A stretch of 64,000 nt of DNA from Sanyastnella coralliicola (GTDB lineage: Bacteria; Bacteroidota; Bacteroidia; Flavobacteriales_D; Sanyastnellaceae): NCBI RefSeq assembly GCF_030845195.1, contig NZ_CP132543.1, positions 2,993,501 to 3,057,500 on the forward strand, given 5' to 3'. Within the stretch, counting starts at the first letter, position 1; each line of letters starts with the position of its first letter. This document shows, in pieces, positions 1-64,000 of the stretch. The position numbers and the translations under genes were made by a program. The notes under the pieces are model-generated. The model saw only the letters and a program-made list of their open reading frames with translations, did no database searches and had not been told where the DNA came from.

Positions 1-687
1 TTGAGGCTGTTCACGGAAATCTCGTGTGAGCTGAAGCTCTGCTTGTTCAATGTGATTCGAGTAGAGGTGCACATCTCCAAAGGTGTGTACAAACTCACCA
101 AGCTCGTAACCGCACACTTGCGCCAACATCATTGTCAGCAACGCATACGAAGCGATGTTAAACGGCACTCCAAGGAAGGTATCAGCGCTACGCTGGTAAA
201 GCTGACACGAGAGTTTTCCATCTGCCACATAGAACTGGAACAAGCAGTGACAAGGTGGAAGCGCCATATCATCGATAAATGAGGGGTTCCAAGCGGAAAC
301 AATGTGACGACGAGAGTCAGGATTGTTTTTCAGAGAATCCACCAATTTCTTGATTTGATCAGTATGGCTTCCATCAGGATTCGGCCAAGAGCGCCATTGG
401 TATCCGTACACCGGACCAAGGTCTCCATTTTCATCTGCCCACTCATCCCAGATACGCACACCATTGTCTTTCAAGTACTTGATATTGGTATCCCCTTGAA
501 GGAACCAAAGTAGCTCGTGAATGATCGAACGGAGGTGAAGCTTCTTAGTGGTCAATACCGGAAATCCTTCACTGAGGTCAAAGCGCATTTGGTAACCAAA
601 ACAACTGATGGTTCCGGTTCCTGTGCGGTCTTCCTTTTTCGTACCGTTGGCGAGAATATGGCGAAGGAGGTCGTGGTATTGCTGCAT
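1..687 (-). CDS. thyA: Thymidylate synthase (5' portion of gene; 3' end beyond window)
   Basis: Makes dTMP from dUMP using methylene-tetrahydrofolate in the cytosol. The frame is open from an ATG at 687 to the window edge and gives 229 residues; about 35 residues are expected beyond the edge by comparison with the 264-residue E. coli enzyme. The folate/dUMP-site signature LPPCHC places the catalytic cysteine at residue 146, the same number as in E. coli. The N-terminus ([12 protein letters not shown], then RTGTGT) and the block [13 protein letters not shown] are typical of the family. A TAACTTCG box at 705-712 precedes the start. The gene is divergent from nothing close by: the upstream neighbour (794-2086) is on the same strand and ends in a terminator at 752-779, so thyA should have its own transcript. 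Confidence 0.96.
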
Positions 688-704
688 CTGAATAAACTTT
701 CATA

Positions 705-712
705 CGAAGTTA
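705..712 (-). promoter_or_regulatory. -7 box of thyA (TAACTTCG)
   Basis: On the minus strand this matches the Bacteroidota -7 consensus TAnnTTTG with C in place of the third T. It lies 17 bases before the thyA ATG and downstream of the terminator of the preceding gene. I see no clear -33 TTG element at normal spacing. Confidence 0.45.
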
Positions 713-751
713 CTTTCAAACACTCAGAATTCCGGACAAAAAGGAAAGAAG

Positions 752-779
752 AAAGGCACCATTTTTCAACGATGCCTTT
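752..779 (-). terminator. Intrinsic terminator of the 794-2086 gene
   Basis: Arms AAAGGCA (752-758) and TGCCTTT (773-779) form a 7-bp stem. Read on the minus strand the stem is followed by a pyrimidine-rich, T-rich tract (738-751). It sits 15 bases past the stop of the dockerin-like gene and ahead of the thyA promoter. Confidence 0.65.
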
Positions 780-793
780 TAATTTCTTAGTGG

Positions 794-2086
794 TTATTCA
801 CATGCAGGACACTGGGTCTGCCATGAAGTTCCGAAGGAGCCGAGGAGGACTGCTAAATCACCAGCCCCTACTGCGCCATCACCATCTAAATCTTGAGGAC
901 AATCACAGGTGACACCAAAAGCACCCAAAATAGAGGTCATATCTGCTGTTCCTACCGAGCCATCTCCGTTCAAATCTGCTTCTAAACAGGTAATGGATGC
1001 CACTTCAAAGGAGGCGGTGACATCACAATCTAAACCGTACGTAATCGAAAAATTGTATACCCCTGGCTCTGTCAACCCAGAGATTACATTTCCATTTAAG
1101 CTCCCTCCAGTAGGCGACCAGGTAATGTCACTAATAGATTCACTGAAGCCATCGGCCGTTCCTGAAACTAAAACACTTCCCTCTTGGTAAGTAGCATTTT
1201 CATTTCCAATAATACAGTCTTGTCCAACTACATCAATCGAAGCTGAGATCAATTCATCGTTCAACTGTATTGTAGCTTGCGCCGCACAACCCCATTGTGT
1301 ATCTGTAACGATGACATCGTACAAACCTTCAGATAGATTATTGAATCCTACATTGTTATCATCAATGATCAACATGTCTCCAGATGTTAATTGGAAGGAG
1401 TAGTTACCGGAACTCGTTTCATCAGTGAAGAATACTGAACCATAGGCAAAGTCTCCTTGGGCATCAGCGGTTGCACATTTTTTGGGATGACTAATAATCT
1501 CGCTAAAAATTGGAGCCGCATCATCAACTACTACATCAAGGAATTGGACATCAGTGAAACACTGCTGACTTCGAAGAAAGAAGTTGTACGTACCTGGTTC
1601 AAATCCCGCGATCACTTCTCCGTTTGAATACTGAACGCTTGAATTTGAAGACTCGGTGATTTCTACGGCTACATTAGTATTAATTGTAATCGTACCACTT
1701 GCATCTCCATTACAACTTGGGGTCATTATTACTTCAGTCAGACTCTCATCAATCAACACAACTGGATCAAAGGTGTTGGTGTAGTCAAATTGTGTCCCTG
1801 AATCGTCAATAAAGCTAATAGTGACAGGGTCCGAAGTAGTATTATCAAAATAGGCCGACACCCAAATGTTATCTCCCAAAATGGTTGGTATGAATTCCGA
1901 TAATTCGCAATTGGTCAAGGTAAAATCTGGTATCTCTTCGAGTTGCACCCCGTCTTCAATTCGGTCAATGACCAGAAGAAAATTAGATTCAGCAGGGTTA
2001 TCACAATTTGGATCGAAGTTCCAATAGGTTTGAGCGCACAGCCCAGTGCACGCCCATACGAGCGCGAAGGTCAAAATGATTTTCAT
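794..2086 (-). CDS. Secreted protein with C-terminal dockerin-like repeats
   Basis: 430 residues. A signal peptide is clear (hydrophobic residues 4-17, cleavage after about residue 18 in GLCAQ). The body is beta-rich and low in lysine, with weak repetition that resembles SprB-type/Ig-like repeats ('GTITI', 'GLYDVIVTD', 'GVYNFSI'); I cannot name a catalytic domain. The C-terminus holds two EF-hand-like dockerin repeats, DLNGDGSVGTADMTSILGAF and DLDGDGAVGAGDLAVLLGSF, each with Asp/Asn at calcium-ligand positions, then a short Cys-containing tail. It lacks the usual T9SS sorting domain. Two other secreted proteins here (45014-45934, 57014-58567) end the same way. Function unknown; surface display or adhesion is an inference. 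Confidence 0.8.
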   Translation of the reverse strand: MKIILTFALVWACTGLCAQTYWNFDPNCDNPAESNFLLVIDRIEDGVQLEEIPDFTLTNCELSEFIPTILGDNIWVSAYFDNTTSDPVTISFIDDSGTQFDYTNTFDPVVLIDESLTEVIMTPSCNGDASGTITINTNVAVEITESSNSSVQYSNGEVIAGFEPGTYNFFLRSQQCFTDVQFLDVVVDDAAPIFSEIISHPKKCATADAQGDFAYGSVFFTDETSSGNYSFQLTSGDMLIIDDNNVGFNNLSEGLYDVIVTDTQWGCAAQATIQLNDELISASIDVVGQDCIIGNENATYQEGSVLVSGTADGFSESISDITWSPTGGSLNGNVISGLTEPGVYNFSITYGLDCDVTASFEVASITCLEADLNGDGSVGTADMTSILGAFGVTCDCPQDLDGDGAVGAGDLAVLLGSFGTSWQTQCPACE

Positions 2087-2144
2087 AGTGTAGTTCTTTT
2101 GTTGGGCTTAAGATAGTCAGTGACGACTAGTAGGCAAACAAAAA

Positions 2145-3284
2145 CTACTTAGAAATAACTCGAATTGTCTCCTTTACCTGAGCCACTTTTGCAGGAAGTT
2201 CAGCCACTTCATTCGCCAAAATGGTTACGTGTCCCATCTTTCTGAAAGGCTTTGTTGTTGATTTACCATAGATGTGCGGGTAAACCCCCTCCATACGGAG
2301 CAAATCATCGAAGCCATCATAAATCACAGGCCCAGTATACCCCTCAGCCCCCACAAGATTCACCATCGCCGCCGGACGAAGCGTTTCTGTGCTGCCTAGT
2401 GGAAGATTGAGTACCGATCTCAGGTGTTGTTCGAACTGAGAGCAGATGTTCCCTTCGATGCTGTGGTGACCGCTATTATGAGTTCGTGGTGCCGCCTCGT
2501 TGACGAGAACTTCTCCCGACGTTGTTAGGAACATTTCGATGGCGATGATACCTCTAAACTCAAGGGCGTCTGCCACTTGCATCGCGAGCTTTTCCGCGCT
2601 AGCGGCAACATCATCAGCAATATTGGCTGGTGCAAAAAGGTAATCGACGAGGTTGGCTACCGGGTCAAACACCAATTCAACCACCGGGAAAGCCTTGGTC
2701 TCACCTTGCTCATTGCGCGCAATGATGACCGATAGCTCTTTTTCTATATCTACAAGATCTTCAACCACACATGGTCCGTCAAAGGCTTTGGCCAAGTCAT
2801 CAGCCGAGCGAAGTACTGCCACTCCTTTGCCGTCATAACCTCCAGTTCTTGCCTTCAAGACGCATGGTAAATCATCAGCTGTCAACTCTGTTCCAGACTC
2901 GATCAAACGAAAATCACTGGTCGCGATGTTATGGTCAGCATAGAACTGCTTTTGAATCCCTTTGTCTTTGATGATTTCCAAGTGAGCTGGATCAGGGCAA
3001 ACCTTCACCCCTTGCGCTTGAAGATCTTTCAAGGCTTGGGTATTCACGTCTTCGATTTCGATTGTGATCAGGTCTTTGTCGGTTCCAAATTTCATCACCG
3101 TATCGTAGTCACGGAATTCACCGCACGTGAAGCTATTTGCAAGCTCTGCACATGGCGCATCGTGTGTAGGATCTAGCACATGGATTTGAATATCAAGGCT
3201 TGCGGCCTCTTGGATCAACATTCTTCCGAGCTGGCCTCCTCCAAGGATACCGAGCTTAAAGTTCTTACCGTAAACTGGTTTCAT
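2145..3284 (-). CDS. purK: N5-carboxyaminoimidazole ribonucleotide synthase
   Basis: ATP-grasp enzyme of de novo purine synthesis: converts AIR, bicarbonate and ATP to N5-CAIR. At 379 residues it has normal length. The nucleotide-fold start LGILGGGQLGRMLIQEA (about 12-28), the ATP-grasp segment LKARTGGYDGKGVAVL (about 143-158) and the C-terminal NEAAPRTHNSGHHSIEGN (about 262-279) are family hallmarks. Its ATG overlaps the stop of the upstream PhyH-like gene as ATGA (3281-3284), so the two are probably co-translated. A copy of the dispersed 13-base word lies inside at 2592-2604 and is read as Ala-Ser-Ala-Glu. purE is not in the window. Confidence 0.95.
   Translation of the reverse strand: MKPVYGKNFKLGILGGGQLGRMLIQEAASLDIQIHVLDPTHDAPCAELANSFTCGEFRDYDTVMKFGTDKDLITIEIEDVNTQALKDLQAQGVKVCPDPAHLEIIKDKGIQKQFYADHNIATSDFRLIESGTELTADDLPCVLKARTGGYDGKGVAVLRSADDLAKAFDGPCVVEDLVDIEKELSVIIARNEQGETKAFPVVELVFDPVANLVDYLFAPANIADDVAASAEKLAMQVADALEFRGIIAIEMFLTTSGEVLVNEAAPRTHNSGHHSIEGNICSQFEQHLRSVLNLPLGSTETLRPAAMVNLVGAEGYTGPVIYDGFDDLLRMEGVYPHIYGKSTTKPFRKMGHVTILANEVAELPAKVAQVKETIRVISK
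2592..2604 (+). repeat. Dispersed word TTCCGCGCTAGCG, copy 1
   Basis: Exact copy inside purK. In the gene's sense it reads Ala-Ser-Ala-Glu. Confidence 0.85.
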
Positions 3285-4252
3285 GCGTTGTCAAATTCAA
3301 TAAGTGCCGGACGTTGCGTGATCTCGTGATAACAGATCACTTCTGGTGACATGTAATGTACCACCATGCTTTTCCGCGTTAGCGAAGGATCATTCATCTT
3401 GATAGCGCCATGGATCAAATTGCCATGCCACAAGAAGACATCTCCTTTCTTTGGATATAAGGTCTCTGGCTTGATTCCGCGTTCAGCGACCATTTTCTGA
3501 ATGTACTCTTCGTAATGTAGATAGGCATCCTTACCCAAGAGCAAAGAATTGCCTCCATGATCAAAGGTATCGTTCAAGACATATGGAAACTTGTGGCTTC
3601 CTGGCCAGTACTGAAGTGGTCCTTGATCAGGGCCGATATCTTCAAGCGCCACCCAAGCAGCAGTCAAATACCCCAAAGGATAGGTGGTCATGTGGATGGA
3701 ATCACTGTGTGCGCGTTGCTCACTGCTCTTGAAGAAATTGATGCTTTGGAACGGCACCATATTCTTACCTAGCAAGAATTTAAAGGCATCCACGATTCCT
3801 TTGTCACGCGCTATTTTGCCCATCAACTCACCTTGACGATAAGCGAACATGATCTTCTTACCGCTGTAGTTAAAGTCAATGGTGCCGTCTTCCATCAAAC
3901 GGTCAATCTCTGCGTTGGTATTGTCAATGAACTCCTCACTGAAGTACCCACGCAAAATGGCGTACCCACCGTCTACCCACGTTTCCGCGATAGCGTCTTT
4001 CACCTTTGGATCAAGCTGATCAAAACCTGCCTGCTGTCGAATATCCGTTGAGTCATCACTCCACGGACGTTCATCCGGAAGGCTTTTGAAATCGGCACTT
4101 GAAATGGGAGCGTAGACCGATTTTTTCAAACCGTATTGCTTGTAGAGCTCTTTGTTCCGTTGCAGCAAGGCACGTTTCGACATATTAAAGATGTGATATG
4201 CCGGCTTTACGCGTCGGAAGAAACCCCAGTATTTATCAAGCAACTTAGCCAT
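3281..4252 (-). CDS. Phytanoyl-CoA dioxygenase (PhyH) family Fe(II)/2-oxoglutarate oxygenase
   Basis: 323 residues. The iron-binding facial triad is visible: H182-x-D184 in RAHSDSIHM and H281 in GNLIHGA. R293 in LTRKSMVVHY is placed to bind 2-oxoglutarate. The segment GPLQYWPGSHKFP is typical of PhyH proteins. The real substrate cannot be read from sequence; family members hydroxylate lipids, small metabolites or natural products. The start at 4252 is supported by a TAATTTTG box 4 bases upstream (4257-4264). The stop overlaps the purK start (ATGA). Two exact copies of the dispersed word lie in the gene (3372 and 3983). Confidence 0.85.
   Translation of the reverse strand: MAKLLDKYWGFFRRVKPAYHIFNMSKRALLQRNKELYKQYGLKKSVYAPISSADFKSLPDERPWSDDSTDIRQQAGFDQLDPKVKDAIAETWVDGGYAILRGYFSEEFIDNTNAEIDRLMEDGTIDFNYSGKKIMFAYRQGELMGKIARDKGIVDAFKFLLGKNMVPFQSINFFKSSEQRAHSDSIHMTTYPLGYLTAAWVALEDIGPDQGPLQYWPGSHKFPYVLNDTFDHGGNSLLLGKDAYLHYEEYIQKMVAERGIKPETLYPKKGDVFLWHGNLIHGAIKMNDPSLTRKSMVVHYMSPEVICYHEITQRPALIEFDNA
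3372..3384 (+). repeat. Dispersed word TTCCGCGTTAGCG, copy 2
   Basis: Exact copy in the PhyH gene. It is the only main-orientation copy read out of the common frame (Ser-Leu-Thr-Arg-Lys), and it overlaps the proposed 2-oxoglutarate-binding arginine. Confidence 0.85.
3983..3995 (+). repeat. Dispersed word TTCCGCGATAGCG, copy 3
   Basis: Exact copy in the PhyH gene, read as Ala-Ile-Ala-Glu. Confidence 0.85.
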
Positions 4253-4256
4253 GGAG

Positions 4257-4264
4257 CAAAATTA
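4257..4264 (-). promoter_or_regulatory. -7 box of the phyH-purK pair (TAATTTTG)
   Basis: Perfect TAnnTTTG on the minus strand, separated from the ATG at 4252 by only 4 bases. A start site a few bases downstream would fall at or inside the start codon, so the mRNA may be leaderless. Confidence 0.5.
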
Positions 4265-4346
4265 GAATTAGAAATAGAACTAGGGTGATATTCGGCCTGA
4301 TAATTGTACTAATCATGTACCTGAATGTCGTCCGAAAGCAAAAAAG

Positions 4347-4354
4347 TATATTTG
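4347..4354 (+). promoter_or_regulatory. -7 box of the 4358 gene (TATATTTG)
   Basis: Perfect TAnnTTTG only 3 bases before the ATG at 4358. It lies between the longer in-frame ATG at 4325 and 4358 and so argues for the 4358 start. Possible leaderless mRNA. Confidence 0.5.
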
Positions 4355-4357
4355 ATT

Positions 4358-4924
4358 ATGAAGTATCTCATTGCCGCAGCCATTTTCTTTAGTTCCATTA
4401 CCGCGTTTGGCCAACGCAGTGACAATAATAATATGGCCGGACAACAGCGCTGGGTGTTTGGTGGAGATATTGCTCTTTCATTCGGAACCAATATTACTGT
4501 AATTGGTGCTGCCCCTTCTGTTGGATATCGATTTACCGAAAGGCTGACTGCAGGTGGAGGATTTCTCTATTACTACTATCGTTTCAGAGATAACCTCGGT
4601 GAATTCAGCACATCGATTTATGGACCTCAGCTGTTCGGTCGTTTCACAGCATTCCAGGATTTGATTTCTGATGGAGACCGATTATTTCTTCAAACCGACT
4701 TTTACAATATCAATACTGAGTTCTTGCAGGTCGTTGAGACTGACCCATTGACAGTGGAACAACGTCGTGATTGGGTGCCTCAGTGGTTTGTTGGCGGCGG
4801 GTACTACACTTCTATAGGGGGCAATGTATTCGCAGGACTCACGGTAATGTGGGACGTCATTGGAGATAGCCGCGCACCTTTCCAAAGTCCACTTATTCGA
4901 GGTGGAATTTCTTTTGGTCTCTGA
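4358..4924 (+). CDS. Small outer-membrane beta-barrel-like protein
   Basis: 188 residues from the ATG at 4358. That start gives a good signal peptide (MKYLIAAAIFFSSITAFGQ), whereas an in-frame ATG at 4325 would put 11 polar residues in front of it. The mature part alternates short glycine/aromatic strands (RWVFGGDIALSFG, PSVGYRFTERLTAGGGFLYYYY) and ends in GGISFGL with the frequent glycine pattern of small OmpA/OmpW-size barrels. About eight strands are plausible. No enzymatic motif is seen. It is monocistronic between a minus-strand gene and mscS. Function unknown. Confidence 0.75.
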   Translation: MKYLIAAAIFFSSITAFGQRSDNNNMAGQQRWVFGGDIALSFGTNITVIGAAPSVGYRFTERLTAGGGFLYYYYRFRDNLGEFSTSIYGPQLFGRFTAFQDLISDGDRLFLQTDFYNINTEFLQVVETDPLTVEQRRDWVPQWFVGGGYYTSIGGNVFAGLTVMWDVIGDSRAPFQSPLIRGGISFGL

Positions 4925-4945
4925 TCTAGTTTCTTTTTTCTCGAT

Positions 4946-4953
4946 TAATTTCG
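4946..4953 (+). promoter_or_regulatory. -7 box of the mscS-like gene (TAATTTCG)
   Basis: TAnnTTCG variant 4 bases before the ATG at 4958. Spacing is the same as for the phyH and permease genes. Confidence 0.4.
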
Positions 4954-4957
4954 CGGC

Positions 4958-6022
4958 ATGGAAGAATTTCTCTCCTATGACCTGTGGGGTAACCCTGTGC
5001 AAGAATGGCTGATCGCTAGTGCCTTCTTCGTGGGTAGTATCGTACTCGCGAAGTTCCTTTACTGGACATTCGGACGCATCTTCAAAAGCCTTGCTTCACG
5101 CACGAAAACGAAGCTTGACGACATTCTCATCGACATGCTCGAGGAGCCGATTGTTTTCGCGATTGTGATCATTGGAATGTGGTGGGGGTATGACCACCTC
5201 GACTTCGGTGAGGGAGTGCAGGTGTGGGTGCAGCGGGTCTTCCGTATCCTGATTGCCATCAATATTACTTGGCTCATTGTGCGTTTGGTAGATGCAGTTA
5301 TGAGTGAATTCCTCATTCCATACGCTGAGAAGAGCGATGGCTCTATGGATCAAGTGATGCCGGTCATCCGCAAGACAATCAAAGCTCTCATCTGGGTATT
5401 GGGGGTGTTACTTGCCTTGAATAATGCTGGTTACGACGTAGGGGCCTTACTCGCCGGGGTTGGTATTGGCGGTCTAGCGATGGCTATGGCCGCTAAAGAC
5501 TTTGTGGCGAATATCTTCGGTGGTATCACGGTCTTCATTGACAAGCCTTTTGTGCTTGGAGATCGAATTAAAATTGACGGTCATGACGGAATGGTTCGTG
5601 ACATTGGCATCCGTTCAACTAAGATCCAAACTCTGGAAGGGAGGTTCATTACTGTGCCAAACCACAAGTTCACTGATAGCTACGTCGAAAACGTCACAAG
5701 TGAGCCTTCTCGAAAGATGACCATTACGCTTGGTCTGACTTATGACACCTCGCACGAGGACATTAAGAAGGCCAAGACCATTCTACAAGAGATTGCCGCT
5801 AAACACAATCAAACAGAAGATCGATACTTCGTTTGGTTTGCAGGATTCGGCGACTTCAGTTTGAATGTTTCTATGATCTACTACATCGCAAAGGATGGAG
5901 ATCTTTTCGATGTGCCGAATGAGGTGAACCTTGAAATTCTAGAACGATTTAATGAAGCCGGCTTGGAATTCGCCTTCCCTACCCAAACGGTATATCACTC
6001 TTCTTTAGACCAGGGTAAATAA
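4958..6022 (+). CDS. Small-conductance mechanosensitive channel, MscS family
   Basis: Inner-membrane channel that opens under membrane tension on osmotic downshock. 354 residues with about four hydrophobic segments (near residues 17-37, 65-80, 92-110, 135-160). The pore helix is the Gly/Ala-rich stretch ALLAGVGIGGLAMAMAAKDF (about 165-184), followed by the MscS beta-domain with FIDKPFVLGDRIKIDGHDG and VPNHKFTDSYVENVT. The C-terminal alpha/beta domain is present. The last 28 bases overlap the 3' end of the convergent mtgA gene. Confidence 0.92.
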   Translation: MEEFLSYDLWGNPVQEWLIASAFFVGSIVLAKFLYWTFGRIFKSLASRTKTKLDDILIDMLEEPIVFAIVIIGMWWGYDHLDFGEGVQVWVQRVFRILIAINITWLIVRLVDAVMSEFLIPYAEKSDGSMDQVMPVIRKTIKALIWVLGVLLALNNAGYDVGALLAGVGIGGLAMAMAAKDFVANIFGGITVFIDKPFVLGDRIKIDGHDGMVRDIGIRSTKIQTLEGRFITVPNHKFTDSYVENVTSEPSRKMTITLGLTYDTSHEDIKKAKTILQEIAAKHNQTEDRYFVWFAGFGDFSLNVSMIYYIAKDGDLFDVPNEVNLEILERFNEAGLEFAFPTQTVYHSSLDQGK

Positions 6023-6678
6023 TCCTTCCCTCCTAACAGACGCATTTGCTTCTCCACCTTGTAGGCTCGATTGCTCAAGTAGCTACTCGGTTTACCAGGA
6101 TTGGAACGACGCGGTTGTGGAAATGCGCTCACCATCAAAGACGCTTGTCGCCGTGAAACATCGGTGCATGATTTGCCGAAGTAATGTCGAGCAGCGGCAT
6201 CCACTCCGAAGCATTGTGGTCCCGTTTCGATTACGTTGAGGTAGACCTCCATGATGCGCTCCTTACTCCAGAAAATTTCGATGAGGGCCGTAAACCAGAC
6301 TTCGAGTCCCTTGCGAACCCAAGTACGCGAGGGCCACAGGAACACGTTTTTCGCCGTTTGCTGCGAAATGGTGCTGGCCCCAATGGTGCGTTCGTGGGTC
6401 TTATTGTATTCGATGGCTGCAGCTATCGCTTCTGTATCAAATCCCCAATGGCTAGGGAAACGCTGATCTTCAGCTGCAATTGCAGCAAGCGGCAGTTGGT
6501 AGCTCATTTCTTTTAAGTCTACCCACTCTCCTTCTTTCTCGGTTCCTTGCCAGATTTGAAGTGCTGTGATTGGTGGGTTCACCCATTTATAGAGCAAGAC
6601 CCACGCCACCGAAAAGATGATAAATCGGATCGCGACCCAACGGAAGATTCTCCATATCCTACGTAAGAGTCGCAACAT
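5995..6678 (-). CDS. mtgA: Monofunctional biosynthetic peptidoglycan transglycosylase
   Basis: Family GT51 enzyme that polymerises lipid II into glycan strands at the periplasmic face. 227 residues; an N-terminal membrane anchor (about 10-32) follows a basic start. The GT51 motif with the catalytic glutamate is seen in AAIAAEDQRFPSHWGFD (about 64-80), then GASTISQQTAKNVFLW and MEVYLNVIETGPQCFGVDAAA. No transpeptidase domain follows, which separates it from bifunctional PBPs. Its 3' end overlaps the convergent mscS gene. Confidence 0.93.
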   Translation of the reverse strand: MLRLLRRIWRIFRWVAIRFIIFSVAWVLLYKWVNPPITALQIWQGTEKEGEWVDLKEMSYQLPLAAIAAEDQRFPSHWGFDTEAIAAAIEYNKTHERTIGASTISQQTAKNVFLWPSRTWVRKGLEVWFTALIEIFWSKERIMEVYLNVIETGPQCFGVDAAARHYFGKSCTDVSRRQASLMVSAFPQPRRSNPGKPSSYLSNRAYKVEKQMRLLGGKDYLPWSKEE

Positions 6679-6682
6679 ACTT

Positions 6683-7801
6683 TTAGCCGTTTACTCGACC
6701 CTTGAGGTCTTTTGACAAACCGTCTTTATGAAGAAGGATTGAAATCGTTTTCAATCGGAAGTATGCCATGCTGATGTACTGGTATCCGTCGTAATCGTTT
6801 CCAGTTCCCCAAGAGTTTTTGATCATGAAGTAGCGATTCCCTTCTTGGTCTTCCGCAATACCTGTGAGGTGCATCAAGTGATCGTCAGTCGTTTTGTAGT
6901 TCTCAAAACCTTCTTGACGCATTTCTTGAGTTACCGATGGTTCTTTGATGATCGTTTTAAACATCTTGTCTTTCGCTGTACCCGCTGGTGGAACGATTGC
7001 CATTCCTTCACGGAAACTGAATCCTCGTTCACTAACGTCAGCATCCCATGCCACAGTATATCCATTTTCCAAAGCGTCTACTACAGCTTGTTCAAGTTCG
7101 TCGATAGACACGTTGTAGAATGAACCTTGAGAGAAGTTATCTGGCACTTCCAAGACGAACCATGAGTTCATTGGGTGGTGCGTAAAAGATGTCAAGCTCA
7201 CGTAGTCATCGGCTACAATACCGAGTTCATCACGCAATGAAGCAGGCGTGTATTTCTTGCCTTGGTATTCAAATTCACCAGGCATTTCACCGAGATAAGC
7301 ATCGAGTACGCCTTCTACTGCTTCCATCCATGTTGCACCTGAAGCTGCATTTCTCTTCTCAACAACCGCTTTCACGATGCCTTCAAGAATCGCATCCATT
7401 TCCCCGTGATCATGGCGATCTGCGTTGTATTCGATTCCGTCGTATACGCTTTCTGGAACAACACCGTAGTCACGAATGGCATTGATTACATCGTGACAAA
7501 GGCTTCCTGGTCCGAACTGATACTTCCCGTGGTAGCGCACGTACATCTCTGCCTTTCTCGGGTAGGTCACACGCACGTTGAACATCTCTGAAAGGTCATG
7601 TTCTCCTTTACCCATACGAATCAACTCGCTTTCTATGAAAGAAGTCGTTGAGTAACTCCAACAAGTACCGGTGCGACATTGGTCTTTAGTAGATGTCGCA
7701 TCGAGGTTAATCTTCTCTTTGAACTTGTATGCGTTTTGAGCAGAAAGGCTTGCGCTTGCCAGAACAATGATGGCAAGGAATAGAACTGACTTGAAATTCA
7801 T
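6683..7801 (-). CDS. Secreted C1-family cysteine peptidase (bleomycin hydrolase/PepC-like)
   Basis: 372 residues with a signal peptide (cleavage after about residue 21, SLSAQ). The catalytic set is in the order of the C1B aminopeptidase C family: C47 in RTGTCWSYS, H308 in DDHLMHLTG and N329 in MIKNSWG, with Gln41 in the oxyanion-hole position. A secreted C1B-like peptidase is common in Bacteroidota and may trim peptides in the periplasm; substrate is not readable. The gene ends 4 bases before the mtgA start, so the two may be co-transcribed. It is divergent from ddl. Confidence 0.87.
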   Translation of the reverse strand: MNFKSVLFLAIIVLASASLSAQNAYKFKEKINLDATSTKDQCRTGTCWSYSTTSFIESELIRMGKGEHDLSEMFNVRVTYPRKAEMYVRYHGKYQFGPGSLCHDVINAIRDYGVVPESVYDGIEYNADRHDHGEMDAILEGIVKAVVEKRNAASGATWMEAVEGVLDAYLGEMPGEFEYQGKKYTPASLRDELGIVADDYVSLTSFTHHPMNSWFVLEVPDNFSQGSFYNVSIDELEQAVVDALENGYTVAWDADVSERGFSFREGMAIVPPAGTAKDKMFKTIIKEPSVTQEMRQEGFENYKTTDDHLMHLTGIAEDQEGNRYFMIKNSWGTGNDYDGYQYISMAYFRLKTISILLHKDGLSKDLKGRVNG

Positions 7802-7832
7802 CTTGTAGCAGGTATTATTATTCTCATCAAAG

Positions 7833-7859
7833 CGCTTCGAAGCAGTATGAATCGAAGCG
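7833..7859. promoter_or_regulatory. 8-bp inverted repeat between peptidase and ddl genes
   Basis: CGCTTCGA (7833-7840) and TCGAAGCG (7852-7859) are exact inverted arms separated by 11 bases. It lies in the divergent intergenic region, where an operator would be expected. No T-run follows, so it is not an obvious terminator. Could be chance. Confidence 0.3.
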
Positions 7860-7977
7860 AATGGTCACGTAAGATAGGATAAACGCCGCGCACTGTTGAC
7901 AACGAAAAGCTGAAAAAAGGCCAAAAGTGCACGTCGTACATCAGAGTACGGAAAGTACTTTCACATGGAATTCGATT

Positions 7978-8949
7978 ATGAAGAAAAAGGTCGCTGTATT
8001 AACCGGTGGGTTTTCCGGAGAAGCTGTCATCGCTGAGCGAAGCGCAGCTATGGTTATGAATAACATTGATCGGGATCGCTATGAACCGGTCTTGTACCGC
8101 ATTACCGAAAATGACTGGCACGCTGAATTGGGAGATCTGAAGCACCCCATCGATAAGAACGACTTCAGCGTGACTGCAGGCAATGAGACCTTTCATCCCG
8201 ACCTCGCTTTTGTCATGATCCATGGTGACCCAGGCGAAAACGGCATCCTCCAGGGTTACTTTGAATTGCTAGGATTGCCCTACACCACTGGTGATGTGTT
8301 AAACATGTCGATCACCTTTAGCAAGTCAGCAACAGTGCGTCAACTACGTCAGCTCGGCTACGCCGTGGCAAAAGGGGTCGTTTTGGAAAAAGGACAAGCC
8401 CATACTCCAACTCAGATTGTAGATGATCTCGGCCTACCGCTATTCGTTAAGCCAAATGAAGGCGGGTCGAGTATTGGGATGTCTAAAGTGAGCACGTTAG
8501 CGGAGTTGCAACCAGCTATTGATGGTGCATTTGAAGAAGATGACCAGGTACTCGTAGAGCAGTTTCTTGAAGGAAGAGAAGTGACCTGCGGGGTTATTCC
8601 TTGGGAAGGCGGATTGAAGGCTCTTCCTGCAACCGAAATCATCACAGGAAATGCGTTCTTCGACTTCGCGGCGAAGTACGAAGGTGAATCACAAGAGATC
8701 ACTCCCGCTGATGTTCCATCGGAGTGGATGACTTCGGTTCAAACCACCGCAATGAAGATCTACGGAGACCTTCACTGTGGCGGAATGATCCGAGTTGACT
8801 TCATGATTGTAGGTAACCAACCCCATGTAATCGAAGTCAACACCGTTCCAGGTTTTTCTGAGGCCTCTATCGTACCTCAGCAGGCAGCTGCCGTTGGTAT
8901 TTCAAAGACAGAGGTCATCTCTGCCTTGATTGAAAGTGCTTTGTCTTAA
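7978..8949 (+). CDS. ddl: D-alanine--D-alanine ligase
   Basis: ATP-grasp enzyme joining two D-alanines for peptidoglycan precursors. I start it at the ATG at 7978 (323 residues) because KKKVAVLTGGFSGE is the expected N-terminus; an in-frame upstream ATG adds 17 residues without family character. Visible hallmarks are the omega-loop region MIHGDPGENGILQGYFELLGLPYTTG, LFVKPNEGGSSIGMSKV, and the C-terminal metal site GMIRVDFM...IEVNTVPGF. The 3' end overlaps the convergent lipoprotein gene by 4 bases. mur genes are not adjacent. Confidence 0.94.
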   Translation: MKKKVAVLTGGFSGEAVIAERSAAMVMNNIDRDRYEPVLYRITENDWHAELGDLKHPIDKNDFSVTAGNETFHPDLAFVMIHGDPGENGILQGYFELLGLPYTTGDVLNMSITFSKSATVRQLRQLGYAVAKGVVLEKGQAHTPTQIVDDLGLPLFVKPNEGGSSIGMSKVSTLAELQPAIDGAFEEDDQVLVEQFLEGREVTCGVIPWEGGLKALPATEIITGNAFFDFAAKYEGESQEITPADVPSEWMTSVQTTAMKIYGDLHCGGMIRVDFMIVGNQPHVIEVNTVPGFSEASIVPQQAAAVGISKTEVISALIESALS

Positions 8950-9515
8950 TCGAGCTCTTGCGCCCAGAATGATCCTTCGATGTGCGTCTGTTGTCCGTTC
9001 AAAGTGAAGGTCGCGTCAATCTCTCCTACTACATCGTACACCCCATTCACGGTTGGCTTATCCAGTTCTAGGGTTACGGTTCCTGATGCGTTTTCATCGA
9101 AATCATCACAGAAAGGACAGTATAACTCAACAAAGGTGTCGTCCATATCAGAGGAGTATTCAAGTAGGAAAGGGAAGTTGTAGAGTCCGTGCTCTTCTTG
9201 AACCTCAGTGCTCCAGTCGGTATCCTGAACCATGTTGTAGCGAAGGAAGAAGGTGTTCCCATCGACAGAGATCCGCAACTGCTTCCAGAAATTGTAATTC
9301 AGCAGTTGTCCGCCGTCCCAACCAATCACCGTAGCACCGTTGAGCGAAGCCGTTGACCCATCTGGGTAAGTCACAGTGAAAGAGCTTCCTTCAGGTCCTG
9401 TTACTTGTCCTGTAGACGAGCCACTTCCCCCTCCGTAAGAGACGTTTTCTTCTTCTTTTTTACATCCCGCCATAACCAACGTCAAGGCGAATAGGATCAA
9501 TGCAAAATTCTTCAT
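8946..9515 (-). CDS. Hypothetical lipoprotein
   Basis: 189 residues. A lipoprotein signal peptide with lipobox VMAGC places the lipidated cysteine at residue 18. A Gly/Ser-rich linker (GGGSGSSTG) follows, then a beta-rich domain with SFTVTYPDGSTASLNG, and FCPFC-like residues near the middle (CPFCDDFD). Probably attached to the outer membrane. Similar small lipoproteins with unknown roles are common in Flavobacteriia. No motif gives a function. Confidence 0.75.
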   Translation of the reverse strand: MKNFALILFALTLVMAGCKKEEENVSYGGGSGSSTGQVTGPEGSSFTVTYPDGSTASLNGATVIGWDGGQLLNYNFWKQLRISVDGNTFFLRYNMVQDTDWSTEVQEEHGLYNFPFLLEYSSDMDDTFVELYCPFCDDFDENASGTVTLELDKPTVNGVYDVVGEIDATFTLNGQQTHIEGSFWAQELD

Positions 9516-9595
9516 CGGTTTTAATTTTCGACGAAGGTGAAGGTTCAGCTTGAGTGGGTGAAGTGGGATTGAGTGGTTGGTGGGTTTGAACGAGC

Positions 9596-9662
9596 AGTTG
9601 GCTCGCAGGCTCGCCAGGCCTATGGCTTAAGGCGTAAGGCTTAAGTTCTGTTTACTGCTTAC
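9596..9662. repeat. Short-unit intergenic repeat
   Basis: The 143-base gap between the lipoprotein and the next gene contains GGCTCGCAGGCTCGCC, a GGCTTAAGGCGTAAGGC stretch and a TTACTGCTTACTGCC stretch. The same unit types recur at 42.1, 42.7, 44.8, 56.8 and 58.8 kb. Confidence 0.6.
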
Positions 9663-10330
9663 TGCCTACCGCTTACAGTGATCCCTGCGATATGGGTGTA
9701 CATTACCAGCGGAACCAACAGACCAGGTAAGAGGATGAATGGGAAATAGAGGACTGCTCTGTTTGGCTGATCAAAGGCGAATTGTTGGACAGGTAGTGGG
9801 GCAGATAGCGTTGCGTTGACAAATATGAAAGTGACGAATGCGAGTCCGATGGCGTTCCAGAGGCGGAGGGCTTTGGGGCCGACTTTGTTCTTCCAAACTA
9901 GGTAAGCCATGATGGGTGCTGAGAGTCCGATCAGGATATCGAAGTTTCTGCCTTCGAAGGTCATGAGTTCGGGAACCCATTCGGCGATAGCCAGTTGAAA
10001 CAACACCAACTCAACCAGAATGCGGACAGAATGCAAGGCGGTGCTATAAACAGGGTTCACTTCTGTGACCATGAACGACCTTGTTCTCTTCGAAATAGCG
10101 CTGAAGACAAAGAGGAACATTGGTGCCATCAAGAAGACGACGCGCGGAGGCATGGCGGTTTCATTGGTGTAGAAACCTGTGGCTGAGACGATGGTTTGGA
10201 CGAACAACCAGAGGTAGAGCACGATTCGCGCTTTCATTGGAGTACCGTGGGCTTTGAAGAAGACTTGAAGGGTGACCACAACCATGGCCAAAAATCCTAT
10301 TTGCATCCAACTTTCAACGCCTGGTAACAT
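9659..10330 (-). CDS. Polytopic membrane protein of unknown function
   Basis: 223 residues with about six hydrophobic segments (near 10-25, 36-52, 63-80, 100-118, 130-147, 155-173, 190-210). No charged catalytic motif or known signature is recognised. The ATG at 10330 directly abuts the ruvC stop, so it is the downstream gene of a ruvC operon. Neighbour location gives no firm hint at function, because ruvC partners vary among Bacteroidota. Confidence 0.7.
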   Translation of the reverse strand: MLPGVESWMQIGFLAMVVVTLQVFFKAHGTPMKARIVLYLWLFVQTIVSATGFYTNETAMPPRVVFLMAPMFLFVFSAISKRTRSFMVTEVNPVYSTALHSVRILVELVLFQLAIAEWVPELMTFEGRNFDILIGLSAPIMAYLVWKNKVGPKALRLWNAIGLAFVTFIFVNATLSAPLPVQQFAFDQPNRAVLYFPFILLPGLLVPLVMYTHIAGITVSGRQ

Positions 10331-10930
10331 CTACTTTGATTTTTTGGTTCGGCTTGGATTGTCTTTGATGTAAGCTTTCCAGCCGCTATAGCTTTTACCT
10401 AATTGAGGAGAGCTGCTCTGGAAATGATGACACAACGCAGCTGCTAGTCCGTCAGTAGCATCAAGCTCCTTGGGGAGATTCTCTTTCGGAATCTTCAATA
10501 CAGAACACAGCATGGCAGCTACCTGCTCCTTGCTAGCCGCACCATTACCGGTGATGGCCTGTTTGATCTTCCGTGGGGCATATTCCGTCACTGGAATTTG
10601 GCGACTTAAGGCCGCCGCCAACGCTACTCCTTGCGCTCTTCCCAGCTTCAGCATGGATTGGACGTTTTGTCCGAAAAACGGTGCTTCTGCCGCTACCTCA
10701 TCCGGATGAAATTCGTCGATCAGCGAAACACAACGATCAAAGATACGCTGCAACTTCAAGGCGTGATCATCGATCTTAGATAGTCGAATCACCCCCATCG
10801 TTAGCAGTTCAGGCTTCTTCCCTACCACGCGGATCATGCCGTATCCCATGATCGTGGTTCCCGGGTCAATGCCCATAATTATCTTTTCAGGTTGCAAAGA
10901 GGTACTTTTGATACGATCAAAGTTAACCAA
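10331..10930 (-). CDS. ruvC: Holliday junction resolvase RuvC
   Basis: Endonuclease that cuts Holliday junctions resolved with RuvAB. The RNase H-like fold starts with [15 protein letters not shown] and carries the first catalytic Asp; [20 protein letters not shown] and the late acidic residues in [13 protein letters not shown] complete the active site. The longest frame begins at an ATG at 10930 (199 residues) and overlaps the divergent 10892 frame. A TTG at 10897 or the ATG at 10876 are alternatives; the TTG keeps the KII strand in front of GIDPG. A TAACTTTG box (10918-10925, minus) fits a start at 10897 or 10876. Confidence 0.92.
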
Positions 10931-11881
10931 TTGACCAAAGGATCACCTTACCTCTTTCGGCTCTTTCAACTGATTGTCTTGTCACTGGCGGCGTACTTCC
11001 TTTACGACCGCCTGAAGGGTCAATTGTCGTTTGATGATTTGCGCTTACGCGGAACGCCCGCTGCGCTGGCTTTGGCGATTGCTTTGATGCCATTAAACTG
11101 GGGACTCGAAGCCTTTAAATGGAAGCGTCTCACCAAAGATTTCGCGGCTCTTTCGCTAGGAAAATCATTCAAAAGTGTGTGGATCGGCACCTTCTACACC
11201 CTCTTCACCCCCAACCGAATTGGCGACGGTGCAGGTCGGATGCATTTAATTCCAAAAGGCAATAAAACGCGATCTACCTGGGCCTTTTTAAATGGCAGTG
11301 TTGCTCAAACCTTGACCACTTTGCTTTTTGGTTCGATTGCACTCGCTATCGCGGAATCGTTCATCACTGACAGCGAAATGGGCTGGTGGTCTACCGCTCA
11401 AATCATCGCCATTCCCGTGTGGATTCTGACTGTGATTGTACTTCTTCTTTATGTGGAACCAGGTTGGCTCCGCATCATCAAAGAACTCGTCAAAGAAGGC
11501 ACATGGGTGGGTCAACGCGTAGCAACCCTCCAAGCCTATACCCGAAGACAAAACGCATGGACTCTCCTACTCTCGGTCGTGAGATACGCCACCTTCACCT
11601 TTCAGTTTGTCTTGGTTTTTGAAGCATTCGGGTTCCAAGGAGAAACCTATGAGCTTGTTGCGAGGATATCTCTCGTTTATTTGGCCACGACGATTATCCC
11701 AACTGTCGCCCTGGCTGAATTAGGTATTCGTGAATCCATGGCAATCCTGATGATACCCGCTGTAGGCATTCCTCCAGAAATATGTTTCTCGGTCACCTTG
11801 ATTGTTTGGTTCATCAACGTCCTTACTCCAGCCTTAATCGGAGCAATCTTCTTCTCGCAACTTAAATCTGCACAAGAATGA
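10892..11881 (+). CDS. Lysylphosphatidylglycerol synthase-like transmembrane protein (UPF0104/MprF N-domain type)
   Basis: 329 residues in the longest frame; about eight membrane segments and no soluble transferase domain. The arrangement and the conserved [14 protein letters not shown] near residue 107 and the late [18 protein letters not shown] resemble the flippase-like domain of MprF and stand-alone proteins of that family. The gene overlaps the next by ATGA (11878-11881), which ties it to a family 2 glycosyltransferase. A role in moving or positioning a lipid-linked product is an inference. The true start may be TTG 10931 (see the promoter at 10900). One exact dispersed word (11344) and one near copy (11042) lie inside. 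Confidence 0.8.
10900..10907 (+). promoter_or_regulatory. -7 box facing right (TACTTTTG)
   Basis: Perfect TAnnTTTG on the plus strand. It would start a transcript near 10912-10914 for the membrane protein gene and would favour its TTG start at 10931 over the ATG at 10892. Confidence 0.35.
10918..10925 (-). promoter_or_regulatory. -7 box facing left, ruvC (TAACTTTG)
   Basis: Perfect TAnnTTTG on the minus strand, overlapping the reach of the plus-strand box at 10900-10907. The two promoters would fire towards and past each other. Confidence 0.35.
11042..11054 (-). repeat. Near copy of the dispersed word (one mismatch)
   Basis: Reads TTCCGCGTAAGCG on the minus strand: one change from TTCCGCGNTAGCG, at the same position as the near copy at 23031. 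Confidence 0.4.
11344..11356 (-). repeat. Dispersed word TTCCGCGATAGCG, copy 4
   Basis: Exact copy inside the LPG-synthase-like gene, read as Ala-Ile-Ala-Glu. Confidence 0.85.
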
Positions 11882-12951
11882 TGTTCTGGATTCTCATGGT
11901 TTGTCTGCTAATTGGCCTTTACGCCATGGTTGTGATTTGGATGTCGATCTGGCCCAATGAAAAGACCCGCTACAATGCAGATCGCGTGAAGCCAGTTTCG
12001 GTCGTTATCCCCTGCAAAAACGAGGCACAGAACTTGACTCGACTCCTTCCTCTCCTCGTCAATAAAGGGGCTGAGATTATTGTGGTTGATGATCATAGTG
12101 ATGATGGTACTTTCGCTAGCGCGGAATCGCTCAGAGTGAAAGCCATCAAAAACCACGGAAGAGGAAAGAAGGCCGCAATTAAGTCTGGCATTGAATCCGC
12201 CGAAGGCGAGATTATTCTCACCCTAGATGCAGACATCTTCATCTCCGAGAACTGGCTACAACTAGCCATTCAAGAGATCCAACAACAATCAGCAGCCTGT
12301 TATATCATCCCGGTTTTGATTAAGCCACTGGCTTTTCGTCCGTTCAAACTCCTAGGCAATCTCATCGAGATCTTTGACAGCATTGACATGCTCGGTCTCG
12401 CCAACACAACCCGTGCCTTTGCCAGCATCCAACACCCGATCATGGCCAACGGCGCTGCGTTAGCATTCACCAAAGACCTTTACAACGCCGCAGAAGCTCA
12501 CCTCCGAACCGACATTGCCAGCGGTGATGACACCTTCCTTGTCCAGTATGCAGCCTTGAACAAACAACCCGTGGTCTATCTCCACAACCAAGATCTTCAG
12601 GTAGGTGTCCGTTCAGAACGAAACCTAGGCCGATTCCTAAAACAACGTATTCGTTGGGGACAAAAAACGAGCGCATATCCAAGTTGGCGTGCGAAAGGTT
12701 TAGCTTGGTTGATCTTCCTAACCAACCTCGTCACCATTCCTCTTCTCTATCAAGGGCTCATCGAATTTGAGCGTTGGGCTTTAATGGCCTTATTCTGTCG
12801 ATTTGCAATAGACTTGACCTTCCTAATATCGGGTGTGGTTCGCTATAGAAAATGGCAACTACTGCTTTGGTATGGGATGCTCCTCTTCTATCCATTCTAC
12901 ATCGTCATCACCGCCCTTGCAGGATTTGTTTATCGTCCGAAATGGAAATAA
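11878..12951 (+). CDS. Family 2 glycosyltransferase, membrane-anchored
   Basis: 357 residues. One N-terminal membrane segment, then a GT-A fold: VSVVIPCKNEAQNLTRLL (about 42-59), IIVVDDHSDDGTF (nucleotide-sugar binding), and the DxD-like LTLDADIF (metal/UDP). The acceptor-side IRWGQK and two or three C-terminal membrane helices follow. It probably adds a sugar to a lipid or wall precursor at the inner membrane. It starts inside the stop of the LPG-synthase-like gene (ATGA overlap). Dispersed word copy at 12114, read as Ala-Ser-Ala-Glu. Confidence 0.87.
   Translation: MMFWILMVCLLIGLYAMVVIWMSIWPNEKTRYNADRVKPVSVVIPCKNEAQNLTRLLPLLVNKGAEIIVVDDHSDDGTFASAESLRVKAIKNHGRGKKAAIKSGIESAEGEIILTLDADIFISENWLQLAIQEIQQQSAACYIIPVLIKPLAFRPFKLLGNLIEIFDSIDMLGLANTTRAFASIQHPIMANGAALAFTKDLYNAAEAHLRTDIASGDDTFLVQYAALNKQPVVYLHNQDLQVGVRSERNLGRFLKQRIRWGQKTSAYPSWRAKGLAWLIFLTNLVTIPLLYQGLIEFERWALMALFCRFAIDLTFLISGVVRYRKWQLLLWYGMLLFYPFYIVITALAGFVYRPKWK
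12114..12126 (-). repeat. Dispersed word TTCCGCGCTAGCG, copy 5
   Basis: Exact copy inside the glycosyltransferase gene, read as Ala-Ser-Ala-Glu. Confidence 0.85.
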
Positions 12952-12963
12952 ACACGAACCCCT

Positions 12964-12971
12964 TACCTTCG
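12964..12971 (+). promoter_or_regulatory. -7 box of the ABC permease gene (TACCTTCG)
   Basis: TAnnTTCG variant, 4 bases before the GTG start at 12976. Same spacing as for 4358, 4958 and 4252. Confidence 0.4.
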
Positions 12972-12975
12972 AATC

Positions 12976-14007
12976 GTGAACCCAAGAAAGGAGAAATGGC
13001 AACGCTTTAAGCAGAATCGTCCCGCCCTAGCGGGAGCGGTCTTCATCATCATGATGATTGTTGTCGCCATTGGTGGTCCTTTTTTACGTCCTGACCCTAC
13101 CCCAGACGCTAACAGCCAAGAGCTCTCGATCTCACGTCAAAAACCAGGATTCACGGTGACTATGCTTCGCACGCCACAAACCGTCGACAACCCCGGCATC
13201 TTCACATCCCTCTGGGAAGGTGGATACGCCAGAGACTATGCTCAACGTCCGGTTTCAGAGTACAACGCACAAGGCTTCACCCCATTCAACGAAGAACAAG
13301 TTCAAACCATCCCTACCGATGCTGAATTTGTAGAAGAAACCTTCCTTCTTGGAACAGACAAGTATGGAAGAGACTTATTAAGTCGCTTAATGGCGGGCAC
13401 GTCCATTTCATTAAGTGTCGGTTTCATCGCGGTCTTAATCTCCTTACTCATTGGCGTCTTACTTGGTGCCCTCGCTGGTTATTTCGGAGGTCGCATTGAC
13501 GCGCTGATTTCGTGGTTGATCAATGTGATCTGGAGCATCCCTACCCTGCTTATGGTGATCGCCATCACCTTGGCCTTTGGAAAAGGGTTCTGGCAGGTAT
13601 TCATCGCTGTGGGTTTAACCATGTGGGTTGAAGTAGCACGTATTGTACGCGGTCAATTCCTCAGCATCCGAGAGAAGGAATACGTAGAGGCAGCCCGTGC
13701 TTTGGGCTATGGTCACTGGCGCATCATTCGAAAGCACATCTTACCCAATGCATGGGGACCAGTGATTGTGATTAGCGCCGCGAATTTCGCCAGTGCGATT
13801 CTGATTGAAGCAGGTCTAAGCTTCTTGGGTATCGGTGCTCAAATTCCCACACCGAGCTGGGGGAACATGATCAAGGAGCACTATAGTATGATCACTACTG
13901 ACTTGGCTTATTTGGCCATTCTCCCTGGTGTGATGATCATGTTGCTCGTATTGAGCTTTATGATGGTTGGAAACGGCCTCCGCGACGCCCTCGACGTGCG
14001 TTCGTAA
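12976..14007 (+). CDS. ABC transporter permease, DppC/OppC type
   Basis: 343 residues from a GTG start. An N-terminal OppC-like segment with one membrane helix is followed by a periplasmic insert of about 100 residues, FLLGTDKYGRDLLSRLMAGT, five more helices and the EAA loop EYVEAARALGYGHWRIIRKHILPNAWGP that contacts the ATPase. C-terminal GLSFLGIGAQIPTPSWG is typical of DppC. No partner permease, ATPase or binding protein is in the window, as is common in Bacteroidota where these genes are scattered. Substrate probably a peptide, but not established. Confidence 0.9.
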   Translation: MNPRKEKWQRFKQNRPALAGAVFIIMMIVVAIGGPFLRPDPTPDANSQELSISRQKPGFTVTMLRTPQTVDNPGIFTSLWEGGYARDYAQRPVSEYNAQGFTPFNEEQVQTIPTDAEFVEETFLLGTDKYGRDLLSRLMAGTSISLSVGFIAVLISLLIGVLLGALAGYFGGRIDALISWLINVIWSIPTLLMVIAITLAFGKGFWQVFIAVGLTMWVEVARIVRGQFLSIREKEYVEAARALGYGHWRIIRKHILPNAWGPVIVISAANFASAILIEAGLSFLGIGAQIPTPSWGNMIKEHYSMITTDLAYLAILPGVMIMLLVLSFMMVGNGLRDALDVRS

Positions 14008-14146
14008 AGTTTTGTCCGACGTCTATAAAAACACCATTGACAAGCCAAAATAAAGGGTTCATCTTCGGGATGTCGTAGGCGAAGAAACGTCTTATGCTAC
14101 GGCGGCAAAGTTTAGTTCAGCGACTATAAAGTTGCTATTGACAAGT
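14006..14146. repeat. Diverged 39-bp direct repeat
   Basis: Copies at 14006-14044 and 14108-14146 share about 29 of 39 positions, including ends AAAGTTT and ATTGACAAG. They begin at the permease stop and lie in the gap before the convergent T9SS gene. Nothing else is seen in this 222-base gap. Confidence 0.5.
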
Positions 14147-14229
14147 TCCCCGAACCGCCCGAACTTCGACCTCGGCCGGAGTGAAGGTGGGGGAGGGAGG
14201 GCCCGCAGGGCAAAGTGTGTTGGAAGTTC

Positions 14230-16836
14230 TTATTTCTGGATCACGACACGTTTCGCCACTTGCATCTCACTCAATGTCAACACATAAACCCCATCTCCCA
14301 ACCCCGAAACATCAATCACACTCTGTCCATTCACCAACTGCCCATTCAACACAAGTCGTCCGGACAAGTCAAATAAAGTGAAAGCACTGTTCACCCCTTC
14401 CGCGCTAGCGATAGTCAACATACCTGAAGTAGGGTTGGGGTAAACCTCAAACGATTCGAACTCGATTTCGTCAGTCTCAACATTCAATGGATTTTGCTCC
14501 CATTCGCAATCAAAGCTCTGCATATCGAACCAATCTCTGATAACCCCTACCCGTTCATCGAGATTCATGATTTCGCTCCAGAGTTCGTCTTCTTCCGGAA
14601 ATGCTGAGACGTAGGCAACATCCAAGCAGAGAGTTGAACCCGCATCAAAATTAAACGGAGCAATGGCTCCCAGCATCTGAAGGGCGCTTGGGTTATTTCC
14701 AGCTGAAATCTCACTCCAATCACCAGGTTCATTTTCCCAAGGGAAATTGGGATACATGATCGTTGTAGTTACATCCTGATTGACTCCTTCATCAAAACCG
14801 TTACCTCCGTAATATATCGGTTGATCATTCTTCCATACCCCATTGAGGTAACCGTAGAATTCTTCTTTTGTATTCGGTCTCCCATTTGCTGCAGAAGAGT
14901 TGCCATTAAATCTCATTGCAGTCCGAAGGTCACTATTTAGAAAACAAACACCTTGTGCCGGATGTCTGGTTTCCAATGCGAGGACAATATCACCTTCTGC
15001 CTGTTGATTATAACCGTAGTAATAACTCTTTTCAACTGAGGTTCCGACATAATCACTTGGACCATATTCTATCTCAATGTCGCTCATGACACCTACAATG
15101 AAGTCTGAGTAATTCCGATCTGATATATTCCTCAACTCCATGTGCGCGAAGGTGGTCAGTTGCAAATCGGGGTCAGGGGAATCAAAAGAGTAGAACTCGG
15201 TTATCACTTCCACACCTGCGTTCTGACCGGCCTCAACGTAGCGCTCATCATTGCTTATCTTAAACGCGCTTTGGTCTCCTCGAATCAAAGGATAATCGCC
15301 ATCCATCGGTTCGTACCACCCATCCCCGTCGACATCCTCAAACGGAAGCAAATGGGTTGATTCATTGAATTCAATTCTTCCGTTGCCAGGATAGGTTAGG
15401 ATGGAGTTGGAAGGAAAGTAACCCTCATCTTGATAGTGGTTCTGATGGTATTCAATTTCTTCTTTCGACAACAACCAAACACCAAAATATCTCCAAAGGT
15501 AATCGCGATCGTAGCTGTCTGATTTGGGGCCATAAGAAACGCGAACATCGCTAGAATCAGATAATTCTAAATAGATGGATGCTCCGACATAAGTCTCTTC
15601 TTCAGCTATTCCTCCATACCACAAGGCAGAAGAATACATCAAAAAGAAAGGATCTAATACTGACTGTTCCGGATCCCATGAATTCCAACTGGGGTCTTCT
15701 CCGTAAGATTTTTCAAATAAGATGGGTGAGTAATTGGCTCGCGCCGAAATCGTTTCATTTGATAATCGTGTGGCTATTTCACGATGCGGATCGTGCCGAT
15801 ATAAGAGCGAACGATATCTCATGAAGTCGTAGTCATTGTTCCCAACTCCGCCGAAATAGGTAACGCCATCTTTCTCTACGACATTCGTCAATTGGAAGTC
15901 TTCAAATCGCTCCCATTCCTCTCCGTCAAAAATATGACTAACGTCGATATTCAAGTCCGCAACAACGTACATTTTACCTCCTGCCACATCTATTTTAGAC
16001 CGACTAGAAAGCTGACTATAATCGTTGAAAATAGCTTCGAAATTTCCGTCTATCAATTGTGCAATCCCGAATAACGAATCTAGCGTACTGAGGTTGAGCA
16101 TGAAATCTCCCACCGCGTACAATTCATATTGAAACTGCCTTAAATCGCTTACGGTATTGTCTAATCCATTCCCTACTGCCACCCAATCAGAGTCTTGGAG
16201 TTTGGCGATATTATTTACCGCCTCTCCCATATTCGTGAATGCCCCACCTACGTATAGTTCTCCATTGAAGACTTCGATGCTGTACAAAACACTGTCACAG
16301 GGACTACCCACCTGCTCCCATTCTTCGTTGATCCACCGATAAACGGCATTTCCCTCCATCCCATTGAAGGTGTTGAAGTTACCTACGACATGAAGAATAT
16401 CGTCGAATAAGATCATATCGAAGACGTGAAGATCTGTATCCGCACCCAGGTCTTGCCAAGAATTTCCGTCGAAATGAAGTACATCACCTGATTCGTTGAA
16501 CCGACCACACACATATACTTCATCACCAACTGGGAGTATTTCGTTGGTTCGATCCGAACCCGGAATGTTCAAGGTAAAGGGACAATCAATGGGTAGGTAT
16601 TCATATCCATTCCATCTCCAAAGAGAAGCTTCATTGCCTTGATAAGACCCTGAAAACCGTCCTGCTATCCAGATATCTTCATCAACTACTTCTAGATCTC
16701 TAATTCTGGAGTATCCGGGACCATACTCCTCTTGATTTATGTCGGAACCAAGAGGAATCAAAGGAACAGCGCGCTGGGCAATTGAAAGAGAAGACATTAG
16801 GAGAACAGCACATAAAACCGCAACGTGTTTGCTCAT
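14230..16836 (-). CDS. T9SS-exported cell-surface protein with beta-propeller-like N-half, paralogue A
   Basis: 868 residues, signal peptide (about 1-20). The first third has repeated units of the form 'W..G..LYVGGAFTNMG..V.NIAKL..W..VG.GL', resembling beta-propeller blades. The middle contains DVDGDGWYEPMDGDYPLIRGDQ, a calcium-binding-like motif shared with the upstream paralogue. The last about 75 residues are a type A T9SS sorting domain: FEVYPNPTSG, then LFDLSGRLVL and DGVYVLTL. It should be exported across the outer membrane and processed. 4-base overlap with the upstream paralogue implies translational coupling. Function unknown. Dispersed word at 14398. Confidence 0.85.
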   Translation of the reverse strand: MSKHVAVLCAVLLMSSLSIAQRAVPLIPLGSDINQEEYGPGYSRIRDLEVVDEDIWIAGRFSGSYQGNEASLWRWNGYEYLPIDCPFTLNIPGSDRTNEILPVGDEVYVCGRFNESGDVLHFDGNSWQDLGADTDLHVFDMILFDDILHVVGNFNTFNGMEGNAVYRWINEEWEQVGSPCDSVLYSIEVFNGELYVGGAFTNMGEAVNNIAKLQDSDWVAVGNGLDNTVSDLRQFQYELYAVGDFMLNLSTLDSLFGIAQLIDGNFEAIFNDYSQLSSRSKIDVAGGKMYVVADLNIDVSHIFDGEEWERFEDFQLTNVVEKDGVTYFGGVGNNDYDFMRYRSLLYRHDPHREIATRLSNETISARANYSPILFEKSYGEDPSWNSWDPEQSVLDPFFLMYSSALWYGGIAEEETYVGASIYLELSDSSDVRVSYGPKSDSYDRDYLWRYFGVWLLSKEEIEYHQNHYQDEGYFPSNSILTYPGNGRIEFNESTHLLPFEDVDGDGWYEPMDGDYPLIRGDQSAFKISNDERYVEAGQNAGVEVITEFYSFDSPDPDLQLTTFAHMELRNISDRNYSDFIVGVMSDIEIEYGPSDYVGTSVEKSYYYGYNQQAEGDIVLALETRHPAQGVCFLNSDLRTAMRFNGNSSAANGRPNTKEEFYGYLNGVWKNDQPIYYGGNGFDEGVNQDVTTTIMYPNFPWENEPGDWSEISAGNNPSALQMLGAIAPFNFDAGSTLCLDVAYVSAFPEEDELWSEIMNLDERVGVIRDWFDMQSFDCEWEQNPLNVETDEIEFESFEVYPNPTSGMLTIASAEGVNSAFTLFDLSGRLVLNGQLVNGQSVIDVSGLGDGVYVLTLSEMQVAKRVVIQK
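14398..14410 (+). repeat. Dispersed word TTCCGCGCTAGCG, copy 6
   Basis: Exact copy in paralogue A, within the sorting domain, read as Ala-Ser-Ala-Glu. Paralogue B carries a copy at the equivalent place (17010). Confidence 0.85.
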
Positions 16837-19451
16837 GGTTGACTCTTGGAGATGATAACTCTTTGGGCGTTCGAACGCCCATCTACCCTTACAAGATAAA
16901 CACCTTGTTCGTAAGCCGAAGCATCGAATGTCGCCCTTCCGTTTTGAAGTTGCCCTTGCAACACCACCCTTCCAGATAGATCGTACATGATAAAACTGCT
17001 GTTCACCGCTTCCGCGCTAGCGATAGTCAACTGACCTGAAGTAGGGTTTGGATAGAGCGAAACCTCCATGACCGTTATCTCAGCAGATTCCACATTCAAC
17101 GGGTTCTGAAGCCACTCACAGTTGAAATTCTGCGCATCAAAGAATTGGTTCACAGCGTCAACTCGTTCATCAAGAACCATGATTTCGTTCCATTGCTCAT
17201 CTGTCTCAGGGAAAGCAGTGACATAGGCGTAATCAAGGCAGAACGTCTCACCATTAGCGAAGTCAAATGGGGCTATAGAGCCAAGAATTCGCCGGTCTGC
17301 TGGAGGGTTTCCAGCAGTAATCTCGTTCCAATCATCTGATTCGGCCTCCCATGGGAAATCAGGAAACATAAAATCTGTGGGATTGTCAGGATCTGCTCCT
17401 GATACCTCATAAGCTCCATCACCTCCAAAGAGCAACTGCTGGCCGTTTTTCCAGATTCCGTTCAAGTATTGAAAGTAATCTAGAGCAGTGCTAGGATCAC
17501 CGTTAATTGGGTTACCACCATTGTTATAATACAAGGATTTATGTAGGTCCTGACTTAGGAAAGCAGTCGCCTGAGCAGGCACTTCATTTCCATAGCCAGG
17601 TGAAGAGGTAGAAGGTTCATCGTTAGGATCTCCATTGTATCCATAGACATAATTACCTTCTGGGGATGTGCCTACAAAATCATCTACCGGTGTTCCAATA
17701 TCATGATCGTTGAAAATACCAATGGTAAAATCCTCATAGTCACGACCTGACATGTTCCTGAACTCTGTGTTCACAAAAGTGGTGTATGCTACATTCGGGT
17801 CTTCAGAATCAAAAGAGTAAAATTCCGTAATCAACTCTATTCCGGCTTTTTCATCGGCGTTGCCGAATCGCTGGTCGCTATGAATTAAGAAGACACTTTG
17901 ATCACCACGAATTAACGGATAATCGCCATCCATCGGCTCATACCATCCATCACTATCTACATCAACGAAAGGCAGTAAGTGCTCAGATTCTCCGAATTCA
18001 ACACGTCCGTTACCCGGGTATGACATTATAGCTCCAAGTGGCTGATATCCATTGTCATTCACGTGTTGAATGTGATACTCAATTTCTTCTTGAGTTACTG
18101 ACCAAATGCCAAAGTATCGCTCTAAATACTCTACATCATAGCTGTCTGAAATAGGCCCGTACGAGACCTTTATATCATCCTCACCATCGATATTGATAAA
18201 CTTGGATGCACACAAGAACAATTCATCTTCGTTCAGCCCTCCATACCACAAACCGCTGGAGAAAATCGTAGACACCGGATTTTCGAATGCAAGACCATTA
18301 TTCACTAAAGTCTCATAACCCGCCAAACTCCAAAATTTCTGAAAGTGAGCTGATTGGAAACTCAGGTATGGACTTAAAACACCATTGTCTAATCGCAACG
18401 TGGCAGCGCGATGAGGATCATGAACATACAAGGTCGATCGATATCCCAAATCCGTTTCAGACTGGTGGTATCCTGAGAAGAAAAGCCGTCCTTCGAAAAT
18501 CTGAGCACTTTGGATACTCATTGGCATAAAGTCTTCGATGCTTTCACCCGAGACAATGATGCTCCCTTCACTTTCTTCATGTGAACTTAAAATGAGCTGA
18601 TCCCCAACTTGAATCATTCGCCCCCAATTTGGAGCAAGACCTGTGTCACCAAGGAAAGGTTGAAAACCATCATCCGTGACAATTGCCGTCCCATTGAGTT
18701 CGGTTGTTCCGTCTCCATTCGACATAAACTGACCGCAAACGACCAGGTTTCCGTTGTAGACCTCCAATCCTTCGACACCATCAGAAAGTCCTGTACCTAT
18801 GGGAACCCATTCCTCTTCTACGAGCTTCATCACTTGGCTCTCTGCTCCAAAGCTCATTGTGATATAGAGTTCGTCTTGGAAAACCTCAATGTGTTCTACA
18901 GAATCATCGATGAGTTGATCTCCAACCGGAACCCATGCTTCTCCATCGTATTTGTATACATAGTTGCCTTCGACACCATTAAACACATCAAACCTACCCA
19001 CGACGAATAATTCTCCATTAAACAAGACGGCGTCGAGTAATCGGTCATCGGTATTCGCGTCCAAATCAATCCAATCTCCGTTCAATCGCTGGAGCACCTC
19101 TCCTGAGCCATTGAACCTCCCAATGAGGTAAATAACATCTTGCTCCTCAATAATCTTATAAACCCGGGAAGTCGACTCTGTATCCGTTGTAAATGGGCAG
19201 TCAAGAGGCGCATAATCCACTCCGTCCCATACCCAAAGTGATGAATATATTCCCTGATAGGATGTCCATCTAGTGGCTAACCAAAGGTCACCATCAACTT
19301 CTTCTAAATCGAAAGAACCTAGCGAGTTATTGACATGTGGCCCGTGATCTATTTGATTAATATCTGCACCCTCCGGCAACACCGGCATAGCGCGTTGCGC
19401 AGATAAAACAATGGGGTACGACAATAGGAAAATGAATAGAAGTCTCTTCAT
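16833..19451 (-). CDS. T9SS-exported cell-surface protein with beta-propeller-like N-half, paralogue B
   Basis: 872 residues from the ATG at 19451, which starts a clean signal peptide (MKRLLFIFLLSYPIVLSAQ); an upstream in-frame ATG at 19466 adds METTA. Same design as paralogue A: propeller-like repeats (ELYITMSF, NLVVCGQFMSNG), the DVDSDGWYEPMDGDYPLIRGDQ motif near the middle and a type A T9SS sorting domain with VSLYPNPTSG. Alignable over its whole length with paralogue A, so a tandem duplication. The stop overlaps the start of A by 4 bases. Substrate or ligand unknown. Confidence 0.84.
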   Translation of the reverse strand: MKRLLFIFLLSYPIVLSAQRAMPVLPEGADINQIDHGPHVNNSLGSFDLEEVDGDLWLATRWTSYQGIYSSLWVWDGVDYAPLDCPFTTDTESTSRVYKIIEEQDVIYLIGRFNGSGEVLQRLNGDWIDLDANTDDRLLDAVLFNGELFVVGRFDVFNGVEGNYVYKYDGEAWVPVGDQLIDDSVEHIEVFQDELYITMSFGAESQVMKLVEEEWVPIGTGLSDGVEGLEVYNGNLVVCGQFMSNGDGTTELNGTAIVTDDGFQPFLGDTGLAPNWGRMIQVGDQLILSSHEESEGSIIVSGESIEDFMPMSIQSAQIFEGRLFFSGYHQSETDLGYRSTLYVHDPHRAATLRLDNGVLSPYLSFQSAHFQKFWSLAGYETLVNNGLAFENPVSTIFSSGLWYGGLNEDELFLCASKFINIDGEDDIKVSYGPISDSYDVEYLERYFGIWSVTQEEIEYHIQHVNDNGYQPLGAIMSYPGNGRVEFGESEHLLPFVDVDSDGWYEPMDGDYPLIRGDQSVFLIHSDQRFGNADEKAGIELITEFYSFDSEDPNVAYTTFVNTEFRNMSGRDYEDFTIGIFNDHDIGTPVDDFVGTSPEGNYVYGYNGDPNDEPSTSSPGYGNEVPAQATAFLSQDLHKSLYYNNGGNPINGDPSTALDYFQYLNGIWKNGQQLLFGGDGAYEVSGADPDNPTDFMFPDFPWEAESDDWNEITAGNPPADRRILGSIAPFDFANGETFCLDYAYVTAFPETDEQWNEIMVLDERVDAVNQFFDAQNFNCEWLQNPLNVESAEITVMEVSLYPNPTSGQLTIASAEAVNSSFIMYDLSGRVVLQGQLQNGRATFDASAYEQGVYLVRVDGRSNAQRVIISKSQP
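17010..17022 (+). repeat. Dispersed word TTCCGCGCTAGCG, copy 7
   Basis: Exact copy in paralogue B at the position equivalent to copy 6, read as Ala-Ser-Ala-Glu. The two are homologous by gene duplication and are not independent. Confidence 0.85.
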
Positions 19452-19538
19452 AGCTGTAGTTTCCATTTAAACTACAACCGTTTTTACACCGGTGCTAATT
19501 ACTGGGGTTCAATAAGATTGATAAATCTACAGGTCTAA

Positions 19539-20765
19539 TCAAAGAAACTTACACGTCAACAAAGCCGTGTCATCTACAAACGGCTCATCACCGCGGAAGT
19601 CATTGAAAGACTTCAAAATATGGACGTTCACCAATTCCGCGTTAGCGTTGATATGCTCACGACCTAAAGTGGTCAAACGCTCAATTCCGAACTCTTCTTG
19701 CGCACTGTTTTCTTGCTCTACCAAGCCATCTGTGTAACAGATCACCATCGAACCGGGATCTAGAGTTAACTGTCCCTCTTGAATGCGCGGAATCTCTTCG
19801 AACATCCCCAATCCAATAGATCCCAGCGAAAGCTGTTCTGCTTGTCCGTTCGGGTGGATCAACACAGGTGGGTTATGACCACAATTGATGTAATTCAACT
19901 TGCGGGTCGTACGATCGAAGGTCCCGATAAACAGAGTAATGTACTTCTCGCCCATGGCGCTCGACATCACACGCTCATTCAGGTTGTGAACGACCTCTTG
20001 CAAGCCAAGATCCATGTACTTGAAAATGGCCATGAGGTAGGCCTGGAAGTTCGACATCAAAAAGGCTGCACTCACTCCTTTTCCAGACACATCAGCGGTA
20101 CAGAACATCACACGACCATCTTTCAATTCAATGAAGTCGTAATAATCTCCTCCCACCTGCTGGTGAGGTTTGTACACCGCAGACACATCGAAGTGCTCGT
20201 CTTGAGGCAAACTATTAGGCACCAACAAACTCTGCATTTCTGCCGCGAGCTCTAACTCCTTGCTGATTCGCGCTTGACGCAGGTTTTCCTCAGCCAAACG
20301 CTTGTTCTGAATCGCAACCAAGACCACATTGGTAATGGTCTGAATGAACTTCATGTGCTTGATGACCGGACTGGTCCCCACCTTGTCTTCTTCCTTATCT
20401 CCTACCAAGATGTAAGCAATAGGAATATCATCGTTGGTCACGGGAATCACGACATCAAACGACTCCGTTCCTCCACGGGCCAATCCGAATGTCATTCCAC
20501 TGGTCGACTGAAATGCTGCGGTATCTTCTACATCAGGTGGATCACCTTCGACACCGAATTGCAGAATTGCATGCCACTTGCCTTGATGCGCATAGAGCAC
20601 CAATTTCTCAATGCCAAGATCTTTCTCTAGGATACGACGATAAAGGTCGAGCAATACATCAACCGTGCAGTTGCTGTTGATCGTGTGTGTGATCTCCAAC
20701 AACGCGTCTACCTTGAAATCTTTTAATTGAAGTCGCTTATTTCGCGATCTGCTTTTTTCAGCCAT
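19539..20765 (-). CDS. PP2C-type serine/threonine phosphatase, SpoIIE/RsbU family
   Basis: 408 residues, soluble. The N-terminal half (about 20-165) looks like a GAF sensor domain. A helix follows (AEENLRQARISKELELAAEMQ), then the SpoIIE catalytic domain: HQQVGGDYYDFIEL, FCTADVSGKGVSAAFLMSN, INCGHNPPVLI and VICYTDGLVEQENSAQEEFG, with Asp residues that bind the two metals. Such proteins dephosphorylate anti-anti-sigma proteins in partner-switch pathways, but no partner gene is here. A TAACTTCG box is at 20776-20783. Dispersed word at 19635. Confidence 0.9.
   Translation of the reverse strand: MAEKSRSRNKRLQLKDFKVDALLEITHTINSNCTVDVLLDLYRRILEKDLGIEKLVLYAHQGKWHAILQFGVEGDPPDVEDTAAFQSTSGMTFGLARGGTESFDVVIPVTNDDIPIAYILVGDKEEDKVGTSPVIKHMKFIQTITNVVLVAIQNKRLAEENLRQARISKELELAAEMQSLLVPNSLPQDEHFDVSAVYKPHQQVGGDYYDFIELKDGRVMFCTADVSGKGVSAAFLMSNFQAYLMAIFKYMDLGLQEVVHNLNERVMSSAMGEKYITLFIGTFDRTTRKLNYINCGHNPPVLIHPNGQAEQLSLGSIGLGMFEEIPRIQEGQLTLDPGSMVICYTDGLVEQENSAQEEFGIERLTTLGREHINANAELVNVHILKSFNDFRGDEPFVDDTALLTCKFL
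19635..19647 (+). repeat. Dispersed word TTCCGCGTTAGCG, copy 8
   Basis: Exact copy in the phosphatase gene, read as Ala-Asn-Ala-Glu. Confidence 0.85.
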
Positions 20766-20775
20766 AGTACTGCAC

Positions 20776-20783
20776 CGAAGTTA
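20776..20783 (-). promoter_or_regulatory. -7 box of the PP2C gene (TAACTTCG)
   Basis: TAnnTTCG on the minus strand, 10 bases before the ATG at 20765. It overlaps the stop codon of lpxD, so the phosphatase may be expressed apart from lpxD. Confidence 0.35.
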
Positions 20784-21710
20784 GCGCAATTTCTTCACGA
20801 GTTCAGGGATCTTTCTGATCATCGCCAACTCTCTGAATTTGTGGCGAGCTTCCTCCGCCGGACTACCAAAATAGGTCACTCCGCCTTCGAGGTCTTTGGT
20901 TACTCCACTCTGTCCGAGAACAACCGCACCCTTGCCTATCGTAAGATCGCTAGGTACTCCTACTTGTCCCCAAAGTGTTACCTCATCCTCTATCTGAACA
21001 CATCCAGCAATTCCCACCTGAGCGGCGAACAGACAATGCTGTCCTACCAAGGTATCATGACCGATGTGTACTTGATTATCGAGTTTTGAACCACTTCCTA
21101 CGCGGGTCACAGCTGAAACGCCTCGGTCAATGGTACATAGCGCACCAATTTCAACCTTGTCTCCGAGCTCTACTCCACCGCAGGTGTGCATCTTGTCATA
21201 TCCTTCTGGACGACGCTTGTAGTAAAATGCATCACCCCCGATGACGGTATTTGCATGGATGATGCAATCGTCTCCGATAACGACATCGTTGCTAATGACT
21301 ACCCCTGCTCCAATCACCGTTCGTTCGCCAATCACAACACGTTCTCCAATCACAGCCGTGCTATGAATCTGCGCAGAAGCAGCGATGGCTTGTTGCTTAC
21401 CGCGAAGGTCAGTAGAGAAGTTGTTCGGACGATAATGACGTGCGAGCTTGTTGTAGTCACGGAAAGGGTCGTCTGAGATCAGCAACCCCTTTCCTTCAGG
21501 CACTTCCACCTCCTTATTGATGAGCACGGTAGTTGCGGCGCATTCCAAGGCTTTGTCGTAATACTTCGGATGGTCTACAAAGACCAAGTCTCCCTTTTCT
21601 ACGCGGTGAATTTCATTCAAGCCTGTGACTTGATGATCAGGATCACCGAGAAAGGAAAGCCCAAGTAGCTGAGCCAGCTCCTCAAGACGAATTGCTTCGG
21701 GAAATTGCAT
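20781..21710 (-). CDS. lpxD: UDP-3-O-acylglucosamine N-acyltransferase
   Basis: Lipid A synthesis: N-acylates UDP-3-O-acyl-glucosamine in the cytosol. 309 residues against 341 in E. coli. An N-terminal uridine-binding domain (1-100) precedes a left-handed beta-helix of hexapeptide repeats (IGERVVIGERTVIGAGVVIS, VIGDDCIIHANTVIGGDAFY). The catalytic histidine is H218 in VHIGHDTLVGQH, matching H239 of E. coli. Two bases separate its start from the efp stop, a gene order seen in other Bacteroidota, where lpxA/lpxC-fabZ lie further along. Bacteroidota carry more than one lpxD-like gene, so this may be the second copy. Confidence 0.9.
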   Translation of the reverse strand: MQFPEAIRLEELAQLLGLSFLGDPDHQVTGLNEIHRVEKGDLVFVDHPKYYDKALECAATTVLINKEVEVPEGKGLLISDDPFRDYNKLARHYRPNNFSTDLRGKQQAIAASAQIHSTAVIGERVVIGERTVIGAGVVISNDVVIGDDCIIHANTVIGGDAFYYKRRPEGYDKMHTCGGVELGDKVEIGALCTIDRGVSAVTRVGSGSKLDNQVHIGHDTLVGQHCLFAAQVGIAGCVQIEDEVTLWGQVGVPSDLTIGKGAVVLGQSGVTKDLEGGVTYFGSPAEEARHKFRELAMIRKIPELVKKLR

Positions 21711-21712
21711 GC

Positions 21713-22279
21713 TTACTTTTTCACGCGCTCGGTGTACTCACCTGTGCGCGTATCCACTTTGATCCAATCACCAGTGTCAACAAACAAAGGCACGCGTACC
21801 TCAACACCTGTATCAGTAGTAGCCGGCTTTAATGTGTTTGTTGCAGTATCTCCTTTGATTCCAGGCTCTGTGTATGTAATCTCCGTTTCAATGTGTGAAG
21901 GTAGATCACAAGAAAGCACTGACTCCTCTTCTGCGTGGAACATTACCTGACAGATCAAACCGTCTTTCAAGAACTGAGGAGCGTTGATTTGGTGCTTCGC
22001 AATCTGCACTTGCTCGTATGTCTCATTGTTCATGAAGTGGTAACCCATTTCATCGTTGTAGAGGTACTGGTAATTACGTGTTTCGATTCGCACCGGTTCG
22101 ATCTTCGCACTCGCGTTGAAGGTGTTGTCAACCACTTTTCCGTTGTTGAGGTTCTTCAATTTCGTGCGGACGAACGCCGCTCCTTTTCCTGGTTTAACGT
22201 GTAGAAATTCTACTACTACCCATAGATCGCCGTTGTGCTTAATGCACAATCCGTTGCGGAATTCAGATGTATTTGCCAT
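21713..22279 (-). CDS. efp: Elongation factor P
   Basis: Relieves ribosome stalling at polyproline. 188 residues, the family length, from the ATG at 22279 ([10 protein letters not shown]). A longer frame starting at 22357 would run upstream of the promoter at 22302-22309 and overlap the next gene, so it is rejected. The KOW-like N-domain carries the tip lysine K32 in [10 protein letters not shown], which corresponds to the modified K34 of E. coli. C-terminal OB domain with [20 protein letters not shown] is complete. Co-directional with lpxD. Confidence 0.96.
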
Positions 22280-22301
22280 CGTAATTTTCGTTGTATTCCT
22301 G

Positions 22302-22309
22302 CAAAAATA
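22302..22309 (-). promoter_or_regulatory. -7 box of efp (TATTTTTG)
   Basis: Perfect TAnnTTTG on the minus strand, 22 bases before the efp ATG. It decides the efp start at 22279 over the upstream in-frame ATG. Confidence 0.6.
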
Positions 22310-22322
22310 GAAAATCGAAGCA

Positions 22323-24422
22323 CTAGAAGCGCAGGCGCAACTGTGCTCGGAATTCACTCTTCGTATTCCCGTTGATTTCGTTCAGTCCGCTATTGATGAC
22401 ATCGCGGTCTGTGTACAACCACTGCGCATAGCGCAACCAGAGCTCCACGCCTTTCTTAATGCGGATTTTACTAATCGCGTAGAATCGCGAGCCCCTGTTG
22501 AAATAGGCAGGAATGCTGAAGAAGTAGAGTACGTCGTTCTCATAGGCGTACAAACGCGCATTGTAAGAATCAGTATCGAACAATGCATAACGCAAGGTCA
22601 GGTTGGCCGGGAACATCACCTTTCGGAAGACGATATCTTGATACAATAAGAATCCATTCTCGGCCGGATTTCCTTCCAATTGATAGCGCGTGAATTCAAC
22701 TCGCGTCTTCAATTTCACATTCTCATGCACCTGATATGCTGCGTGCACGCGGAAGAAATGTTGTTCCCAAGGAACCGGCTGATCAATCGGAGAATCGATG
22801 ATGTTGTTGCGGTCTTTGTTTCGCTTTCGCCAACGGACATAAAACTCACTTTTCCGACTAGGCTTATGCGTTAATTGTAGTAGGTATTCATGTCCGGATG
22901 ATGGTGCATCTACCAAGAAACTCAACCATTGCGATCTAAAGTGATCGGCGTAACCTGAGACCTTCCATTTTCTTGCTGGGGTGAACTCCATTCCTAGGTA
23001 GAGACCTTGTTCGTTAATCGGTCTGCTTCGTTCCGCGAAAGCGTTGGCATACAAGCTTTGAAAATCGCGGTCAAAGTGACGATGCAAGGCCACAATAGAG
23101 AGCTTCGGATCAAGCGCAATCAACACTCCATTCACGAATCCCACTCCTCCGTTCTGGCTCATGCTAGCTTCACCGAAGAAGTTCATGTTGCGCAGCACCA
23201 AGTTGTAATCGACACCGGCAACAAGATTCTCGTTATCGCTAAACTCAAATTGATTGTAGAGTTGAAGATTCCGCTCCAAATTCGCATCCCACTGCGAACG
23301 CATGGCAGTCAACCCAACGGAGAGCTTACGACTCTTGTAAGCTAAATTTCCTCCAATATGGCGTTCGCGAATCGCGTCTTTATCGAACAGCTCGGCGTTG
23401 GTGCGATGAAAACCACTCAACTGAAACGAGCTCACACTCACCTGCTGATCTAGACCAGTATCAGAGGTATCCGCAATCGAAACGATGTTGGCATCAATCT
23501 TCTTATCGCTGTATAAGAGCGTCAGTTCAAATTTGCCTGCGCCTAGTGTGACTGCGCTACCGCGGAAAAAGAGGTTTTCGTCTACTGCGGTATAAGGTCT
23601 AATCCCTAGCGGGGAACGCTTCGCTGAAGCTATGAATGGTGACTTACCAAATCCAAGACCTGACCACAGCGTAAGCCCTTGTCCGAATTGTGCTTGATAG
23701 TCACCGACCACTGCTTTTCGCAGCCATCCTTTGTCTTCGTAGTAGGCATGTGCACTGTAGAAATCGAAGCCGTTCTTCTGCGTTCCTTGGAAGAACTCCT
23801 CCCCAGCATCCTTCTCCGCGGTGAAACCAATACTGAGGTTGTTACGGTAACGGAATCGATAGCGCGCATAGAGTTTATCAGGTGAACCTAAGAATCGGCG
23901 GTTCGGATTCTCAGCTAGTTCTTCTTCGCTGATGGGCGCGAAGCCCTCTTGTTCTTCCAGCACGCGTGTGTAACGAAGGAATAAATCATGGCTTCCTTCT
24001 TCCAAAACGTCCTTGATAGTCCAACGCTGAAAATCTAGCGGCGCGTCTACTTTAATGAAAGGAAGCAAAAGGTAAATCGTTGTTTGATCCCAACCATCAA
24101 TCGCCTGCAATTCATAGATCTCACGAAGTGGACCATTCTTAGCAATGTGTAGCTCAAGGTTATTGATCTGCACATCCGTCAACAAGTACAATTGACGCAG
24201 ATCAGCTGCCGTTGCCTTATTCAAATTCAAGGGACGTTCGAGGTAGTAATCTAAGACATCAAAGAGGGTGGTGTAGTCAAGTTCTACTTCTTCATCCAGT
24301 CCTTCAACGATGGCTTCGATGCGCTGTTCGATCATGCGCTGTCTTACCAAAGGGTCGTCTTGTTGCGCTAACGCGGAAACGCTCACACCAAAAAACAAAA
24401 GCAGGAAAATCAACCTGATCAT
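22323..24422 (-). CDS. Outer-membrane protein with helix-hairpin-helix N-domain and beta-barrel
   Basis: 699 residues from ATG 24422, which opens the signal peptide [20 protein letters not shown]. The longer frame to 24488 only reads through a REP-like repeat. The N-terminal part contains two HhH units ([20 protein letters not shown] and [20 protein letters not shown]), as in ComEA-type DNA-binding proteins. The remainder (about 150-699) is rich in alternating strands with aromatic ends, ending in RAQLRLRF, a barrel-type C-terminus. DNA uptake or DNA binding at the cell surface is a hypothesis only. A 13-base word copy (24367) encodes the end of the signal peptide; others at 23555 and 23031 (near). 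Confidence 0.8.
23031..23043 (+). repeat. Near copy of the dispersed word (one mismatch)
   Basis: Reads TTCCGCGAAAGCG; one change from TTCCGCGNTAGCG. Confidence 0.4.
23555..23567 (-). repeat. Dispersed word TTCCGCGGTAGCG, copy 9
   Basis: Exact copy, the only one with G at the free position. Its orientation in the gene is reverse of the main one (read as Phe-Arg-Gly-Ser-Ala). Confidence 0.8.
24367..24379 (-). repeat. Dispersed word TTCCGCGTTAGCG, copy 10
   Basis: Exact copy, reverse orientation. It encodes the end of the signal peptide (Ser-Ala-Leu-Ala-Gln). Confidence 0.85.
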
Positions 24423-24479
24423 ACTAAGCGCCAAAGGCGCACTAATCACGCTATCCGCCTGAGGCGGACTAATCATGCT
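24423..24479. repeat. Two REP-like palindromic units
   Basis: Units AGCGCCAAAGGCGCA and TCCGCCTGAGGCGGA, each followed by CTAATCA. Same family as at 56.8, 58.7, 60.5 and 62.4 kb. They separate the HhH-barrel gene from the PorV-like gene. Read through on the minus strand they extend the frame, which creates a false longer start. Confidence 0.7.
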
Positions 24480-25302
24480 ATTTCCCATGATAAGTGAAAG
24501 ATAGCTGAGGAGAATATCCTAACACCTCATTATAACCAGCCGAGATATCGAGTTGCAATGCTCCAAGACGGTAGCCTGCTCCGAATGCGAATCGAGATGG
24601 TGCCCCTGAAACTCCACCTCGGAGGAAGAGATTTTCAATCAGCTCGTACTCCAACCCAATCGCCAACGACGGATCGTAATCGATGTGCTTTCTCACCTCT
24701 CCACGAATAGCCACCCTTTCTGAGAAAAGGTAACTCGCTCCTGCTCGCAACACCACCGGCAAACGTTCATCATTAAACTCAGCCAATGCAGCACGCACAG
24801 GGTTAAACACGTGGAAAGCGATTTCAATTTTCTCAGAAGCTTGGTAGATCGCTCCTCCTTGAAATGTGAATGAAGAAGAACTCCCATAGCTCCCTCCAAG
24901 AAAGATTCCGATGTAATCAAACTGGACGCCAACATCCAGCTTCTCCCCCAAGGTTCTCGCATAAGCCAATCCCACTCGCTGCTCACGATAAGCCGTATAA
25001 CCGTATCGTACGTATGATAGCCCGAACACGCCACCTGCCGCTGGAATGGCCGCACCGAAACCGGCAGTACTCAATTCTTGAAGTGAAAATCTCGATTGAT
25101 AAAAGGCCCCACCACCAATAGATTCCATACGCGCAATACCCGCTTGGTTATGGAATAGAGACCACGTTCCATCCATGGTCACCGTAGCATTTCCCATTCC
25201 CTGTGCACGTGCACCGTACTCAAGGGGCTCACCACTGCTCTGTGCGAAAGACATCACATTGAACAGACAAAAAACAAGGGTTAAGGCTAGGGCGTTTTTC
25301 AT
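24478..25302 (-). CDS. PorV/PorQ-like outer-membrane beta-barrel protein
   Basis: 274 residues with signal peptide (MSFAQ end at about 21). EYGARAQGMGNATVTMDGTWSLFHNQAGIA is the classic N-terminus of the PorV/FadL-like family, where an N-terminal segment plugs the barrel; the rest is about 14 amphipathic strands with glycine-aromatic turns and ends in QLSFTYHGK. In T9SS, PorV and PorQ are such proteins, but I cannot say whether this one is part of the machinery or a general porin-like paralogue. TATCTTCG box at 25309-25316. Confidence 0.75.
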   Translation of the reverse strand: MKNALALTLVFCLFNVMSFAQSSGEPLEYGARAQGMGNATVTMDGTWSLFHNQAGIARMESIGGGAFYQSRFSLQELSTAGFGAAIPAAGGVFGLSYVRYGYTAYREQRVGLAYARTLGEKLDVGVQFDYIGIFLGGSYGSSSSFTFQGGAIYQASEKIEIAFHVFNPVRAALAEFNDERLPVVLRAGASYLFSERVAIRGEVRKHIDYDPSLAIGLEYELIENLFLRGGVSGAPSRFAFGAGYRLGALQLDISAGYNEVLGYSPQLSFTYHGK

Positions 25303-25308
25303 CGTTCA

Positions 25309-25316
25309 CGAAGATA
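25309..25316 (-). promoter_or_regulatory. -7 box of the PorV-like gene (TATCTTCG)
   Basis: TAnnTTCG on the minus strand, 6 bases from the ATG at 25302. Confidence 0.4.
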
Positions 25317-25376
25317 AGTTCTTCCTGTGGAAATCGACATATCGATAAACAAGAATCGATAACTAGGTGCTTACGT

Positions 25377-25524
25377 GTGGTGCGTAGTTCGTGGTTCGTG
25401 GTTCGTGGTTCAAACCTATTCCATTCCACGTTCCGCAATCCGCGATCCACTTTTATGGAATTCATCAACCAAGTGCATCTAATCAACAAACCCCACGAAC
25501 CACGCACTACGAACCACCAACCAA
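25377..25524. repeat. Long imperfect palindrome of GTTCGTGG units
   Basis: Left arm repeats TTCGTGG three times from about 25389; right arm (about 25490-25524) repeats its complement CCACGAACC and CTACGAACC. Between them are CCATTCCACG and CCGCAATCCGCGATCC units. Read as RNA it would fold into a long hairpin in the leader of the 25531 gene. The unit family recurs at 27.1, 32.6-32.8 and 56.8 kb. Confidence 0.65.
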
Positions 25525-25530
25525 CCACAG

Positions 25531-26913
25531 ATGAATCCCGAAATCAACCACCTCAAATGCCCAGAATCCTTCGCAGATATGAAGGAAGGAAGTTTCGGTC
25601 GCCATTGCACCAGTTGTCAAACACCAGTGGTAGATGTGACTGATAAAAGTTGGGATGAGATCTATGCTATGCGACTGAAGCACGGAGATCATTTCTGTGG
25701 TGCGTTTACCGATGATCAGTTCAGAGACATTGCGCGTTTTCGTCGGCCGATTTCGTACGACCTGAAGAAGGGATTTATCATGACCTCTATCTTCCTGGCC
25801 TTAGGCGCGCAGTTACGTGGTGATCAAGGACTCGGGGATTTTGATCTCTTGAATCACTGTGCTTCGGATAGCGCAGAAGTCAAGCAAGAGTGCACCACAC
25901 TGGTCGGACGAATCCATAACGACAAAGGAGAGCCGGTGGAAGGAGCGCACATTTGGCTGAAGAGTAACCGCAACGTGAAGGCGGTGACCAACGCCATGGG
26001 TGAGTTTGTCTTGCATACAGAAAAGATATCCAAAGACCTCATTGGCGATGTATTGTGGACCCATGCCCCTGGACTGATGAGTCCGGAAATCATCTTGACC
26101 GAAGAGAACGTGAAACATGCGCGCTTCATGATTCACATGAAACGTTTGGTTGAAATATCTGAAGCGGTCATTGTCACCAATTCAGAATATAACCGCACAA
26201 GTTTAGCAGGGGTACCACCAAAACCACCTTCAAGTTACGGGGGTGTCGTTTCGTTGGAAGCGGAGAAAATGGACCGGAAGAGTGCACGGGAATACCGGAA
26301 GAACGAGAGAAAGAATAAAAGGAAGAGTAAGAAGCAAAGACGAAAGGAGAATCGGAGAATGCGGAGGGAGAATCGTCGAGGAGAAGGATTGCAAAATGCC
26401 ATTCACCTTGATTTCACCTCTGTAAAAGTCCATGAGCAAAAAGCTGTCCCTAACAAAGTCATCACCGGATGTGTGTTCGACGAAACAGGCGAGCCATTGC
26501 CATTCGCTAATGTCATTATCCGTGAGTTCAACTTAGGAACTGTCACTGATTTTGATGGAAACTATCGTTTTGAACTCTCCGAAGAAGCAATCAAAGCAGA
26601 TTCAATCATCGTCGAAGTGAGCTATGTTGGCTACGTCTCGCTAACGCAGACGTTAACAGATTTGGAGGCTGTCAACCAATTAGATTTCAAAATGGACGAA
26701 AACAACGCCCATATCTCCGTTGGTGCGGTGGTTTACATTGAACCAACAGTCGCCACGCATATATGTGGAGCTGGCGCAGGCCCAATCGACTTTATTGAGG
26801 GTAACTTTCTACTGCCGCAACCGGCTACCATCCCAGCCAAAGCAATGACCGACTTCAAAGAGTTCAAAGAAGAACAATACCGCAGCTTCATGCGCCAGTC
26901 TCTCTATAGATAG
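25531..26913 (+). CDS. Membrane protein with N-terminal Cys ribbon, two carboxypeptidase-regulatory-like domains and a basic linker
   Basis: 460 residues. N-terminal domain (1-70) has C26-x-x-C29 in HCTSCQTPVVDVTDKS, an element shared by many Bacteroidota membrane proteins. A membrane segment is near 82-96. Two beta-sandwich domains of carboxypeptidase-regulatory type follow: LVGRIHNDKGEPVEGAHIWLK (about 124-144) and VITGCVFDETGEPLPFANVIIREF (from about 307). Between them residues about 247-285 are almost all Arg, Lys and Glu. No enzymatic motif is seen. A strong hairpin lies 36 bases after the stop. Role unknown. Confidence 0.75.
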   Translation: MNPEINHLKCPESFADMKEGSFGRHCTSCQTPVVDVTDKSWDEIYAMRLKHGDHFCGAFTDDQFRDIARFRRPISYDLKKGFIMTSIFLALGAQLRGDQGLGDFDLLNHCASDSAEVKQECTTLVGRIHNDKGEPVEGAHIWLKSNRNVKAVTNAMGEFVLHTEKISKDLIGDVLWTHAPGLMSPEIILTEENVKHARFMIHMKRLVEISEAVIVTNSEYNRTSLAGVPPKPPSSYGGVVSLEAEKMDRKSAREYRKNERKNKRKSKKQRRKENRRMRRENRRGEGLQNAIHLDFTSVKVHEQKAVPNKVITGCVFDETGEPLPFANVIIREFNLGTVTDFDGNYRFELSEEAIKADSIIVEVSYVGYVSLTQTLTDLEAVNQLDFKMDENNAHISVGAVVYIEPTVATHICGAGAGPIDFIEGNFLLPQPATIPAKAMTDFKEFKEEQYRSFMRQSLYR

Positions 26914-26948
26914 GCTAAAACACATTGCCGTTCGTCCCCAAGGCAACA

Positions 26949-26999
26949 AACGGATGCATTAAGGACTCTCGAAATGGAAGGAGAGTCCACGCATCCGTT
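26949..26999 (+). other. Strong two-part stem-loop after the 25531 gene
   Basis: Outer arms AACGGATGC (26949-26957) and GCATCCGTT (26991-26999) pair without mismatch; inner arms GGACTCTC (26963-26970) and GAGAGTCC (26981-26988) pair without mismatch; loop of 10 bases. No T-run follows, so it is not a standard terminator. It may stabilise the mRNA 3' end or belong to a small RNA. Confidence 0.6.
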
Positions 27000-27018
27000 A
27001 AGTAGACAAGAGACCAAG

Positions 27019-27186
27019 GAAGAATAAATAATGAATTATAAATAGTGATTAATGAATTTGGGGCATTCGTAATTCATGATTCAAAATTCACCGCGTTCCG
27101 CAATCCGCGTTCCGCCTTCCTCGTTCCACATTCCACGATCAACGTTCCACGAACCACGCACCACGCACCACGCACCACGCACCACC
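27019..27186. repeat. Composite intergenic repeat
   Basis: AT-rich part (27021-27090) with GAAT/TGAA units resembling the cassette at 56.7-62.3 kb; then a GC-richer part with CCGCAATCCGCG and CACGCACCACGCACC tandem units. It fills most of the 328-base gap before the sigma factor gene. Nothing coding is seen. Confidence 0.6.
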
Positions 27187-27241
27187 TACTTAATTTTTTT
27201 TGTGTTGTAACCTTTCTCCTTTTTGTGCGACCTTGTATTTG

Positions 27242-27805
27242 ATGAGCACACCAACCACATCGAAACAGAGTGACTTCATGAAGGTTTACGAGCCTTTGCA
27301 TGATGGATTTGTTCGGTTTTGTAGCGCTAGAAGTTATGGCGTGATTGAGACTGATGATCTCGTGCAAGAGACGATCCTCGTGGCCTTTGAGAAGTTCGAA
27401 ACGATTCGAGACAAAAAAGCCTTGCTCGCCTTTATGATGCGAACGGCTTCGAATATCGTGGCAAGCAAAGCACGGAGATTGAAATTCCGTGGTTACTACG
27501 ATGAAGAGGCCTTTGAACGATTGAAAGGCGTAGCTCCTTCTGCCGATATCGCTGCAGACATCCACATTCTCTACCAATCATTGCGCAAGCTTCCGAATGA
27601 TATGCGGGAAGCGATTGAATTGTTTGAGATCGTTGGGTTCTCCATTAAAGAGATCGCAGAAATGCAAGATGCGAGCGAAAGCGCTGTGAAAGTTCGTCTT
27701 CACCGTGCACGCAAGAAGTTGAAAGAAGAACTCGCCCCGGTGAGTTCGCTTGAACAGGTGACCGCCTCACTGGCTATCCTGATCGGGTTGGGAAGTTTAT
27801 CATAA
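27242..27805 (+). CDS. ECF-type RNA polymerase sigma factor
   Basis: 187 residues from the ATG at 27242; an earlier ATG at 27200 lies in hydrophobic, Cys-rich frame without family character. Region 2 includes DDLVQETILVAFEKFETIRDK with the conserved helix that contacts core polymerase; region 4 has a helix-turn-helix in GFSIKEIAEMQDASESAVKVRLHRARKKLKEEL. A typical Bacteroidota ECF factor with no extra domain. The gene 12 bases downstream has one membrane segment and could hold it at the membrane. The target regulon is not evident. Confidence 0.9.
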   Translation: MSTPTTSKQSDFMKVYEPLHDGFVRFCSARSYGVIETDDLVQETILVAFEKFETIRDKKALLAFMMRTASNIVASKARRLKFRGYYDEEAFERLKGVAPSADIAADIHILYQSLRKLPNDMREAIELFEIVGFSIKEIAEMQDASESAVKVRLHRARKKLKEELAPVSSLEQVTASLAILIGLGSLS

Positions 27806-27817
27806 AAACGAATTAAG

Positions 27818-28675
27818 ATGCAAGTCGACATAGACCCTTTGTTCCAACATGTCCGGAAGCTTCCGCCAGAAGTTTCGTTAGAGCAAGTACAAGGGTATTT
27901 GGCCACCCCGGGCATTCCTGCAGGATCCAATTCATGGTATCACACATTAAAATTTAAGATGATGATCGGATTGATCCTGGGAGCAGCAGCATTGTTGTTG
28001 CTTCCATCACAACACAACGAGATTGGTGCTGTAGAGCCCGAACTCACCCCTGCTGTAAACCGCGTTGCTACTGTTGATCCTATTACACCGATCCAGGCGC
28101 AGCCACTCTCCTCTGCCACCCCACCAACGGAACCAACTTATCAGGAACCGGAGATAAAAGAAACCCCGCTCATGGTTTCTATGGAAGAAGAGAAAAAGGA
28201 GACGATTCGCTACGGTGAACACAACATTGACCGTAATGAAAACGACTACTGGAATAGCAACCCTGATCTACCTACCTATGATGACGGACTCAATCCGCCA
28301 TTGTACACTGAACGCAAACTGCCGGTAACGCAAGAGTTTAGCTTCAAGATCAACGCCACAGATGATGAAGACCATATTGGCGCAACGGTAGGTAAAGGAC
28401 GAGAGTATGACGTGCGCATCTCGCGCAACAAGCTCCGCTATCGTGACGATAAGGTGAAGCACCTCAAACTGGAATTTGCCGTTCCGGGCTGCGGTAGCTG
28501 CAACTGGAAAGAATTCAGAACGGTTGATCTCAAGGGCTTCGAGACCTATGAATATGGCTGGAAGATCGACGAGAATGGAAACATGCTGGAATTCTGGGAT
28601 CGCATTGATAACGGAGAGGTAAGCAGACTAGAGAATCTCACCCATTGCTGCAGTGAAGTAAAGGTGAGAAAGTAA
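27818..28675 (+). CDS. Single-pass membrane protein downstream of the sigma factor (possible anti-sigma factor)
   Basis: 285 residues. Cytoplasmic N-terminus of about 45 residues, one membrane segment (about 48-65, MMIGLILGAAALLLLPS), then a proline-rich periplasmic region and a beta-type C-terminal part with a CGSC motif (GCGSCNWKEF). The position 12 bases after the sigma factor and the topology fit an anti-sigma factor, but the N-terminus does not show the usual zinc-binding HxxxCxxC pattern. The call is by context. Confidence 0.6.
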   Translation: MQVDIDPLFQHVRKLPPEVSLEQVQGYLATPGIPAGSNSWYHTLKFKMMIGLILGAAALLLLPSQHNEIGAVEPELTPAVNRVATVDPITPIQAQPLSSATPPTEPTYQEPEIKETPLMVSMEEEKKETIRYGEHNIDRNENDYWNSNPDLPTYDDGLNPPLYTERKLPVTQEFSFKINATDDEDHIGATVGKGREYDVRISRNKLRYRDDKVKHLKLEFAVPGCGSCNWKEFRTVDLKGFETYEYGWKIDENGNMLEFWDRIDNGEVSRLENLTHCCSEVKVRK

Positions 28676-28722
28676 CCCGCGCTTCTCTTGTAGAATCATT
28701 TGGTTTTCAACGATTTCCCCAA

Positions 28723-28735
28723 TTCCGCGCTAGCG
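28723..28735 (+). repeat. Dispersed word TTCCGCGCTAGCG, copy 11 (intergenic)
   Basis: Exact copy in the gap between the 28675 stop and the tRNA promoter; the only intergenic copy in the window, which excludes protein-level selection there. Confidence 0.85.
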
Positions 28736-28792
28736 AAAAAGAAAAAATGACCTTTTCTTTCAGAAAGCTTGCAAGGAATAAAGAGAATAACA

Positions 28793-28800
28793 TATCTTTG
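28793..28800 (+). promoter_or_regulatory. -7 box of tRNA-Leu (TATCTTTG)
   Basis: Perfect TAnnTTTG, 25 bases before the tRNA. A GCTTGC element about 20 bases upstream could supply the -33 TTG. Confidence 0.65.
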
Positions 28801-28825
28801 CAGCCCCAAATTCGTGGGAATTAAT

Positions 28826-28910
28826 GCGGGTGTGGTGAAATTGGTAGACACGCTAGACTTAGGATCTAGTGCCGCGAGGCGTGGGGGTTCGAGTCCCTCC
28901 ACCCGCACCA
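28826..28910 (+). tRNA. tRNA-Leu (anticodon UAG), CCA encoded
   Basis: Acceptor arms GCGGGTG (28826-28832) and CACCCGC (28900-28906) pair fully; the discriminator A and the encoded CCA (28908-28910) follow. The anticodon arm CTAGA...TCTAG encloses a 7-base loop with UAG at 28860-28862. The GTTCGAGTC T-loop and a long variable arm are those of a class II leucine tRNA. Total 85 bases including CCA. Confidence 0.97.
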
Positions 28911-28930
28911 AATCGAATCTCAGGAAAAGA

Positions 28931-28959
28931 CGGCAGGCAATTAAGCCTGCCGACTTTTT
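28931..28959 (+). terminator. Intrinsic terminator after tRNA-Leu
   Basis: Perfect 8-bp stem CGGCAGGC (28931-28938) and GCCTGCCG (28945-28952), loop AATTAA, then a T-run at 28955-28959. It lies 20 bases after the tRNA and 19 bases before the tig ATG. Confidence 0.85.
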
Positions 28960-28977
28960 AAGAAGCAAACCCAACGC

Positions 28978-30336
28978 ATGGAGATCACGCGCAACCAAGT
29001 AGACGATCTAAACATCCGATTGTCTATTACCCTAGAGAAAGAAGATTACTTCGACAAGTACGAGTCTTCATTGAAGCAATACCGTAAGCAGGTAAACATG
29101 CCAGGATTCCGTCCTGGAAAAGTGCCGCTCGGATTGGTGAAGAAGCAGTACGGTAAAGCCATTCTTGCTGAAGAGCTAAACCGCGTACTGAACGATAAGC
29201 TTTACGAGCACATCGTAACAGAGAAGCTCAATGTTCTAGGAAATCCTATTCCGGTTGAGAATGACGACATCCAAGGAGATTGGAATGAGCCAGACAAATT
29301 CACTTTCGAATACGAAATGGGATTGGCTCCTGAAATCGACTTGGAGAAGGCGATGAAAAAATTGCCGGTACGCCATACCGTGAAGATCGACAAGAAAATG
29401 ATGGATACACACGTGACTGACCTTTCACGTCGTCACGGACAAGTTTCTGATGCTGACACAAGTGAAGAGAATGATCTTCTACTTGGAACGATGATCCAAC
29501 TGGACGAAAACGGTGAGATCCTCGAAGGTGGTATCATGAACGATGCAACCATCACCCTCGATAGCGTTGAAGACAAGAAGACTAAAAAAGCGCTGACTGG
29601 CGTGAAGAAAGACGACGAGATCGACGTAGATCCGCACAAGGTTTCTCGTAACCACGATGACCTTGGACGTATGCTGAACATCTCACATGATCAAGTACAC
29701 GACTTGAAAGGAAACTTCAAATTCCGTGTGAACGAGATCAAGCGTCTGACTCCGCACGAAGTGAATCAAGAGCTTTACGACAAAGTGTTCGGTAAAGACG
29801 AAATCAAGGATGAAGAAGAATTCCGCACGAAGCTTGAAGAGCAATTGGCTAGCATGTTCGAGCGTGATTCAATCAACCTTTACAAGCGTCAAATGAGCGA
29901 GCACATCATCGACAACCTCGATGTACAGCTTCCTGATGCCTTCCTGAAGCGCTGGATCCAACTTTCAAATGAGAAGCCAGTCACGGCTGAACAGGTGGAA
30001 GAAGAGTACCCAAGCTACTCGCGTTTCTTGCTATGGCAATTGGTAGAGGGCAAAGTGGTTGCAGACAAAGAGATTGCTGTGACTCCTGAAGAAATTAAAG
30101 ATCAAGCGAAAGCAATGATCGGTTCTCAGTACGCTCAATACGGAATGCCACTCGACGAAGAAATGCTTGAAAACTTCGCGAATAACGTACTTGGTGATCA
30201 GAATGAGCGCCAGCGTATCAACGACGTTATCAAGGAGAATAAAGTACTCGACGCACTCATGGAGCAAGCGAAAATCAAGGAGAAAGCCGTTTCATACGAA
30301 GATTTCCTTGAGCTCGCTAACGAACATTCCCACTAA
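28978..30336 (+). CDS. tig: Trigger factor, ribosome-bound peptidyl-prolyl isomerase/chaperone
   Basis: Binds nascent chains at the ribosome exit. 452 residues. N-terminal ribosome-binding domain with the signature MPGFRPGKVPLGLVKKQYG (about 41-59). A PPIase-like domain covers about 150-245, though its active-site residues are weakly conserved as in other Bacteroidota; the helical C-terminal chaperone domain follows. It is first in the order tig-clpP-clpX. No promoter box is seen between the tRNA terminator and its start. Confidence 0.94.
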   Translation: MEITRNQVDDLNIRLSITLEKEDYFDKYESSLKQYRKQVNMPGFRPGKVPLGLVKKQYGKAILAEELNRVLNDKLYEHIVTEKLNVLGNPIPVENDDIQGDWNEPDKFTFEYEMGLAPEIDLEKAMKKLPVRHTVKIDKKMMDTHVTDLSRRHGQVSDADTSEENDLLLGTMIQLDENGEILEGGIMNDATITLDSVEDKKTKKALTGVKKDDEIDVDPHKVSRNHDDLGRMLNISHDQVHDLKGNFKFRVNEIKRLTPHEVNQELYDKVFGKDEIKDEEEFRTKLEEQLASMFERDSINLYKRQMSEHIIDNLDVQLPDAFLKRWIQLSNEKPVTAEQVEEEYPSYSRFLLWQLVEGKVVADKEIAVTPEEIKDQAKAMIGSQYAQYGMPLDEEMLENFANNVLGDQNERQRINDVIKENKVLDALMEQAKIKEKAVSYEDFLELANEHSH

Positions 30337-30400
30337 GGCACGTTAATAAGCCGAGGAATCTTTGTGGCGATCTGCGCTTGTGAAGCTTTAACTTTTCACG

Positions 30401-30426
30401 GTGGGAATTGTTATCTAATTTCCCAC
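30401..30426. promoter_or_regulatory. 7-bp inverted repeat before clpP
   Basis: GTGGGAA (30401-30407) and TTCCCAC (30420-30426) with a 12-base loop, 20 bases before the clpP start. No T-run, so it may be a leader structure or protein site. Could be chance. Confidence 0.3.
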
Positions 30427-30446
30427 TTAGAAACAGATAATCAGAA

Positions 30447-31127
30447 ATGATCAATCGTAAAGAATTCCTCAAATACGCCGTGCATAACCACGGCATCAGC
30501 AGCCACACGGCTGATGATTACATTAGTCACGTGTACGGTCCTGAAAACATGACCCGCACCGTGATCGAAGAACGTAACATGCCTTTCCGCGAAGTAGATG
30601 TGTTCTCACGCCTCATGGCTGACCGCATCATCTTCCTAGGAACAGGTATTGACGACTACATCGCCAACATCATTCAAGCACAGCTGCTCTTCTTGGAGTC
30701 TGCTGATGCAACGAAAGATATCCAGATCTACATCAATTCCCCTGGTGGAAGTGTATACGCAGGTCTAGGTATCTACGACACCATGCAGTACATCCGTCCT
30801 GACGTAGCGACGATCTGTACAGGTATGGCAGCGTCGATGGGCGCGGTGTTGCTTTGTGCAGGGCACGCTGGAAAGCGTACAGCATTGAAGCACTCACGCG
30901 TGATGATCCACCAACCACTTGGTGGGGCGCGCGGTCAAGCTTCTGACATCGAGATTACAGCTCGTGAAATCCAGAAGCTGAAAGAAGAGTTGTACCGTAT
31001 TATCAGTAACCACTCAGGTCAATCATACGAGAAAGTATGGGATGACAGTGACCGTGATTACTGGATGAAGGCTGATCAAGCCAAAGAGTACGGAATGATC
31101 GACGAAGTTCTTGAGAAGAAATCATAA
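30447..31127 (+). CDS. clpP: ATP-dependent Clp protease proteolytic subunit
   Basis: Serine peptidase that forms tetradecamers and degrades substrates fed by ClpX. 226 residues, with an N-terminal extension of about 30 residues over E. coli ClpP. The catalytic triad is S130 ([11 protein letters not shown]), H155 ([10 protein letters not shown]) and D204 (SDRDYWM). It is followed by a strong terminator at 31184 and then by clpX. Confidence 0.95.
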
Positions 31128-31176
31128 GTTTCCAAGGGTACAAGGGGCCTGAATAGGGCGCCTCACCCTAAAAACG

Positions 31177-31184
31177 TATCTTTG
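31177..31184 (+). promoter_or_regulatory. -7 box of clpX (TATCTTTG)
   Basis: Perfect TAnnTTTG whose last base is the first base of the clpP terminator stem. A transcript starting about 31190 would lack most of the left arm and so would not form that hairpin. Confidence 0.5.
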
Positions 31185-31220
31185 AAAGCTGTACATTATG
31201 TGCAGCTTTCTTTTTCTTTT
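31184..31220 (+). terminator. Intrinsic terminator of clpP
   Basis: Arms GAAAGCTGTACA and TGTGCAGCTTTC pair over 12 bp with one G-T wobble around a 3-base loop, followed by TTTTTCTTTT. It starts 56 bases after the clpP stop. Confidence 0.85.
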
Positions 31221-31260
31221 CGCCTAACGGCGGAAGACTAAAAGAGTGAAAGACAGTTCT

Positions 31261-32493
31261 ATGGCTGAAAGAGAGATTAGTTGTTCCTTCTGCGGAAGAA
31301 AGAAAAGTGAAGTGAATATCCTCATTGCAGGGATCACTGGTCACATCTGCGATCATTGTATCGATCAGGCGAATAATATCGTCCGCGAAGAACTAGCTCA
31401 AGAGAAAAATTCTCAGGTGGAAGCAAGCCTCACGCTGCAGAAACCAAAAGACATCAAGCGTTTCCTCGATGAGTTCGTGATCGGACAAGATGAAGCGAAG
31501 AAAGTCTTGAGTGTAGCGGTGTACAACCACTACAAGCGCCTCCTTCAACCCCCTGCAAAGAGCGATGACGACATCGAAATCGAAAAGTCGAATATTGTCT
31601 TAGTAGGTGAAACCGGAACGGGTAAAACCCTCCTCGCGAAAACCATTGCGAAGATGTTGAACGTACCTTTCTGTATCGCTGATGCAACCATCCTCACCGA
31701 GGCGGGTTACGTGGGTGAAGATGTGGAAAGTGTACTCTCACGTCTGCTTCAATCAGCTGATTTCGATGTTTCAGCGGCTGAACGCGGAATCGTATTCATC
31801 GATGAGATCGATAAGATTGCTCGTAAGAGCGATAACCCAAGCATTACCCGTGATGTGAGTGGTGAAGGTGTACAGCAAGCCCTGCTTAAGCTTCTTGAAG
31901 GATCTATCGTGAATGTGCCACCACAAGGTGGACGTAAACACCCAGAACAGAAACTCATTTCAGTGAATACCAAGAACATCCTCTTCGTTTGTGGGGGTGC
32001 CTTCGACGGTATCGAACGTGTGATTGAACGCCGCGTGAAAACGACAACCATCGGTTACGGTTCGAACGACGCTGAAATCGATATGTCAGGAAGCCTTCTA
32101 CGCTTCGTGGCACCAACAGACCTGAAAAGCTTTGGATTGATTCCAGAATTGATCGGTCGTTTCCCGGTGCTCACGCACCTCAACCCATTGGATGCCGACA
32201 CACTACGTCGTATCCTCACTGAACCGAAGAACGCACTGATTAAACAGTACGTGAAACTCTTCGAACTCGACGATGTCAAGCTTAGCTTCGAAAAAGAAGT
32301 ACTCGACTTCATCGTAGAAAAAGCAGTCGAATACAAACTCGGTGCCCGTGGCCTGCGCTCAATCTGCGAAGCCATCATGACCGACGCCATGTTCGAAATG
32401 CCAAGCGGCGACGGCGGATCATTGAAGATCACGCTTTCGTATGCGGAGGAGAAGTTTAGTAAATCGAAGATTTCTCAACTTAAAGTCGCTTAA
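31261..32493 (+). CDS. clpX: ATP-dependent Clp protease ATP-binding subunit ClpX
   Basis: AAA+ unfoldase that feeds ClpP. 410 residues from the ATG at 31261; an in-frame GTG at 31246 would add five residues. The zinc-binding domain has C8-x-x-C11 and C30-x-x-C33. Walker A is GETGTGKT (about 116-123); Walker B is in [11 protein letters not shown]. The pore loop GYVGEDVE and sensor residues in RFPV and GARGLRSI are present. Leader carries a promoter (31177) and terminator overlap. Confidence 0.96.
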
Positions 32494-33040
<547 letters not shown>

Positions 33041-35668
33041 ATGGCTGGTAGTAAAACAGCATCGAAGAAGCCGGCGGAAACGCCGTTGATGAAGCAGTAC
33101 AACAAGATCAAGTCTCAGTATCCTGATGCCTTGTTGTTGTTCCGTGTGGGTGATTTCTATGAAACATTTGGGGAAGATGCGATCAAGGCCTCACAGGTTT
33201 TGGGCATCGTATTGACCAAGCGAAAGAATGGTGCAGCGGCTTATGTCGAGCTCGCCGGATTCCCGCATCACAGTCTTGACACTTACCTCCCGAAACTCGT
33301 TCGTGCGGGGAACCGTGTGGCGATTTGTGATCAGTTGGAAGATCCTAAAACCACAAAGAAAATCGTGAAGCGTGGAGTGACTGAATTGGTGACTCCAGGA
33401 GTAGCCTTGAACGATAAAGTGCTCGAGACGAAGTCGAACAACTTCTTGGCTGCTGTGACCTTCGACAAGCGCGCGCAGCAGGCTGGAGTGAGTTTCTTGG
33501 ATATCTCCACTGGTGAATTCCTGGTTGCTGAAGGAAGTACCGTGTACATCGACAAGCTCATGCAGAGCTTTAAGCCGAGTGAGGTGCTGTACCAGCGCAA
33601 TACGGATGATACATTCAGCAACGCTTTTGGCGATGGCTTCTACACCTACAAGCTCGAAGATTGGGTCTTTACGGAAGATTATGCAGAAGACTTGCTCTTG
33701 AAGCATTTCCAAACATCTTCATTGAAGGGGTACGGAATTGAAGAGCTTTCGCTGGGTGTCATTGCCGCAGGTGCTGCCTTGCACTACCTCGGTGAAACGA
33801 AGCATGGCGATACCGATCACATTCGTTCGATCAGTCGCATTGCCGAAGATTCGTACGTATGGCTTGATCGTTTTACGATCCGAAATCTTGAGTTGATCAA
33901 CTCGCCGCATCCTGATGCCACCACCCTTTTCGATGTGCTTGATCATACTGTTTCCCCAATGGGAAGCCGCATGCTGAAGCGTTGGATGGTGTTGCCATTG
34001 CGTGCGAAGAAAGACATTGAGTCACGTTTGAATACGGTGGCTTTTTGGGTCGCTAACGCGGAAGCGGCAGAGGTCATCTCTCGTGAAGTGAAGAGCATTG
34101 GTGATCTGGAACGCTTGATCTCGAAAGCAGCGACCGGAAGAATCAATCCACGAGAAGTGTTGCAGCTGCGTGATGCGTTGCAGGCGATTGAGCCCATCCG
34201 TGAATTCTGTCTCGACCAAGAAATCGAAGAACTTCGCCTCTTGGGTGACCAACTCAACTTGTGTTCGGTTATTCGTGATCGTATCACCGCTGAAGTATTG
34301 GAAGAACCACCGTTGCTCGTAAACAAAGGTGGTGTGATGGCTGATGGGATCAACCCAGAACTCGATGAGCTGCGTTCGATCTCTGCCAATGGCAAAGATC
34401 ACCTCATGGCCATCCAGCAACGCGAAAGCGAGATCACGGGTATTCCATCACTTAAGATTGCCTATAACAACGTCTTTGGTTACTACCTCGAAGTACGTAA
34501 CGCGCACAAAGACAAGGTGCCTGAGACATGGATTCGCAAGCAGACCCTCACACAAGCTGAACGATACATCACTGAAGAGCTCAAAGAACTCGAAGCGAAA
34601 ATCCTCGGTGCGGAAGAGAAGATCAGCGACATCGAGCAGAAGCTGTTTGCAGAGCTCGTTCAGGCCATCTCTGAATACATCGCTCCAATCCAGCTGAACG
34701 CACAGTTGATCGCACGCTTAGATAGCCTGATCTCCTTCGCCAAGGTGGCTATTCGCAACGGATATGTTCGTCCGTCACTTCATGAAGACCATGTCTTGAA
34801 CATCAAAGATGGTCGTCACCCAGTGATCGAACAGAACCTACCGCTTGGAGAGAGCTATGTAACGAACGATGTTTACCTTGACAACGAGCAGCAGCAGATC
34901 ATCATGATCACCGGTCCAAACATGTCTGGTAAGTCTGCCTTGCTCCGTCAAACAGCCTTGATTACCCTCATGGCGCAGATGGGATCATTTGTTCCAGCAA
35001 AGAGTGCAGACATTGGCTTGGTCGATAAAATCTTCACCCGCGTAGGAGCCAGCGATAACATCTCAAGTGGAGAATCAACCTTCATGGTAGAGATGAATGA
35101 GACGGCTTCTATCCTGAACAACCTCACTGACCGAAGCCTTGTCCTCCTCGACGAAATCGGACGAGGAACCTCAACCTACGATGGTATCTCCATCGCTTGG
35201 GCGATTGCAGAATACTTGCACCAAAACCCAAAGTCGCGAGCGAAAACGCTCTTCGCTACGCACTACCACGAGTTGAACGAGATGGCCGGAACTTTCGAGC
35301 GCATCCACAACTACAACGTATCGGTAAAGGAGCACAATGGGAAGATTATCTTCCTCCGTAAGCTCGTCAAAGGAGGCTCAAACCACAGCTTCGGTATCCA
35401 CGTAGCCAAGCTCGCCGGAATGCCTGTAGCCGTGATTGAACGCGCCTCGAAAGTCCTTAAACAACTCGAAAAGAGCCATGCCGGTGAACTCTCAGGCAAA
35501 GCCAAAGAAATCGCTGCCGACAACGACATGCAGCTCTCTTTCTTCCAACTCGATGACCCAGTCCTCGAACGCGTCAAAGAAGAAATCTTAGCAACTGATA
35601 TCAATACGTTGACTCCGGTGGAGGCGTTGATGAAGTTGAATGAGATAAAAAAGGCTGTTGGCGGTTAG
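33041..35668 (+). CDS. mutS: DNA mismatch repair protein MutS
   Basis: Recognises mismatches and small loops and starts repair with MutL. 875 residues. N-terminal mismatch-contact motif FYE at 39-41 ([12 protein letters not shown]). Connector, lever and clamp domains follow. The ABC-type ATPase has Walker A GPNMSGKS (about 625-632), signature SSGESTF and Walker [13 protein letters not shown] (about 701-712), then the ATHYHEL motif. It is MutS1 rather than MutS2 because the N-terminal domain is present. Exact dispersed word at 34051. Confidence 0.97.
34051..34063 (-). repeat. Dispersed word TTCCGCGTTAGCG, copy 12
   Basis: Exact copy in mutS, read as Ala-Asn-Ala-Glu, in the lever region away from catalytic motifs. 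Confidence 0.85.
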
Positions 35669-36000
35669 CCTTTGGCTAGGCGTTAGGCTTAAATCCGGCG
35701 TCCGGCATCCGGCATCCGTTTTTTGACTCTAAACCCTAGACTCTCGTCCCTCGACTAGATAGTTATTATTTCTTGATCACAAACCTCACGTGCATTCATA
35801 CTTATATTGTAGTCACGGCATCAATCGCTCAGCAAAGTGAATTATCATTCAACCATCATGGATTAAAGATTCCCTAGACTCTAGACCCTCGTCTCTAGAC
35901 TAACTAGTTCTCGATTATAATCTATTGATTATCGATTCCCTAGACCCTAGACCCTCGTCTCTCGACTAACAGTTTTCGATTATCGTTTCCAGATTATCGA
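35669..36000. repeat. Repeat-filled intergenic region after mutS
   Basis: 332 bases. CCGGCGTCCGGCATCC with a T-run at 35693-35726, then units of CTAGACCCTCGTCTCTAGAC type (about 35733-35758, 35874-35905, 35938-35970) and GATTATCGATT units. These CTAGAC/CTCG units are not seen elsewhere in the window. No promoter or gene is recognised. Confidence 0.6.
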
Positions 36001-37308
36001 TTACCCCGGGTTGATATACCCCCCACGCAGTCTCACCAAATTCGCATTTGTATCTAGCAGATTCTTTAGGGCTTCGATGCGTCCGATAGCGGCGTTGAGG
36101 TACGCTACTTGTTGGGTACGGTAATCGAATGAATTGATGACCCCGTTGTTGTATCGTTCTTCGGCGATATCGAGGGCCAGCTTTTGGTTGGCTACGTTCT
36201 CGGCAGTCAGGTTGTAAATTCCGAATTGTGCGTTGTAGAGCTCTACTGCATTACGCAGTTGGGTGCTCACGTTCAGCTGGAGGTCGATTTGGTTGTAGTT
36301 GGCAATCTCTTCGCTGATTTGCGCATTCTTGATGGCAGTGCGTGTCTTACCTCCGTTGAAAAGGTTGAAATTGAGCGTGAAGGTTCCGAAGTAGTTGAGG
36401 GTACGACCACTTCCTGAAAGTTCTCCGGCGCTGAAGTTGTTATCACTTTGGTTGATTCCCGCGTTGAAGCTCACCACTGGGTACATATTCGCTTTGGCTG
36501 AGCGCAATTGCTGTTCGCTGAGCAACTTATTGGCCATGACGTTTCTCAGCTGTTGGTTGCTGTTTTTGACCTCATCCCAGAGGGTGTTGTAGTCGTATGA
36601 TTGACCTGGAGAACTGAGATCTGTGGTCAACTCCCATACGGTATCGCTGGTTTGAAGCAATAGGTTGAGGTTGCGCATGGCATTGTCAAGCGCTAGCTGC
36701 TGCAGGAGGTAATTCGTGCTGTCTGAAACGATGGCGTTTTCAAACTGAAGGATCTCGAAGGTGGTGCTGGCACCCAACTCTTTCTTGAGCTCCATGTACT
36801 CCAAACGATCGCGTGAGAGGGCAATGACTTCCTCCAAGACGTCGAGCTTTTCTTGTTGGACTTGGACATCGTAGTACGCCAAAACGATGCCCTGAACGGT
36901 GTTTTCAATCACTACTGCTGCATTCCCTTCGCTAAGCGCTTCAAGCAATTCGAGCTGGCGTTTCTGAGCGAACATGCCGAAACCGTCAAACAGTGTCCAG
37001 TTCAAGTTGGCACCGTATTGAACGCCTTCTGATTCCAATTTAGCCTGAATGAAGCTGGTCGGGTTCTCGCTGTTGTCTGTGATATTGAGCGAGTAAGATC
37101 CCGTCAAATTCAATGAGGGCAAGGCGGAAGTTTGTCCCCACGAGTTGTTGTTCTCTGCGATGTCTGTATTCAGCTTGGCGATTTTGATCTGGAAGTTGTT
37201 GTCCAATCCAAATCTGATCGCGTCTTCCAAGCTTAAGTTTTCTTGCGCTAGCGCGGAAAACGTTCCGCCGCAGGCGAGAAAAAGAAGGACTAAAATCAAC
37301 TTATTCAT
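36001..37308 (-). CDS. Outer-membrane efflux channel, TolC family
   Basis: 435 residues with signal peptide ending FSALAQ (about 21). Two outer-membrane efflux protein repeats: LSLEDAIRFGLDNNFQIKIAK and the second half around SFDYRTQQVAYLNAAIGRIEALKNLL, both with long coiled-coil helices. It is the last gene of a three-gene operon (adaptor, pump, channel) and overlaps the pump gene by 8 bases. Dispersed word at 37246 encodes the signal-peptide end. Confidence 0.92.
   Translation of the reverse strand: MNKLILVLLFLACGGTFSALAQENLSLEDAIRFGLDNNFQIKIAKLNTDIAENNNSWGQTSALPSLNLTGSYSLNITDNSENPTSFIQAKLESEGVQYGANLNWTLFDGFGMFAQKRQLELLEALSEGNAAVVIENTVQGIVLAYYDVQVQQEKLDVLEEVIALSRDRLEYMELKKELGASTTFEILQFENAIVSDSTNYLLQQLALDNAMRNLNLLLQTSDTVWELTTDLSSPGQSYDYNTLWDEVKNSNQQLRNVMANKLLSEQQLRSAKANMYPVVSFNAGINQSDNNFSAGELSGSGRTLNYFGTFTLNFNLFNGGKTRTAIKNAQISEEIANYNQIDLQLNVSTQLRNAVELYNAQFGIYNLTAENVANQKLALDIAEERYNNGVINSFDYRTQQVAYLNAAIGRIEALKNLLDTNANLVRLRGGYINPG
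37246..37258 (-). repeat. Dispersed word TTCCGCGCTAGCG, copy 13
   Basis: Exact copy, reverse orientation, encoding Ser-Ala-Leu-Ala-Gln at the signal peptidase site of the TolC-family gene, as at 24367. Confidence 0.85.
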
Positions 37309-40300
37309 CTGCCTGGAAATTATCGTTCTTCAATACTTCTCTTAGTGCAGGTTCCCTCTCATTTGGTGGCGGGAAGGTTCCCTTAATCACCCACTGCCAC
37401 AAACCGTGGAGCCAGTTAGCCCAGATCATAAAGGCCGGAAGGAGCACCAGGATTATCAAGGTTACAAACAACAACCCGAACGCTACCGCGATAGCCATTG
37501 GGATGAGGAACTGCGCCTGGAAGCTTTTATTCAAGATGAGTGGTCCAAGTCCGGCGATCGTCGTCACAGACGTCAATACAATCGGACGGAATCGACTCAT
37601 CCCTGCTGCCCAGAGGGCCTCTCGGAAGTCCATTCTGTTCTTGATATTGGTATTGAACGCGGCGACAAACACCAGCGCATCATTCACCAGGATACCTATC
37701 AAAGCGATCATGCCAAGCACACTGAAAAGAGAGATCTGTGCATCAAGCACCCAGTGACCTAAGCTCACTCCGATCAATCCGAATGGAATCAAAGAAACCA
37801 CTACTAATCCTTGAATTGGCGAGCGGAAGGTCAACATGATGATGAAGACCATGATGGCCAGAATCAACGGTAATACCTGCCCGATACTCTGCTGAGACTT
37901 CAACTGCTCGCGGTTCTGTCCTTCGTAGCTTACTGATACACTCGGGTAGTTTGAAAGAATCTCCGGAACTACATTCTCGCGAATATCGCCATTCGCATCA
38001 CTGGCTGACACATTCGCATCTGCCAAGTCGGCACTCACTTGCACCTCACGCTTTCCGTACAGACGATTAATTGCTACTACTCCACGCTTGACGTCGAGTT
38101 CAGCTACTTCATCTAATGGCACTTCCAATCCTGTGACGGTTCGAATGCGAATCTTTGAAAGGTCGCCCACACTTGAGCGATCATCTTCAGAGTAGCGCAA
38201 CCATACGCGCACTTCGTCTTCTCCTCGTTGCAAGCGTTGCACCTCAGAGCCGAAGTATCCTTGACGTAATTGAGAGAGTACTTCCTGCTCGTTCAGTCCA
38301 AGTAAGGTCGCGTTTGGCTTCAAGCGGATGTTGACCTCTTTCAACCCCTTGCGGTTGTTGTCGATTACATCCTTCAGATCATCCCGCTTTTCCATCTCTT
38401 CACGCAAGGCGTCTGCTGCAGCGGTCAATTCATCAAGGTCATTTCCAAGGAGCGAAACCGAGACCGGTCTACCGAAGGGACTAAAAGTCGCGAAGCTGAT
38501 GTTGTCAGCGCCGTAGATTGGACCTACGCGTTGACGAATCATATCGGTCACCTCCAACACTTTCATGTTGCGGGCCTCTCCGTCGAGGAGCTGAATATTG
38601 ATCGTCCCCTGGTAGGTTGAAGGACCAATACGCTTATCCACCGCTAAGATTAATTGAAGCGAGTCATCACGCTGGGCGCTGAGTTCTTCGCTTACTTCCC
38701 ACGCCGCTGCTTCGATGCGGTCGAGGGCTTCCGTGGTAATGTAATCACGGGTTCCTGAGCCCATGGTCAAGTTCACCGTAATGTTATCTCCCTCAATGAA
38801 TGGGAAGAAGGTCGTCTTGACAAAACCTCCACCAATCATACCAGGAACCGTAATGGCAAATACGGCGACAACGATTCCGAAGGTGATAAAAGGGAGCTTC
38901 ATTGAGAATCGAAGCACCGGCGCATACAGTGTGTTGCGCAGCCAGTCCATCACCCCTTTCATGGTCTTCTCCAGCTTGTTCTGCTTTCGGTCTCTTGCCA
39001 AGGCTTTACTGTGACCAACGTGGGCTGGAAGAATCAACGCACCCTCTACAAGAGAGAACACCAAGGTCACCATCACCACAATGGCCATCTCACGGAAGAA
39101 ATCTCCGAGTCGACCTTCGATGAAGAAGAACATGGAGAAGGCTACCATGGTCGTGACAATCGCACTGAATACTGCAGGAAGAACTTCCAAGGTTCCTTTG
39201 ATCGTAGCATCATAGCGTGAGTATCCTTCTTCGTATTTCTGATAGATACTCTCAGCTATGACAATCCCGTCATCCACCAAAATACCAATCACGAGGATCA
39301 TTCCGAAGAGCGAGATCACATTGATGGTTACGCCAAGTAAACCAGCGAATATGAACATCCCAGCAAAGCTGACAGGGATGGCTAATGCTACCCAGAACGC
39401 CAACCTTGAATTCAGGAAGAGCGCCAGAAAGAACACCACTAACAAGAACCCCACGATTCCGTTATTCACGAGGAGGTCAATACGTTGGTTCAGCACCACC
39501 GATTGATCGCGAATTACGTGCAAGGTGACATCTGAATTCTTAGTATTAAAGTCGTCGATGTATTGGCGCACTTTTTCAGTGATGCCAATGATGTCTTCTT
39601 CAAGTAGATTGTTCACCGTCACTACCGCTGCCGGTTGTCCGTTAAACCAATTTCTCGACGGGTCATTGTCACTCCAACGATCCGTCACTTCAGCAATCTC
39701 ACCTAAGCGAATGACACGTCCGTCTGCCTCGGCACGCACCACGATATCTCTTAGCTCATAGGCACGGTACTCCTTGAATCGTCCACGAATCAATAGTTCT
39801 TCGCGATCTGTGCGAATCTTACCACCGGTCGTCTCCAGGTTGGCCGCTCGGATAGCGAGGGACACCTCATTGAAGTTGATACCGAGTTCTAGGAGTCGTT
39901 GTTCATCGACGGCTACTTGAATCTCTTCATCAGGGAAACCGCTGAGCGATACCTGAGAAATTCCGTCTTGCGCACGGAGGTCTGATTCGATCCCACGTGC
40001 TGTTCGTTTGAGATCGGTCAAACTCAAATCACCCGCCACCGCAAACGAAATGGCAAAGCCGATGGACTCTTGCTTATAGATGATCGGCGGTTCCATGCCG
40101 ACCGGGAACGAAGAGATGCGATCTACCGCATTCTTAACGTCTTGTAGTTTCTCATCAGTCTTCCCTTCATCTAAGACATCGATGGTAATGGTTGCTGAGT
40201 TCTCGGTACATACCGACTTCACTTGGTCTAACCCAGCTACCCCTTTGAGGTTGTCTTCAATCTTGGCCACCACCCCTTCTTCGATCTCTTCAGGAGAAGC

Positions 40301-40462
40301 ACCTGGGTAGACAATCTGCACAGAGATGGTCTTGGTTGGTGTTTCCGGGAAGAAGTTCGAACGCAGGTTGAACATCCCGATGACACCTGCCAAGAGAATG
40401 GCAATCATCACCAGGTCACCAGTGATTGGAAACTTGATGAAGTATTTGATCAATGAATTCAT
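37301..40462 (-). CDS. RND family efflux pump, inner-membrane permease
   Basis: 1053 residues, usual size. Proton-driven exporter of the HAE/AcrB-like group, with twelve predicted membrane helices and two large periplasmic loops. TM4 carries the acid pair in GILVDDGIVIAES. In the TM10 segment (IGILVNDALVFVAAF) the lysine that AcrB uses for proton relay appears replaced by Asn. Starts 4 bases within the adaptor stop. Substrate unknown; drug, dye or metal export all fit the family. Confidence 0.93.
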   Translation of the reverse strand: MNSLIKYFIKFPITGDLVMIAILLAGVIGMFNLRSNFFPETPTKTISVQIVYPGASPEEIEEGVVAKIEDNLKGVAGLDQVKSVCTENSATITIDVLDEGKTDEKLQDVKNAVDRISSFPVGMEPPIIYKQESIGFAISFAVAGDLSLTDLKRTARGIESDLRAQDGISQVSLSGFPDEEIQVAVDEQRLLELGINFNEVSLAIRAANLETTGGKIRTDREELLIRGRFKEYRAYELRDIVVRAEADGRVIRLGEIAEVTDRWSDNDPSRNWFNGQPAAVVTVNNLLEEDIIGITEKVRQYIDDFNTKNSDVTLHVIRDQSVVLNQRIDLLVNNGIVGFLLVVFFLALFLNSRLAFWVALAIPVSFAGMFIFAGLLGVTINVISLFGMILVIGILVDDGIVIAESIYQKYEEGYSRYDATIKGTLEVLPAVFSAIVTTMVAFSMFFFIEGRLGDFFREMAIVVMVTLVFSLVEGALILPAHVGHSKALARDRKQNKLEKTMKGVMDWLRNTLYAPVLRFSMKLPFITFGIVVAVFAITVPGMIGGGFVKTTFFPFIEGDNITVNLTMGSGTRDYITTEALDRIEAAAWEVSEELSAQRDDSLQLILAVDKRIGPSTYQGTINIQLLDGEARNMKVLEVTDMIRQRVGPIYGADNISFATFSPFGRPVSVSLLGNDLDELTAAADALREEMEKRDDLKDVIDNNRKGLKEVNIRLKPNATLLGLNEQEVLSQLRQGYFGSEVQRLQRGEDEVRVWLRYSEDDRSSVGDLSKIRIRTVTGLEVPLDEVAELDVKRGVVAINRLYGKREVQVSADLADANVSASDANGDIRENVVPEILSNYPSVSVSYEGQNREQLKSQQSIGQVLPLILAIMVFIIMLTFRSPIQGLVVVSLIPFGLIGVSLGHWVLDAQISLFSVLGMIALIGILVNDALVFVAAFNTNIKNRMDFREALWAAGMSRFRPIVLTSVTTIAGLGPLILNKSFQAQFLIPMAIAVAFGLLFVTLIILVLLPAFMIWANWLHGLWQWVIKGTFPPPNEREPALREVLKNDNFQADE

Positions 40463-41565
40463 GGGCGCTGCGCTTTCACGATCATACCGTCGTAAGCTCC
40501 AGGAATACGCTCACTGATGAGCTCTGCATTGTTGGATAAACCACGAATCAACGCATCCTTAGACGAAGCATAAATCACTTCTACCGTCTTCGCTTCGAGA
40601 ATAGAATCTTGCTCCAAGACAAACACCGTTTGATCATCCAGCAACAGGTCTAGCGGAATACGTGTGACATCTGCTACTGATTGCGAATACACCTTCCCTT
40701 CCAGGTAAACCCCATCTCGGAGGTTGTCATTATTCACTTGGCAGAAGATCTTCGCCGTTTGTGTTGTGGGGTCAATGCTCTCTGAGATCCGCGTCACCTT
40801 TCCTTTGATGATGCTACCAGCTTGCATGAATTCTACGGAATCGCCCACTTGAACCACTTGAAGTGCATTGCGCGAAATGGCTGATTCTACTTCAAATCCT
40901 CCTCCACTCACGAGCTCTCCAATTTTTTGTCCGACCCGAACTAGTGATCCAGGATTCACAGAACTCATGGTCACTTCTCCAGTAAACGGAGCCGTCAACA
41001 CGTACTTATTAAGGCGTTCCTCTGACGAACGAATCGAGTAGAATTGATTCAAGATGCCTCGGTTCGACAAGAAGAACTTCTCTTGATCTGAGGCCGGACT
41101 AGGCATATCCTGCAAACGCGATTCCACATCGAGGTTGGCCGTGTAACTCCTCCATGTTTCGTAACGGTCTGGGTAATCGATTTTGATGTCAGCCAATGCC
41201 CCTGTCAATAGCTGAAGGAAGGCGCTGCGTTGAGCGATCAACGACATGCGTAGCTCGCTCCCATCCATGCGAAGCATGACATCTCCACGGCGGTATTTTG
41301 TTCCTGCTCTGAAGTCCTTTTTTGAAGACTGCACTACGCCAGACACTTCTGCGAAAATCTCGATTTTGTCTAGTGCCGTGACACGTCCTTGCACATAGGT
41401 GACAGGTGCTTGGGCTTGCACAGAGGCAGGCACGACTTCAACTAATCTTTTTGCTTTGGGAGGACTACTCACCGGGGGCTCCGGCTTCATTCCGATTAAG
41501 ACTGAGGCGACAAATCCGCCAATTGCTATGATGACAATTCCTACTAGAATTCGAAGGACGACCAT
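40459..41565 (-). CDS. RND efflux periplasmic adaptor (membrane fusion protein)
   Basis: 368 residues. One N-terminal anchor (about 5-23), a proline-rich spacer, then barrel-sandwich hybrid halves (VTYVQGRVTALDKIEIFAEVSGVV and YVLTAPFTGEVTMSSVNPGSLV) on either side of a short helical hairpin, as in HlyD_D23/AcrA-type adaptors. First gene of the operon; a TAGTTTTG box is 22 bases upstream (41588-41595). Confidence 0.92.
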   Translation of the reverse strand: MVVLRILVGIVIIAIGGFVASVLIGMKPEPPVSSPPKAKRLVEVVPASVQAQAPVTYVQGRVTALDKIEIFAEVSGVVQSSKKDFRAGTKYRRGDVMLRMDGSELRMSLIAQRSAFLQLLTGALADIKIDYPDRYETWRSYTANLDVESRLQDMPSPASDQEKFFLSNRGILNQFYSIRSSEERLNKYVLTAPFTGEVTMSSVNPGSLVRVGQKIGELVSGGGFEVESAISRNALQVVQVGDSVEFMQAGSIIKGKVTRISESIDPTTQTAKIFCQVNNDNLRDGVYLEGKVYSQSVADVTRIPLDLLLDDQTVFVLEQDSILEAKTVEVIYASSKDALIRGLSNNAELISERIPGAYDGMIVKAQRP

Positions 41566-41587
41566 GGGCTGTGTTTTAACTCGATTG

Positions 41588-41595
41588 CAAAACTA
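41588..41595 (-). promoter_or_regulatory. -7 box of the efflux operon (TAGTTTTG)
   Basis: Perfect TAnnTTTG on the minus strand. A TTTG lies 15 bases further upstream, slightly closer than the usual -33 spacing. No repressor gene is adjacent. Confidence 0.5.
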
Positions 41596-41703
41596 CAGCA
41601 TTGTCTAGGTCAAAGTTCACGAAGAGATCAAAAACCTTCAACCTGTACCAGTGTATTTAAAATTCATTCTCGATTTCGTAGCTTTTGTTACAAATCACAC
41701 GAG

Positions 41704-42066
41704 ATGACTGAAAGAACTAGAAAGATTGTAGTCATAATCATCACCATCCTCCTCGCTGCATGGATGATCTTGGCCGGTGTAGGAAAACTAATGCAACCAG
41801 AAGAAGTACTTCAAATGTGGGACAAATGGGGATACCCAGCCGCATTCATGATGTTCATCGGCGTCGCTGAAATCGCTGGTTCGATCGGTTTATTCATCCC
41901 CAAATTCCGCAAACTCGCCGCCCTCGGATTAATCATCATCATGATCGGCGCCGTAGTCACCCACGGCATCAACGACGAATACTCCAACTTAATGGGGCCT
42001 ATTATTGCGATTTTTATGTTGGTGTTGACGATTGTACTAAGGCGACCTATAGCTCAGGAGGAGTAG
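41704..42066 (+). CDS. DoxX-like membrane protein
   Basis: 120 residues with four membrane helices (about 8-26, 46-63, 69-87, 95-113). MILAGVGKLMQPEEVLQMWDKWGYP and AEIAGSIGLFIPKFRKLAALGLIIIM fit the DoxX/DoxX-like family. Function in Bacteroidota is not established; quinone-linked or redox stress roles are proposed for the family. Monocistronic; followed by a repeat region. Confidence 0.85.
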   Translation: MTERTRKIVVIIITILLAAWMILAGVGKLMQPEEVLQMWDKWGYPAAFMMFIGVAEIAGSIGLFIPKFRKLAALGLIIIMIGAVVTHGINDEYSNLMGPIIAIFMLVLTIVLRRPIAQEE

Positions 42067-42069
42067 CTT

Positions 42070-42188
42070 TCCGGCGTCCGGCGTCCGGCATCCGTTTTTT
42101 GTTTCGCCGTACTGTGGGCTCGCATGCGCGCCCTTAACAAAACTTACGCCTTAAGCCATACGCCATAAGCCTAGCGAAGCGAAGCTCG
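42070..42188. repeat. Composite intergenic repeat
   Basis: TCCGGCGTCCGGCGTCCGG with T-run (about 42071-42102), a near-palindrome GGCTCGCATGCGCGCCC with CTTAAC (about 42118-42140), then ACGCCTTAAGCC and ACGCCATAAGCC units. The first two parts recur together at 32.5 and 50.3 kb. Confidence 0.65.
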
Positions 42189-42659
42189 CTACCCTATCTC
42201 CGCAATCTTCCCATTCACCAACTCCACATATGGAACCAAGTATTCTGGAATCGCGTTCGTGGCTTGATCAATGCGCCATTGATAGGTGACTTCGTTGACT
42301 ACGTATTCAATGAAAATCCCTCCTTGGTCTGCGCAGTCTGGACAGCCGATTTCTTCTGATTCTTCGTTTAGAAGTTCTTGAGGTAGTTCCGTCAAGACGG
42401 GAAGTGCGCTGATGTATGCTTCATTCGAAAGCAAGACAAACTCGTAAGGGCCTGCACCGGGATAATTGTCGGCAACATCTTTATACAAATTGGAACCTGT
42501 CAGACGGTAGGTTTCGACGCAACCGTCGCCGGCACATTCACCATAGAAATGTCCGAAGGTAATCGACTCTACACGGGTGCCGTCGCGTGAATCATCTTCA
42601 CGGCTGCAAGAAGTAAGAGCTAAAATTCCGCCAAGGAAAAAGAGCGTAGCGAGTTTCAT
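42189..42659 (-). CDS. Hypothetical lipoprotein
   Basis: 156 residues. Lipobox LALTSCSR puts the lipid cysteine at about residue 18. The body carries two Cys pairs (GECAGDGCVET and IGCPDCADQG), beta-rich, no known domain. A perfect 11-bp hairpin lies 20 bases upstream of the start (42679-42703). Role unknown. Confidence 0.75.
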   Translation of the reverse strand: MKLATLFFLGGILALTSCSREDDSRDGTRVESITFGHFYGECAGDGCVETYRLTGSNLYKDVADNYPGAGPYEFVLLSNEAYISALPVLTELPQELLNEESEEIGCPDCADQGGIFIEYVVNEVTYQWRIDQATNAIPEYLVPYVELVNGKIAEIG

Positions 42660-42678
42660 GAGTACTGTTTTGGTAGTT

Positions 42679-42703
42679 TAGAAACGAGCTAGGCTCGTTT
42701 CTA
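42679..42703. promoter_or_regulatory. Perfect 11-bp stem-loop in lipoprotein leader
   Basis: Arms TAGAAACGAGC (42679-42689) and GCTCGTTTCTA (42693-42703), loop TAG. It lies between the minus-strand T9SS gene and this lipoprotein gene. No T-run follows on either strand, so it is more likely an RNA leader structure or a protein site than a terminator. Confidence 0.5.
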
Positions 42704-42769
42704 GTATGCGGTAGGCTGTAGGCAGTATGCCGCTTACATGCAGCATACAGCTTACAGCCTACTGCGTAC
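42704..42769. repeat. Long imperfect palindrome, 27-base arms
   Basis: Left arm 42704-42730 and right arm 42743-42769 are complementary at 23 of 27 positions with a 12-base loop. Each arm consists of GTAGGC/GTATGC-type short units. The same unit type is seen at 9.65 and 56.85 kb. Confidence 0.65.
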
Positions 42770-42781
42770 GTCGCGAAGCGA

Positions 42782-44662
42782 TCACCGAACTACTCGGAGG
42801 CTTTCGAGCATGCCGTCTTCGCGTTGTACTGAGAGAATGTAAACGCCAGGAGGCAGAGCGCTTACGTCGATCTGAGTTTGTCCTTTCAGGGCTTGCGCTG
42901 TTAGGACGAGTTGCCCCGTAGCGTCGAACAGACGGATGATCTGATCTTTCGCTTCGAAGTCCATTTTCACAGTTAGAATTTCTCCAGCTGGTTGTGGGAA
43001 GGCACTCAGGCGGTCATCCAATTCCGCGTTAGCGTTAGGAACACCAACCACGCCATCAAGAGTAATAGTTCCAGTCACAGAACCACAGTCATTGGTAAGC
43101 GTGAGCGTCACCTCTGCTGTTGGACCTGTTTCGAAAATGTGGAATGGGAAAGGATCAGTGCTGGTGGTACCGTCACCGAAATCCCAGAGGTATTCGTCTG
43201 CTTGGGAGATGTTCCAGAAGCTGAAACCATCACCCGATGGTTGAGCTACAATACTGATACCTGGAGGAACACAACCGAAACACTGCTCTTCGAGCGCTTG
43301 GATATCCTGAGAGAATTCAAGCGCATTCTGTGCCGCATTCAGCGGACCTTCGCCTTCATCAGCAAGCGCCCAGCAAAGGACAGAATTCGTACAGAACTCC
43401 ATTCCTGGGGTCAGTGTGAATGGTGCCGTAGAGCACATCACACGGACATCTGAAGGCGCTTCATCGATCGTCTCTGGGATGCCATCGTGCTGGAAATTCA
43501 CTGTCACCCCGTTTTCTTGGAACTCTTGTCCGTTCACGAAGTAACCCGCCATCCAGTTGTAGTAATCCAAGCTCTGGCTCGGTAGAATAGTGAATGGATC
43601 ATCGATCAATCCATGGCCTAACCCTAAGGTCTCATTATCCACGATTCCGTCGTCGTCATTGTCTACTCCGTCGAAATCCATCGGAGGTCCTTCTAACAAT
43701 CGGAAAACCAAGGCAGGAGTGTCATTTCCGAAGCCGCCTGAGCCCTCATCAACCGCATCACCGTTAAAGGCAATCATGGCATTTTCTTCTGGCACGAATA
43801 CCGCGTAATCATCGGCAAAGTTCCCCAAGTCTGGATCGAGGAAATGCCCGATGTAGGTATCTGACAGGGTTTGTGTGCCTCGGTTGATAAACTTGGTGCG
43901 ATGGAACACTGCGTTAAAGTATTCCTCAGAGTAGTAACGGTAGACCATGTGATGAATCTCCATCCCAATCATATCACCACCGGAAGCCGTGTGCACGTTT
44001 CCTTTATCGTTCATGATCCACACATAACACTCGTCCCCTTTCAAGGTATTACAGCAATCATCTTCGTTTCCAAAAAGCGGGTAATCACCCCCTGTAGGGT
44101 CGTAGAAGTTGTTCTGATCGTAATCGAAGTAAGGGAGCAAGTCGAATGCTTGTCCTTCATCCACATTGCCATGCGCTGGGTAGGTGAAGAACTCTTCTGG
44201 AATGACATACCCATTCGGGAACATCATTTCCTCATCGCAATCTGGATCGTTCAAGCAATCAAAGTAAGCGCGATGCTGTTCTGACCAAGAGCGGAAAAGA
44301 CGAATGATCACATCATACTGACCACAAGTCTCCAGACTCACCTCAGCCGTCCCATCCGCCGTCAGCGGACCTGGGTAAAAATCAGCACCATCAGTTCCGT
44401 AGGTATCCGCAGCCAGCTTTAACTGTTGATCAGGAGTAATCCCTCCAATCCATTGAGACATCACATAAAGGAGCGGGTTCTCATCCCCAAAATCTCCTAT
44501 TCCTAATGCCGGGCTAGGCCCCAATGAATTCAATACGGTACCGCTTGTACCTTGAGAATGTACCACTCCGCTACTTGCAGAAATGATACCTGTTGTTCCT
44601 TGCTCGCATTGCGCCACAACTAGGCCAGGCAGGAGCAGGAATAAAATGTAAAGTTTTTTCAT
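42782..44662 (-). CDS. T9SS-exported surface protein with PKD domain
   Basis: 626 residues from the ATG at 44662 (MKKLYILFLLLPGLVVAQ signal peptide); an upstream in-frame ATG at 44713 adds a polar lead that breaks it. The N-part (DQQLKLAADTYGTDGADFYPGPLT, EEFFTYPAHGNVDEGQ, FDYDQNNFYDPTGGDYPLFG) is related to the larger 45988 gene. A PKD-like domain is near 490-560 (EYLWDFGDGTTSTDPFPFH). C-terminal about 70 residues are a T9SS sorting domain (LSAFPQPAGEIL, PPGVYILSVQ). Role unknown. Dispersed word at 43022. Confidence 0.85.
   Translation of the reverse strand: MKKLYILFLLLPGLVVAQCEQGTTGIISASSGVVHSQGTSGTVLNSLGPSPALGIGDFGDENPLLYVMSQWIGGITPDQQLKLAADTYGTDGADFYPGPLTADGTAEVSLETCGQYDVIIRLFRSWSEQHRAYFDCLNDPDCDEEMMFPNGYVIPEEFFTYPAHGNVDEGQAFDLLPYFDYDQNNFYDPTGGDYPLFGNEDDCCNTLKGDECYVWIMNDKGNVHTASGGDMIGMEIHHMVYRYYSEEYFNAVFHRTKFINRGTQTLSDTYIGHFLDPDLGNFADDYAVFVPEENAMIAFNGDAVDEGSGGFGNDTPALVFRLLEGPPMDFDGVDNDDDGIVDNETLGLGHGLIDDPFTILPSQSLDYYNWMAGYFVNGQEFQENGVTVNFQHDGIPETIDEAPSDVRVMCSTAPFTLTPGMEFCTNSVLCWALADEGEGPLNAAQNALEFSQDIQALEEQCFGCVPPGISIVAQPSGDGFSFWNISQADEYLWDFGDGTTSTDPFPFHIFETGPTAEVTLTLTNDCGSVTGTITLDGVVGVPNANAELDDRLSAFPQPAGEILTVKMDFEAKDQIIRLFDATGQLVLTAQALKGQTQIDVSALPPGVYILSVQREDGMLESLRVVR
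43022..43034 (+). repeat. Dispersed word TTCCGCGTTAGCG, copy 14
   Basis: Exact copy, read as Ala-Asn-Ala-Glu, just before the T9SS sorting domain. Confidence 0.85.
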
Positions 44663-44750
44663 AGCTCTGTGTTTTATGGCAGAGCGAAGTAGAGCAGTGG
44701 GTTTCAAGGTCAATATAGAGGTTGTGGGTGGGGTGGCCTATTGTTTGATT

Positions 44751-44785
44751 CCTAAAAGGATGGAATAATAACTATTCCATTTAGG
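44751..44785. promoter_or_regulatory. Stem-loop in divergent intergenic region
   Basis: ATGGAATA (44760-44767) and TATTCCAT (44773-44780) are exact arms; CCTAA and TTAGG extend the stem after a bulge. Located between two divergent secreted-protein genes. Confidence 0.4.
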
Positions 44786-44814
44786 CTTATGGCTTATGGC
44801 ATAAGGCTTAAGCC

Positions 44815-44921
44815 CAGCACAGAACCAACTTACGCCATAAGCCTTACAGCCAGCACAGAACCAACTTACGCCATAAGCCTTACAGCCCAGCACAGAACCA
44901 ACTTACGCCATTGGCCTTAAG
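44815..44921. repeat. Three tandem copies of a 36-37 base unit
   Basis: Units start with CAGCACAGAACC at 44815, 44851 and 44888 and continue ACTTACGCCATAAGCC. Copies abut with no spacer. The preceding stretch GGCTTATGGCTTATGGC is roughly complementary to the unit. The 44663-45013 gap otherwise has no gene. Confidence 0.7.
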
Positions 44922-45013
44922 CCTTAGGCCAGAGGGCGAAGCGACCTATCAGACATCGTCCTACAGACCTCTATGCAACCTGCACGTAAGCAGGGGTAAT
45001 TAATTATAATCTG

Positions 45014-45934
45014 ATGAAAACGTTTTGCACCCTTCTTGCAGGATTTCTCCTGTGTTTTAATGCTTCTGCTCAATGCATGGAAGTGAATACAGTGGCTTGG
45101 TCTGATGACGAGTTTACAATTACCGTTCAGGTGAGTGATCAAAACCTTGAAATTGTTCAGCCTGATGGTTCCATTACTTCGGCAGATGAGATGAGCATGA
45201 TTTACTTCACGGCAGAGATCGATCGATCGGGAGATACCTTCGCTTGGTTTGTCAATGGCGAGGCGAATTCTTGCACCTTATTCTTTGATCCAGATGAAGC
45301 CACTATTGTGTTTGACTTCGCAATTAGTACGCAAGAGCCTGGTGAGTGTGAAGGGGCAGACGGAAGCGTTTGTGTCAACCTCAACGGCTATGATGATGTG
45401 GCCTTCTCTATGGGTGCTACAGAAGCGGTGAATGGATGCATCTCAGATCTCGAAGCGGATGATTACACCTTGACTTTCGATGACATCATAGGAAATGATG
45501 GGGTGCGATATATGAATAGCAATAAAGACGTCAGCATTGCGGCTCTTCAAGTTGTGCTCGCTAGCGCGGAAGGAAATTTGACTCCAGAGATCGATGGAGG
45601 TTCTGGAAATTACTCCTACGTATTTGACGGGTATGGTGAAGATGAACCTATCCTATCGTTTACTGAAGGATGTTTCACCGTGGAGGTGACTGACCTTGAC
45701 ACAGGTTGCAAAACAACACACGTTGGATACGCCACGCCTTCTATTCTAGGCGACTTTAAAGACGCTTTCAATATGGACGGTTACGATGCACGTGTAACGG
45801 CATCTGACTTGATGGCCACGCTCGGACTTTACGGTACGATGGCCTCAACAAAAGCTGACTTTAATTGCAGCGGACATACAGGAATCGAAGACCTACTCCA
45901 GTTTCTTACAGCATTTGGCACTGGTGTAGAGTGA
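45014..45934 (+). CDS. Secreted protein with C-terminal dockerin-like repeats
   Basis: 306 residues, signal peptide ending NASAQ (about 20). Beta-rich body with acidic bias; FTEGCFTVEVTDLDTGCKTT (near 222-241) resembles the SprB-type repeat. C-terminus has two repeats with loosely conserved calcium-ligand positions (DARVTASDLMATLGLYG and DFNCSGHTGIEDLLQFLTAFG). It lacks a T9SS domain. Same architecture as 794-2086 and 57014-58567. Followed by a strong bidirectional terminator. Dispersed word at 45559. Confidence 0.78.
   Translation: MKTFCTLLAGFLLCFNASAQCMEVNTVAWSDDEFTITVQVSDQNLEIVQPDGSITSADEMSMIYFTAEIDRSGDTFAWFVNGEANSCTLFFDPDEATIVFDFAISTQEPGECEGADGSVCVNLNGYDDVAFSMGATEAVNGCISDLEADDYTLTFDDIIGNDGVRYMNSNKDVSIAALQVVLASAEGNLTPEIDGGSGNYSYVFDGYGEDEPILSFTEGCFTVEVTDLDTGCKTTHVGYATPSILGDFKDAFNMDGYDARVTASDLMATLGLYGTMASTKADFNCSGHTGIEDLLQFLTAFGTGVE
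45559..45571 (-). repeat. Dispersed word TTCCGCGCTAGCG, copy 15
   Basis: Exact copy in the dockerin-like gene, read as Ala-Ser-Ala-Glu. Confidence 0.85.
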
Positions 45935-45951
45935 TTAAATAGCAGAACGAC

Positions 45952-45982
45952 AAAAAAACCGCCTCGAGGGGCGGTTTTTTTT
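45952..45982. terminator. Bidirectional intrinsic terminator
   Basis: A-run plus CCGCC (to 45963), short loop, GGCGG plus T-run (to 45982). It has T-runs on both strands and serves the convergent genes 45014-45934 and 45988-50178. Confidence 0.85.
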
Positions 45983-45987
45983 ATCTC

Positions 45988-48900
45988 TTAGAATCGGTCG
46001 AGATCCACAGGTCTCATGACACCGAACCATTTCAATACTTGCTCTCCAACACCTGGAACATCTACGTGAATTAAGTAGACTCCTCCGGCGATTGGAACAT
46101 TCGCTTGGTTCTTCAAATCCCAATCCAACGAAGTCAGTGGGTCTGCCTTGTTGTATTGACGAATCAAGGTTCCGTTCAAGCTGTAAATCGATACTGTACA
46201 AACCTCTGGTAGGTTCGTAATCTTCACACGGTTATCTAGCTTGCTATCCTCGTACTGAGAGTAAGCGTAGTATGGATTCGGCACCACATTGATTTCATCC
46301 AACACTTCCGTTAGCACAGAACCGTTGGTGGTTTGAGTTGCCACTCCACGCGTGCTGAAACCGTAGTATGGGTTCCAGAAGTTCGCGTCGTTGCCATACA
46401 CTTCGTAATCACGCTGGCTTGGAGAGTATTTCTCGTAAGCTTTAGCCACACGAAGGCTGACACGGACATCAACTGGGATCAATCCTTCTTCTACCGATAG
46501 CATTTCGAAATCAGGATTCACCAAAGAAGAACCTACCCAAGTACACGCACGGAATACGCGGCGCTGGTTCGTGCTTGAGTAATCACTTTCCAAGTTGGTG
46601 TAGATGTAGTTTCCTTCATCGTAGGCCGGCATGCGGTTGTCTGTGTTCTCTTCGTACTGCGCATTCTTGAATACGTAGATCCAGTGCTGTCCACCTGCGT
46701 AAATGGTATTGCCTAGGTTTGAGCTGATACGCGACGATGGGTTCCAGATCATGTCGTTCCCATTATCTGCTGAGAACCATGAATCTTCACCGAACGCCAT
46801 GTTCAATCGTTCCCCTGTTCCCACATCAATGGCGTATCCAGGGAACCATCCCATACCAATCGGCTGCGCTCCATTCAAGGTGGCTTCGCTTGCGCTTCCA
46901 CCTTCGGCTACGGTGCGTCCATTCTTGTCAACAGAAGCGTGACGACGTAAACGCATCTTCTCAGGATCATCAAAGTCTCCTCCGATTTGATCACGTTCAT
47001 CTTGGATCAACTCTTCAATAGGCTGCATCTCGAGCACCGCGGCACGTGTCCACTTGCTCTTGTCGCTCGTCAGCACGATGTCTACGTTATTCAGTCCGCT
47101 GATGTTTGAGAATGGACTTAAGTCTCCTTCCAATCCATCAACTGTTGGGGCTACCGCCGGAATCAGTACCGATTCAGTCGCTCCCACTGGAGTCACTTCA
47201 CCTGTGTATGAACACAAGGCATACGGTGCCCATGTTCCTCCGATAACTCCTTCGTAGACTTCCTCTTCATCCAATGGATCACCTGGCTTGAGGTCATCGA
47301 AGATCACTTCTTCTTCTACGTCGTCGTTTTCGGTGTTCTGTGTTCCTGAGCGAATCCAGTTCAACTCGCTGAATCCTTCCTGATCAGGAATTCCTAGTAA
47401 CCATGGTTGAGATGCGTCTGCAAACTCTATGCTTCCGTCAATGAGATCCGTGTAGCTTCCGTTGTTTGGATAATCATACTGTTCCCAGGTGATGGAAATA
47501 CCCCAATCGAGCAAGAGCTGTTCGTTCTCAATATTGATCGCACGTGACGACAACTTCGTAGCGCGTTCATCATTCGATGGATCGTCATCCTCCAACATCG
47601 TTAGGTTGGTGATCTCCCAGAAGGCAGAATCACTTTCCAAGCCTTGATCTTGTGGAGCCAAGCGCAATTCGAAATCAGCAGCTGGTACGTTGAGTGGATC
47701 AACCACTTTCACGTCAACTGGTCCTGCCCCACCTTCGTAAGTCAGGTTGCTGGTGAAGGTATTGGCAACAATGTCAGCTTCACTCGCCGCTGTGATAGTC
47801 AAATTCAACGTACCGTTTCCTTTTCCTTCGTAACGGGTCAATTCGATACCATCACCATAGGAAGCGAAGGTAGACGTCCCTCCTGCCTCAGGTGCAGGTG
47901 AATGAGGAATTCCGGTGTACACCTTAATCGCTGTACCTCCTGCTGCCGAGCGGCTTGCCTTGTACTGTTCGTCTTGTCCGGTAAGAAGAATAGGATTGTA
48001 CTGCTCGTAGTTGTTGTAACCGTAAGCCAAGGCCATGAAGTAGTAGGTCTTGTGATTCACCAGACGGTTATCTCCTTGGGCAAAGGCATCGTTTAAGATG
48101 CGGAATGAATGACGAATTCCTTCGTTCTCTCCGTTCGCCATCAAGGTTGGAACAGGAATACCGAACTCTGCATTCAATGGTGTATTCACCACCACATCCA
48201 CCGTGTCTTCCAAGTCAACTGTGTATAACAAGCGTGCACGATCTGGGTCTTCCAAATCAGCCACAGATACTGTTGCATCTGACAATTGGTAGATCTGGTA
48301 TCCTTGGAAGCGGTACTTGCGTTCATCTACAGTCAACTGCTCACCAGAAGTGGTAAACTCAGGAATCGCAGGATCAAAGGCTTCGTACTCTTCGTTGAAG
48401 TTGTTTGAAAGGGCATTGTCATTCGACAAGTAGAGAATCAACTCCTTATCTAGTTCCTGAATTGTCACGTCCGGAGCATCTGGACCAGAAACGATCTCGA
48501 AACAGTTATCGAACAGGGCCTGCGCTTTGTCATCTGCAATTCGAAGCAGGTTCACTGATTCAAATGGATCACCACCCGTAGCGCGAGCATAAACTACCCC
48601 AACGGTAATGTTGTTGTAATCTCCTGGCTCCAGGGTAAATGGACCTGCACTCTGCATGAATACACGGTCACCTGGAGGGTTACCTGCCGTCTGTTCTGTC
48701 CATGGCTCTGTCGCCTCCCCTTCTGTACCCCAGTTATAAGGGTCGGTATCTCCTGGGAACATGTAATCGGCTTCAATGGTCAAGTCAGCTCCAGTAGCTT
48801 CACTGAAGGCATCTCCACCGTAAGCCATTCGCTGTCCGTTTCTCCAGAAACCACGCATGTAGTTGTAGTACTCAATCGCTGTCGTCGGTGCACCGTTTTG

Positions 48901-50178
48901 TCCACCACCAAAGTTGTGGTAGAGGAACTTGCGCATCCCGAAACGCTCGTTGTCGATGATATCATCTCCATATCCGATTCCAATACCTCCGTATGGGATA
49001 CCTAAGGAATCAATCGCGTCGCTAAAGTTGATCGTGAGCGGGTTATCTACACCGTCTTCATCTTGGTAAGGACCTTCAAAGAAGTCAACCCCCATAGCAG
49101 GTGGGTTTTCACCGTATCCAAGTGAGATGGAACTTGGCTCATCCACGGCATCTCCGTTGTAAGCGTATCCAAGTCCGCGGCCCACGTCACAACCTACGTA
49201 GTCATCTGGGAAACCACCAATATCACAGTCAACCCACTGAGCGAAATATGTATTCGTCAGGGTCTGCGTACCCTGGTTGATCATGACGTAGTTATAGAAG
49301 GTCATGTTGTTCACCTCATCGTTGGTCGAGAAGGCAAACGCTTGTGCACGAATCTCCATTCCAATCGGCTCTCCTTGGGTCTCCGAGTGGATGTTTCCTT
49401 TATCGTTTTGGATCCAGAAGTAGTTGACGTCTCCAAAGAGCGGTACCGCATCTTCACGACGACGTTCAGCACAGTTGATTTCCTGAATGAAGTCGTACCA
49501 AGGGTAATCTCCCTGTCCCGGATCGTAGAATCCATTCCCGTTGTAATCAAAGAATGGCGCGAGGTAAAAGTCTTGGCTCAGCGAAACATTTCCGTGCGCT
49601 GGGTACTCGAAGAAGTATGACGGGATCGCATATCCAGCGAGGTCATCTTCGAGCTCACAATCAGGGTCTGCTAAACAGTCAAAGTACTGACGATGACGAA
49701 TTGCATCTGTGCGGACCGTACGGACAAATCCGTCGTACTCTTCACAAGTGGCTTCGTCAATTTCAGCTGCTCCGTCGTTGGTCAGTGGTCCAGCCCAGAA
49801 GTCGTTTCCGGTGGCACCATAACGCATGGCCGCGAGTTTCAACTGCTGGTCAGGAGAAATCCCTCCCATCCAGAGTGCCCCTCCGTACATCACACTAACC
49901 TCCCCACCGATAGGAACCTCATAGGCTCCTACACTTTGGGCACGGTCATGCCAAAGGGCGCCATTGGTTGACACCAAGGCACGCACATTATTCCATTCAA
50001 GGTCGCGGAGGGCAGTAGCAGGAGCACATGCCGCAGCACGTGTCTCATCTAAAATCGAGGGCTGTTCTTCAGCGCGTTGCTGTCGCAATGCGTCAACGAA
50101 CTCTGCCTTCGTTTGCCCAATAGAGCATAGGGTGAGCAGCCCCCCAAGGAGGGTGCAAATCAGGCGCAAGGATCTCAT
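45988..50178 (-). CDS. Large exported surface protein related to the 42782 gene
   Basis: 1396 residues, signal peptide (about 1-21). The N-terminal 500 residues share blocks with the 42782-44662 protein: ALWMGGISPDQQLKLAAMRYG, YFFEYPAHGNVSLSQ, FDYNGNGFYDPGQGDYPWYD (calcium-ligand-like Asp/Asn). The C-terminal about 90 residues (VVPNPYYAYSQYE, TVSIYSLNGTLIRQY, GGVYLIHVDVPG) resemble a T9SS/FlgD-type terminal beta-sandwich, but the canonical YPNP is altered to VPNP. Proteins with this ending are found in gliding and T9SS bacteria. Function unknown. Confidence 0.8.
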   Translation of the reverse strand: MRSLRLICTLLGGLLTLCSIGQTKAEFVDALRQQRAEEQPSILDETRAAACAPATALRDLEWNNVRALVSTNGALWHDRAQSVGAYEVPIGGEVSVMYGGALWMGGISPDQQLKLAAMRYGATGNDFWAGPLTNDGAAEIDEATCEEYDGFVRTVRTDAIRHRQYFDCLADPDCELEDDLAGYAIPSYFFEYPAHGNVSLSQDFYLAPFFDYNGNGFYDPGQGDYPWYDFIQEINCAERRREDAVPLFGDVNYFWIQNDKGNIHSETQGEPIGMEIRAQAFAFSTNDEVNNMTFYNYVMINQGTQTLTNTYFAQWVDCDIGGFPDDYVGCDVGRGLGYAYNGDAVDEPSSISLGYGENPPAMGVDFFEGPYQDEDGVDNPLTINFSDAIDSLGIPYGGIGIGYGDDIIDNERFGMRKFLYHNFGGGQNGAPTTAIEYYNYMRGFWRNGQRMAYGGDAFSEATGADLTIEADYMFPGDTDPYNWGTEGEATEPWTEQTAGNPPGDRVFMQSAGPFTLEPGDYNNITVGVVYARATGGDPFESVNLLRIADDKAQALFDNCFEIVSGPDAPDVTIQELDKELILYLSNDNALSNNFNEEYEAFDPAIPEFTTSGEQLTVDERKYRFQGYQIYQLSDATVSVADLEDPDRARLLYTVDLEDTVDVVVNTPLNAEFGIPVPTLMANGENEGIRHSFRILNDAFAQGDNRLVNHKTYYFMALAYGYNNYEQYNPILLTGQDEQYKASRSAAGGTAIKVYTGIPHSPAPEAGGTSTFASYGDGIELTRYEGKGNGTLNLTITAASEADIVANTFTSNLTYEGGAGPVDVKVVDPLNVPAADFELRLAPQDQGLESDSAFWEITNLTMLEDDDPSNDERATKLSSRAINIENEQLLLDWGISITWEQYDYPNNGSYTDLIDGSIEFADASQPWLLGIPDQEGFSELNWIRSGTQNTENDDVEEEVIFDDLKPGDPLDEEEVYEGVIGGTWAPYALCSYTGEVTPVGATESVLIPAVAPTVDGLEGDLSPFSNISGLNNVDIVLTSDKSKWTRAAVLEMQPIEELIQDERDQIGGDFDDPEKMRLRRHASVDKNGRTVAEGGSASEATLNGAQPIGMGWFPGYAIDVGTGERLNMAFGEDSWFSADNGNDMIWNPSSRISSNLGNTIYAGGQHWIYVFKNAQYEENTDNRMPAYDEGNYIYTNLESDYSSTNQRRVFRACTWVGSSLVNPDFEMLSVEEGLIPVDVRVSLRVAKAYEKYSPSQRDYEVYGNDANFWNPYYGFSTRGVATQTTNGSVLTEVLDEINVVPNPYYAYSQYEDSKLDNRVKITNLPEVCTVSIYSLNGTLIRQYNKADPLTSLDWDLKNQANVPIAGGVYLIHVDVPGVGEQVLKWFGVMRPVDLDRF

Positions 50179-50284
50179 GTTTCAGGTTTGGACTCCCAAA
50201 GTACGACTGCGAATTGGTTCATGCAAAAGGGTAGTGGTGAAAGGGGGTGAATTCTTTCGATTCTACGGCTTTGGTTTCCAGGAA

Positions 50285-50352
50285 GTCGTATTCCGGCGTC
50301 CGGCGTCTGGCGTCCGTTTTTTTTCTGCGCTTTGGGCACGCATGCGTGCCCT
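50285..50352. repeat. CCGGCGTCCGG block and 18-bp perfect palindrome
   Basis: TCCGGCGTCCGGCGTCTGG followed by a T-run at 50291-50325; then GGGCACGCATGCGTGCCC (50334-50351), a perfect palindrome, with CTTAAC after it. Related to sites at 32.66 and 42.12 kb. Nothing else is seen in the 213-base gap. Confidence 0.7.
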
Positions 50353-50391
50353 TAACCCACCGCGATCTGCGATCCGAGTTCCGCGTTCCTC

Positions 50392-53300
50392 CTACACCTT
50401 CTTCACCACCGCCTCATCCGTATACAACAACCACCCCTCTACCGGTAGCTCTGTCATGCGCTGGCATACGCCTACGTATTCCGCTACTTGATCGTGGTGT
50501 TTCTTTTCTTGTTCGCCGGTTTTGTAATCGATGACTACCCATTTGTTTGGGTAGATGACGATGCGGTCTGGACGTAGCTCATTGCCGCGTTCGTCGATGA
50601 GGGCGCGTTCGTTGTAGACGGTGCCGGTGCCGTCGAACCAGGGTTGTGCTTCTGGGATGTTGAGGACCTCTTCGATGCTTCGAAAAATGCTTTGCCATTC
50701 GTCTTCCGTCATGCGTTGCCATGGGGTGGGAAGGACTTTCAGGCGTGGAAGGTCAGCGTGCGATTCGATGCGCGCGAGTAGGGCGTGAACTTCTTCGCCT
50801 CGGGCTCTTGGGGAGAGGTTGTCTCCTTCGGCGCGGAGGTAAGGATCGTCAATGCCGATTTTGAGGCGATCGTCTGCGGAAGCGTGTTGGAAGCGCTTGA
50901 TGATTTGAACGCCTTGGTCTTCGTCTTGTTCGTGGGTTGGGGTGACGGGGGAGCCTAAGGCCGGTGCGCCTTGCCATGGACTTTCACCGATGACCTGTTT
51001 TACGGCTTCGCCGAGATTTCCGAGTAGGTTGTCTGCCCCTTCGTTTGCTTCGAGCAAGATGTGCAATTGATCTACCGCTCGGGTAAGGGAGACATAGACC
51101 ACATTGAGTTCATCAAGCTTTTCGCGTTCGCGTTCTGCCTCGTATTGATTCTCGACGCTAGTGTTCTTCATCTTGGATAGCGAGAGCACACCGAAAGGCA
51201 ATCCTAAATTCATCCCTTCGAGGTTGACATGCATCATGGAAGAGGTGCCGCCCCCTTTGGGTTGATTTAAGACAGAGATGACTACCGGGAATTCCAGTCC
51301 TTTTGACTTGTGGACGGTCATCACACGGACACCATCTACATCTTCAGGTATTGAGATGCTTCGCTTTTTTCCCTTTTGATCCCATCGCTCCAAGAACCCC
51401 TGTAGGCCTTCCGCATCGTCTACTTGACTTTGCAGGGCCATGTCCATGAGTTTTTCGGCGTACGCCGGGAAACGGGAAGAGACACCGAGCAGGTCACTGA
51501 GCATCGCTACTAGATCATAGAGCGGCTGTTCAATGAGCAACTCAGGAAATTCAATCTTGAATTCATCCTTTAGGAATCGATGTAGATCGATGCGTGAACG
51601 ACCACGAACCTTACCCTCTTCATCAGGCTGCGGGAATTGCGTGTATTCACCCAGCAAGGAAACCAAATCGTAGTTTGGATGTAGCGCGGTAAACGCCTGG
51701 AAGAACTTCGCATGACCACGTTGATCATCGTTGCGGTTAAGCGCTTTGAGCAGCTGAATAACAGCGAGCGGTGCTACATGTCGGCCGAGTTGTAGACTCT
51801 CTTCCGTGATCGACATGATGCGATCGCGATCTGGATCGTCTTCATCGTTCAGTAGGAAACGAGAAATCTCACTTCCGATGCTGTTTGACCTGACCAGGAT
51901 GGCAATATCTCGGTAGGCAAACCCTTGATTCCGAGCGTCAGCGATTAGATCATAAATACGTTGATGGCGCTCAGGAATGAGCTCTTCATTCTTTTGGAAA
52001 TAGTAGCCTTGCGCCGTGACATAACCACCGTCTTCGCCCTTCACTCCCTGAACCAAATGATCATAAATGGAACTGTGCTCATCGCTCAGGTGATGTTGCA
52101 TCAACTCGAAGACCCCGTTATTGAATTCAACAACATTCTTGCGCGAACGCCAGTTGTTTTCAAGCTCATTGGAACTGTAATAACGCACCAAGGCATCTTG
52201 ACGCTCTTGCATCACACTTCCCTCCTCAACATGTCCGAGCAGGTAGGGTAGGCGTTGTAGCTGGCGCACATCTCCATTTCGCCAACGGTAAATCGCTTGC
52301 TTTCCATCCCCTACAATGAGGTTGAATTTCCCTTTAGCGAGGCTGTTTTCAATGAGCGGGAGGAAGTTCTGCCATTGCACCACCGAGGTATCTTGAAACT
52401 CGTCAATCATGAAGTGGTGGTAGCGCTCTCCAATGCGTTCGAAGATGAACGGTGCTGGGGAATTGCGCACCAATATTTCAATGGTTCGGTTCAGGTCACT
52501 GAAGGTAAAGACGTTGCCTGCAGCTCGCACTTCATCAAGGTTTCGTTCCAATTCACGCAGGGTCGCGAGTTGGAACATGGCTTTTGACAGGTTCAGCTTG
52601 AGTCTTGCTTGCCTTCCCTTTTCACCCTCTACAAAACCCAGTACCTCTTCATAACAGGCGGTCAACTGCGGCATCAATGCCTCCACTTCGTGAATTCTGT
52701 CTTCATTCTTTTTTGCCACAAGGGAAGCCTCCCCATCGAACTGCTTTCGAATCGTGGCGCTCGGTTCCTTCCATTCTTTCCCTACCCAGCGATCAAAGGC
52801 CTTCGGAATATACTGGCTAGCAAAAAGCGCTCGCACTTGGTGATTCTCTATCAACTCAAGGCCGCGCGCTGCCGCTTTGGCCGCTACCGATTCCGCGCTA
52901 GCGTATTCAGCCCGGAAAGAAGCCTGCAGACCTAAGAAATCAAACTCTTGTTCTTTGAGCTTGCGCACGATCGGACGAAACTCTTCCTTGAACAATAGCT
53001 CACCGAACTTGAGGAGCTCACGCTGCGGATCCCAGCCATCTTCGTCTTCAATGCGTTGCAGGATGAACTGCTCGAGAATCTTTGTCAGCTCTTTTTCTTG
53101 AGGCCCCACCTTGTTCAAGAGCAGATCTACCGCATCTACGATCAAGGTTGACTCGTCTAATTCAAGGCGGAAGTCGCCATCAAACGCCAGTTCACGGGTA
53201 AATGAACGCACCAAGCGGTTGACAAACTTGTCGATGGTCATGATGCTGATCATGCCGTAATGCGTCATCATGTGATGGTACATGCGCTTGGCCCGACGAA

Positions 53301-53586
53301 TCAATTCATCGCGTGGAATCTTGAGATCTTGGGTCAAGGTCTCGATGTGATCACCTTCACCCGTAGCCAGTTGGCGCATGGCCTTCAAGACACGCGATTT
53401 CATCTCATCAGCCGCCTTATTGGTAAAGGTGATGGCGAGGATGTGACGGTAATAGTCTTCCTTCTCCTCGCTCAAGGCTGCCGCTAGGTAATGCTGGACC
53501 AACGAGAAGGTCTTTCCGGAACCCGCGCTGGCGCGCAAGACTTCGAAAACAGCTGCTTCAGCAATATGTAAGGAAAGGTCAGACAT
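50392..53586 (-). CDS. AddA/RecB-like UvrD-family helicase with C-terminal nuclease domain
   Basis: 1064 residues from ATG 53586 (MSDLSLHIAEA); a further in-frame ATG at 53628 is possible. Walker A RASAGSGKTFSL (about 18-29), motif II with DEFQDTS, motif VI VYVSLTRAVDQLH. The C-terminal part is a PD-(D/E)xK nuclease (RPDRIVIYPNKWVVIDYKTGE). Length and layout fit AddA of the AddAB recombination/repair complex that processes double-strand breaks. The partner AddB gene is not in the window. Exact dispersed word at 52891. Confidence 0.88.
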   Translation of the reverse strand: MSDLSLHIAEAAVFEVLRASAGSGKTFSLVQHYLAAALSEEKEDYYRHILAITFTNKAADEMKSRVLKAMRQLATGEGDHIETLTQDLKIPRDELIRRAKRMYHHMMTHYGMISIMTIDKFVNRLVRSFTRELAFDGDFRLELDESTLIVDAVDLLLNKVGPQEKELTKILEQFILQRIEDEDGWDPQRELLKFGELLFKEEFRPIVRKLKEQEFDFLGLQASFRAEYASAESVAAKAAARGLELIENHQVRALFASQYIPKAFDRWVGKEWKEPSATIRKQFDGEASLVAKKNEDRIHEVEALMPQLTACYEEVLGFVEGEKGRQARLKLNLSKAMFQLATLRELERNLDEVRAAGNVFTFSDLNRTIEILVRNSPAPFIFERIGERYHHFMIDEFQDTSVVQWQNFLPLIENSLAKGKFNLIVGDGKQAIYRWRNGDVRQLQRLPYLLGHVEEGSVMQERQDALVRYYSSNELENNWRSRKNVVEFNNGVFELMQHHLSDEHSSIYDHLVQGVKGEDGGYVTAQGYYFQKNEELIPERHQRIYDLIADARNQGFAYRDIAILVRSNSIGSEISRFLLNDEDDPDRDRIMSITEESLQLGRHVAPLAVIQLLKALNRNDDQRGHAKFFQAFTALHPNYDLVSLLGEYTQFPQPDEEGKVRGRSRIDLHRFLKDEFKIEFPELLIEQPLYDLVAMLSDLLGVSSRFPAYAEKLMDMALQSQVDDAEGLQGFLERWDQKGKKRSISIPEDVDGVRVMTVHKSKGLEFPVVISVLNQPKGGGTSSMMHVNLEGMNLGLPFGVLSLSKMKNTSVENQYEAEREREKLDELNVVYVSLTRAVDQLHILLEANEGADNLLGNLGEAVKQVIGESPWQGAPALGSPVTPTHEQDEDQGVQIIKRFQHASADDRLKIGIDDPYLRAEGDNLSPRARGEEVHALLARIESHADLPRLKVLPTPWQRMTEDEWQSIFRSIEEVLNIPEAQPWFDGTGTVYNERALIDERGNELRPDRIVIYPNKWVVIDYKTGEQEKKHHDQVAEYVGVCQRMTELPVEGWLLYTDEAVVKKV
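52891..52903 (+). repeat. Dispersed word TTCCGCGCTAGCG, copy 16
   Basis: Exact copy in the helicase-nuclease gene, read as Ala-Ser-Ala-Glu. Confidence 0.85.
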
Positions 53587-53651
53587 AGGTAGGCTACAAA
53601 TATGGACGAATTTCGTGATGAAAATCACTTCTTCTGAGCGCCTCTAGCCCT

Positions 53652-53659
53652 TAACTTTG
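53652..53659 (+). promoter_or_regulatory. -7 box of the mbnP-type operon (TAACTTTG)
   Basis: Perfect TAnnTTTG, 53 bases before the ATG at 53713. No clear -33 element. Confidence 0.5.
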
Positions 53660-53712
53660 AACAGCTTCGGGCAAATGCCGTTGAGATTGTAACAGATACA
53701 GAAACTTAGAAG

Positions 53713-54462
53713 ATGATGAAGCACGTAATGATGTTGGCGCTGGCTGCAGCGATGATCACTTTTATCGGGTGTGAAGATCCGGAACCTATTGAAGGAACTC
53801 TTCGCCTGGGCGCAAAAGCGATGTACGATGGAAACTCAATGATTATTGGAGATGTCTACACAGACAACAATGATCGTCCGATTAACATCGAACAGTTCCG
53901 AACCTACATCTCAAGTATGAAGGCGGTGAAAGATGATGGAACCATCGTGCACATCAAGGCGATAGATCAAATCAACTTTGCGGAGAGCTGGTTCTTCGAT
54001 GCGACGCTTCCTGCAGGAGATTACTCTGCGATTACCTTCGGAATTGGTGTTCCAGAATCAATCAATGCAGATCAAGATCCGGCACAGTACCCGAACGATC
54101 ACGTACTTGGCTTCACCGGAAACAACGGTATGTTCTGGTCGTGGAACTCTGGCTACATCTTTACCAAATTTGAAGGAAAAACTGCCTTGGACGGAGATGA
54201 AAACAGCATGACGGATCCATACGCATTCCACGTGGGTACCGACAACTTTTACGAAGAGTTCACTTTCAATGTAGACTTCGAAATTGATGAAGCGCGTACC
54301 GATGTCGACATAATCTTCAACTGTGAGCAATTCCTTGAAGGCACGGATGACTCTATTGATCTAGCGACAGACAACATCACGCACACCGCAGATAATATTC
54401 CGTTGGCGGAACGCTTTATGGCGCTCTTCCGCGACGGCATCAATGTGGAGCTAGCGAATTGA
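53713..54462 (+). CDS. MbnP-type copper-site protein (lipoprotein)
   Basis: 249 residues; lipobox FIGC gives C20, so outer-membrane or periplasmic anchoring. Beta-sandwich domain. W142-x-W144 in GMFWSWNSGYIFTKFEG and W93 in ESWFFDATL match the tryptophan-rich core of MbnP-family proteins. In characterised MbnP a Trp is oxidised to kynurenine by the partner MbnH and the site binds copper; whether that happens here is inference. Overlaps the next gene by 4 bases (54459-54462), so it is translationally coupled to a di-heme peroxidase-like protein, the expected partner. Confidence 0.8.
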   Translation: MMKHVMMLALAAAMITFIGCEDPEPIEGTLRLGAKAMYDGNSMIIGDVYTDNNDRPINIEQFRTYISSMKAVKDDGTIVHIKAIDQINFAESWFFDATLPAGDYSAITFGIGVPESINADQDPAQYPNDHVLGFTGNNGMFWSWNSGYIFTKFEGKTALDGDENSMTDPYAFHVGTDNFYEEFTFNVDFEIDEARTDVDIIFNCEQFLEGTDDSIDLATDNITHTADNIPLAERFMALFRDGINVELAN

Positions 54463-55493
54463 AAAAATGGTCGGCATACCTCGTGCTTGGTCTTGTAGCG
54501 TTTATTGCTTGCAAGGAAGAACGCGTATTGCCTGATCAAAATGCAGAAGCCGACTTCGAATATATCGAAGTGGAGACACCAGCAGGTTTTCCGGCCATCG
54601 ATTACCCGATGGAAAACAGACCGACCACAGAACGCATCGAACTGGGGCGACTCCTATTCCACGATGCGCGATTGTCACGTGACAATACCGTGAGCTGCGC
54701 TTCGTGTCACTTGGCCAGTCATTCATTTGCAGACAATGAGGCACAGAGCGTGGGTGTGGACGGATTACGCGGTGATCGAAATGCACCTTCATTAGCCAAC
54801 GTCGCATACCATCCTTACTTCTTTATGGATGGAGGAGTACAGACCCTCGAACGCCAAGTCATTGCACCCTTAGACAATGTCCTTGAAATGGATCACGACA
54901 TCGTTGAAGTCAGCGATGAACTGGCCCAAGATGAATTACTCAACACTCTTGCGCAAGCCGCTTATGGAAGAAACCTCGATCCTTTCGTATTGACCCGATC
55001 GATTGCCGCTTACGAGCGTACATTATTGTCTGGTGATAGTCCGTATGACCGCTATTTGCAGGGTGATCAATTCGCCTTGACGGCGGAAGAAAAAGCGGGC
55101 ATGGAGTTGTTCTTTTCAGAACGCACCCAATGCGGCAGTTGCCACAGCGGATTCTTGTTGACAGATTTCAGCTTCAACAACATTGGGTTGGAGGAAGAAT
55201 ACCTAGACAAAGGACGTCGCCGCGTATCTGGGGATGAATCAGACAACGGCAAGTTCAAGACACCGAGTCTTCGTAATGTCGCCTTAACGGCACCTTACAT
55301 GCACGACGGAAGTCTTCGAACCTTGGAAGAAGTGATTGATCATTTTAACTCAGGCGGTGTCGACCACGACCTGAAAGACGATCGCATACAACAACTAAAC
55401 CTCACCGAAGAGGAACAGTCTCAACTCAAAGCATTTTTATTGGCACTGACGGATAAGTCGTTCGTGACCGAGGCTTTGACTGCAGGAAACTGA
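54459..55493 (+). CDS. Di-heme cytochrome c peroxidase/MbnH-like lipoprotein, copy 1
   Basis: 344 residues, lipobox FIAC (C18). Two c-type heme sites: C80-x-x-C83-H84 (SCASCHLASHSF) and C225-x-x-C228-H229 (CGSCHSGFLL). The conserved FKTPSLRNVALTAPYMHDGS is typical of MauG/CcpA-type di-heme proteins. Periplasmic or membrane-anchored. In MbnP systems such a protein performs the Trp oxidation; a plain H2O2 peroxidase is the alternative. Overlaps MbnP gene. Confidence 0.88.
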   Translation: MKKWSAYLVLGLVAFIACKEERVLPDQNAEADFEYIEVETPAGFPAIDYPMENRPTTERIELGRLLFHDARLSRDNTVSCASCHLASHSFADNEAQSVGVDGLRGDRNAPSLANVAYHPYFFMDGGVQTLERQVIAPLDNVLEMDHDIVEVSDELAQDELLNTLAQAAYGRNLDPFVLTRSIAAYERTLLSGDSPYDRYLQGDQFALTAEEKAGMELFFSERTQCGSCHSGFLLTDFSFNNIGLEEEYLDKGRRRVSGDESDNGKFKTPSLRNVALTAPYMHDGSLRTLEEVIDHFNSGGVDHDLKDDRIQQLNLTEEEQSQLKAFLLALTDKSFVTEALTAGN

Positions 55494-55500
55494 TTCTCTG

Positions 55501-55508
55501 TAGATTTG
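55501..55508 (+). promoter_or_regulatory. -7 box of second di-heme gene (TAGATTTG)
   Basis: Perfect TAnnTTTG in the 25-base gap before the ATG at 55519. The second peroxidase gene may also be made from its own transcript. Confidence 0.4.
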
Positions 55509-55518
55509 TAATAGCACT

Positions 55519-56622
55519 ATGCAACGACGCATTCTACATATCGTACTGGCATTTATCGGGATTACTATCACGATGGCCAGCTGTAAGCATGACATTCCAG
55601 AAGTGGAAGAAGAGATTGTGATGGTTGGGACTCCTTACAATTTGGAGATCCCTCCATTCTTCCCTCCGATGGACATCCCTGCAGACAATCCATTGACCGT
55701 GGAAGGTGTAGAATTGGGTCGTCACCTTTTCTGGGAGGTAGCCCTTTCAGGAGACAACACGATGAGCTGTGGTTCATGCCATTTCCCGGAACATTCCTTT
55801 TCTGACCCTGCACAATTTAGCGTCGGCATCACTGGAGCTGTCGGCACACGCCAATCAATGGCCCTACTCAACCTCGGATGGGCCCGTGATTACTTCTGGG
55901 ACGGGCGCGCACCAACGCTCGAAGAGCAAGTACGCGAACCGATTCCGAACCCAATTGAAATGAATCAGTCGTGGGAAGACGCCCTCGAAAAGCTGCGCAA
56001 TATTGACGCCTACCCGCCGATGTATGCCGATGCCTTTGGAACAACCGAGATCACTGAAGACCGCACCGTTAAAGCCATTGCTTCTTTCTTGCGCACCATG
56101 ATCTCAGCTAATTCGAAGTTCGATCAGTGGCGCCAAGGCGACTACATCATGACCGACAGCGAATGGCGCGGTTACGAGCTCTTCAACAAAGAAGGCGGTG
56201 ACCCCGAAGAAGTTCAAGGCGGCGAATTCGGAGCAGACTGTTTCCACTGCCACGTAGAGGCCGGACTACAGTTCACAGACTACCTCCCCCACAACAACGG
56301 ACTCGACAGCATCTTCACCGACCTCGGCTACGGTGGTGTCACAGGAAATCCACTGGATTACGGGAAATTCAAAACCCCATCACTGCGCAACGTAGAACTC
56401 TCAGCCCCCTACATGCACGACGGTCGTTTCGAGACCCTCGAAGAAGTCATCGAACACTACAATTCCGGCGGTGTCGCTTCCGAAACAGTAGACCCGTTCA
56501 TGAAGTACACCACAGGCGGCCTCTCCCTACCACCCCAAAGCAAGGAGGACTTGATCAATTTCCTAAAGATGCTCACGGATACGAGCTTCACGACGAACCC
56601 TGATTTTCAGAATCCGCACTAG
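55519..56622 (+). CDS. Di-heme cytochrome c peroxidase-like lipoprotein, copy 2
   Basis: 367 residues; lipobox MASC (C22). Heme sites C84-x-x-C87-H88 (SCGSCHFPEHSF) and C241-x-x-C244-H245 (DCFHCHVEAGL). Shares FKTPSLRNVELSAPYMHDGR with copy 1 but has an extra loop (GGDPEEVQGGEFGAD) before the second heme. It is a diverged paralogue of copy 1, not a recent duplicate. May oxidise MbnP or another protein. Confidence 0.87.
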   Translation: MQRRILHIVLAFIGITITMASCKHDIPEVEEEIVMVGTPYNLEIPPFFPPMDIPADNPLTVEGVELGRHLFWEVALSGDNTMSCGSCHFPEHSFSDPAQFSVGITGAVGTRQSMALLNLGWARDYFWDGRAPTLEEQVREPIPNPIEMNQSWEDALEKLRNIDAYPPMYADAFGTTEITEDRTVKAIASFLRTMISANSKFDQWRQGDYIMTDSEWRGYELFNKEGGDPEEVQGGEFGADCFHCHVEAGLQFTDYLPHNNGLDSIFTDLGYGGVTGNPLDYGKFKTPSLRNVELSAPYMHDGRFETLEEVIEHYNSGGVASETVDPFMKYTTGGLSLPPQSKEDLINFLKMLTDTSFTTNPDFQNPH

Positions 56623-56886
56623 ACGGTAGACGGTAGACGGTGGACGGTGGACGGTGGACCGGAAGAATAAATAATGAATTTGAATAGTGAATGGTGAATT
56701 GAAGGTACTCCCCGAAAGTTCATTATTCAGTATTCATTAGTTATTAATCATTATTCGAGGAGGTACGTGGTTCGTGGTTCGTGGTTCGTGGTTCGTGGTT
56801 CGTGGAGACTAATCATCCTATCCGCCTCAGGCGGACTAATCATGCTTTCAGCCTACCGCATACCGCATACTGCCTACCGCCTACAA
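56623..56886. repeat. Composite intergenic cassette, copy 1
   Basis: Order: GGACGGTGGACGG minisatellite (56623-56660); AT-rich imperfect hairpin with left arm TGAATAGTGAATGGTGAA and right arm TTCATTATTCAGTATTCA (56664-56757); GTTCGTGG tandem repeats (56768-56806); REP-like TCCGCCTCAGGCGGA with CTAATCA; ACCGCATACTGCCTACC units (to 56884). Nothing coding or otherwise recognised is seen in the 391-base gap. Confidence 0.75.
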
Positions 56887-57013
56887 ATAGGGTAAACCTC
56901 ACTCTCTCTGTATGATTATTAGATATCGTAAATCGATGCTGTTGATTTAACTCACCGGAAGACATTTTCGAAATCTTATTGCCAATCTAATCATCTGACA
57001 AACTCCATCTGCT

Positions 57014-58567
57014 ATGAGAATCGCCCTCTCTCTCACATTCTTGTGCGTTGTTCAATTGCTTAGTGCTCAGTATAAAGGTGACGACTTTTGGTTTGCATTT
57101 GTTCCGCAACCGGAAGATGAAGCCGATAGTGAATTATCCTTAATTATTGGTTGTGACGAAGAAACCGTCATTGACATTTCTGCCCCTCACTTGCTTTGGG
57201 ACACAACTCTCACTGTTGACGCGAATTCAATCGAAGCGTTTGTCTTCCCCAATGATTTATTGCTTGACGAATATGACGGAGCATCAGTCTCCATGAATGG
57301 AATTCACGTAAATAGTTCAGCACCTATTTCCTTGCAGACAGGATCTAGTTACTCCTACAATGCAGGAAGTGTCAATTTATTTCCGTCTAGTTTAAACGGG
57401 CAACACTATATCCACGAAAAGTGGAATGGTGCGGCCATTGGAAGTGAAAGTACTCTTCTGATGGTAGCCAATGAAGATGATACTCAAGTATCCGTATTGC
57501 AGACTGATGGTTTCAACAACGAAGAACAAATCTTCTTTTTGGAGGAAGGGCAAGTTGGATATGTGCACTTAGAATATCAGGAGTATGATTGGTTTGAGGT
57601 CGACGCGAACCATCCAATCAGCGTATACTCGGTAGCCAGTTGCGTTCAACTTCCTGTTGGGTGTGGGGCATGTGACTTAGTAGCCTATCAAAATCGTCCG
57701 AATCAGCTTTCAGGACTAGAATTCATTGTGACAATGCCTCTCGGATCATCGTCGACCGGATACAGCGTGCAAGCAACGCAAGACGACACATTTGTCCAGA
57801 TTGGAGATCAATTTTTCGTGCTACAACAAGGCGAATCATATTCAGAAACAACAGAGGAATCAACGCTTGTTATCTGTTCAGACCAACCTATTCAAGTCAA
57901 GCAACATTATAGCGGCACAACCTGCGCTGGATTTGGTGATCCTGAGTCGTTCTTTCTTCCGGATATGACTATTGGCTTCAGTGAGGCAACCTTTGTTATC
58001 GAGGAACAAGTTGACTACGACGACCAACACGCGATCCATGTATTAGCATCCACTGACCATTTGGATGAGATCTTCCTCAATGGGCAGCCAATCGATAACA
58101 ACGAATTTTCAGCTACTGAGAATCCCGACTATTCATACGCAGAACTACCGGTACCTCCCGGGAGTTACTCAATAACTTCCAGTGAACCATTCCAAGCTTG
58201 GTCTTATTGGATGGATTTCGCAATTTCCTTTCAAAGTTATCCTGGCAGATACACCTTGTCTGAGGGTATCGGATGCACAGATCCACTGGCCTGTAATTTT
58301 AACCCCACAGCGTCGATCGATATTGGTAACTGCGAATACGCAGCACCCTTTGCCGATTGTAACGGTAATTGTCTCTTTGATTTAGACCTAGATGGAAACT
58401 GTGAAGGTACTCTCGGAGATTTCTTAGAAGACGGTCAGGTCAACATTGAAGACCTCCTAGAAATGCTCAACTTCTTTGGCTGCACAGAACCACAATGTCC
58501 AGGAGATCTAAATCAAGACGGAATCACCAACGTACAAGACTTGATTGCCTTTCTAACGCTTTTGTAG
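57014..58567 (+). CDS. Secreted protein with IgGFc-binding-like N-domain and C-terminal dockerin-like repeats
   Basis: 517 residues, signal peptide ending LLSAQ (about 19). GDDFWFAFVPQPE and the VYSVASCVQLPVGCGACDLVAYQ block resemble the IgGFc-binding N-terminal domain found in secreted bacterial and animal proteins. A Cys-rich repeat (GCTDPLACNFNPTASIDIGN) is followed by two EF-hand-like repeats (DGQVNIEDLLEMLNFFG and DLNQDGITNVQDLIAFLTLL) at the extreme C-terminus. No T9SS domain. Function is unknown; adhesion is an inference. Confidence 0.8.
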   Translation: MRIALSLTFLCVVQLLSAQYKGDDFWFAFVPQPEDEADSELSLIIGCDEETVIDISAPHLLWDTTLTVDANSIEAFVFPNDLLLDEYDGASVSMNGIHVNSSAPISLQTGSSYSYNAGSVNLFPSSLNGQHYIHEKWNGAAIGSESTLLMVANEDDTQVSVLQTDGFNNEEQIFFLEEGQVGYVHLEYQEYDWFEVDANHPISVYSVASCVQLPVGCGACDLVAYQNRPNQLSGLEFIVTMPLGSSSTGYSVQATQDDTFVQIGDQFFVLQQGESYSETTEESTLVICSDQPIQVKQHYSGTTCAGFGDPESFFLPDMTIGFSEATFVIEEQVDYDDQHAIHVLASTDHLDEIFLNGQPIDNNEFSATENPDYSYAELPVPPGSYSITSSEPFQAWSYWMDFAISFQSYPGRYTLSEGIGCTDPLACNFNPTASIDIGNCEYAAPFADCNGNCLFDLDLDGNCEGTLGDFLEDGQVNIEDLLEMLNFFGCTEPQCPGDLNQDGITNVQDLIAFLTLL

Positions 58568-58570
58568 CGG

Positions 58571-58850
58571 AACAATGGTAAATGACTAATGGTGAATTGA
58601 ACGGGTGACCCAACAGTTCATTATTCAGTATTCATTAATTATTAATCATTATTCGAGGGGGTTATTGGTTATTGGTTATTGGTTATTGGTTATTGGAAAC
58701 TAATCATCCTATCCGCCTTAGGCGGACTAATCACGCTATCCGCCGCAGGCGGCCTAATCACGCTATCCGCCGCAGGCGGCCTAACCATGCTTTCAGCATA
58801 CCGCATACAGCCTACACTTAAGCCTTAAGCCATAAGCCCTACGCCCAAAA
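58571..58850. repeat. Composite intergenic cassette, copy 2
   Basis: AT-rich arms (58577-58660), GGTTATTGG tandem (58662-58695), three REP-like units (58700-58793) of the TCCGCC/GGCGGA type, then GCATACAGCC and CTTAAGCC units. It fills the 309-base gap. Confidence 0.75.
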
Positions 58851-58857
58851 CATTCCC

Positions 58858-58865
58858 TAACTTTA
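58858..58865 (+). promoter_or_regulatory. Possible -7 box (TAACTTTA)
   Basis: TAnnTTTA, one base off consensus, 11 bases before the TTG start at 58877. Conserved in the paralogue at 60649-60656. Confidence 0.3.
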
Positions 58866-58876
58866 GGTCTACCGTT

Positions 58877-60412
58877 TTGAAATCATTCATTAACATAATA
58901 TTCTGTCTGCTGACCTGCATATCTGTGCATGGTCAGCAGACTTTTAATAAAAACTATGCGCTTGGCACCAACTCTCTTGCTTTTGGTCTAATTGAGACAG
59001 AAGAAGGATATCTTGTGACCTGTGATGTTGTAGATTCAATTCACACAAATTTCATTATTAAGCTTAACAAACAAGGCGAAATTGAATCGCTGAACGAATA
59101 TTCAAACTCTCTTAGTATCGAAGGGCACTATTATCGAACATTCAGGAGACATAGAGATGATTTAATCCTAGATGTCTCGTTCTCGATAAATGAGGAGAAC
59201 AAATACGAAAATCACTTGATGTGGTTTTCACTAGATGGCGAATTAGTAGAATTTACTTCCGAACAGAGTCCCTACTATTATGATGATCCAACTTCGGTCT
59301 GGGATATCCCTGATGCCTATAGGACGTTCGGTCTGACTACAGACGACCATTATAACATTTACACAACAGCATATTTGAAGCATCCATGGGTCAAAGTATC
59401 AAAATATGACAAATACGGTAGTGAGATTTGGAGTAGACAATTCTCAAGCAACTTCGGAGCTGACCAGCCTCAAATTGGTTCCATATCCTATCAAGACAAT
59501 CTCATCTACTTTGGCAAATTGGAACTCTCACAAAATTTCGAAAATCACAACTCCATTATAATCCTTGATAGTGAAGATGGATCATTAGTTGACTCGATAC
59601 CAATTTCTGAAAACAGACCTGTCCAGGACATATTTATACACTCAAACTCTGACATCTTTCTTCCGATGACCTATTGTGATAACGGCTGCTACTCTTCTAT
59701 CCTGGCTATAGACTCAACTGGAACAGAAAAGTGGCAGCTCACATATGGAGATGGAACGTTCTCTGTATTTGACGCATGTTACAAAATCATACCTCAGAAG
59801 GATGGAACTTTTGTTAGCATCGGAGATTTCAATGCGATAGCTACTGACAACATAGAGCTAAACGGAAATTGGAATAATGATGTGGTTCTTTTCAAGTTCA
59901 ATGATCAAGGCGAGGAAATTTGGAATCGAAAATTCCGACTCATTCAAAGCCCGGAAGATGACCATGTCGTTGCCGATATTATCCAAACATCCGACAATGG
60001 CTTTGCTTTCTGTGGTTACACCGCCAACTTGGATCCAGAAAGCGTATCCTTCGAACTTCCTTTTCAAAGAATGTGGCTTGTCAAAACAGACCCCTGCGGC
60101 TGCCTCATCCCTGGATGTGACCCAGATTGTAACGCCTACCCCATGGCACCTATTTCTGAGGATGATTACCTCATCCTTGGTCCTTCGCCTACTACTGGGC
60201 CATTAAACGTTTACCTCAAACCCCTCGAAGATCCAAACCTCGAACTGCTAGTTCATGACATGACGGGCAGAGTCATCCACAGCATCTCTCAAGCACAAAC
60301 TGACATCACCTACATGATGGATCTATCAAATCAGGCAGAAGGTGTCTATTTGGTGACACTCCGCTCTGAGGAAAAGGTGTTGCAGATGGAGAAGGTGGTG
60401 GTTACTCGATAG
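58877..60412 (+). CDS. T9SS-exported protein, tandem paralogue 1
   Basis: 511 residues from a TTG start that both paralogues share; it opens the signal peptide KSFINIIFCLLTCISVHGQ. The body has repeated strand patterns (KWQLTYGDGTFSVFDA, FKFNDQGEEIWNRKFRL) like a beta-propeller of kelch/PQQ-like type. Cys pairs in PCGCLIPGCDPDCNAYP. The C-terminal about 80 residues are a T9SS-type sorting domain (NLELLVHDMTGRVIHSI, EGVYLVTLRSEE). Function unknown; duplicated with the next gene. Confidence 0.84.
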   Translation: MKSFINIIFCLLTCISVHGQQTFNKNYALGTNSLAFGLIETEEGYLVTCDVVDSIHTNFIIKLNKQGEIESLNEYSNSLSIEGHYYRTFRRHRDDLILDVSFSINEENKYENHLMWFSLDGELVEFTSEQSPYYYDDPTSVWDIPDAYRTFGLTTDDHYNIYTTAYLKHPWVKVSKYDKYGSEIWSRQFSSNFGADQPQIGSISYQDNLIYFGKLELSQNFENHNSIIILDSEDGSLVDSIPISENRPVQDIFIHSNSDIFLPMTYCDNGCYSSILAIDSTGTEKWQLTYGDGTFSVFDACYKIIPQKDGTFVSIGDFNAIATDNIELNGNWNNDVVLFKFNDQGEEIWNRKFRLIQSPEDDHVVADIIQTSDNGFAFCGYTANLDPESVSFELPFQRMWLVKTDPCGCLIPGCDPDCNAYPMAPISEDDYLILGPSPTTGPLNVYLKPLEDPNLELLVHDMTGRVIHSISQAQTDITYMMDLSNQAEGVYLVTLRSEEKVLQMEKVVVTR

Positions 60413-60640
60413 AGTAATAAATAATGAATTTGAATAGTGAATGGTGAATTGAAGGGGCACCCAGAGAGTTCATTATTCAGTATTCATTAATTATTAATCA
60501 TTATTTGAGGGGGTTTTTGGTTTTTGGTTTTTGGAAACTAAACATGCTATCCGCCGCAGGCGGACTAATCATGCTTTCAGCCTACCGCATACAGCCTACC
60601 GCCTACACTTAAGCCTTAAGCCATACGCCCTACGCCCAAA
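60413..60640. repeat. Composite intergenic cassette, copy 3
   Basis: AT-rich imperfect hairpin (60417-60510), GGTTTTTGG tandem (60514-60534), one REP-like unit TCCGCCGCAGGCGGA (about 60550-60564), CCTACCGCATACAGCC and CTTAAGCC units. Very similar to copy 2 over the hairpin. Confidence 0.75.
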
Positions 60641-60648
60641 ACATTCCC

Positions 60649-60656
60649 TAACTTTA
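60649..60656 (+). promoter_or_regulatory. Possible -7 box (TAACTTTA), paralogue 2
   Basis: Same sequence and spacing as at 58858; conserved upstream block runs into the TTG start. Confidence 0.3.
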
Positions 60657-60667
60657 GGTCTACCGTT

Positions 60668-62209
60668 TTGAAATCATTCATTAACATAATTCTTTGTCTG
60701 CTGACCTGCATCCCCATGTATGGTCAGCAGACTTTTAACTTCCGATATCCCTTAACGAATGCAGGAGTATCACACGGATTAATCCAACTCGAGGACGGTT
60801 ACCTTATTTCAGGTGATCTTTTCGATGAGATCCGGAACTACTCGTTAATCAAATTGAATAGCTCCGGAGAAATACAATGGATCTCTGAGTTCTCGGATTC
60901 TCTTGATGTACGAGGCCGTTTTCTAAGAACTTTTCAAAAGACGAATAATGACTTAATCCTTGATGTTGCATATTCGATAAATGAGGATGACAAACATGAA
61001 AATCATCTACTGTGGTTCGACTACCATGGAAATCTCATCCGGCACACTTCGGAGATCAGTCCTTTTTACTACGACGAACCTACTTCAAACTGGGATGTCC
61101 CAGACTGGTATAGAACTGTTGGACTAATTCAAGATGACGATGGATTTATTTATTCGGCGTCTGTTTTGAAATACCCTTGGATTAAGATCTCAAAACATGA
61201 CTCTTTGGGACAGGAAATCTGGACGGAGTTTTTCAGGGGTGATCTTTCTGGGAATCAAGCCGGAATTCGGGCCATTACTTTGCTTGAAAACCAATTGTTT
61301 TTTAGTAAACAAGAACTTTCAACAGACAATGGGGACTTTAACTCGCTAATCGTATTGAATAAAGCAGATGGTGAACAAGTGGACTCAATCCCGCTCCCAC
61401 ATAGATTTGAGATTAAAGACATTCATGTAAACTCACCTTCGGATATATTTCTAGCTACAACATTTTGCAGTGAAAGCGATTGTTACTCAGCAGTTGTGGC
61501 TATAGATGATGAAGGTGAAGAAAAATGGAGACTTACCTATGGAGATGGGCAGCCCACTTCTTGGACTGAGGCGGCTTATAAAATCCTACCCCAGGAAGAC
61601 GGCAATTTTGTTTCCATCGGAGACTATCATGAAACTGTTACAGAAAACGTCGAAGAAGAAGGATACTGGAATAATTACATCGTACTCTTCAAATTCAACG
61701 ACCAAGGAGAAGAAATTTGGAACCGAAGGTACCGACTGGTTGAAAGCTATGACGATCGCCACGAAGTAGCTGACGTAATCCAAACATCTGACAATGGCTT
61801 TGCATTCTGCGGCATCGCATCCGACCTAGACTTAGAAAACGAAAACTTCGAAGCCCCGGCTCAACAAATCTGGGTCGTCAAAACCGACCCCTGCGGATGC
61901 CTCATCCCTGGGTGTGACCCCGATTGTAATGCCTACCCCATGGCTCCTGTTGCCGAGGATGATTACCTCATCCTTGGTCCTTCGCCTACTACCGGGCCAT
62001 TAAACGTTTACCTCAAACCCCTCGAAGATCCAAACCTCGAACTGCTAGTTCATGACATGACAGGAAGGGTCATCCACAGCATCTCGCAAGCACAAACTGA
62101 CATCACGTACATGATGGATCTATCAAATCAGGCAGAAGGTGTCTATCTGGTGACACTCCGCTCTGAGGAAAAGGTGTTGCAGATGGAGAAGGTGGTGGTT
62201 ACTAAGTAG
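60668..62209 (+). CDS. T9SS-exported protein, tandem paralogue 2
   Basis: 513 residues, TTG start. Same domain order as paralogue 1. The last about 110 residues are almost identical to paralogue 1, while the first two-thirds differ at many positions. The nucleotide sequence from about 61885 to 62207 is nearly the same as 60085-60410. Localised identity suggests gene conversion of the sorting-domain end or its strong conservation. Function unknown. Confidence 0.84.
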   Translation: MKSFINIILCLLTCIPMYGQQTFNFRYPLTNAGVSHGLIQLEDGYLISGDLFDEIRNYSLIKLNSSGEIQWISEFSDSLDVRGRFLRTFQKTNNDLILDVAYSINEDDKHENHLLWFDYHGNLIRHTSEISPFYYDEPTSNWDVPDWYRTVGLIQDDDGFIYSASVLKYPWIKISKHDSLGQEIWTEFFRGDLSGNQAGIRAITLLENQLFFSKQELSTDNGDFNSLIVLNKADGEQVDSIPLPHRFEIKDIHVNSPSDIFLATTFCSESDCYSAVVAIDDEGEEKWRLTYGDGQPTSWTEAAYKILPQEDGNFVSIGDYHETVTENVEEEGYWNNYIVLFKFNDQGEEIWNRRYRLVESYDDRHEVADVIQTSDNGFAFCGIASDLDLENENFEAPAQQIWVVKTDPCGCLIPGCDPDCNAYPMAPVAEDDYLILGPSPTTGPLNVYLKPLEDPNLELLVHDMTGRVIHSISQAQTDITYMMDLSNQAEGVYLVTLRSEEKVLQMEKVVVTK

Positions 62210-62425
62210 ACCGTGGACCGTGGACTGAGGACCGGAAGAAGAATAAAAAATGAATTTGAATAGTGAATGGTGAATTGAAGGTACACCCAGAGAGTTCATT
62301 ATTCAGTATTCATTAATTATTAATCATTATTTGAGGAGGTTATTGGTTATTGGTTATTGGTTATTGGAAACTAATCATCCTATCCGCCGCAGGCGGCCTA
62401 ATCATGCTTAGAGCCTACTGCCTAC
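62210..62425. repeat. Composite intergenic cassette, copy 4
   Basis: GACCGTGGACCGTGG units, AT-rich imperfect hairpin (62237-62332), GGTTATTGG tandem (62338-62368), one REP-like unit TCCGCCGCAGGCGG (about 62382-62396), GCCTACTGCCTAC units. Confidence 0.75.
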
Positions 62426-62428
62426 TAC

Positions 62429-62460
62429 AAAAAAGGAAACCCCCAATCTTGGAGGCTTCC
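62429..62460 (-). terminator. Intrinsic terminator of the S74/T9SS gene
   Basis: Read on the minus strand GGAAGCCTCCAA pairs with TTGGGGGTTTCC (some mismatches), followed by a run of Ts (62429-62434). It is 22 bases past the stop. Confidence 0.7.
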
Positions 62461-62481
62461 GAAAAGAATATCTAGAAATTC

Positions 62482-64000
62482 TTATAGCTTTATTGCCTTC
62501 TTCACCATCTCAACACCATCTACCGTTAGCGCGTAGTAATAGATTCCTGAAGAAACGTTCGTCGCATTCCACTCAACTGAGTAGTCTCCTGGAGATGCTT
62601 GTCCTTCAAAAATTACATCAACGATCTCACCCATTTGATTATACACCATGATCTGGGCAGAACAGGCGCACCCAATTGAGTAGTTGATTCTTGTTGTAAA
62701 CTGGAATGGATTTGGGTAATTCTGCTGAAGTTCGCTTTTGAACTTTTCTTCCATTTGAATTTCGAATTCCGAGTTATCCATTGATTTCACATCAGATTGA
62801 CAACACGCCTCCACCATTGACATTAACTCATTGATTTGTTGTTGTTGGTTGTCAATTATTGACTGCTGCTCTTGTGTAGCTTTAATCAACATAGGGATCA
62901 TCGCTGTGTAATTCACTCCTAGATGCTCCATGCCTTCACTAATTACTTCTCCTGTATCAGGGTCTGTAAGAGTTGGCTTCTCTGCTTGGGTCACGAGATC
63001 CGGAGCTATTTCTTGGAGCTCTTGTGCCATGACACCATATTGGACGGTTTCTGGAAAATTGAATGATGGGTACTCTTCTGTTTTGAAGTTGTAGCGCTTC
63101 GGACTGATTTGTAACACAGTTTCCAAGCCAGGAACCTCATCGCTCACATTTTCCTTGAATGTGGCATCCGAAACGTTAATTACCGGTGCGTTGGTCCAAA
63201 CAGGCCCAGCAAACCAGCCAGCGATCAATCCTTCGCCGTAAACACCAACAAACTGATTTCCTGGTGTACCTCCAAGTGCCAGTCCAGCAACTCCAATCGT
63301 GTGATCAGTCCCAGATTGTGCCTGACCTAGGACACCAATTACTTTTTCACCTGCAACTACACGAGCAGTCACACCGTGATTTGTGGATTGCGTTGCTACA
63401 CCTTGGCTTTCTACGCGAACACCTCTTGAGATTGCTGTACCGGCATCAGCGTTTGCGGACACCCAAATAGAATTAATTTCATTCCCTCCTATGGTCTCAA
63501 TTCTAGCATTCGTGTTAAGACCATCAGCAGTGTTGGCTTGGAAAGAATGAAACTTGCCAGTCGGAACATCTAAACCAACGCCAACTCGTCCTTCATTACA
63601 TGCTCCTACATAGCCCATGACAAGGTCTGCAGAACCTCCATTGTCAATCTCATTCCATTCGCACAAGTCGTCTCCATTAACCCATGTTCCATCACCCGCA
63701 AGAAAATCAGTGTCATTGCCCGTGAACTCCAAATAGTCTAATGCGTAATCACCTACCTCGGTTTGCTGAATCCCCGTAATCAAGGCATCTGGCGTTAGCC
63801 CTGGCATGATGCGTAAGCGTGCCGTTCCTTCCACATCTAACTTCTCTGTAGGAAGGCCTTCTGTCGGATCAAAGCCAACAGCCATATTCCCCGTTGGGAT
63901 CACGTGGAAATGACCCAAATTGCTGGTCTGTAGATCGGTGTAGAGGTCGTTAATCGGACCATAGTCGTAGGTAAGCCTCAACTGAGGATCACTACTATCA
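62482..64000 (-). CDS. T9SS-exported protein with S74 (intramolecular chaperone) domain (5' end beyond window)
   Basis: The frame is open to the window edge; the first shown codons (DSSDPQLRLTYDYGP) look internal, so the start lies beyond it. About 500 residues are visible. A trimeric tail-fibre-like body with an endosialidase/S74 chaperone domain near the middle (TFKENVSDEVPGL, ISPKRYNFKTEEYP, YGVMAQELQEIAPDLV), a coiled-coil (QQSIIDNQQQQINELMSMV), then a T9SS sorting domain (LQQNYPNPFQFTTRINYSI, SGIYYYALTVDG). The T9SS end argues for a chromosomal surface protein rather than a phage tail. Function unknown. Confidence 0.85.
   Translation of the reverse strand, partial: DSSDPQLRLTYDYGPINDLYTDLQTSNLGHFHVIPTGNMAVGFDPTEGLPTEKLDVEGTARLRIMPGLTPDALITGIQQTEVGDYALDYLEFTGNDTDFLAGDGTWVNGDDLCEWNEIDNGGSADLVMGYVGACNEGRVGVGLDVPTGKFHSFQANTADGLNTNARIETIGGNEINSIWVSANADAGTAISRGVRVESQGVATQSTNHGVTARVVAGEKVIGVLGQAQSGTDHTIGVAGLALGGTPGNQFVGVYGEGLIAGWFAGPVWTNAPVINVSDATFKENVSDEVPGLETVLQISPKRYNFKTEEYPSFNFPETVQYGVMAQELQEIAPDLVTQAEKPTLTDPDTGEVISEGMEHLGVNYTAMIPMLIKATQEQQSIIDNQQQQINELMSMVEACCQSDVKSMDNSEFEIQMEEKFKSELQQNYPNPFQFTTRINYSIGCACSAQIMVYNQMGEIVDVIFEGQASPGDYSVEWNATNVSSGIYYYALTVDGVEMVKKAIKL

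Follow-up and report, generated by a model that had tools for sequence, protein, structure and literature searches.

MauG-type di-heme enzymes make protein-derived cofactors, and MauG itself acts on methylamine dehydrogenase. Among the systems closest to the locus described here, the proteins MbnP (PDB 7l6g) and MbnH (PDB 6e1c) presumably come from Methylosinus trichosporium OB3b, and Manesis 2021 is said to report that the first Trp of the WxW motif is oxidized and that a Met and a His take part in the copper site. MopE, as presented in the available passages of PMC3621798, is a copper protein with a Trp-derived kynurenine, whose gene neighbors that of a di-heme peroxidase. MauG has Trp93 between its hemes and Tyr294 as sixth ligand to the second heme, and BthA converts hydrogen peroxide to water (available passages of PMC6405878). 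The pairs described in the literature accessed consist of one enzyme and one partner protein.

Layout of the locus

The window, i.e. the whole 64-kb stretch of DNA analyzed, harbored on the forward strand (53713-56622) an MbnP gene followed by two di-heme CCP_MauG genes, A and B:

53713..54462, + strand: MbnP family protein, 249 aa, lipoprotein-type signal (FIGC, C20), Pfam PF20243
54459..55493, + strand: di-heme protein A, 344 aa, TTG start, lipoprotein-type signal, CCP_MauG (PF03150, E 1.7e-51)
55519..56622, + strand: di-heme protein B, 367 aa, lipoprotein-type signal, CCP_MauG (PF03150, E 3.9e-55)

An initial annotation had proposed an MbnP with two di-heme partners, one of them coupled to MbnP by gene overlap, and both points were borne out. 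MbnP matched PF20243 at E 2.3e-29 (103.1 bits, above the curated cut-off of 27), A and B each displayed a CCP_MauG domain with two CXXCH motifs, the genes lie in one operon, and those of MbnP and A (53713-54462 / 54459-55493) overlap by 4 nt. A and B shared 39.5% identity over 319 aa. Lipoprotein-type signals were judged by eye on all three products, the FIGC motif of MbnP following what we take to be the lipoprotein-type pattern.

An opposite-strand UvrD-type helicase gene flanks the locus and likewise flanks L047 in another genome (G045), so that the locus looks inherited rather than mobile. No copper gene was recognized among the few neighbors scanned. The genome of the window encoded about ten CCP_MauG proteins (12 match rows).

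Distribution of the gene set

An MbnP match was present in 97 of 395 genomes of the phylum, MbnP in 379 of 399 genomes of the order, and a relative of the window's MbnP in 111 of 114 genomes of the family. Since MbnP is near-universal in the order, whatever its di-heme partners prove to do matters for how a large bacterial group handles copper.

A di-heme gene, whole or cut, adjoined MbnP in 115 of the 119 phylum regions around MbnP matches (in L142 only as a fragment at a contig end), and none was recognized in L076 and L162-L164. MbnP was followed directly by two di-heme genes (hereafter, a triple) in 10 of the 119 regions; these include L046, the second copy in the window's own genome, which thus carries two triples, and L080, with two B-like enzymes. 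A scan of the genome contigs returned one locus only. Other arrangements were MbnP-B-MbnP-A in L129 (genome G109), a second di-heme gene about 2.5 kb further on (L077, L112), a 649-aa di-heme protein preceding MbnP with another after it (L153) and two MbnPs with one di-heme gene (L058, L074); in the remaining regions, each MbnP came with a single di-heme gene. The tail of L121 appears again as L120. A was the sole adjacent di-heme protein of MbnP in L049, L124, L127 and L148, where the WxW of MbnP was kept.

The family sample comprised 60 loci, hand-picked from the upper part of the match list and spanning many genera. A script recognized 30 triples, and A was present in 32 loci, including L187 (B split into two frames) and L213 (contig ending after A); 27 of the 60 encoded MbnP and B without A, and in L180 the contig ended at MbnP. 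A single MbnP stood beside both enzymes in 27 of the 30 triples, while L169, L170 and L178, from the window's family, displayed the order MbnP'-MbnP-A-B. L165 and L045 apparently represent one contig; L045 is closely related to the window's genome, with 94% identical DNA over 6.5 kb. As the arrangement occurs in many relatives, the genes are not neighbors by chance, nor is their order peculiar to the window's genome.

With gene starts assigned mechanically, the 4-nt overlap was found at the MbnP-A junction in 20/30 family triples and at the A-B junction in 11/30. A simple lipobox pattern was detected in 20/30 MbnPs, 25/30 A and 18/30 B proteins of these triples, so the lipoprotein call is uneven by this crude pattern, despite a lipobox Cys column occupied in 30 of 31 MbnPs.

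MbnP and its candidate copper site

A PDB search with the window's MbnP sequence alone returned 7l6g only at E 0.96, ranked under four chance-like invertase matches, while a profile built from 20 relatives retrieved it at E 4.5e-8 and brought the M, both W and the H into line. The positions concerned are:

54130..54144, + strand: M140-F-W142-S-W144, candidate copper Met and WxW motif, W142 being the predicted kynurenine site; aligned with MAWNW of 7l6g
54229..54231, + strand: H173, candidate copper ligand; aligned with the His of MVHVG in 7l6g
54382..54384, + strand: H224, second invariant His of the window's MbnP lineage (60/60 family rows), a ligand only by guess

W142-x-W144 had been placed in the right kind of motif by the initial annotation, which agrees with the alignment of W142-S-W144 to WNW of 7l6g. 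With WxW, Met and His all at copper-site positions, the M140/W142/W144/H173 pattern fits a kynurenine-copper site. Conservation was high among the 60 family MbnP rows (W142 60, W144 57, M140 56, H173 60, H224 60) and among 123 phylum rows (W142 117, W144 111, H173 119, M140 99). The window's MbnP is a true MbnP homologue with an intact WxW, predicted to bind copper. Its score against the NCBI equivalog TIGR04052 was 50.6 bits, under the cut-off of 140. That family is named for copper-binding MbnP with WxW, and its older name includes four Cys; no four-Cys pattern is present in the window's MbnP, whose two Cys include that of the lipobox.

Two kinds of triple were distinguished, the window kind having a lipoprotein-type MbnP with mostly MFW.W, and the other kind, including L046, having a longer MbnP with MHWGW. 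A type IX secretion sorting domain was carried by all four long MbnPs scanned from triples (L046, L054, L121 and L157) and by the long MbnP of L129. H224 occurred in 46/46 MbnPs having A versus 47/128 without A. Y49 and N145 were relaxed in the A-less clade, and MbnPs without A kept N145 in 57/128 and Y49 in 53/128 cases. W144, N145 or Y49 as the target of A is not supported, no test being significant with only 2-3 independent contrasts.

Di-heme proteins A and B

MbnH (6e1c) was the top PDB match of both A (E 1.4e-50) and B (E 1.6e-53). TIGR04039 (MbnH, hypothetical equivalog) was the best NCBIfam family for both, with 268 bits for A and 262 bits for B, below a cut-off (362.85) that eight relatives scanned also missed. 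Against the MauG equivalog TIGR03791, A and B scored 190 bits each, below its cut-off of 443.85. The two enzymes differed at the sites of MauG Trp93 and Tyr294, placed by alignment in a MauG register consistent with the end points of the PDB matches:

54825..54827, + strand: A Met123, at the inter-heme Trp site (MauG Trp93)
55344..55346, + strand: A Phe296, at the Tyr heme-ligand site (MauG Tyr294)
55897..55899, + strand: B Trp127, at the inter-heme Trp site; Trp in 67/67 B-class proteins
56458..56460, + strand: B Tyr314, at the Tyr heme-ligand site (MauG Tyr294); Tyr in 67/67 B-class proteins

Both residues are thus present in B and neither in A, so that A, the first enzyme, is the aberrant one. 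The view of the second di-heme protein as a diverged extra copy is not supported, B having the full MauG/MbnH residues and occurring in 27/27 A-less loci of the family sample, while A departs from these residues. The Met ligand of classical bacterial cytochrome c peroxidase at the C-terminal heme, which we take to be Met275 in Pseudomonas, was absent from both, its place being taken by Phe in A and Tyr in B.

The difference at the Trp site separated the A class (n=45; 33 window-kind and 12 other-kind proteins, L165 being omitted as a near copy) from the B class (n=67; 31 from window-kind triples, 27 from A-less loci and 9 other-kind). The inter-heme Trp was found in 1/45 A-class proteins, the exception being A of L178 with Ile at the Tyr site, and nine of the class had Ser there; the Tyr site was occupied by Y in 33, F in 11 and I in 1. 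Peroxide-site residues were kept in both classes (Gln 44/45 in A and 66/67 in B, Glu 45/45 and 67/67, Pro 45/45 in A), CxHCH at the second heme was found in 67/67 B-class proteins, and R180, V127 and P110 were A-specific and invariant (45/45 each). Outside the class count, the A-clade protein of L049 and the solo L009 from the window's own genome displayed Phe and Ile at the Trp site, and the L080 triple (genome G178) fits neither class. The 108 di-heme proteins outside both classes, which include L049 and the near copy of the window's A, kept Trp in 87 and Tyr in 97 cases; with Trp replaced in 21/108, its loss is not confined to A, though it is the rule there. Ten single-enzyme MbnP loci had Phe at the Tyr site and retained Trp.

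Promoter-like boxes

Two boxes of the TAnnTTTG type, which we take to be the Bacteroidota -7-type promoter consensus, were located at the locus:

53652..53659, + strand: TAACTTTG, promoter-like TAnnTTTG box matching the consensus, 61 nt upstream of MbnP
55501..55508, + strand: TAGATTTG, box upstream of B, kept in L045 and recurring in relatives

A promoter box of its own had been claimed for the second di-heme gene, and TAGATTTG fits that description. In L045 it was kept within a stretch otherwise down to 72% identity, and TAnnTTTG was found within 45 nt upstream of the start in 18/30 triples for B, compared with 3/30 for A, 5/28 for MbnP and 1/27 for B of A-less loci. Background frequencies were 3/666 tiles inside A genes and 16/728 tiles inside B genes, and both strands of the 64 kb contained 21 boxes, below the 32.6 expected from shuffles. 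A chance origin of the box upstream of B was dropped on its recurrence in 18/30 triples, of which 10 were intergenic (six from one genus) and 8 lay in the coding end of A (Leu-Pro-Leu codons). A separate transcription start for B is plausible.

Ancestry and selection

A proteins formed one clade in three trees (support 97, 99 and 99), and family B proteins, with and without A, formed another (support 96). MbnH 6e1c grouped, on a long branch, on the A side in two trees (support 94 and 88). A recent tandem duplication giving A and B is disfavored, as constraining them to one clade cost 57 log-likelihood units (AU p 0.0099, on a quick 70-row tree with chosen rows and groups named after earlier trees had been seen). 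An independent joining of A to two unrelated B lineages was likewise unsupported, the tree constrained to a single B clade being even better (AU p 0.655).

In the family MbnP tree, A-less loci fell on one side of a branch (94/94), and A was apparently lost once in the A-less lineage, with the tree rooted on one long-branched outgroup, L050. Over a tree of 174 MbnPs, the presence of A requires three changes. A and B are under purifying selection, with dN/dS values against the close relative L045 of 0.025 for MbnP, 0.062 for A and 0.165 for B. The value for A, together with its A-specific invariant residues, rules out a decaying copy; with its peroxide-site residues also kept, A is a maintained protein.

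Predicted roles of A and B

From the gene content and order, conservation, residue differences, selection and ancestry observed, we infer the enzymatic steps, the copper binding and the role of A as follows. The three genes would form one operon through which a lipoprotein acquires a copper site that depends on kynurenine. B, as an MbnH-type enzyme, would be brought by hydrogen peroxide to a high-valent di-heme state and would oxidize W142 of MbnP to kynurenine, and M140, H173 and perhaps H224 would then hold copper. A would belong to the same pathway as a second di-heme protein of long-separate ancestry and would most likely assist B, whether as its partner subunit or by tuning the oxidant in the role of peroxidase or electron carrier. 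This assignment, with B as kynurenine maker and A as old accessory, is our tentative preference, held at slightly less than even confidence.

In the A-less loci of the family sample, W142, H173 and H224 were kept in 27/27 MbnPs, which suggests that B suffices for that MbnP and is likely the kynurenine maker. Since A was long kept and its loss, apparently a single event, left the main motif unharmed, it appears to be accessory in this lineage. Having no Trp relay, and in the window no Tyr ligand either, it probably performs no MauG-type radical chemistry alone. According to the available passages of PMC6405878, BthA, with Ser at the inter-heme Trp site, still forms bis-Fe(IV), so that loss of Trp is not decisive; a Tyr-to-His change in BthA abolished the near-infrared feature of bis-Fe(IV), a band near 950 nm, and left peroxide reduction in place. 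The ten single-enzyme MbnP loci with Phe at the Tyr site imply that Phe is not clearly disabling, and together with the solo A-clade loci they indicate that A may be catalytically able and that A-type enzymes may do MbnP's job alone. The position of 6e1c on the A side, the TIGR04052 and TIGR04039 scores under their cut-offs and the lack of a copper gene among the neighbors scanned are further points against B as maker and A as accessory.

Somewhat unlikely, in our estimate, is a two-enzyme maturase, in which one MbnP would be served by A and B jointly, either in a mixed complex or one after the other. If so, an A without Trp and Tyr would have given up radical chemistry and would serve the intact B as partner or electron gate, a division of labor of which we know no case among MauG-type enzymes.

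A and B may instead each have evolved for an MbnP of their own, the window holding a four-gene set minus one MbnP and A now modifying another protein or the MbnP of another locus. Each enzyme does stand behind its own MbnP in L129, an additional MbnP' precedes the set in L169, L170 and L178, and in genome G041, of the same order, an A-clade enzyme (L049, on a long branch) and a B-like one (L050) lie at separate loci, each with its own MbnP. The window's own genome encodes a second MbnP, but this one has its own A and B (L046), and the single MbnP beside both enzymes in 27/30 family triples also makes separate targets unlikely.

It is more improbable still that both enzymes modify the one MbnP at two residues or in two steps, for instance at W142 and W144. 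W144 was present in 46/46 MbnPs having A versus 113/128 without, and A-clade enzymes occur alone with WxW MbnPs in four loci; however, with 2-3 independent contrasts the association falls short of significance, W144 is kept anyway in most MbnPs without A, and the window's A has neither Trp nor Tyr. That neither enzyme modifies MbnP, both being ordinary hydrogen peroxide peroxidases sharing an operon by chance, is very improbable even though they belong to a wide CCP_MauG family with about ten members in the genome, since the ligand site of B holds Tyr where the bacterial peroxidase 1eb7 has Met, and since 115/119 phylum regions show a complete or truncated di-heme gene next to MbnP.

Comparison with known systems

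The two-enzyme set is conserved and real, and by sequence it is a variant of the MbnP/MbnH pair whose chemistry and copper binding are predicted. Shared with the OB3b proteins are the MbnP family by profile (E 4.5e-8), the aligned Met, WxW and His, and 6e1c as the top PDB match of A and B. The window differs in having two di-heme partners instead of one, lipoprotein-type signals, no four-Cys pattern and no methanobactin gene recognized among the immediate neighbors scanned. MopE/SACCP and CorA/CorB of methanotrophs likewise have one di-heme partner where the window has two. A description of two di-heme partners for one MbnP was not found in the titles, abstract starts and passages searched, and the main papers (Manesis 2021, Kenney 2019) may contain one. 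Whether one copper site is the work of two enzymes can be tested on the conserved set, with the A-less sister clade providing ready controls.

The enzymes can also be set beside MauG and BthA. B shares with MauG both the Tyr ligand position and the inter-heme Trp, and with BthA the Tyr ligand position. BthA has Ser at the Trp site (available passages of PMC6405878), as do nine A-class proteins, and compared with MauG and BthA the window's A additionally lacks the Tyr. An intact B next to an A that has lost both residues associated with bis-Fe(IV) chemistry amounts to a natural experiment on the role of these residues.

Additional MbnP and di-heme genes in S. coralliicola

The S. coralliicola genome harbored a second triple of MbnP and class A and B di-heme proteins (locus L046:7882-10902, contig C1 462881-465901), in which the MbnP, with the MHWGW form of the WxW motif, carried a type IX sorting domain and the A protein displayed Arg at the inter-heme Trp site (MauG Trp93). 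A further di-heme protein of the A clade, with Ile at this site, was encoded at L009 (C1 1942296-1942736), away from both MbnP matches of the genome.

Variation among relatives

Four-gene loci, in which two differing MbnPs (about 21-29% identity) preceded A and B, were found at L169:19-3724, L170:2152-5917 and L178:217-3876. L129:4175-7971 followed the order MbnP-B-MbnP-A, each enzyme being preceded by its own MbnP. At L153:4368-8227, di-heme genes flanked MbnP on either side, the preceding one encoding an unusually long protein (649 aa) with Tyr at the Trp site. The B gene at L187:2723-4019 was divided between two frames, possibly owing to a frameshift or an assembly error. Phe at the Tyr-ligand site (MauG Tyr294), with the inter-heme Trp retained, was displayed by the di-heme enzymes of the single-enzyme MbnP loci L055, L065, L078, L086, L092, L093, L094, L101 and L103, which formed one clade with DYF, and also by that of L107.

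Surroundings of the operon

Downstream of the operon, window positions 57014-58567 encoded a protein with an IgGFc-binding domain and a dockerin-like C-terminal stretch scoring below the curated cut-off. Short tandem arrays repeating every 7 bases were numerous in the window, but their units differed (GGTTCGT, TAGACGG, CCACGAA, GGTTATT and others).

Tandem arrays of 7-base period (window positions)
25377-25523
27091-27185
32503-32826
56620-56884, intergenic
58617-58696
60469-60607
62295-62367
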